A program made the translations under genes and the position numbers. The notes below the pieces were generated by a model. It had not been told where the DNA came from. It saw only the letters and a list, made by a program, of their open reading frames with translations, and did no database searches. A stretch of 21,585 nt of DNA from Thiotrichaceae bacterium (GTDB lineage Bacteria; Pseudomonadota; Gammaproteobacteria; Thiotrichales; Thiotrichaceae), in the NCBI GenBank assembly GCA_024762625.1, contig JANTHA010000005.1:1-21585 (forward strand), written 5' to 3'. Shown here piece by piece: positions 1-21,585 of this stretch; positions within the stretch are counted from its first letter, which is position 1; each line of letters starts with the position of its first letter.

Positions 1-1
1 G

Positions 2-631
2 TTCGGCAAGTTCTACACCCGGGCAGTCCAGCTAAATGAGCAGATCGCCAAGGTCAATAAGGATAACCAGCTAAATATTCGTGGCGTACAGGATGACCTG
101 GTTAAGGGCATAGATCAAGCGCGACGACTTCTGAATGCACCAAAAGAGAATAAAAGAAAAAAAAGTCGTAAAAATAATCGTAAAAAACAATCTATCAAAC
201 TTAAAAATAACCAGGCACCCGAGATAATGCCTTTTAGTATCGAGGCTGTAAACACACTGCTTGAATTTTTAGGCGCAAGGGATAAAGCACTGGCCATGGA
301 AGTACGCAAGCTACAGGAAAATATCCGCATAGCCGCGCAACGTCATGAAGAAGTTATTTATTACCTCAAGGATAACCCCGATCTGCAACTACCCCTGCAA
401 AAGGTGTTGAGCGGCTGGAAAGCGCTGCAAGGCAATGACCAAAAAGCGCTGAACCTGATTCTGTACGCGCTGGAAGCCGACTACCTGGCACAAAAACTGG
501 GATTATCCAGGGCGAATCCGGCAATGAAAGCGCTACACAAACAATTCAAATCAAGAATTCCCGCGATTGTCAATCAGGCAAGAAAACAACGCGAAGCGCT
601 GGAAAGAAGCTATAGTATTAAAAACAAGTAA
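2..631 (+). CDS. Unrecognised Lys-rich protein, 5' end missing
   Basis: The frame is open from the first complete codon at position 2 to a TAA at 629-631, so this is the C-terminal 209 residues of a gene that begins outside the window. The visible part starts with a helical stretch (FGKFYTRAVQLNEQIAKVN). A strongly basic, low-complexity linker follows at about residues 49-70 of the fragment, rich in Lys, Arg and Asn. A predicted all-helical domain of about 130 residues ends in a charged tail. No transmembrane segment, Cys motif or catalytic signature is visible. The internal ATG at 227 lies inside the continuous frame and is unlikely to be the real start. I do not recognise the family. The basic linker could contact nucleic acid, but that is only inference. 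Confidence 0.7.
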   Translation, partial: FGKFYTRAVQLNEQIAKVNKDNQLNIRGVQDDLVKGIDQARRLLNAPKENKRKKSRKNNRKKQSIKLKNNQAPEIMPFSIEAVNTLLEFLGARDKALAMEVRKLQENIRIAAQRHEEVIYYLKDNPDLQLPLQKVLSGWKALQGNDQKALNLILYALEADYLAQKLGLSRANPAMKALHKQFKSRIPAIVNQARKQREALERSYSIKNK

Positions 632-1116
632 TTTATTGCAGTAAAGTATAGTTGAGCTTGTGATGGTAAGTACAAAGGCAAATATGCAGTTAATGTCAGT
701 CAGATGACAGTAAAAAAATATCAACAAAGACATAATTCGCCTATATTTTAACGAGATGACGCATTCGGTCTTGAGACATTGAACCTAAATTCCTTAGTTG
801 AACGCTACGATGGCTAAAAAGCTTATGAATTATCATTTATATAAGCAAATTATTAATCTCCCTCTCAGGGTGAAATCGCTTCAGGCTGGATTGCACAACT
901 GTGATGGCGCATATCTGCGTTCTAACTGCTTGAAAGGGAATAACCATTCCGCGCAGTTACGCCTTGACCTGCACCACCACAGCCGCGCACTCAAGCCTGC
1001 TCAACTGAGGATTTTAGGTTGAAATATCCCCTGACCGACCGAATGTTAGCGGCTATTGTTAGCAACTATCGCAAGTAAACAACATCCATAAAAACAGAGT
1101 TTAAGGAACCCAAACT
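632..1116. other. 485-bp non-coding interval before clpB, with small hairpins
   Basis: No convincing gene is present; a 74-codon frame at 798-1022 has no ribosome site or recognisable protein. Several hairpins can be drawn. TAACTGC (923-929) pairs with GCAGTTA (953-959) around an inner GGAAT/ATTCC pair with loop AACC. GGCG (906-909) can pair with CGCC (960-963). CGCA/TGCG occurs at 908-919, which competes with the GGCG pairing. TGTCA-N6-TGACA lies near 695-711. I looked for a sigma32 promoter (CTTGAA with CCCCAT) for clpB and found none that fits. A weak TTGAAA at 1019-1024 has no good partner at -10. Confidence 0.4.
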
Positions 1117-3696
1117 ATGAGAACAGACAAACTTACCAGCAAATTTCAACTGGCGTTGCAAGATGCGCAATCGCTGGCGCTAGGTAAAGACCACCAGTTT
1201 ATTGAACCCGTGCATCTGATGATCGCTTTGCTGGATCAGGAAGGTGGCAGCACACGCAGCCTGTTGATGCAGGCCGGCGCGAACGTTAATCTGATACGCT
1301 CGCAACTCGGTGAAGCGCTCGACCGCCTGCCCTCGGTCTCCGGCGGCGACGTGGGCGATGTGCATATTTCCAACGACTTATCGCGTCTATTGAATGTCAC
1401 CGACAAGCTCGCGCAAAAACGCAATGATCAGTACATTTCGTCAGAACTATTCGTGCTTGCCGTGCTGGAAGACAAGGGCGAGGTAGGCGATATTTTACGC
1501 AATAACGGCGCAACCAAAGAAGCCGTTGAAAAAGCCATCGAATCCATGCGTGGAGGACAAACCGTGGATGACCCAAATGCAGAAGACCAGCGCGAAGCGC
1601 TCAAAAAATACACCATTGACCTGACCGAACGCGCCGAACAGGGCAAGATTGATCCGATTATCGGACGCGATGAAGAAATCCGCCGCATGGTGCAAATACT
1701 GCAACGGCGCACCAAGAACAACCCGGTTATCATCGGCGAACCCGGTGTGGGTAAAACAGCGCTGGTCGAAGGCTTGGCGCAACGCATCGTCAACGGTGAA
1801 GTGCCTGATAGCGTCAAGGGAAAACGCTTGTTGTCGCTTGATCTCGCGGCTTTGCTGGCGGGCGCAAAATTCCGGGGCGAATTTGAAGAACGCTTAAAGG
1901 CAGTACTCAATGATGTCGCCAAATCCGAAGGCAACATCATCATGTTCATTGATGAAATTCACACCATGGTGGGCGCAGGCGCTTCGGAAGGCGCAATGGA
2001 TGCGGGCAACATGCTCAAACCCGCGTTGGCGCGCGGCGAACTGCACTGCGTAGGCGCAACCACACTGGATGAATACAAAAAATACATCGAAAAGGACGCC
2101 GCACTGGAGCGTCGTTTCCAGAAAATTATCGTGGACGAACCTACCGTTGAAGACACCATTGCGATTCTGCGCGGCCTGAAAGAACGCTACGAAGCGCATC
2201 ATGGCGTGGAAATTACGGATCCAGCCATCGTTGCAGCGGCGACATTATCACATCGCTATATCACGGACAGGCAATTGCCGGACAAGGCGATCGACCTGAT
2301 TGACGAGGCCGCATCGCGCATTCGTCTGGAAATAGACTCCAAGCCTGAAGCGATGGATAAACTGGAGCGTAAGCTGATCCAGTACAAAATCGAGCGCGAG
2401 GCGTTGAAAAAGGAATCCGACGAGGCGTCCAAAAAACGTCTGGAAGAACTGGAAGAAAGAATCGCCGAACTGGAAAAAGAATATTCCGACCTGGAAGAAA
2501 TCTGGAAATCGGAAAAGGCCGCTGTACAGGGCACGGCGCATATCAAGGAAGAACTGGATCAGGCGCGTATTGAGCTGGAAACAGCACACCGCGCCGGTGA
2601 TTTACAACGCATGTCCGAGTTGCAATACGGCCGCATTCCGGAACTTGAAAAACAACTGGAAGAAGCCAGCAAGGCCGACACCAAAGAAGAATTCCAGTTA
2701 TTGCGCAACAAGGTGACTGAAAACGAAATTGCCGAAATAGTAGCCAACTGGACCGGCATTCCGGTTTCCAAAATGCTCGAAGGCGAACGCGAAAAACTAT
2801 TACGCATGGAAGATGAATTGCGCAAGCAGGTTATTGGGCAGGATGAAGCTGTTATTGCGGTTTCTAACGCCATCCGCCGCTCGCGCGCCGGTTTATCCGA
2901 TCCAAACCGGCCCAATGGCTCCTTCCTGTTCCTTGGCCCAACCGGTGTCGGCAAGACCGAACTGACCAAGGCGCTCGCGACCTTCCTGTTCGATACGCCT
3001 GATGCGATGGTGCGTATTGATATGTCCGAGTTCATGGAGAAGCACTCCGTAGCGCGTTTGATCGGCGCCCCTCCAGGCTATGTCGGCTATGAAGAAGGCG
3101 GCTATCTGACCGAACTGGTGCGCCGCAAGCCCTACTCCGTGGTGCTCATGGATGAGGTCGAAAAAGCGCATCCGGATGTGTTTAACATTCTGCTGCAAGT
3201 GCTGGATGATGGTCGCCTCACCGATGGGCAGGGACGCACCGTAGACTTTAAAAATACGGTTATCGTAATGACCTCCAACCTCGGTTCGGACATGATCCAG
3301 TCCATGGCGGGCGGTCAGTATGAAGATATGAAAGCGGCGGTGATGGAAATCGTCGGCGGACATTTCCGCCCCGAATTCATTAACCGTATTGACGACAGCG
3401 TGGTCTTCAGACCTCTCGGCAAGAAAGAAATACGTCAGATCGCGGCAATTCAGTTAAGACACCTTAACGAGCGTCTGGCTGATACCGAAATGACGCTGGA
3501 ATTCTCCGATGCTGCGCTTGACCTGCTGGGCGAAGAAGGTTTCGATCCTGTCTATGGCGCACGTCCATTGAAGCGCGCCATCCAGTCAGAAATCGAGAAT
3601 CCTCTGGCGCAAAAGATACTCGCAGGCGAATATGCAAGCGGGGATCATATCTACATTGACGCGCAAGAAGGTAGATTTACCTTTAGCAAAAAGTAA
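1117..3696 (+). CDS. clpB: ATP-dependent chaperone ClpB (protein disaggregase)
   Basis: Hsp100/Clp family AAA+ hexamer that pulls polypeptides out of aggregates in the cytoplasm, working with DnaK-DnaJ-GrpE. At 859 residues it has the usual ClpB length. Order of domains: N-terminal Clp repeats (about 1-145); AAA-1 with Walker A GEPGVGKT at residue 207 and Walker B IDEIHT near 277; a long charged coiled-coil middle domain (about 405-525), which separates ClpB from ClpA; AAA-2 with Walker A GPTGVGKT at residue 607 and the [11 protein letters not shown]alker B; a C-terminal small domain with [10 protein letters not shown]. No ClpP-binding loop is expected or seen. The ATG at 1117 is preceded by AAGGAA eight bases upstream. 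It is transcribed alone and is followed by a strong terminator. Confidence 0.98.
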
Positions 3697-3720
3697 TACG
3701 GTCTTGAACCCGTAAAATCA

Positions 3721-3758
3721 AAGCGCCATTCCGGCCTGACCGGGATGGCGCTTTTTTT
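3721..3758 (+). terminator. Rho-independent terminator of clpB
   Basis: AGCGCCATTCCGG (3722-3734), loop CCTGA, CCGGGATGGCGCT (3740-3752), giving a 13-bp GC-rich stem with one mismatch or wobble, followed directly by a run of T to 3758. It starts 24 bases after the clpB stop codon. Confidence 0.93.
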
Positions 3759-3811
3759 GTATCCAGCGAGAAAGGGTCGCATCTGCATTGATCATACGGT
3801 AAGCTACCGGC

Positions 3812-4513
3812 ATGTATCATATCCAGCTAAAACAGGCGTGGCAGGGCGTCGCCAACTGCAGCCAGTGCGCCATACGAAATTCCGTTTTATTTGCCGGTCT
3901 GGACGAAAAAGATTTTGAGATGCTGCATAAGCCGATTGACCAGTTCGAATTGAAAGCAGGCAGTAGGATTTACGGCGCGGGAGACAAGGCGGAATACATG
4001 TACACCATCCGCAGCGGCCTGGTTAAACTGGTGCAGTATCTGCCCGACGGCACTCAGCGCATCGTCCGTTTATTACGCACCTCGGACGTGATTGGCCTGG
4101 AAGCGGTGCTTGACCCGGTCTATAAGCACGACGCCATTACGCTGCATACCACCGAAGTTTGCCGCTATCCGTCAAGCGCCGCTCAAGAGCTGTCCGAAGC
4201 AAACCCGGAATTACACAAAGAACTGATGAAACGCTGGCAACGCGCTCTGGATGAAGCGGACGCGTGGGTCACCGAATTATCCACAGGCCCCTCAAAACAG
4301 CGCGTCTCGCGTTTATTGCTAATGCTTGCAAAAGGCAATCCGGCCAATACCTGCACCCTGTTCAGCCGCGAAGATATGGGCGCAATGCTCGGCATTACCA
4401 CTGAAACAGCCAGCCGCACCATCGCTGAATTCAAGCGACAGCGGCTCATAGTAGAAACCGCGCCCAATGTATTCCTGATAGATGCGCCCAGGCTGGAAGA
4501 TATCAGCTACTAA
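3812..4513 (+). CDS. Crp/Fnr-family transcriptional regulator, FNR-like
   Basis: A 233-residue DNA-binding regulator. Residues about 25-145 form the cyclic-nucleotide-binding-type beta barrel (GSRIYGAGDKAEYMYTIRSG). A long dimerisation helix follows (about 125-158), then a winged helix with the helix-turn-helix SREDMGAMLGITTETASRTI (185-204). The recognition helix carries E198-T-A-S201-R202, the E..SR pattern with which FNR reads TTGAT half-sites. Cysteines C16 and C19 (CSQC) and C117 (VCRYP) line up with FNR C20, C23 and C122, but the position of FNR C29 is Val25, so only three of four [4Fe-4S] ligands are present. C181 is elsewhere. A small inverted repeat CGGTA-AGC-TACCG (3797-3809) lies just before the ATG; the ribosome site is weak. 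It may sense redox state or another signal; its targets are unknown. Confidence 0.9.
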   Translation: MYHIQLKQAWQGVANCSQCAIRNSVLFAGLDEKDFEMLHKPIDQFELKAGSRIYGAGDKAEYMYTIRSGLVKLVQYLPDGTQRIVRLLRTSDVIGLEAVLDPVYKHDAITLHTTEVCRYPSSAAQELSEANPELHKELMKRWQRALDEADAWVTELSTGPSKQRVSRLLLMLAKGNPANTCTLFSREDMGAMLGITTETASRTIAEFKRQRLIVETAPNVFLIDAPRLEDISY

Positions 4514-4516
4514 GTA

Positions 4517-5023
4517 TTAGAGCTGTTTGGCAACCCTTATCATCTCTTTCCACCAGACAAGCTGGTAGCGGTTATTATTCCTGAAAATTAAAACCATTGA
4601 CCTGGAGTCCAGATTTTTAAGAATATAAATATCATTCGCACCGTTTTTCAAGTTATTAATAAAGGACGCTTTGGGACTATCATCCTTGAACGATTTAAGA
4701 AATGCTTTTTTTACATCGTTATAATAACTGGATTTCGCCAAGGGCATAAAGCGCTTGTCATTTGCTTCTATTTTTTTTAACGCCTGCAGATTAAAGCCAT
4801 TATCTTCAGATTCTACCGTGGTCGGTTTTTTAATCCCCCCAATAATCCAATTTACATTAAACTTATCGCTTAATGGATAAATGTTCTTCTCAATTGCCTG
4901 ATAATTTTTGGCGGTTACTTTGATCTCTATCTCTTTTAACAAGCCCTTGATCGTTGAATCATCTGCATACAGATTGATACTCCATAAAACCAGAACGATG
5001 ATGGCGACTATTTTTCTTGTCAT
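4517..5023 (-). CDS. Small exported protein of unknown function
   Basis: 168 residues beginning with a classic Sec signal peptide: two basic residues, a hydrophobic core IVAIIVLVLW, and a probable cut after LYA near residue 21. The mature part is about 147 residues, soluble, mixed charge and free of Cys, so it is probably periplasmic. The C-terminal part (IYILKNLDSRSMVLIF, RYQLVWWKEM) reads as beta strands of the kind seen in small NTF2-like domains, but I cannot assign a family. AGGGTG lies about 8 bases before the ATG. The gene is visibly richer in A and T than its neighbours. It converges on the Crp/Fnr gene with only three bases between stop codons, so their transcripts must overlap. Confidence 0.75.
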   Translation of the reverse strand: MTRKIVAIIVLVLWSINLYADDSTIKGLLKEIEIKVTAKNYQAIEKNIYPLSDKFNVNWIIGGIKKPTTVESEDNGFNLQALKKIEANDKRFMPLAKSSYYNDVKKAFLKSFKDDSPKASFINNLKNGANDIYILKNLDSRSMVLIFRNNNRYQLVWWKEMIRVAKQL

Positions 5024-5199
5024 GCTCTTACACCCTTTTGTTTCTATTAAAGCGACAGTATCTTCCTTTTTCAGGATTTCACATTGATATTAAGCAAGCT
5101 TTTACTTTCTAAAATGCAGTTGTGTATTTTTTGGCTTTTTCATGGATTCCTCCTGAGTGTGCAAAGCGACTATGCGTATCAATATGCAGAGGTTTCAAA

Positions 5200-5252
5200 A
5201 AAGGTTCCCTTTAATTTTAATTTTAAAAAAAATGTAGAAAACGGGAACCTTT
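5200..5252. repeat. Perfect 10-bp inverted repeat with AT-rich loop
   Basis: AAAGGTTCCC (5200-5209) and GGGAACCTTT (5243-5252) are exact reverse complements separated by 33 bases of almost pure A+T. The right arm contains GGAAC (5244-5248), the -35 core of many ECF sigma promoters, and an ECF-type sigma gene lies 1.3 kb downstream. It could be an RNA hairpin, a dyad operator or part of an ECF promoter; no clear -10 partner is visible. Confidence 0.6.
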
Positions 5253-5313
5253 CCTTTGTCCCCTGCATCCTGGGGCTGAACAAACAAAAAACATGAGTTT
5301 ATTCTCCACAATT

Positions 5314-5339
5314 TACTTCAACCCAGTACTTCAACCCAA
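5314..5339 (+). repeat. Tandem 13-bp direct repeat in the ferritin-like gene leader
   Basis: TACTTCAACCCAG followed directly by TACTTCAACCCAA (12 of 13 identical), ending only a few bases before the ribosome binding site of the gene that starts at 5357. Confidence 0.85.
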
Positions 5340-5356
5340 AAACAAAGGAAAAAACA

Positions 5357-5971
5357 ATGTCATCACAAACAAATCAAAAACAAGCTTCTTTATTTACAGA
5401 GACACTACTTCAATCCAGACGTAACTTTTTAAGAAAAGCGGGCGCTTCAACATTCTCAGCGACTACCGTTGCTTTATTGGCCGGGTGCTCGACCAAACTC
5501 GCAATGGCGGATTCTGGCTCCAGCGCCAATGCGAGCGTGAAACAGGATATCCGTATTTTAAACACTGCGATTGGCGCAGAACACGAAGCTGTTGCAGCCT
5601 ATCAACTGGGCGCGGAGAGCGGTCTGCTTGTCCCGGATGTGCTAAAAGTGGCGGTAAAGTTTCAGGGACATCACAAAGAACATATTGATGCATTATCAGC
5701 TGCTGTTACAAAACTGGGAGGTCACGCCGCTGCAGCAAAACCAAAATACAACTTCCCTGTTAGCAAATTGAAAAAGCAGAAAGATGTGCTTGAGTTTGCG
5801 GCGGGTCTGGAACGAGGCGCCGTAAGCGCTTATGTTGGCGCAATACCAGTATTTGATAATCGTGATTTGTCAGCCGCTGCAGCAAGTATTCTTGCTGACG
5901 AAGCAATGCACTGGGCAGTTTTACGAAATGCTTTAGGTCTTGATCCTGTACCAGAGGCTTTTTATTCATAA
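5357..5971 (+). CDS. Tat-exported ferritin-like domain protein
   Basis: 204 residues. The N-terminus has a twin-arginine signal (SRRNFLRK, R21-R22) followed by a hydrophobic segment ending LLAGC (C44), which also fits a lipoprotein box, so the mature protein may be lipid-anchored in the periplasm. The rest is a four-helix ferritin-like fold with likely di-metal ligands spread over the helices: E75/H76 in AIGAEHEAVAAY, H105/H106/E108/H109 in GHHKEHIDAL, E152 in AAGLERGAVSAY, and E182/H185 in ADEAMHW. This is the pattern of the DUF4439/ferritin_2-type families. Known relatives store or oxidise iron or protect against oxidants; the substrate here is unknown. AAAGGA lies 8 bases before the ATG. 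It shares its direction with the cytochrome c and sigma-factor genes that follow and probably belongs to one stress or iron regulon with them. Confidence 0.88.
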   Translation: MSSQTNQKQASLFTETLLQSRRNFLRKAGASTFSATTVALLAGCSTKLAMADSGSSANASVKQDIRILNTAIGAEHEAVAAYQLGAESGLLVPDVLKVAVKFQGHHKEHIDALSAAVTKLGGHAAAAKPKYNFPVSKLKKQKDVLEFAAGLERGAVSAYVGAIPVFDNRDLSAAAASILADEAMHWAVLRNALGLDPVPEAFYS

Positions 5972-5998
5972 ATACATTTGCAGTTTGGAATAAAAGCT

Positions 5999-6045
5999 AA
6001 AGGATGGCGGATAAAGAGGAATGCGCTCGCAGTCCGCCACCCTTT
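5999..6045. repeat. 13-bp imperfect hairpin between ferritin-like and cytochrome genes
   Basis: AAAGGATGGCGGA (5999-6011) pairs with TCCGCCACCCTTT (6033-6045) with one mismatch. The loop contains a second small stem TGCG-CT-CGCA (6022-6031). No T run follows, so it is a poor intrinsic terminator. It may set the ratio of upstream to downstream transcript or protect an RNA end. Confidence 0.6.
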
Positions 6046-6086
6046 AAAAACTTATTAGCAGGCTATCCAGCCATACAAACGAAGAG

Positions 6087-6530
6087 ATGATGATGACCCC
6101 TTCAAAACAAAATGTACTGATAAAACTACGCCATCTAAAGCCATCACCGACATCCATGGTACTATCGGCCACTCTCCTTTCTTGCCTTGTTTTGTTAACT
6201 AATACAGCGCATGCAGGCGACCCACTGACGGGCAAGGATATTTATAATCGTTGCATCGGCTGTCATTCTTTTGCTGACAACCGAACCGGGCCCAGGCATT
6301 GTAATTTATTCGGACGTAAAGCAGGAACAGTGCAAGGCTTTGACTATTCTGACGCAATGCGTAATAGCAAAATTGTGTGGAATGAGACAACACTTGACGC
6401 TTTCCTTAAAGCGCCATTACAAAATATTCCAGGGACAATTATGGGCTATGCAGGGGTCAAGAATGACAGGGAGCGTGCTGACTTGATTGCTTATTTGAAA
6501 CAGGCATCAGGATCATCTGAATGCAAATGA
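6087..6530 (+). CDS. Exported monoheme class I cytochrome c
   Basis: 147 residues with a long signal peptide: hydrophobic segment at about 24-38 and a likely cut after AHA (residue 43). The mature protein is about 104 residues. Heme attachment is C56-I-G-C59-H60. The sixth iron ligand is probably M119 in GTIMGYAG. The GP..NLFGRKAG element (68-80) and the closing DLIAYLK helix are typical of cytochrome c2/c550-like electron carriers. An extra Cys occurs at 72 and another near the C-terminus. Three ATG codons stand in tandem at 6087-6095; GAAGAG directly before the first is better spaced for the second or third. It presumably passes electrons in the periplasm, perhaps to or from the ferritin-like protein encoded next to it. 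Confidence 0.93.
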   Translation: MMMTPSKQNVLIKLRHLKPSPTSMVLSATLLSCLVLLTNTAHAGDPLTGKDIYNRCIGCHSFADNRTGPRHCNLFGRKAGTVQGFDYSDAMRNSKIVWNETTLDAFLKAPLQNIPGTIMGYAGVKNDRERADLIAYLKQASGSSECK

Positions 6531-6534
6531 ACAT

Positions 6535-6558
6535 GCGACTTGATTAGCGACTTGATTA
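6535..6558 (+). repeat. Tandem 12-bp direct repeat upstream of the sigma gene
   Basis: GCGACTTGATTA occurs twice without a gap (6535-6546 and 6547-6558), starting 4 bases after the cytochrome stop codon and ending 25 bases before the sigma-factor ATG. The first 10 bases recur at 7370-7379, before the phosphofructokinase gene. The repeat contains TTGAT, which is both a -35-like element and an FNR-type half-site. Confidence 0.9.
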
Positions 6559-6583
6559 ATAACAACAACAGGAATATTTATTA

Positions 6584-7306
6584 ATGTTAGAAATAACAAA
6601 ACCTCAAACCATGCATGTCAGGAATGTTGTTGCTCCTTCTGTCGAAGTATCTGATGAAGACATCATAAAACGGATAAAAAAAGGAGATATCAATGCCTAT
6701 GGCAGTATTATGCGGCGCTATAATCAACGCATATACCGTATTGCCCGAAGTATAGTAAGCGATGATGCTGCTGCCATGGATATTGTTCAAGAAGCCCATA
6801 TCAAGGCGTATACCAAGCTTGAAAATTTTCAAGAATCAGGCAGTTTTATAGCCTGGTTAGTCAGCATTACCCGCAATGAAGCCTTGATGTATTTGCGTAA
6901 GCATAAAAGAGAGGTGTCTATGCCAGATGATGAAATGGAGATCGTTAGGCAAGCAAAGCAAGATAGTCCGCCAATGAACAATAAAGGCCTTCCTGATCGA
7001 TTTCTGGAGAATAAACAATTACAAAAACTGATTGACCAGAATATTGATGCCTTACCAGAGAACTTTCGAACCGTTTTTATTTTACGCGCCATTGAGCAGT
7101 TTAGTGTTAAAGAAACAGCAAAAATACTGGAAATCAATCAGATAACCGTTAAAACCCGTTATTTCAGGGCCAGACGTTTACTGCGAGGACAGATTCAGAC
7201 CTACCTCGATGCGGCGGGCATGAAAATCTATGAGTTCGGTGGTGATCATTGCGATATAATTGTGAAGAATGTGATGAATTATATACACAAACTGGCGGAA
7301 CGATAA
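6584..7306 (+). CDS. RNA polymerase sigma factor, ECF type (sigma-70 family)
   Basis: 240 residues. Region sigma-2 spans about 34-108 (DAAAMDIVQEAHIKAYTKL, then FIAWLVSITRNEALMYLRK). A charged linker follows, then sigma-4 at about 165-205 (LPENFRTVFILRAIEQFSVK, KETAKILEINQITVKTRYFR). There is no sigma-3. About 30 residues extend past sigma-4, ending in FGGDHCDIIVKNVMNYI with C223. Such a tail is longer than in minimal ECF factors. AGGAA lies 9 bases before the ATG. No anti-sigma gene is adjacent: the next gene is a phosphofructokinase, and the genes upstream encode the cytochrome and ferritin-like protein. Control may therefore act through the leader repeats, the C-terminal tail or the exported neighbours. 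It probably directs transcription of its own cluster; that is inference. Confidence 0.92.
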   Translation: MLEITKPQTMHVRNVVAPSVEVSDEDIIKRIKKGDINAYGSIMRRYNQRIYRIARSIVSDDAAAMDIVQEAHIKAYTKLENFQESGSFIAWLVSITRNEALMYLRKHKREVSMPDDEMEIVRQAKQDSPPMNNKGLPDRFLENKQLQKLIDQNIDALPENFRTVFILRAIEQFSVKETAKILEINQITVKTRYFRARRLLRGQIQTYLDAAGMKIYEFGGDHCDIIVKNVMNYIHKLAER

Positions 7307-7369
7307 GCAGACAGTCTCGACATCTATTTATCATTATGAAGAGCCTATGAATAATGCGGTTAATTATTG

Positions 7370-7379
7370 GCGACTTGAT
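7370..7379 (+). promoter_or_regulatory. Third copy of GCGACTTGAT, upstream of the phosphofructokinase gene
   Basis: Identical over 10 bases to the tandem repeats at 6535 and 6547, and located 73 bases before the phosphofructokinase ATG. Its TTGATC could act as a -35 hexamer with GATGAT 16 bases downstream (4 of 6 matches each). Alternatively the whole decamer is a regulator site. Confidence 0.35.
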
Positions 7380-7451
7380 CTTCTGCCTTGCGCAAAGATG
7401 ATTTTTCCCATAGATTTGGAATCCTAACCCATAAAAAACAGGAACCAAACC

Positions 7452-8576
7452 ATGACCAAACACATTGGCATACTCACCGCAGGCGGCGATAGCCCTGGCC
7501 TTAATGCAGCGATTCGCGGCGTAGGAAAAACAGCCCTGGGTCGCTACGGTATGCAAGTCATTGGTTTCCTTGATGGTTTCCGCGGGCTGGTGGATAACCG
7601 CAGCATCCGCCTAGATAGCGACAGTCTATCCGGCATTCTGACCAAGGGCGGAACCATCCTCGGCACCAGCAGGGACAAGCCGCACCGCATGGTGTTCGGC
7701 GGCAAAAAGCAGGATATGACGGATGTCATCGTCGAAAATTACCACGCCAACCACCTTGACGCGCTGGTCTGTATCGGCGGCGGCGGCACCCAAAAGAACG
7801 CCCTGCAACTGATGCAGAAGGGGCTCAATATCATCACATTGCCAAAGACGATTGATAACGATGTCGCCCTGACCGACACCACCTTTGGATTCGACACGGC
7901 GCTTGGAATCGCCACAGACGCCATTGACCGTCTGCACAGCACCGCACACAGTCACCACCGTATCATCGTGGTAGAGATCATGGGGCACCGCGCCGGCTGG
8001 CTGGCGCTGGGATCCGGCATCGCTGGCGGCGCAGATGTCATATTAATTCCCGAAATACCCTACCGCCTGGAAACTGTTTCCGAAGCGATTCGCAAACGGG
8101 TACAGGGCGGCAAGAAGTTCAGCATTGTTGCGGTAGCCGAAGGCGCGCTGCCTGAAGATCAGGCCAGGTTGGTTAACGCGGCAAGAGCCGCTAAAGACAA
8201 GGCGACTGACAAAAAGAATCGTAAACAGGCCAAACAGGAGCTTTCCGCACTGGAAGCCGCCAATGTAAACCACACCGTTTCCTTGTCACAGCAACTTGAA
8301 ACCATGACCGGACTGGAATCCAGAGTTACCATCCTCGGCCACTTGCAGCGCGGCGGTACACCATCGGCTGCAGATCGACTGCTTGCCACCCGGCTCGGAA
8401 GCGCCTGCGCGGATCTGATCGCCCAGGAACAATTCGGGATAATGGTCGCCGCCAGAGGCGACGACGCCGTAGCGGTACCCTTGCGAGACGTCGCAGGCAA
8501 TAAGAAACTTGTCCCGCGGAACCACCCCTGGCTAATTAGCGCCAGAAATGTGGGTACTGTGTTTGGCGACGAGTAA
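7452..8576 (+). CDS. 6-phosphofructokinase, probably PPi-dependent or mixed-substrate
   Basis: 374 residues; phosphorylates fructose 6-phosphate to fructose 1,6-bisphosphate in the cytoplasm. Family signatures: [11 protein letters not shown] at the N-terminus; PKTIDND (131-137) with catalytic D135; the [12 protein letters not shown] sugar-phosphate segment; [16 protein letters not shown]. Lys132 replaces the Gly of ATP-using E. coli PfkA (G124); lysine there is the hallmark of pyrophosphate-using or group III enzymes, and the reaction is then reversible. The phosphate-donor loop reads GGGGTQKNA (109-117): both the Asp103 and Gly104 positions of E. coli are Gly, whereas PPi enzymes usually have GGDD. 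A Lys/Ala-rich helical insert lies at about 235-275. AGGAA precedes the ATG. The gene converges on that for pyruvate phosphate dikinase, another PPi-linked enzyme. Family certain; donor choice inferred. Confidence 0.93.
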
Positions 8577-8578
8577 TA

Positions 8579-8595
8579 ACTCTCATAACTAGAGT
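8579..8595. terminator. Possible weak bidirectional terminator
   Basis: ACTCT (8579-8583), 7-base loop, AGAGT (8591-8595), in the 42-bp gap between convergent genes. T-rich sequence follows on the plus strand after some 15 bases. The stem is only 5 bp, so confidence is low. Confidence 0.25.
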
Positions 8596-8618
8596 AGCAG
8601 GCTAAATGTTACTTTATT

Positions 8619-11381
8619 TTATTCAGTCAAGCTTGCATGCGCCGCAGCAAGACGCGCAACTGGAACTCTTGGAGCTGAACAGGAAACATAGTTCAAGCCT
8701 GCTTTCTGGCAGAATCGTATGGATTCAGGATGTCCCCCGTGTTCTCCGCAAATACCGACACTTAAATCCGGGCGCTGCTTTCGACCCCATTCCACGGCGA
8801 GTTTCATTAATTTTCCTGTGCCCTTGGTATCCAGTACTTCAAACGGGTTATCCTGCAGAATGCCATTCTCGTTATATAGCGGCAGAAACTTGTTTTCAGC
8901 ATCTTCACGGGAGAATGAGAATGTCGCCTGGGTAAGGTCATTGGTTCCAAACGAGAAAAACTCTGCTTCTTTAGCCAGCGATTCTGCTCGCATACAGGCG
9001 CGCACGACTTCAATCATGGTGCCAAACTTGAAATGAAGTTTTTGTCCGCATTTCTCCTCCGCTTCTTTGCGAATCTGGTCAACATGGGTTTTTACGAAAA
9101 CAAGCTCTTGTGCAGTACATACCTGGGGAACCATGACCTGAGGATAAACATCAATGCCTTTGCGCGCACATTCAGCCGTTGCTTCAAGCACCGCCCTTAT
9201 TTGCATGGCATAAATTTCAGGAAAAGTAATCCCTAAACGCACACCGCGATGCCCCAGCATGGGGTTTGTTTCAAAAAGCATACGCACCTTGCGCAACATG
9301 GTTTCTTTTACCTTGATGGTTTTTTCGACCAGATAAGGGTCAACCATTCCCTGTGCATCTTGAATCCTGGACACACCTTCGTCACTCAAATCAAGTAGGC
9401 TAACGCTATTCGCAAGAACTTCTACGCCCAGTGCAGAACGTCGTAGGGAATTCAATTTTTCAATATCATCCTCAAGTTGCTTTTCAGAGGGTAAAAATTC
9501 ATGGATGGGAGGATCCAGCAAACGGATAGTGACTGGATTAGGCGACATGGTTTCCAACAGCGCCTGGAAATCTGCGCGTTGCATGGGAAGAAGTTTGTTA
9601 AGCGCTTCCTCCCTTTGCTGTTTACTTTCCGCCATAATCATCTCAATGACTACGGGCAAACGCGTCTGATCATTGAACATTCGTTCGGTGCGACACAAAC
9701 CAATACCCTTAGCCCCATATCGTAATGCGCGTTCAGCATCGACCACAGTATCGGCATTCGCCATCACACCCAGGCGCGCCATTTCATCGGCCCAGTCAAG
9801 CAACGTATTCAATTCTGTTGAAAAATCCGGTTCGACTGTAGGCACTTCACCCAGATAGACATTACCACTGGTTCCGTCAATCGTAATGATATCCCCTTCT
9901 TTAATAACCCTGTCTCCTACATACGCCTCACGTCGCATCACGTCAACCTGAATACCCTCAGCGCCTGCAACACAGGGTTTTCCCATTCCCCTGGCGACAA
10001 CGGCGGCATGAGATGTTTTTCCACCGCGACTTGTCAATATCCCTTCGGACGAGAAAAAACCATGGATGTCTTCGGGTTTGGTTTCTTCACGCAATAAAAT
10101 GACGCGTTTACCCTCTTTTCGTCCTAACAGCTCAGCCCTGTCGGCATCAAAGACAGCATGCCCAAAAGCCGCTCCCGGAGAGGCGGGCAACCCCTGGGCA
10201 AGAGGTTCGATTGTAATACTCGGATCAAGCCTAGGGTATAGCATTTGCTCCAGCAGCTCAGGTTGAATACGCAATAAAGCCTCTTTCTTGCTAATCAAAC
10301 CTTCTTTAACCATTTCAACCGATGAACGCACCATAGCAGCAGCATTCATTTTTCCATTACGAGTTTGCAAGCAATAAAGCGTACCGCGTTCTATGGTGAA
10401 CTCGAAATCCTGTACTTCGCGGTAGTGTTGTTCCAGTTTTTCCCTCAGAACGGCCAGCTGTCGAAACATCTCTGGCATTTCATCGGCCATTACATCCAGT
10501 TGTTTCGGTGTTCGGATTCCTGCAACTACATCCTCTCCCTGTGCATTGGTCAGATATTCGCCATATAATTTATTTTCACCGGTGCCAGGGTTGCGCGTGA
10601 AAGCAACGCCAGTTGCAGAATCATTTCCCCTATTGCCAAACACCATGGTGCAAATATTAACTGCGGTGCCATTCGCCATATCAGGCGTGATATTAAATTC
10701 TCGCCGATAATCAATCGCGCGTTTTCCCATCCAGGAATCAAAAACCGCCTTAATTGAAATTTCCAATTGTTCATACGGATCTTCCGGAAAGGAACTACCA
10801 GTTTGCTCTTCATAGACCTGCAGAAACCTTTGACAGATTTCTTGCAGGTCATCTGCCGACAAGCCAATATCTTCGCTAACATGAGAGCGTTGTTTTACCG
10901 CTTCAAACTGTTCGTCAAATAGCTCATCCGGAATATTCAATGCGACTTTGCCAAATAACTGAATAAACCGCCTGTATGCATCATAGCCAAAACGCGCATC
11001 GCCCGTTTGCATGATTTCGCCTTGAAGCGTTTCTGAATTCAGTCCAAGATTGAGTATCGTATCCATCATTCCAGGCATGGATATGGCAGATCCGGAACGC
11101 ACTGATATCAACAATGGATTATCTTTATCGCCAAAACCTTTACCCGTGGTCTTTTCCACGCGTTTGATCTGTTCCTTGACCTGCTCCATGACACTTGAAG
11201 GTAGCTCCTTATTCTCTGAAGCCAGATATTCCAGACAAGCCTCGGTGCTAATCACAAAGCCCGGCGGTACATTCAGTCCAATTTGCGTCATTTCACAAAG
11301 GTTTGCGCCCTTGCCGCCTAATAGTTGTTTATTTTTGCCATCCCCTTCCGTGAAGGAAAAAACCTTTTGCTTATTCGTCAT
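8619..11381 (-). CDS. ppdK: Pyruvate, phosphate dikinase
   Basis: Interconverts pyruvate + ATP + Pi with phosphoenolpyruvate + AMP + PPi in the cytoplasm. Domains in order: ATP-grasp nucleotide-binding part (GGKGANLCEMTQIG near the N-terminus, ERGTLYCLQTRNGK near 340); swivelling phosphohistidine domain with catalytic H458 in GGKTSHAAVVARGMGKPC; C-terminal PEP/pyruvate TIM barrel with the conserved CRTERMF, NPMLGHRG and CGEHGG (C878) motifs. At 920 residues it is longer than the classic 874-residue enzyme. The extra roughly 44 residues all fall between HEFLP (627-631) and NPMLGHRG (from 706). No good ribosome site precedes the ATG; GGTAA is the nearest. Together with a PPi-type phosphofructokinase it suggests a pyrophosphate-linked, reversible glycolytic trunk. 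Monocistronic as far as can be seen. Confidence 0.97.
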   Translation of the reverse strand: MTNKQKVFSFTEGDGKNKQLLGGKGANLCEMTQIGLNVPPGFVISTEACLEYLASENKELPSSVMEQVKEQIKRVEKTTGKGFGDKDNPLLISVRSGSAISMPGMMDTILNLGLNSETLQGEIMQTGDARFGYDAYRRFIQLFGKVALNIPDELFDEQFEAVKQRSHVSEDIGLSADDLQEICQRFLQVYEEQTGSSFPEDPYEQLEISIKAVFDSWMGKRAIDYRREFNITPDMANGTAVNICTMVFGNRGNDSATGVAFTRNPGTGENKLYGEYLTNAQGEDVVAGIRTPKQLDVMADEMPEMFRQLAVLREKLEQHYREVQDFEFTIERGTLYCLQTRNGKMNAAAMVRSSVEMVKEGLISKKEALLRIQPELLEQMLYPRLDPSITIEPLAQGLPASPGAAFGHAVFDADRAELLGRKEGKRVILLREETKPEDIHGFFSSEGILTSRGGKTSHAAVVARGMGKPCVAGAEGIQVDVMRREAYVGDRVIKEGDIITIDGTSGNVYLGEVPTVEPDFSTELNTLLDWADEMARLGVMANADTVVDAERALRYGAKGIGLCRTERMFNDQTRLPVVIEMIMAESKQQREEALNKLLPMQRADFQALLETMSPNPVTIRLLDPPIHEFLPSEKQLEDDIEKLNSLRRSALGVEVLANSVSLLDLSDEGVSRIQDAQGMVDPYLVEKTIKVKETMLRKVRMLFETNPMLGHRGVRLGITFPEIYAMQIRAVLEATAECARKGIDVYPQVMVPQVCTAQELVFVKTHVDQIRKEAEEKCGQKLHFKFGTMIEVVRACMRAESLAKEAEFFSFGTNDLTQATFSFSREDAENKFLPLYNENGILQDNPFEVLDTKGTGKLMKLAVEWGRKQRPDLSVGICGEHGGHPESIRFCQKAGLNYVSCSAPRVPVARLAAAHASLTE

Positions 11382-11416
11382 AATGATTTACCAGATAGAT
11401 TTGTGGGTAACCCCAT

Positions 11417-11433
11417 GAACAAGAATTTTGTTC
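11417..11433. promoter_or_regulatory. Dyad GAACAA-N5-TTGTTC upstream of ppdK
   Basis: Perfect 6-bp arms with a 5-base spacer, centred about 44 bases before the ppdK start codon. This is in the right place for a repressor site or a leader hairpin. No protein can be assigned. Confidence 0.35.
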
Positions 11434-11539
11434 TAGTTACAAAAAATGATAGAAGCTCTCTTGTAATTGTTTTTTAACCATGCACTGTTTTAAAACCTCG
11501 TGGACATAGTCGAAAAATATAGCATAAGCGGGCCATGAC

Positions 11540-11561
11540 GACATTCAAATGACATTCGAAT
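11540..11561. repeat. Tandem 11-bp direct repeat upstream of ppdK
   Basis: GACATTCAAAT (11540-11550) is followed directly by GACATTCGAAT (11551-11561), 10 of 11 identical. The period of one helical turn would place two protein sites on one face of the DNA. Confidence 0.75.
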
Positions 11562-11762
11562 AAAACCGCTAAGGTTTTGACCTAAAACAAGAAAACCATC
11601 ATTATCATCTAATACCCCTATGAGAGCGAGTAATCTGCAGATTCAACGCCGAAAATGCAACATCATAATTCAGATAATGAACCAGCTTAACTTCACGCAT
11701 GTTTAAGCGACACCCTATCCGCAAAACAGCAAAGCAGGCTGGAATATCGTTTTTTTATTACA

Positions 11763-13355
11763 TCAGGCAACTTGGCGTAGTCTTTCGTTGTCATGTCGTT
11801 CGCGACGCCTTTTGCCCGGTATTTCTCGCAATAACAGTGAGGGTTCCGTCATACCCGCAGGCGGATTGATGCCCATCAGTTCCAGCAAAGTTGGCGCAAC
11901 ATTTGCAAGCCCGCTATCGGAAGACAATTGCCAGTTATGTTCGTCAACAATCAGACAAGGAACCGGATAGATGGTGTGCTGGGTATGCGGATCGCCTGTA
12001 AACGGATCGACCATTTCTTCGCAGTTTCCGTGATCCGCCGTCAGCAAAACAGAATAGCCCGCGTTTTCAGCCGCTTCCATTACCCGCGTTGCTTCACTGT
12101 CCAGCGTTTCAACGGCTTCTATCACCGCGTCCTGTTTTGCGGTATGTCCGACCATGTCGCCGTTGGCGAAATTTACTACGATAAATGCATATTTCCCTTT
12201 GCTGATGGCGCCCACGACGGTATCGGCAACTTCCCTGGCGCTCATGGATGGTTTTTTATCATAGGTGGCGACATTGGGTGATGGAATCAAAGTTTGCTCT
12301 TCACCCGGGTAGGGCTCGGTGTGACCACCATTGAAAAAATAGGTGACATGCGCATATTTTTCGGTTTCCGCACAATGAAACTGGGCCAGTCCCAGCGAGC
12401 TGATCACATGCGCCAGCGTGGTCGCGGGTTGCTCAGGCTCAAAAGCATAGGGTAGCGGCAGATTGCGATCGTACGGCATTAAACAGGTAACCGAGGCCAA
12501 AGGCGTGTCGCCGCGGTCAAAACCACTAAAGCCAGGATCGCCCAGCGCCGCGACAATCTGTCTTGGCCGGTCCTTGCGAAAATTAAAACAGATTACGGGA
12601 TCATCTTTTCCGATCGCGCTAAATACGGGGAGCAATATCGGCTGGATAAACTCATCGGTATCGCCCGCCGAATAAGCGCTCAGAATGGCCGATCTGGCGC
12701 TTTTCGAGTGATGACCTTTGCCAAGCGTCAGTGCGCGCCATGCAAGCTCGGTGCGCTCCCAGTTGTTATCGCGATCCATTGCGTAATAGCGACCCATAAT
12801 ACTGGCGATAGCGCCGCCGCTTTCATGTAACAAAGGTTCGATTTTATTCAGGTAATCCAGGGCGGATTGCGGCGCGGCGTCTCTGCCATCCAGTATCATG
12901 TGCAGCAAAGGCTTTACCTGTTGCATTTTGCACAGCTTGATCAAGGCGATCAGGTGATCCAGATGACTATGTACGCCCCCATCCGAAACCAGACCCAGCA
13001 AGTGAAGCGGTTTGTTGTGCTTTCTCGCCAATCCTATCGAATCAAGCAAGGCGGCGTTAAAGAAAAATTCTTCACTGGCGATAGCGTCATTGATGCGAAC
13101 CAGATCCTGGCGAATCACCGAGCCTGCACCGAGGGTCAGATGGCCGACTTCTGAATTTCCCATCTGACCGTCTGGCAGACCCACAGATGCGCCCGAGGCT
13201 CTTAGCGCAGTGTGTGGGAAACGACTGAAATAATCATCAAGATTTGGCGTATCGGCTTCCAGTACGCCATTGTAGCGCTTACTGGGATTGATGCCGACGC
13301 CATCCAGTATGACAAGGACGACAGGACGGCGCGGCGCCCCTGAAATATTGAGCAT
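11763..13355 (-). CDS. gpmI: 2,3-bisphosphoglycerate-independent phosphoglycerate mutase
   Basis: Interconverts 3- and 2-phosphoglycerate with a two-metal (usually Mn) phosphatase/phosphotransferase mechanism; alkaline phosphatase superfamily, cytoplasmic monomer. 530 residues, near the usual 510-515 plus a basic C-terminal tail (GKRRRERHDNERL). Metal and catalytic motifs: VILDGVG with D18; MGNSEVGH with the phosphorylated S67; DGRDAAP; NFANGDMVGHT; LLTADHGNCEEM; and the closing His of TGDPHTQHT. AGAGGAT lies about 11 bases before the ATG. It stands in the same direction as ppdK but with a 381-bp gap, so it is probably a separate transcript. The enzyme works between the steps of the PFK and PPDK genes beside it. 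Confidence 0.98.
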   Translation of the reverse strand: MLNISGAPRRPVVLVILDGVGINPSKRYNGVLEADTPNLDDYFSRFPHTALRASGASVGLPDGQMGNSEVGHLTLGAGSVIRQDLVRINDAIASEEFFFNAALLDSIGLARKHNKPLHLLGLVSDGGVHSHLDHLIALIKLCKMQQVKPLLHMILDGRDAAPQSALDYLNKIEPLLHESGGAIASIMGRYYAMDRDNNWERTELAWRALTLGKGHHSKSARSAILSAYSAGDTDEFIQPILLPVFSAIGKDDPVICFNFRKDRPRQIVAALGDPGFSGFDRGDTPLASVTCLMPYDRNLPLPYAFEPEQPATTLAHVISSLGLAQFHCAETEKYAHVTYFFNGGHTEPYPGEEQTLIPSPNVATYDKKPSMSAREVADTVVGAISKGKYAFIVVNFANGDMVGHTAKQDAVIEAVETLDSEATRVMEAAENAGYSVLLTADHGNCEEMVDPFTGDPHTQHTIYPVPCLIVDEHNWQLSSDSGLANVAPTLLELMGINPPAGMTEPSLLLREIPGKRRRERHDNERLRQVA

Positions 13356-13739
13356 AATTTCTATTATCCTCTGATTAGCTAATGTATTAATCCACCATGC
13401 GTACTAAACAGGAAGCAAAAAACATGCCTAAAATCAGACGATCGATCAAAAACAACTTAAGCGTCATAAGTACTTGTTTTTTAGATATAATAAAAACGAT
13501 GCCCAATTTTTTATTTATTCATTATGCACAATCACTAGGCAAAATTATTTTTTTGCACCAAATCAGTCATTCCAGTCGAGCCTCTCAAAACCTTCGCTCT
13601 GGCTAAACATTTATGGGATTTGACTACAGAATACATTGAGCAGGAGGCAATAAATTTGTGCGATTGCAATCGAATTTGGCGGCACATTGACAAAACTGAC
13701 GAAATTAAAGGAAAAACAGTTTGGCGCGTTGAAATGTTT
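13356..13739. other. 384-bp intergenic region between the hyf-like operon and gpmI
   Basis: AT-rich in its gpmI-proximal part. It should hold the gpmI promoter, but no pair could be fixed; TAATAC-like -10 candidates lack a -35. A 69-codon frame at 13397-13606 shows no protein-like pattern. The only clear structure is the palindrome at 13651-13677. No strong intrinsic terminator is seen after the operon. Confidence 0.4.
13651..13677. promoter_or_regulatory. Palindrome CGATTGCAATCG with flanking AAATT/AATTT arms
   Basis: CGATTGCAATCG (13661-13672) is a perfect 12-bp palindrome. AAATT (13652-13656) and AATTT (13673-13677) extend it, with a 4-base bulge on the left. This could be an operator. 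It lies 63 bases past the end of the leftward operon and about 300 bases upstream of gpmI. Confidence 0.4.
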
Positions 13740-14249
13740 TTAGTCTGAAACAGCCAGCAAGATTCCCCTTAGCAGGTCGGTGGGCGTAGGCGGACAACCA
13801 GGAATACTGACGTCCACATCGAGCACATTCTGAACGGCGCCGCATGAGGCGTATGACACGCCAAATTCTCCGCCGTTGCAGGCGCATTCACCAGCGGCAA
13901 TAATGATTTTGGGTTTTGGCGTTGATTCAACGGCGCGCAACAGTGCGCTTTGCATATGGCGGCTGACGACGCCCGTGACTAATAAGGCATCGGCATGGCG
14001 CGGTGAAGCGACCATATGCACGCCAAAGCGGGCCAGGTCGTAAAACGGGTTGGCGAGTGCGTTAACTTCGAGTTCACAGCCGTTGCAGGAGCCGCTATCG
14101 ACTGAGCGTATCGCCAGACTGCCATCGAAACGCTTGTCCAGTGCTGATTTTACCTCAAAGCCTAGCGCTTCGAATTCATCGTCAGAGAGCGGCGCGATCT
14201 CTTCACTGAGCGTTCCTGTTCTGAAAATGGTGTTTACTATTCTTAACAT
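13740..14249 (-). CDS. NuoB/HyfI-like small subunit of a hydrogenase-related complex
   Basis: 169 residues, soluble, peripheral to the membrane. It is the counterpart of the group 4 [NiFe]-hydrogenase small subunit and complex I NuoB, which holds the cluster nearest the catalytic or quinone site. All four [4Fe-4S] ligands are present: C55 and C58 (GSCNGCELE, the hydrogenase-type CxxC and not the adjacent Cys pair of NuoB), C122 (GECACNGG) and C152 (IPGCPPTP). It is shorter than E. coli HycG/HyfI (about 250 residues), lacking their C-terminal extension. It is the last gene of the operon, 52 bases after the large-subunit gene, the only real gap in the set; the ribosome site is weak. Cluster retention points to an electron-transfer role even though the partner subunit has no nickel ligands. 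Confidence 0.92.
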   Translation of the reverse strand: MLRIVNTIFRTGTLSEEIAPLSDDEFEALGFEVKSALDKRFDGSLAIRSVDSGSCNGCELEVNALANPFYDLARFGVHMVASPRHADALLVTGVVSRHMQSALLRAVESTPKPKIIIAAGECACNGGEFGVSYASCGAVQNVLDVDVSIPGCPPTPTDLLRGILLAVSD

Positions 14250-14301
14250 ATTGTTTTTACTGCTACATTTTTTCTATTGCTTCTAATTTAATGTCAGAGC
14301 A

Positions 14302-15999
14302 TTACAAATCGACGCCAGAATACGATCCATTGACTGACTTGTTGCATACCGGGAAGTCAGGAACGATATTATTCTTTACAATCTGTTGCAGACAGGGCCA
14401 GTTAAACCAGCTGGGGTCGCGGGGATAAAATCGCGCTATTTTTCCCTCATGATCGAAACGGACATAGGTGACAATCTCACCGCGCCAGCCTTCCAGGATC
14501 CCTAGCCCATGTGTATTTACGGGCGCTTCAAATGCCATGCTGATTGGACCTTCAGGTAAGTTGCGTAACAATTTGCGTTGAAATTGTAATGATGCAACGA
14601 CTTCCTGAACACGGATTTTAAGCCGTGAAGCCACGTCGCCCTGCTCCAGTAACGGGCAATTTAGCGGATTATCCTGATAAGGCGGATACGGTTTGTGTAA
14701 GCGAACATCGTCATCCATGCCGCTGGCGCGAGCAACATATCCCAGTGCGCCAAAGCGGCGCGCCGTCTGTTCACTCAGGTAACCAGTTGTGACCAGTCTA
14801 TCCATCAGTGAGGCATTATCTTCAAGTATGTTAGCCAGTTGCGAAACATGCTCGATCAAAGCGGAAATTTCGCTGTTTAACAGTGTTGCGTTTTCTTCGC
14901 TAATGTCATGAACAACCCCACCAGGAATGACGTTATCCATCATGAAACGGTGTTTGAATAATTGCTGGCTGCGCCGCTGCCATAATTCACGTAAGCGCCC
15001 GAACTGGATGTGGGCAAACGCGAAGCCGACATCATTGCAAATTGCGCCAATATCGCCAAGATGATTTGCGACCCGTTCACGTTCACACAACAGGCCGCGT
15101 AAGGCGCTGGCGCGCTCGGGTATTTCAATTTCCGCCGCCGACTCCATTGCCTGGCAGGCGGCCCAACCATGAGCGACTGTGCTATCGCCGGATACTCTTC
15201 CCGCAAGCCGCGCCAAAGCAGCTGGGTCGCGGCCAACGGCAAGTTTTTCAATCCCCTTGTGTACATAGGCAAGATGCTGCTCAAGCTGAATGATGTCTTC
15301 ACCTGCTGCACTAAAGCGAAAATGTCCCGGTTCGATCACGCCTGCATGAATCGGACCAACCGGAATTTCATAAACCGAAATACCATCAATCCGCTCAAAC
15401 GGGTATTCGCCATCGGCGGGGGTTCGATGTCGCGGATGTCCCTCAAGCGGGAAACCGTGGCGCAAGGGATACTCATCTTCTTTCCAGGCCTGATGGCGCG
15501 TCCAGCGACGTGAATCGATGCTTTTATCCAGCTTGTTGAAGCAGATGCCAAACATGTCGCTTGTGTGGCGCTCACAGCGAGATGCGCCAGGATAGAAGGC
15601 AGAATGGGATGCTATTTCTGGTAATGAGTCATCCTGTGTGTTTTCAAGCTGTGTTTCGACCAGTACATAGCGCCCCCTGATCACAAACAGGACAAACAGT
15701 GAAAATTGATCAATAACGACCTCACCGGAATGATCAAGTTGATGATCCGCCCAGCCAGCCGCCCAGCGAGCGTTAAGCGCATGTGCTTCTTTAGCGACAA
15801 TTTCCCAGCTGTTTGCGGCTACCTTCCAGTGAATACAAGCAAGCTTGTCAGAATCAGGCTGTTCGGTAATGCGCCCCGAGCCAATCTGGTTTTTGAGGGC
15901 GTCAATCCAGTTATCAGACGCATCGTTCTGTGTAACGACATTCGTTGCTGCACTGTTTGTATGATCGGTTATTGGGGCCTTGTCCATGTTGTTACTCAT
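14302..15999 (-). CDS. HyfG-like large subunit lacking all four nickel-ligand cysteines
   Basis: 565 residues from the ATG at 15999, eight bases after the hyfF-like stop; a longer frame opens at 16047 but would overlap hyfF by 41 bases and has no ribosome site. The N-terminal third is NuoC-like (ERHTSDMFGICF, then DEYPLRHGFPLEGHPRHR); the rest is NuoD/hydrogenase large-subunit-like, the fusion seen in HycE and HyfG. The L1 motif RxCGxCxxxH is here RVSGDSTVAH (268-277), with Cys replaced by S270 and S273. The C-terminal L2 CxxC is NGSYSGVDL (557-565), with S559 and G562. No [NiFe] centre can form, and there is no cleavable tail for a maturation protease. It resembles the Ehr-type subunits between group 4 hydrogenases and complex I. 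The substrate is unknown; a quinone-like site is possible. Confidence 0.93.
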   Translation of the reverse strand: MSNNMDKAPITDHTNSAATNVVTQNDASDNWIDALKNQIGSGRITEQPDSDKLACIHWKVAANSWEIVAKEAHALNARWAAGWADHQLDHSGEVVIDQFSLFVLFVIRGRYVLVETQLENTQDDSLPEIASHSAFYPGASRCERHTSDMFGICFNKLDKSIDSRRWTRHQAWKEDEYPLRHGFPLEGHPRHRTPADGEYPFERIDGISVYEIPVGPIHAGVIEPGHFRFSAAGEDIIQLEQHLAYVHKGIEKLAVGRDPAALARLAGRVSGDSTVAHGWAACQAMESAAEIEIPERASALRGLLCERERVANHLGDIGAICNDVGFAFAHIQFGRLRELWQRRSQQLFKHRFMMDNVIPGGVVHDISEENATLLNSEISALIEHVSQLANILEDNASLMDRLVTTGYLSEQTARRFGALGYVARASGMDDDVRLHKPYPPYQDNPLNCPLLEQGDVASRLKIRVQEVVASLQFQRKLLRNLPEGPISMAFEAPVNTHGLGILEGWRGEIVTYVRFDHEGKIARFYPRDPSWFNWPCLQQIVKNNIVPDFPVCNKSVNGSYSGVDL

Positions 16000-16006
16000 T
16001 GCCAAC

Positions 16007-17482
16007 TTACAATACGCTCGTGCCTGAAATAAACCGGGTGGCTTCATTGAGCCAGTTAGCGAGCGTATCAGGTATATAAAGGCCGAGCCACAAAACCAGA
16101 ATCAAATGCAGTATGACCGGCCACATATTCGCCTTGACTGCTTGCTGTCCGTCGGGGACTTCACCATAAACCATCGGATGTAAAAAGCGGAACAGGCCGG
16201 CAAAAGCGATCGCCAGACCAATTAACAGGATAGGCGCAAGCCAGGGCCATGATTTCATGGTTGCAATCAATAATAGAAACTCACTGGTAAAAATACCAAA
16301 CGGAGGAAAACCCGCAATTGCAGCAACGCCAAGTAACAAGGGCCAACCAACCGATGGCTGGGTGCGAATCAAACCACGGATTTTTTCAATATTCTGAGTG
16401 CCGGAAATATGTGTAGCGTGTCCGACCGTGACAAATATCGCTGATTTAGTCAGTGAATGCACCAGCATGTGAAAAAGGCCCGCAAAGGTTGCAAGCGGCC
16501 CGCCAATGCCGAATGCAAATGTCATCAGGCCCATGTGCTCTATCGACGAATAACTGAACATGCGTTTGATATCACGCTGACGGTGCAGGAAAAAAGCGGC
16601 GACCACAAACGACAACAATCCAAAACTCATCAGCATATAACCGGCCAGATGTGGGTGATTGGAGCTGACTAGGGCATTATCGACGATCATTTTCATGCGG
16701 ATCACTGCATACAGTGCGACATTCAGCAATAAGCCGGAAAGAACCGCCGACATCGGTGTCGGCCCTTCCGAATGCGCATCGGGCAGCCAGTTATGCAACG
16801 GAACCAGGCCAACTTTGGTGCCATAGCCAACCAGCAGAAAAACAAATGCAATTGAAATAATAACCGGATGCATCTGTTTGGAAGATTCAAAAAGAACGCT
16901 CCAGGTAAGGCCCTGTTCAGCATCAAAACCGGGGATATGCTGGGCTGCAAAATAAAGCAATACAGTGCCAAACAGCGCCATTGCTATGCCGGTGCCGCAC
17001 AGCATGAAATACTTCCAGGCGGCTTCGATGGCTTCCGGGGTGCGATACAGACTGACCAGCAAAACGGTCGCCAGGGTAGCGCCTTCGACTGAAATCCATA
17101 AAACGCCCAGATTATTGGTAGTCAATGCAGCCAGCATGGTGAACTGGAATAACTGGTACATCGAATGATACAGGCGCATCCCCTTTTTATTGGTCCAGCC
17201 CATGTGGCACACATGCTCCATATAAGGGCGTGAAAAGATAGACGTTGTCATGGCGACGAATGTGGTCAGTACAACCAGATAAACGTTAAACTCATCAATC
17301 TGGAACCAGTTATTTTTAAATGCGCCATGCTCCATCACCTTGAGCATCAATAACGCAGAAACCACAAAATTGGCGCTTGATACAGTGACGTTGAGCCAGC
17401 TTGAGAGGCGCAGGTTTGGCATGAACGCCATGACAATGGCGGACAGCAATGGAATCAGAAGCGTTGCGTGAATATAATCCAT
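16007..17482 (-). CDS. HyfF-like antiporter-type membrane subunit
   Basis: 491 residues from the ATG at 17482, which has AGGGA about 9 bases upstream; the frame extends to a TTG at 17491 that is too near that site. It belongs to the Mrp antiporter/NuoL-M-N family: about 14 hydrophobic helices, with the channel glutamate E133 in WISVEGATLA and lysine K223 in GYGTKVGLVPLHNWLPDAHS, plus the usual second-half HRQRDIKRMFSYSSIEHMG and LVHSLTKSAIFV. These charged residues form the ion path in relatives, so the subunit is probably competent in proton or sodium transfer. The gene overlaps the hyfE-like frame closely and is followed by the large-subunit gene. It is the second antiporter-like protein of the operon. 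Confidence 0.94.
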   Translation of the reverse strand: MDYIHATLLIPLLSAIVMAFMPNLRLSSWLNVTVSSANFVVSALLMLKVMEHGAFKNNWFQIDEFNVYLVVLTTFVAMTTSIFSRPYMEHVCHMGWTNKKGMRLYHSMYQLFQFTMLAALTTNNLGVLWISVEGATLATVLLVSLYRTPEAIEAAWKYFMLCGTGIAMALFGTVLLYFAAQHIPGFDAEQGLTWSVLFESSKQMHPVIISIAFVFLLVGYGTKVGLVPLHNWLPDAHSEGPTPMSAVLSGLLLNVALYAVIRMKMIVDNALVSSNHPHLAGYMLMSFGLLSFVVAAFFLHRQRDIKRMFSYSSIEHMGLMTFAFGIGGPLATFAGLFHMLVHSLTKSAIFVTVGHATHISGTQNIEKIRGLIRTQPSVGWPLLLGVAAIAGFPPFGIFTSEFLLLIATMKSWPWLAPILLIGLAIAFAGLFRFLHPMVYGEVPDGQQAVKANMWPVILHLILVLWLGLYIPDTLANWLNEATRFISGTSVL

Positions 17483-17487
17483 GCTTG

Positions 17488-18168
17488 TCAATCCCTGGTT
17501 TCCGAAAGTCGCGTCATATCATCGACATCCATACTGCCTACCCGACCATGAATATCAAAAAAGAAAACGCCAAACAGAACCGCCGCGACCAGGACGTCAA
17601 ACGCGATACCTAGTTCAACCACCAGCGGCATTCCCTTTGTGGTTGCTACAGCCGCAAAGAACAAGCCATTCTCGATCGACATGAAGCTGACCACCTGGCC
17701 AATCGCATGATGCCGGATAATCATGCCGAGCAGACCAATCAGCACCACAGATAATGTAATGGCGATGATATTGCGTGATTCGCCCACATCACCGATTAGT
17801 TCGATCGGCAAAATGATGTAATAGCTAAAAACAACCAGCATTGACGCTATCATCAAGCCAGTTACTGGCGGATGAGCCGACACATAACGGCGCAGTCCGA
17901 GGCTATTGACGTGGTAGTGCAAGAGCCAGGGAATGAACATTGCTTTAATGACAAATGTAATCAATGCCGATAGATAAAGATGGCCGTGATGGCCTGACCA
18001 CGCAACAATGACTGTTACTGCGGCTACCAGCGCGCCTTGCCAGGCAAAGGTATGAATGACGCTGACCAGCCTGAGTTGAACCAGCAACATGAACGATGTC
18101 AGTAGAACCAGCGCCGCCAGCAGGTTAATCAATTGCCCGCTGAGAGGCAGAGTCGACAGGTAATCCAT
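17488..18168 (-). CDS. HyfE-like (NuoK-related) membrane subunit
   Basis: 226 residues with about seven hydrophobic helices and little loop. The C-terminal half carries the NuoK-like segments VSFMSIENGLFFAA and PLVVELGIAFDVLVAAVLFG, with two membrane glutamates that in complex I help carry protons. It ends in an acidic, charged tail (MDVDDMTRLSETRD). The start codon overlaps the stop of the hyfC-like gene by one base (TAATG), indicating translational coupling. The function is inferred from the family: a membrane-arm subunit linking the NuoH-like subunit to the antiporter-like ones. Confidence 0.92.
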   Translation of the reverse strand: MDYLSTLPLSGQLINLLAALVLLTSFMLLVQLRLVSVIHTFAWQGALVAAVTVIVAWSGHHGHLYLSALITFVIKAMFIPWLLHYHVNSLGLRRYVSAHPPVTGLMIASMLVVFSYYIILPIELIGDVGESRNIIAITLSVVLIGLLGMIIRHHAIGQVVSFMSIENGLFFAAVATTKGMPLVVELGIAFDVLVAAVLFGVFFFDIHGRVGSMDVDDMTRLSETRD

Positions 18169-19181
18169 TAGACATGAACCTCCAGAACCAAATGCGAAAT
18201 CATGCCGAGCAGGGCAAGGAAAAAAGCCAGATTCAGATATTGTGGCGCGCGGAAGACACGCATTTTAGCCAGAACCGTTTCTGATAGCGCCAGAATCATC
18301 GCCAGTACAAACAGTTTTAAAATAATGGCCAGCAACGCCATCAGAATCGCCGGGACGGTTAGCTCGGTTGCAATCCCCCAGGGGAAGAAAATATTGCTAA
18401 TCAGAACGCCATACAACATTAGCTTGAGTGATGCCGACCATTCCATCAAAGCAAGATGGCGACCGCTGTATTCGAGCAACATCGCCTCATGAATCATGGT
18501 CAGTTCAAGGTGTGTTGAAGGATTATCAATCGGAATGCGCCCGGTTTCAGCCACCGCAACCATCAGCAGCGCAATCAATGCAAACAGGAAAGAAGGCCGA
18601 ATCACAAAGCCATTTTGCAGTGAAAGCTCAATCGCCGCAGCCAGATTGGTGGTGTGAACCGTCATCGCCAAAATAAAAATGGCCATCAAGGCGGCGGGTT
18701 CGGCCATTGATGAAATCATCGTTTCTCGCGAACTGCCCATGCCGCCAAACGCTGTGCCCGCATCCAGTCCGGCCAGCACCAGAAAAAAACGACCCAGTGC
18801 GAGAAAACCGATCAGCACAATGATGTCTGCAATGGCTGCCGTTGGCAGCATCGTGGCAACCAGTGGAATAACAGCCACAGCCAGTAAAGTCGATGAAAAG
18901 ACAATATAAGGCGCAATGCGGAATATAATGCTGGTCGTCTCAGCAACGATGGCTTCTTTGCCAAACAATTTGCGTAAGTCGCGGTAGGGCTGCAGCACCG
19001 GCGCACCCCGACGATTCTGCAAAAAAGCCTTGCATTTGTGTATCCAGCCACTCAAAAGCGGCGACAACAGCACAAATAAAAACGCCTGCAGAATCGCCAT
19101 CAACCAGGCAAACGGATTTAACAGATCACTGCCGGAAACCGAATCTAAAAGAATGTCGCTGCTTGCAATTGCGGCTATCAT
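18168..19181 (-). CDS. HyfC/HycD-like (NuoH-related) membrane subunit
   Basis: 337 residues from the ATG at 19181, which overlaps the hyfB-like stop as ATGA; an ATG at 19196 in the same frame has no ribosome site. Eight or so membrane helices. Conserved NuoH-family loops are present: QNRRGAPVLQPYRDLRKLFG after the first helices, and AVAETGRIPIDNPSTHLELT with IHEAMLLEYSG. In complex I and group 4 hydrogenases these acidic loops couple the peripheral redox part to the ion-pumping arm. The N-terminal stretch before residue 20 is mildly hydrophobic. It is the anchor for the soluble HyfG- and HyfI-like subunits. Confidence 0.94.
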   Translation of the reverse strand: MIAAIASSDILLDSVSGSDLLNPFAWLMAILQAFLFVLLSPLLSGWIHKCKAFLQNRRGAPVLQPYRDLRKLFGKEAIVAETTSIIFRIAPYIVFSSTLLAVAVIPLVATMLPTAAIADIIVLIGFLALGRFFLVLAGLDAGTAFGGMGSSRETMISSMAEPAALMAIFILAMTVHTTNLAAAIELSLQNGFVIRPSFLFALIALLMVAVAETGRIPIDNPSTHLELTMIHEAMLLEYSGRHLALMEWSASLKLMLYGVLISNIFFPWGIATELTVPAILMALLAIILKLFVLAMILALSETVLAKMRVFRAPQYLNLAFFLALLGMISHLVLEVHV

Positions 19182-21217
19182 AAAGACACCAACCATAATA
19201 ACAGAACAATAGTTGCCAGCGACCAGGCGAGATAGGTTCTGATATTGCCGGACTGAATCAGTGTGACATGGCGGGCAATAAACAGGACCGAGCGCCCAAT
19301 CGGTTGATAAAACATCTTCCAGCTGCGATCTTCAACCGTCAGGAAGTGGCGGCTTGTATCCTCATGGCGCTCCACTTTCTCTTCAATAGTGAAAAAGCCT
19401 TTGAAGACGCGACGCAGCGGCATCGAAAAGGCCATGCCGGTGTATTGCATGCGCGCATTGGGCGTTGAAAAACCGCAATCCCAGACTTCTGCTCGGCGTA
19501 CTTTACGGTTCTTGCGCACATGCAGAATAATACTGCCCAGTAACCACACCAGGCCGATGCCGAGCAGAACCAGTGGAGGACTATAACTGGCTGGAACAAT
19601 CGCGCTATCCGTTTCCCTGATCGGTATTAGCCAGAGCCAGCTCCTCTCATTCAGGCTACCAAGACCAGCGCCAATCAGCTGGTCGGGGATATGGTTCAAC
19701 AGCGCAAGTACAGGAGCTACCAGAATACCCAGCGCAAAACAGAAAACGGCTAGATAAGCGAGCGCAAACAACATGCCCCCAGAGGCTTCATGCGCATTCC
19801 TGACGTGCTGGGTGCGGGGCAGACCCAGAAAGCTGATGCCATAAAGCCGCACAAATGCGCCCACCGCCAGCGCCCCTGTCATCGCCAGGACTGCCGCAGT
19901 CGAAGGTATCATGAAGCGCAATATCCCCTGCTCGATTGTCCAGTTATGCAATGCAGTCTGGAAAATGAGCCATTCGGAAACAAAACCGTTAAACGGAGGC
20001 AATGATGCAATGCTGATAACACCGATCAGAAAGAACAGACCTGTCCAGGGCATTCGCTTAAGCAAGCCGCCCATATGTTCAATATCACGTTCATGCGTAC
20101 CGTGAATAACCGAACCTGCGCCCAGGAACAGCAGGCTCTTGAAAACGGCATGGTTGAGCGAGTGATACAGCATTGCCAGAAAACCCATAATGCCCAGTTG
20201 ATGATGTCCGGTTCCGTAAAAAACCAGCGACAGGCCAAATCCGAGCATGATAATACCGATATTCTCGACTGAACTGTAAGCAAGAATGCGCTTGATATCA
20301 CGTTGCATCAACGCATACAAAACACCATACAGCGCTGTGCCGCTGCCAATGATCAAAACCACAACGCCCCATTGCCACTGAATTTGATCAACACCGATCA
20401 GACCCAGCGTAAAACGGACCATGCCATACACAGCCACTTTAAGCATCACGCCAGACATCAGCGCCGAAATATGGGATGGCGCAACCGGATGAGCTTCTGG
20501 CAACCAGACATGCAGCGGCACAATGCCTGCCTTCATGCCAAAACCAATAAAGGCAAAGGCAAATGCGGTGGACGCCCAGAAAGGCGAAAGAGAAACATGT
20601 TGCATCGCATCAAACGTAAAACTGTCAGCGAAACCGGCGAGCACGCCATATCCAAGTAAAATGGACAAACCGCCAATGTGGGCCATCAGCAGATAAATAA
20701 AGCCAGCGCGCCGGTTAGCCGGATTGCGGTGCTGAAAAGTAACCAGGAAATAGCTGGAAAGCGACATGACTTCCCAGGCAATCATGAAGGTATACGCGTC
20801 ATTTGCCAGAACAACCATCATCATGCCAGCGACAAACAGGCCAGTAAAAAAGCCAAGTACCGGCAGCTGCTCGCCGCTATGCCTGAATTCCTTGCAATAC
20901 GAAGGGCCGTAGGTCGCGACCGGAATCAGCACCAGTCCGATGATAAAAAGGAAAAACCCGCTTAAAGCATCCAGTTTGATATGCCAGTGTAACCATGGCA
21001 GTCCGAACGGAATCACCAGCTCGGTGGTTTCCTGCGTCACAAGCTGCGTAATTCCGGAATACGCGGCAAACAGGCCACTGATTCCGAGCAGTGTAAAAGA
21101 CAGGCGATTCACCAGATCCGGCCAACGCCTGATATTGAATTGTGATAACAGTGACGCCAACGCTGATAACAGCGCCAGCCCAACACCAATCAGAAATGTG
21201 TCGAAAACAGGTGGCAT
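19178..21217 (-). CDS. HyfB-like antiporter-type membrane subunit, first gene of the operon
   Basis: 679 residues from the ATG at 21217 (a TTG directly before it, at 21220, is also in frame). It belongs to the NuoL/MrpA-like proton-translocating family, with about 16 helices. E149 in IAWEVMSLSSYFLV and K229 in GFGMKAGIVPLHVWLPEAHP are the conserved pair of the half-channel; MQRDIKRILAYSSVENIGI and YHSLNHAVFKSLLFLGAG follow. The C-terminal extension with WDCGFSTPNARMQYTGMAFS is characteristic of HyfB/HycC and not of NuoL. The length matches E. coli HyfB (672). It is preceded by a good sigma70 promoter and an inverted repeat, and its stop overlaps the next start. Confidence 0.95.
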   Translation of the reverse strand: MPPVFDTFLIGVGLALLSALASLLSQFNIRRWPDLVNRLSFTLLGISGLFAAYSGITQLVTQETTELVIPFGLPWLHWHIKLDALSGFFLFIIGLVLIPVATYGPSYCKEFRHSGEQLPVLGFFTGLFVAGMMMVVLANDAYTFMIAWEVMSLSSYFLVTFQHRNPANRRAGFIYLLMAHIGGLSILLGYGVLAGFADSFTFDAMQHVSLSPFWASTAFAFAFIGFGMKAGIVPLHVWLPEAHPVAPSHISALMSGVMLKVAVYGMVRFTLGLIGVDQIQWQWGVVVLIIGSGTALYGVLYALMQRDIKRILAYSSVENIGIIMLGFGLSLVFYGTGHHQLGIMGFLAMLYHSLNHAVFKSLLFLGAGSVIHGTHERDIEHMGGLLKRMPWTGLFFLIGVISIASLPPFNGFVSEWLIFQTALHNWTIEQGILRFMIPSTAAVLAMTGALAVGAFVRLYGISFLGLPRTQHVRNAHEASGGMLFALAYLAVFCFALGILVAPVLALLNHIPDQLIGAGLGSLNERSWLWLIPIRETDSAIVPASYSPPLVLLGIGLVWLLGSIILHVRKNRKVRRAEVWDCGFSTPNARMQYTGMAFSMPLRRVFKGFFTIEEKVERHEDTSRHFLTVEDRSWKMFYQPIGRSVLFIARHVTLIQSGNIRTYLAWSLATIVLLLWLVSL

Positions 21218-21293
21218 CAAAAATAAACGTCCGGCGACAAACTACAAAAGGGGTACCCGAAGATAGATAACGGGATAGACTGCTGAGGCGGAC

Positions 21294-21322
21294 AGTATAC
21301 GCCCCGAAAAACAAGCTCACAA
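21294..21322 (-). promoter_or_regulatory. Sigma70 promoter of the hyf-like operon
   Basis: Read on the minus strand: TTGTGA (21322-21317), exactly 17 bases, TATACT (21299-21294). The -10 matches 5 of 6 and the -35 4 of 6 consensus bases. The predicted start is near 21287, leaving a leader of about 70 bases before the ATG at 21217. Confidence 0.65.
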
Positions 21323-21341
21323 GCACATCTTGATTGTCAGC

Positions 21342-21360
21342 ATTGACGCTGATCGTCAAT
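21342..21360. promoter_or_regulatory. 19-bp inverted repeat, probable operator upstream of the hyf-like promoter
   Basis: ATTGACG-CTGAT-CGTCAAT: perfect 7-bp arms with a 5-base spacer, centred at 21351. This is about 64 bases upstream of the predicted start site, a position typical of activator sites. It also lies just after the stop of the upstream leftward gene, but no T run follows, so it is a poor terminator. Confidence 0.5.
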
Positions 21361-21372
21361 ACAAATTAAGCT

Positions 21373-21585
21373 TTAACTTATCTCGTCAATAGGATCGGGG
21401 CAGTAGGCGCGGCGGCGGCAATTACTGCACTGATCGCCCAGATAGAGCGAATCAACCCAGGCCATCAATTCCGCCAATTGCTGGCGGTCTTCAAACCAGA
21501 AACCTGCTTCGAAATTACGCTTATCCTTATGTTTTGCGCCAAGCCCTGCACCGGTCAGATTGGCGCTGCCGACAAATGCGCCGAC
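21373..21585 (-). CDS. Phospholipase-D-like domain protein, C-terminal end only
   Basis: The frame is open from the window edge to a TAA at 21373-21375, giving the last 70 residues of a leftward gene. It begins VGAFVGSANLTGAGLG, which matches the segment after the second HKD motif of PLD-superfamily enzymes (K....D......GSxNLT). It continues KRNFEAGFWFED, the usual strand of PLD-like nucleases and transferases. The end carries three Cys in QCSNCRRRAYCPD (C53, C56, C62 of the fragment), an arrangement that could bind zinc or a cluster. The HxK itself lies outside the window, so activity and substrate (phospholipid or nucleic acid) cannot be told. Confidence 0.75.
   Translation of the reverse strand, partial: VGAFVGSANLTGAGLGAKHKDKRNFEAGFWFEDRQQLAELMAWVDSLYLGDQCSNCRRRAYCPDPIDEIS

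Follow-up and report, generated by a model that had tools for sequence, protein, structure and literature searches.

The hyfBCEFGI operon of a Thiotrichaceae bacterium encodes an Ehr-family complex that lacks the nickel ligands of [NiFe] hydrogenases

Organization of the operon

The window, i.e., the whole stretch of 21,585 nucleotides analyzed here (contig JANTHA010000005.1 of the Thiotrichaceae assembly GCA_024762625.1), carries a tight operon, hyfB-C-E-F-G-I, at positions 13740-21217, with all six ORFs on the minus strand (Table 1). Consecutive genes overlap by 19 nt (hyfB/C), 1 nt (hyfC/E), and 4 nt (hyfE/F) or are separated by 7 nt (hyfF/G) and 52 nt (hyfG/I). Pfam and NCBIfam agree on the gene assignments and, together with the ORF positions, confirm the gene order given in an earlier interpretation of this DNA (the sequence-only reading). 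A longer hyfG ORF opens at 16047, the ATG at 15999 being the likelier start; HyfG residues are numbered here from codon 16023, and numbers counted from the ATG at 15999 are lower by 8. The GC content of the operon (0.48-0.51) falls between the extremes found elsewhere in the window (0.40-0.54), by which a composition island was rejected, and promoter and terminator scans gave signals at shuffle level only.

Table 1 Features of the hyf operon in the window
Feature	Position	Strand	Description
hyfB	19178..21217	-	NuoL/antiporter-like subunit; passes the cut-off of NF005086 (hydrogenase 4 subunit B); alternative TTG 3 nt upstream
hyfC	18168..19196	-	NuoH/HycD-like membrane subunit with Glu-rich coupling stretch
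hyfE	17488..18168	-	Small membrane subunit; stays under the cut-off of NF008556 (hydrogenase 4 membrane subunit)
hyfF	16007..17491	-	Second antiporter-like subunit; passes the cut-off of NF005045 (hydrogenase 4 subunit F)
hyfG	14302..15999	-	Fused NuoC+NuoD/HycE-like large subunit; likely ATG 15999
hyfG motif RVSGDSTVAH	15169..15198	-	Former RxCGxCxxxH Ni motif
hyfG end NGSYSGVDL + stop	14302..14331	-	Former DPCxxC motif, without C-terminal extension
hyfI	13740..14249	-	NuoB/HycG-like small subunit; one predicted [4Fe-4S] site

The E. coli formate hydrogenlyase/hydrogenase 4 (7z0s) provides the nearest PDB sequence for HyfB (7z0s_C, HycC), HyfC (7z0s_D, HycD, followed by 6cfw_M), HyfG, and HyfI. 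HyfF is nearest to 6cfw_H, and HyfE has no match among the PDB sequences up to E 1. Unlike the E. coli complex, the window operon is without Ni ligands, HyfA, HyfH, HyfD, and a cleavable tail. Neither a ferredoxin-like subunit (HyfA, HyfH, or NuoI) nor HyfD is encoded within the window, as the sequence-only reading had stated, and a scan of 141 loci at E 1e-6 found neither HyfA nor HyfH. An hyfH gene elsewhere in the genome, which that reading had considered, found an answer in part: with E. coli HyfH as the query, the top match in the host assembly (a MAG that is 85.8 % complete) was judged by eye to be NuoI in a nuo cluster, and two other, weak matches (E 4e-4) lie in longer ORFs. Besides a separate complex I, the MAG encodes RuBisCO; no HypD turned up in it at this completeness.

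Full-length copies of the window's ClpB occur in 7 of the 11 other genomes of the genus (85-89 % identity) and partial copies in three (83-93 %), while G398 has no close copy. To judge from these close copies, the contig most probably stems from this genus, and mis-binning is disfavored. Matches to HyfG of at least 40 % identity are absent both from the same 11 genomes (the G399 match reaches 35 %) and from 24 further genomes of the family. This distribution is likely to result from horizontal gain or patchy loss, and the contig may be chimeric at the operon end.

The large subunit

HyfG is 28-29 % identical to E. coli HycE and HyfG and has the same fold as the large subunit of E. coli formate hydrogenlyase. 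In the alignment with HycE (7z0s_E), it reads RVSGDSTVAH where HycE has RVCGICGFAH and NGSYSGVDL where HycE has DPCYSCTD. The four positions that hold the Ni ligands of group 4 hydrogenases are thus occupied by Ser, Ser, Ser, and Gly, so that the claimed loss of all four ligands holds, both in this alignment and in the family. Among 141 sequences (the window included; E. coli-type loci, L001, and L152-L155 omitted; loci gathered before L158), S278 is kept in 139, D280 in 141, and Ser/Thr281 in 130, and in the second motif N565 is kept in 140, S567 in 136, and G570 in 138. With the same changes all but fixed in the whole family, an explanation by sequencing error or by local decay of these codons was rejected, and since the six-gene order without HyfA, HyfH, and HyfD also recurs (81 of 112 loci), the loss of the Ni site is not a local event.

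Group 4a [NiFe] hydrogenases (Hyc/Hyf) carry the RxCGxCxxxH and DPCxxC Ni ligands, which are absent from HyfG, and a C-terminal extension that is removed by a protease. HyfG has no such extension: the protein stops at the C-terminal motif, and the tail is absent in 141/141 sequences, leaving nothing for a maturation protease to cleave. By alignment, a conserved Ser/Thr/Asn/Asp set has replaced the [NiFe] site. This pocket signature is not universal, as L158, a more distant relative from the same genus (35 % identity), has Asn-Glu at the positions of D280-S281.

The small subunit and the ion-pumping arm

The residues C55, C58, C122, and C152 of HyfI align with the cluster-binding Cys of HycG/HyfI and are retained as had been proposed (the first three in 116/116 sequences, C152 in 115/116); the protein, with approximately 170 aa, is shorter than its E. 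coli counterpart of 252 aa. The charged residues of the membrane subunits are likewise kept, in sets of sequences drawn up on the same basis as those of HyfG: E150, K230, K261, and K361 of HyfB in 96-97 of 98 sequences; E158, E166, E217, D224, E231, E237, E242, and E306 of HyfC in 106/106; K75, E166, and E185 of HyfE in 108/108; and in HyfF E136 in 137/137 and K226 and K349 each in 136/137. Both antiporter-like subunits thus keep the channel Glu and Lys, and the conserved residues bear out the picture of a single Fe-S cluster next to an intact pump arm. By sequence, the complex retains one N2-type [4Fe-4S] site and the charges of the pump arm.

With complex I (NuoB, NuoCD, NuoH, NuoL/M/N), the complex shares a homologous core, the N2-type Cys of HyfI, and, in HyfG, Asn320 and an equivalent of Asp139 of NuoD. 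NuoE, NuoF, NuoG, and NuoI are absent from the operon. His38, Tyr87, and Asp139 of NuoD are quinone-site residues of complex I. The Asp139 equivalent, Asp331, is kept in 140/141 sequences, whereas Ile230 (140/141) and Gly279 (139/141) occupy the positions of His38 and Tyr87, and for this reason a complex I-like quinone pose in HyfG seems unlikely. This narrows slightly the choice left by the sequence-only reading between a quinone, a soluble donor, and conformational coupling.

Distribution and relation to known Ehr complexes

Relatives are encoded at 461 loci in GTDB genomes, many more than chance would produce, and in the protein database 7934 of the 8000 best candidates match at E 0.001, more distant kin possibly being among them. 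A close HyfG occurs in 62 of 397 other genomes sampled from the same phylum. In a HyfG tree with rows of one phylum only, 24 rows, the window among them, form a supported clade; the majority are records named as Gammaproteobacteria or families thereof. L158, NuoD, L153, and L145 are on long branches in this tree, which makes their placement unsure.

The name Ehr stands for energy-converting hydrogenase-related (Marreiros et al. 2013, as cited in PMC10284858 and PMC6349859). According to the literature, both Ni motifs are missing from the Ehr of Sulfobacillus (PMC4378227), the catalytic subunit of hyfBCEFGI in At. ferrooxidans is classed as a non-hydrogenase (PMC7735108), comammox Nitrospira carry Ehr (PMC10284858), and GSU0739-45 is the Ehr of Geobacter (PMC7894505). 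Clusters named hyfBCEFGI are also described in Nitrospira (PMC5596200), Cupriavidus (PMC2864759), and vent Epsilonproteobacteria (PMC3958643); these and the At. ferrooxidans cluster share the six genes by name and number. Some of these papers interpret the cluster as hydrogenase-4 or formate hydrogenlyase, unlike the present reading. The function of Ehr was termed unknown in both a 2014 (PMC4378227) and a 2023 paper (PMC10284858).

The complex shares with Ehr a large subunit of group 4 type without Ni motifs, the combination of a large and a small subunit, and NuoL- and HyfE-like membrane subunits. It differs in that its genes keep the Hyf order and its large subunit is a fused NuoC-NuoD-like protein, the Geobacter and Sulfobacillus complexes being compared by description only. 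The missing Ni motifs, the one N2-type Cys set, and the NuoH-, antiporter-, and HyfE-like subunits justify the label Ehr-like of the sequence-only reading. As the Ni-less state is family-wide and already in print, the operon is one more member of the known Ehr family and not a new machine.

Gene neighborhoods and inorganic carbon

SulP permease genes are present at 41 of the 80 closest loci versus 1 of 32 diverse loci, and in 35 loci the SulP gene adjoins the operon on the same strand. Two SulP types, 21-26 % identical to each other, occur beside the operons, one of them in five records of Chromatiales, Thiohalobacter, Muproteobacteria, and Acidiferrobacterales. Nine genomes with SulP-hyf loci contain 3-10 SulP matches each, fragments included, in 2.2-5.1 Mb, so that chance adjacency would be rare. 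None of the NCBIfam cut-offs is reached by the methanotroph SulP type, and the other type is recognized by the sulfate permease model, so that NCBIfam lends no support to SulP as a proven bicarbonate carrier. In two Methylovulum loci (L028, L083), DabA is encoded 3' of hyfI and followed by a DabB-like gene. The window has no SulP neighbor, and its operon lacks DabA (PF10070). The DAB complex has the NuoL-like proton-path family in common with the operon (PMC13144422), but its carbonic-anhydrase-like DabA is no part of the latter.

In published accounts, hyf of At. ferrooxidans is AFE2149-54 and form II RuBisCO is AFE2155 (PMC2621215), tags that suggest adjacency, and a β-carbonic anhydrase gene adjoins a hyf cluster of A. 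caldus (PMC3826726). Others describe hyf neighborhoods in vent Epsilonproteobacteria as completely unrelated (PMC3958643) and a CO dehydrogenase as hyf neighbor in Ca. Nitrospira nitrosa (PMC5596200). No paper on a hyfBCEFGI-SulP link came up in searches of open-licence PMC texts. Using hand-compiled genome sets (Ehr, 62; RuBisCO form I/II, 96, with weak form IV-like matches omitted; HypD, 93; f40/f60 list, 76), RuBisCO form I/II was found in 38 of 62 genomes with Ehr versus 58 of 335 without it, kinship being ignored; 24 of the 62 are without form I/II RuBisCO. HypD was found in 22/62 versus 71/335 (odds ratio 2.0, p 0.02). HypD is thus not independent of Ehr, which counts against the explanation of Ehr without H2.

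The flanks were also surveyed with Pfam and NCBIfam, using 150 of 231 candidate proteins from 58 loci picked as not named for methanotrophs; SulP proteins and those of <70 or >900 aa were left out. Among the commonest 25 of 193 and 628 families, a selection in which rare partners could be missed, HTH regulators were the commonest Pfam families and electron-carrier genes were absent, so that no conserved redox partner was found in the neighborhood. As to the electron donor left open by the sequence-only reading, no redox gene recurs in the scanned neighborhoods; in some lineages possible inorganic-carbon genes are repeated instead.

Possible functions of the complex

The complex is most likely an ion pump coupled to redox chemistry that has one N2-type cluster and a pocket put to a new use, its electron partner and substrate being presumed ones. 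A soluble carrier would dock directly on HyfI and exchange electrons with the complex. The HyfG pocket might accommodate a small substrate, either a quinone held in a way unlike that in complex I or a soluble compound, and electron transfer in either direction could be coupled to ion flow via HyfB, HyfF, HyfE, and HyfC. In autotrophs and methylotrophs, the complex may aid carbon assimilation, by low-potential reductant paid for by the proton gradient or by energized uptake of inorganic carbon. That the operon specifies an Ehr complex of the complex I superfamily that acts as a membrane-bound oxidoreductase and pumps ions, without H2 handling and with the electron route, coupling, and carbon role suggested here, is a proposal in which our confidence is evenly balanced.

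Cyanobacterial NDH-1MS is, alongside the DAB complex, a model for gradient-coupled CO2 hydration or bicarbonate uptake. An inorganic-carbon machine of this kind, tapping a gradient of protons or sodium, whether or not electrons take part, would fit the frequent and hardly fortuitous presence of two unlike SulP types at the closest loci, the DabA and DabB-like genes after hyfI in L028 and L083, and the RuBisCO and carbonic anhydrase neighbors suggested by accounts of At. ferrooxidans (PMC2621215) and A. caldus (PMC3826726). It is nevertheless unlikely: the NCBIfam models do not back a bicarbonate substrate for SulP, the window has no SulP neighbor, SulP is missing from the flanks of 31 of 32 diverse loci, and PMC3958643 and PMC5596200 report other neighborhoods. 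Very doubtful is its more specific form, in which hyfBCEFGI Ehr would be an unrecognized machine for inorganic-carbon acquisition, the former [NiFe] pocket (Arg514, Asp280, Glu231, Asn565, and Ser/Thr for Cys) being a CO2/bicarbonate or reductive-use site that is ion-gradient driven, N2-gated, and recruited together with SulP, DabAB, carbonic anhydrase, or RuBisCO in autotrophs and methylotrophs of unrelated lineages.

In E. coli, HycB and HycF wire FdhF to the complex. Counterparts of these two proteins are absent from the loci, and formate dehydrogenase families are not among the 25 commonest of the 150 neighbor proteins, which renders quite unlikely a formate-linked complex in which a soluble formate dehydrogenase sits on HyfI, ions are pumped, and electrons are passed on without H2. 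Published studies do propose a formate link in At. ferrooxidans (PMC2621215), NOB-like Nitrospira (PMC5596200), and vent Epsilonproteobacteria (PMC3958643), report more abundant Geobacter Ehr subunits on formate (PMC7894505), and suggest an FDH-Ehr complex in Margulisbacteria and Saganbacteria (PMC6349859). The PDB relatives of HyfG, HyfI, HyfC, HyfF, and HyfB include chains of 6u8y, and several host records are named as sulfur oxidizers. By analogy with the Pyrococcus MBS complex (6u8y), the N2-type cluster itself might reduce a soluble substrate, e.g., sulfane sulfur, in the emptied pocket. This seems improbable, as the names of many hosts point to methanotrophs, 6u8y_L reaches only 66 bits with HyfG as the query, far less than the 193 bits of HycE, and families of sulfur metabolism do not appear among the commonest neighbors. 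The least probable of these readings is a non-redox, Mrp-like cation antiporter: its pump arm is similar to the Mrp and Mbh antiporter subunits and the operon encodes no electron input, but HyfG and HyfI as a mere structural cap would not need the HyfI Cys (n=116) and HyfG pocket residues (n=141) that are invariant or nearly so.

Concluding remarks

In conclusion, the Ehr family is already known and common, and what is new here is the lead toward carbon genes, i.e., the association with SulP, DabA, and RuBisCO. Databases label Ehr subunits as hydrogenase or complex I subunits, and several papers infer H2 or formate hydrogenlyase from Ehr genes, by which metabolic reconstructions are misled. 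The near-fixed signature motif allows a cleaner annotation of Ehr, and its recurrent linkage, in some lineages, to possible inorganic-carbon genes offers a testable lead on the role of these complexes.

The former nickel site of HyfG

According to the sequence-only reading, all four Ni ligands are gone from the large subunit HyfG, and alignment of 141 HyfG sequences (window included) bears this out, with Ser, Ser, Ser and Gly replacements nearly fixed. Position 278 is Ser in 139 sequences, position 281 Ser or Thr in 130, position 567 Ser in 136 and position 570 Gly in 138. Every sequence has D280 and R514, 140 have E231 and 139 have R276; none has a C-terminal tail past the motif. A separate motif tally of 273 rows, hydrogenases and NuoD among them, was consistent with these counts. 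Judged from the alignments, the absent nickel site is a trait of the whole family. The Fe-S cysteines and channel charges said to be retained are indeed kept: C55, C58 and C122 of HyfI in 116/116 sequences and C152 in 115, while proton-path residues are near-invariant in HyfB, HyfF, HyfC and HyfE. As the replacement is conserved and both cluster and pump arm are invariant, the operon product appears to be a functioning enzyme of another kind, not a hydrogenase in decay.

In L158, a relative at greater distance (35 % identical), Ser278, Ser567 and Gly570 are retained, with Asn-Glu replacing Asp280-Ser281. The HyfG of L158/L172, loci of a same-genus genome, has the motifs RISGNESIAY and CDLSYAGNDL and an adjoining HyfI-like gene; it would represent a second, divergent Ehr-like type within the host genus. 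Another large subunit lacking the Ni cysteines (RINAVDSIAH, RINALDSVAH) was seen in a different, conserved gene cluster in three same-phylum genomes (L152, L154, L155; family f51).

Gene set and distribution

Wide flanks were inspected for 112 loci, the 80 closest by sequence and 32 diverse ones from the same phylum. All six genes are complete and contiguous in 81; simple gene calls miss at least one in the other 31, which probably reflects short contigs or overlooked short genes. The proposed lack of a ferredoxin-type subunit and HyfD holds across 141 loci: no HyfA-, HyfH- or HycB/F-like gene was found at E 1e-6, and HyfD-like matches are confined to two Methylovulum loci (L028, L083). In the host assembly, the top match to HyfH reads as NuoI, next to nuoH, nuoJ, nuoK and nuoL, and two further matches are weak; NuoD and a RuBisCO, form II by eye, are also present. 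HypD was not found in this 85.8 % complete MAG, the same search being positive in 4/14 control genomes.

Among 397 other same-phylum genomes, 62 hold a close HyfG (E below 1e-60); ten hold matches of 32-34 % identity, and all four of these that were fetched have Cys motifs. Since 40 of the 62 lack a HypD match, the complex seems independent of [NiFe] maturation, although HypD is somewhat commoner with Ehr (22/62 versus 71/335). Form I/II RuBisCO occurs in 38/62 Ehr genomes versus 58/335 others (odds ratio 7.6), and in 13/29 versus 24/292 when families f40 and f60 are excluded (odds ratio 9.1), both ratios being uncorrected for relatedness. The genome sets behind these HypD and RuBisCO counts were compiled by hand.

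HyfG matches of at least 40 % were absent from 11 other same-genus genomes, one of which holds a 35 % relative, and from 24 other family-member genomes. Seven of the 11 encode a full-length ClpB that shares 85-89 % identity with the one on the window contig. The simplest reading is that the operon was gained recently in the host lineage. The gpmI beside it is just 53-61 % identical to copies in 10 same-genus genomes; a second host gpmI (C138, L186), with different neighbours, is 89 % identical.

Features located by coordinates in the window and in related loci
Feature	Location	Position	Strand
Codon from which HyfG residues are numbered	window	16023	-
HyfG ATG (subtract 8 from residue numbers)	window	15999	-
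gpmI beside operon	window	11763-13355	-
Ferritin_2-domain protein, cytochrome c (c550-like), ECF-type sigma factor, consecutive	window	5357-7306	+
HTH-type protein before hyfB	locus L010	3238-3492	
HTH-type protein before hyfB	locus L127	14998-15285	

Neighbouring genes

SulP permease genes accompany 41 of the 80 closest loci versus 1 of the 32 diverse ones. In 35 loci a SulP gene lies next to the operon and is read in the same direction, at most 100 nt away in 15. Chance adjacency is estimated at a few per thousand per locus, because nine genomes of 2.2-5.1 Mb hold 3-10 SulP matches each. Two SulP types, by sequence unlike each other, are involved: one upstream of the operon, mostly in methanotroph records, the other up- or downstream in five records (Thiohalobacter, Chromatiales, Muproteobacteria, Acidiferrobacterales), once on the opposite strand. 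Tandem SulP pairs directly precede hyfB in L020, L022, L030, L035-L037, L048, L054, L061, L074, L077 and L083, mostly methanotroph records. A small HTH-type protein (~80-105 aa) takes this place in 12 loci, from Chromatiaceae and several other genomes. In both Methylovulum loci, DabA (PF10070) follows hyfI, then a NuoL/HyfD-like gene.

Published locus tags suggest linkage to carbon genes in At. ferrooxidans, with hyf at AFE2149-54 and form II RuBisCO at AFE2155 (PMC2621215). In A. caldus, one hyf cluster adjoins a beta-carbonic anhydrase gene, and genes for carbon fixation accompany the second cluster (PMC3826726). Against a carbon linkage stand the unrelated hyf neighbourhoods described for vent Epsilonproteobacteria (PMC3958643) and the CO dehydrogenase neighbour in Ca. 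Nitrospira nitrosa (PMC5596200). Equally against it, flanks of 31 of the 32 diverse loci lack SulP, neighbours being mostly HTH regulators or unrelated; the window operon lies between a glycolytic gene and a nearby contig end, and the SulP substrate is not deducible from sequence.

Ehr is an already known kind, of which the window operon is one more example. Earlier papers describe loss of the Ni motifs in Sulfobacillus (PMC4378227), in comammox Nitrospira (PMC10284858) and in ammonia-oxidising archaea (PMC10432482); the At. ferrooxidans complex was classed as a non-hydrogenase (PMC7735108). The open-licence literature searched yielded no description that brings together the nearly fixed residue replacements and the recurring SulP/DabA linkage.

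Proposed mechanism

In this scheme, the HyfI cluster would relay electrons into or out of the former Ni pocket, and the transfer would be coupled to the movement of ions; this would account for what selection keeps. Both quinone ligands of complex I are absent from this pocket, where Ile230 and Gly279 take their positions, while Asp331, the Asp139 equivalent, and Asn320, common to HyfG and NuoD, are present; a quinone substrate is therefore possible, but its pose would be unlike the known one. The electron partner would have to be a soluble carrier or another complex; no gene for one was found among the 25 commonest families of 150 flanking proteins. Formate coupling has been proposed in several papers, with proteomic support from Geobacter (PMC7894505). 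The carbon-gene linkage suggests that the complex may supply reductant for CO2 fixation or energise carbon uptake.
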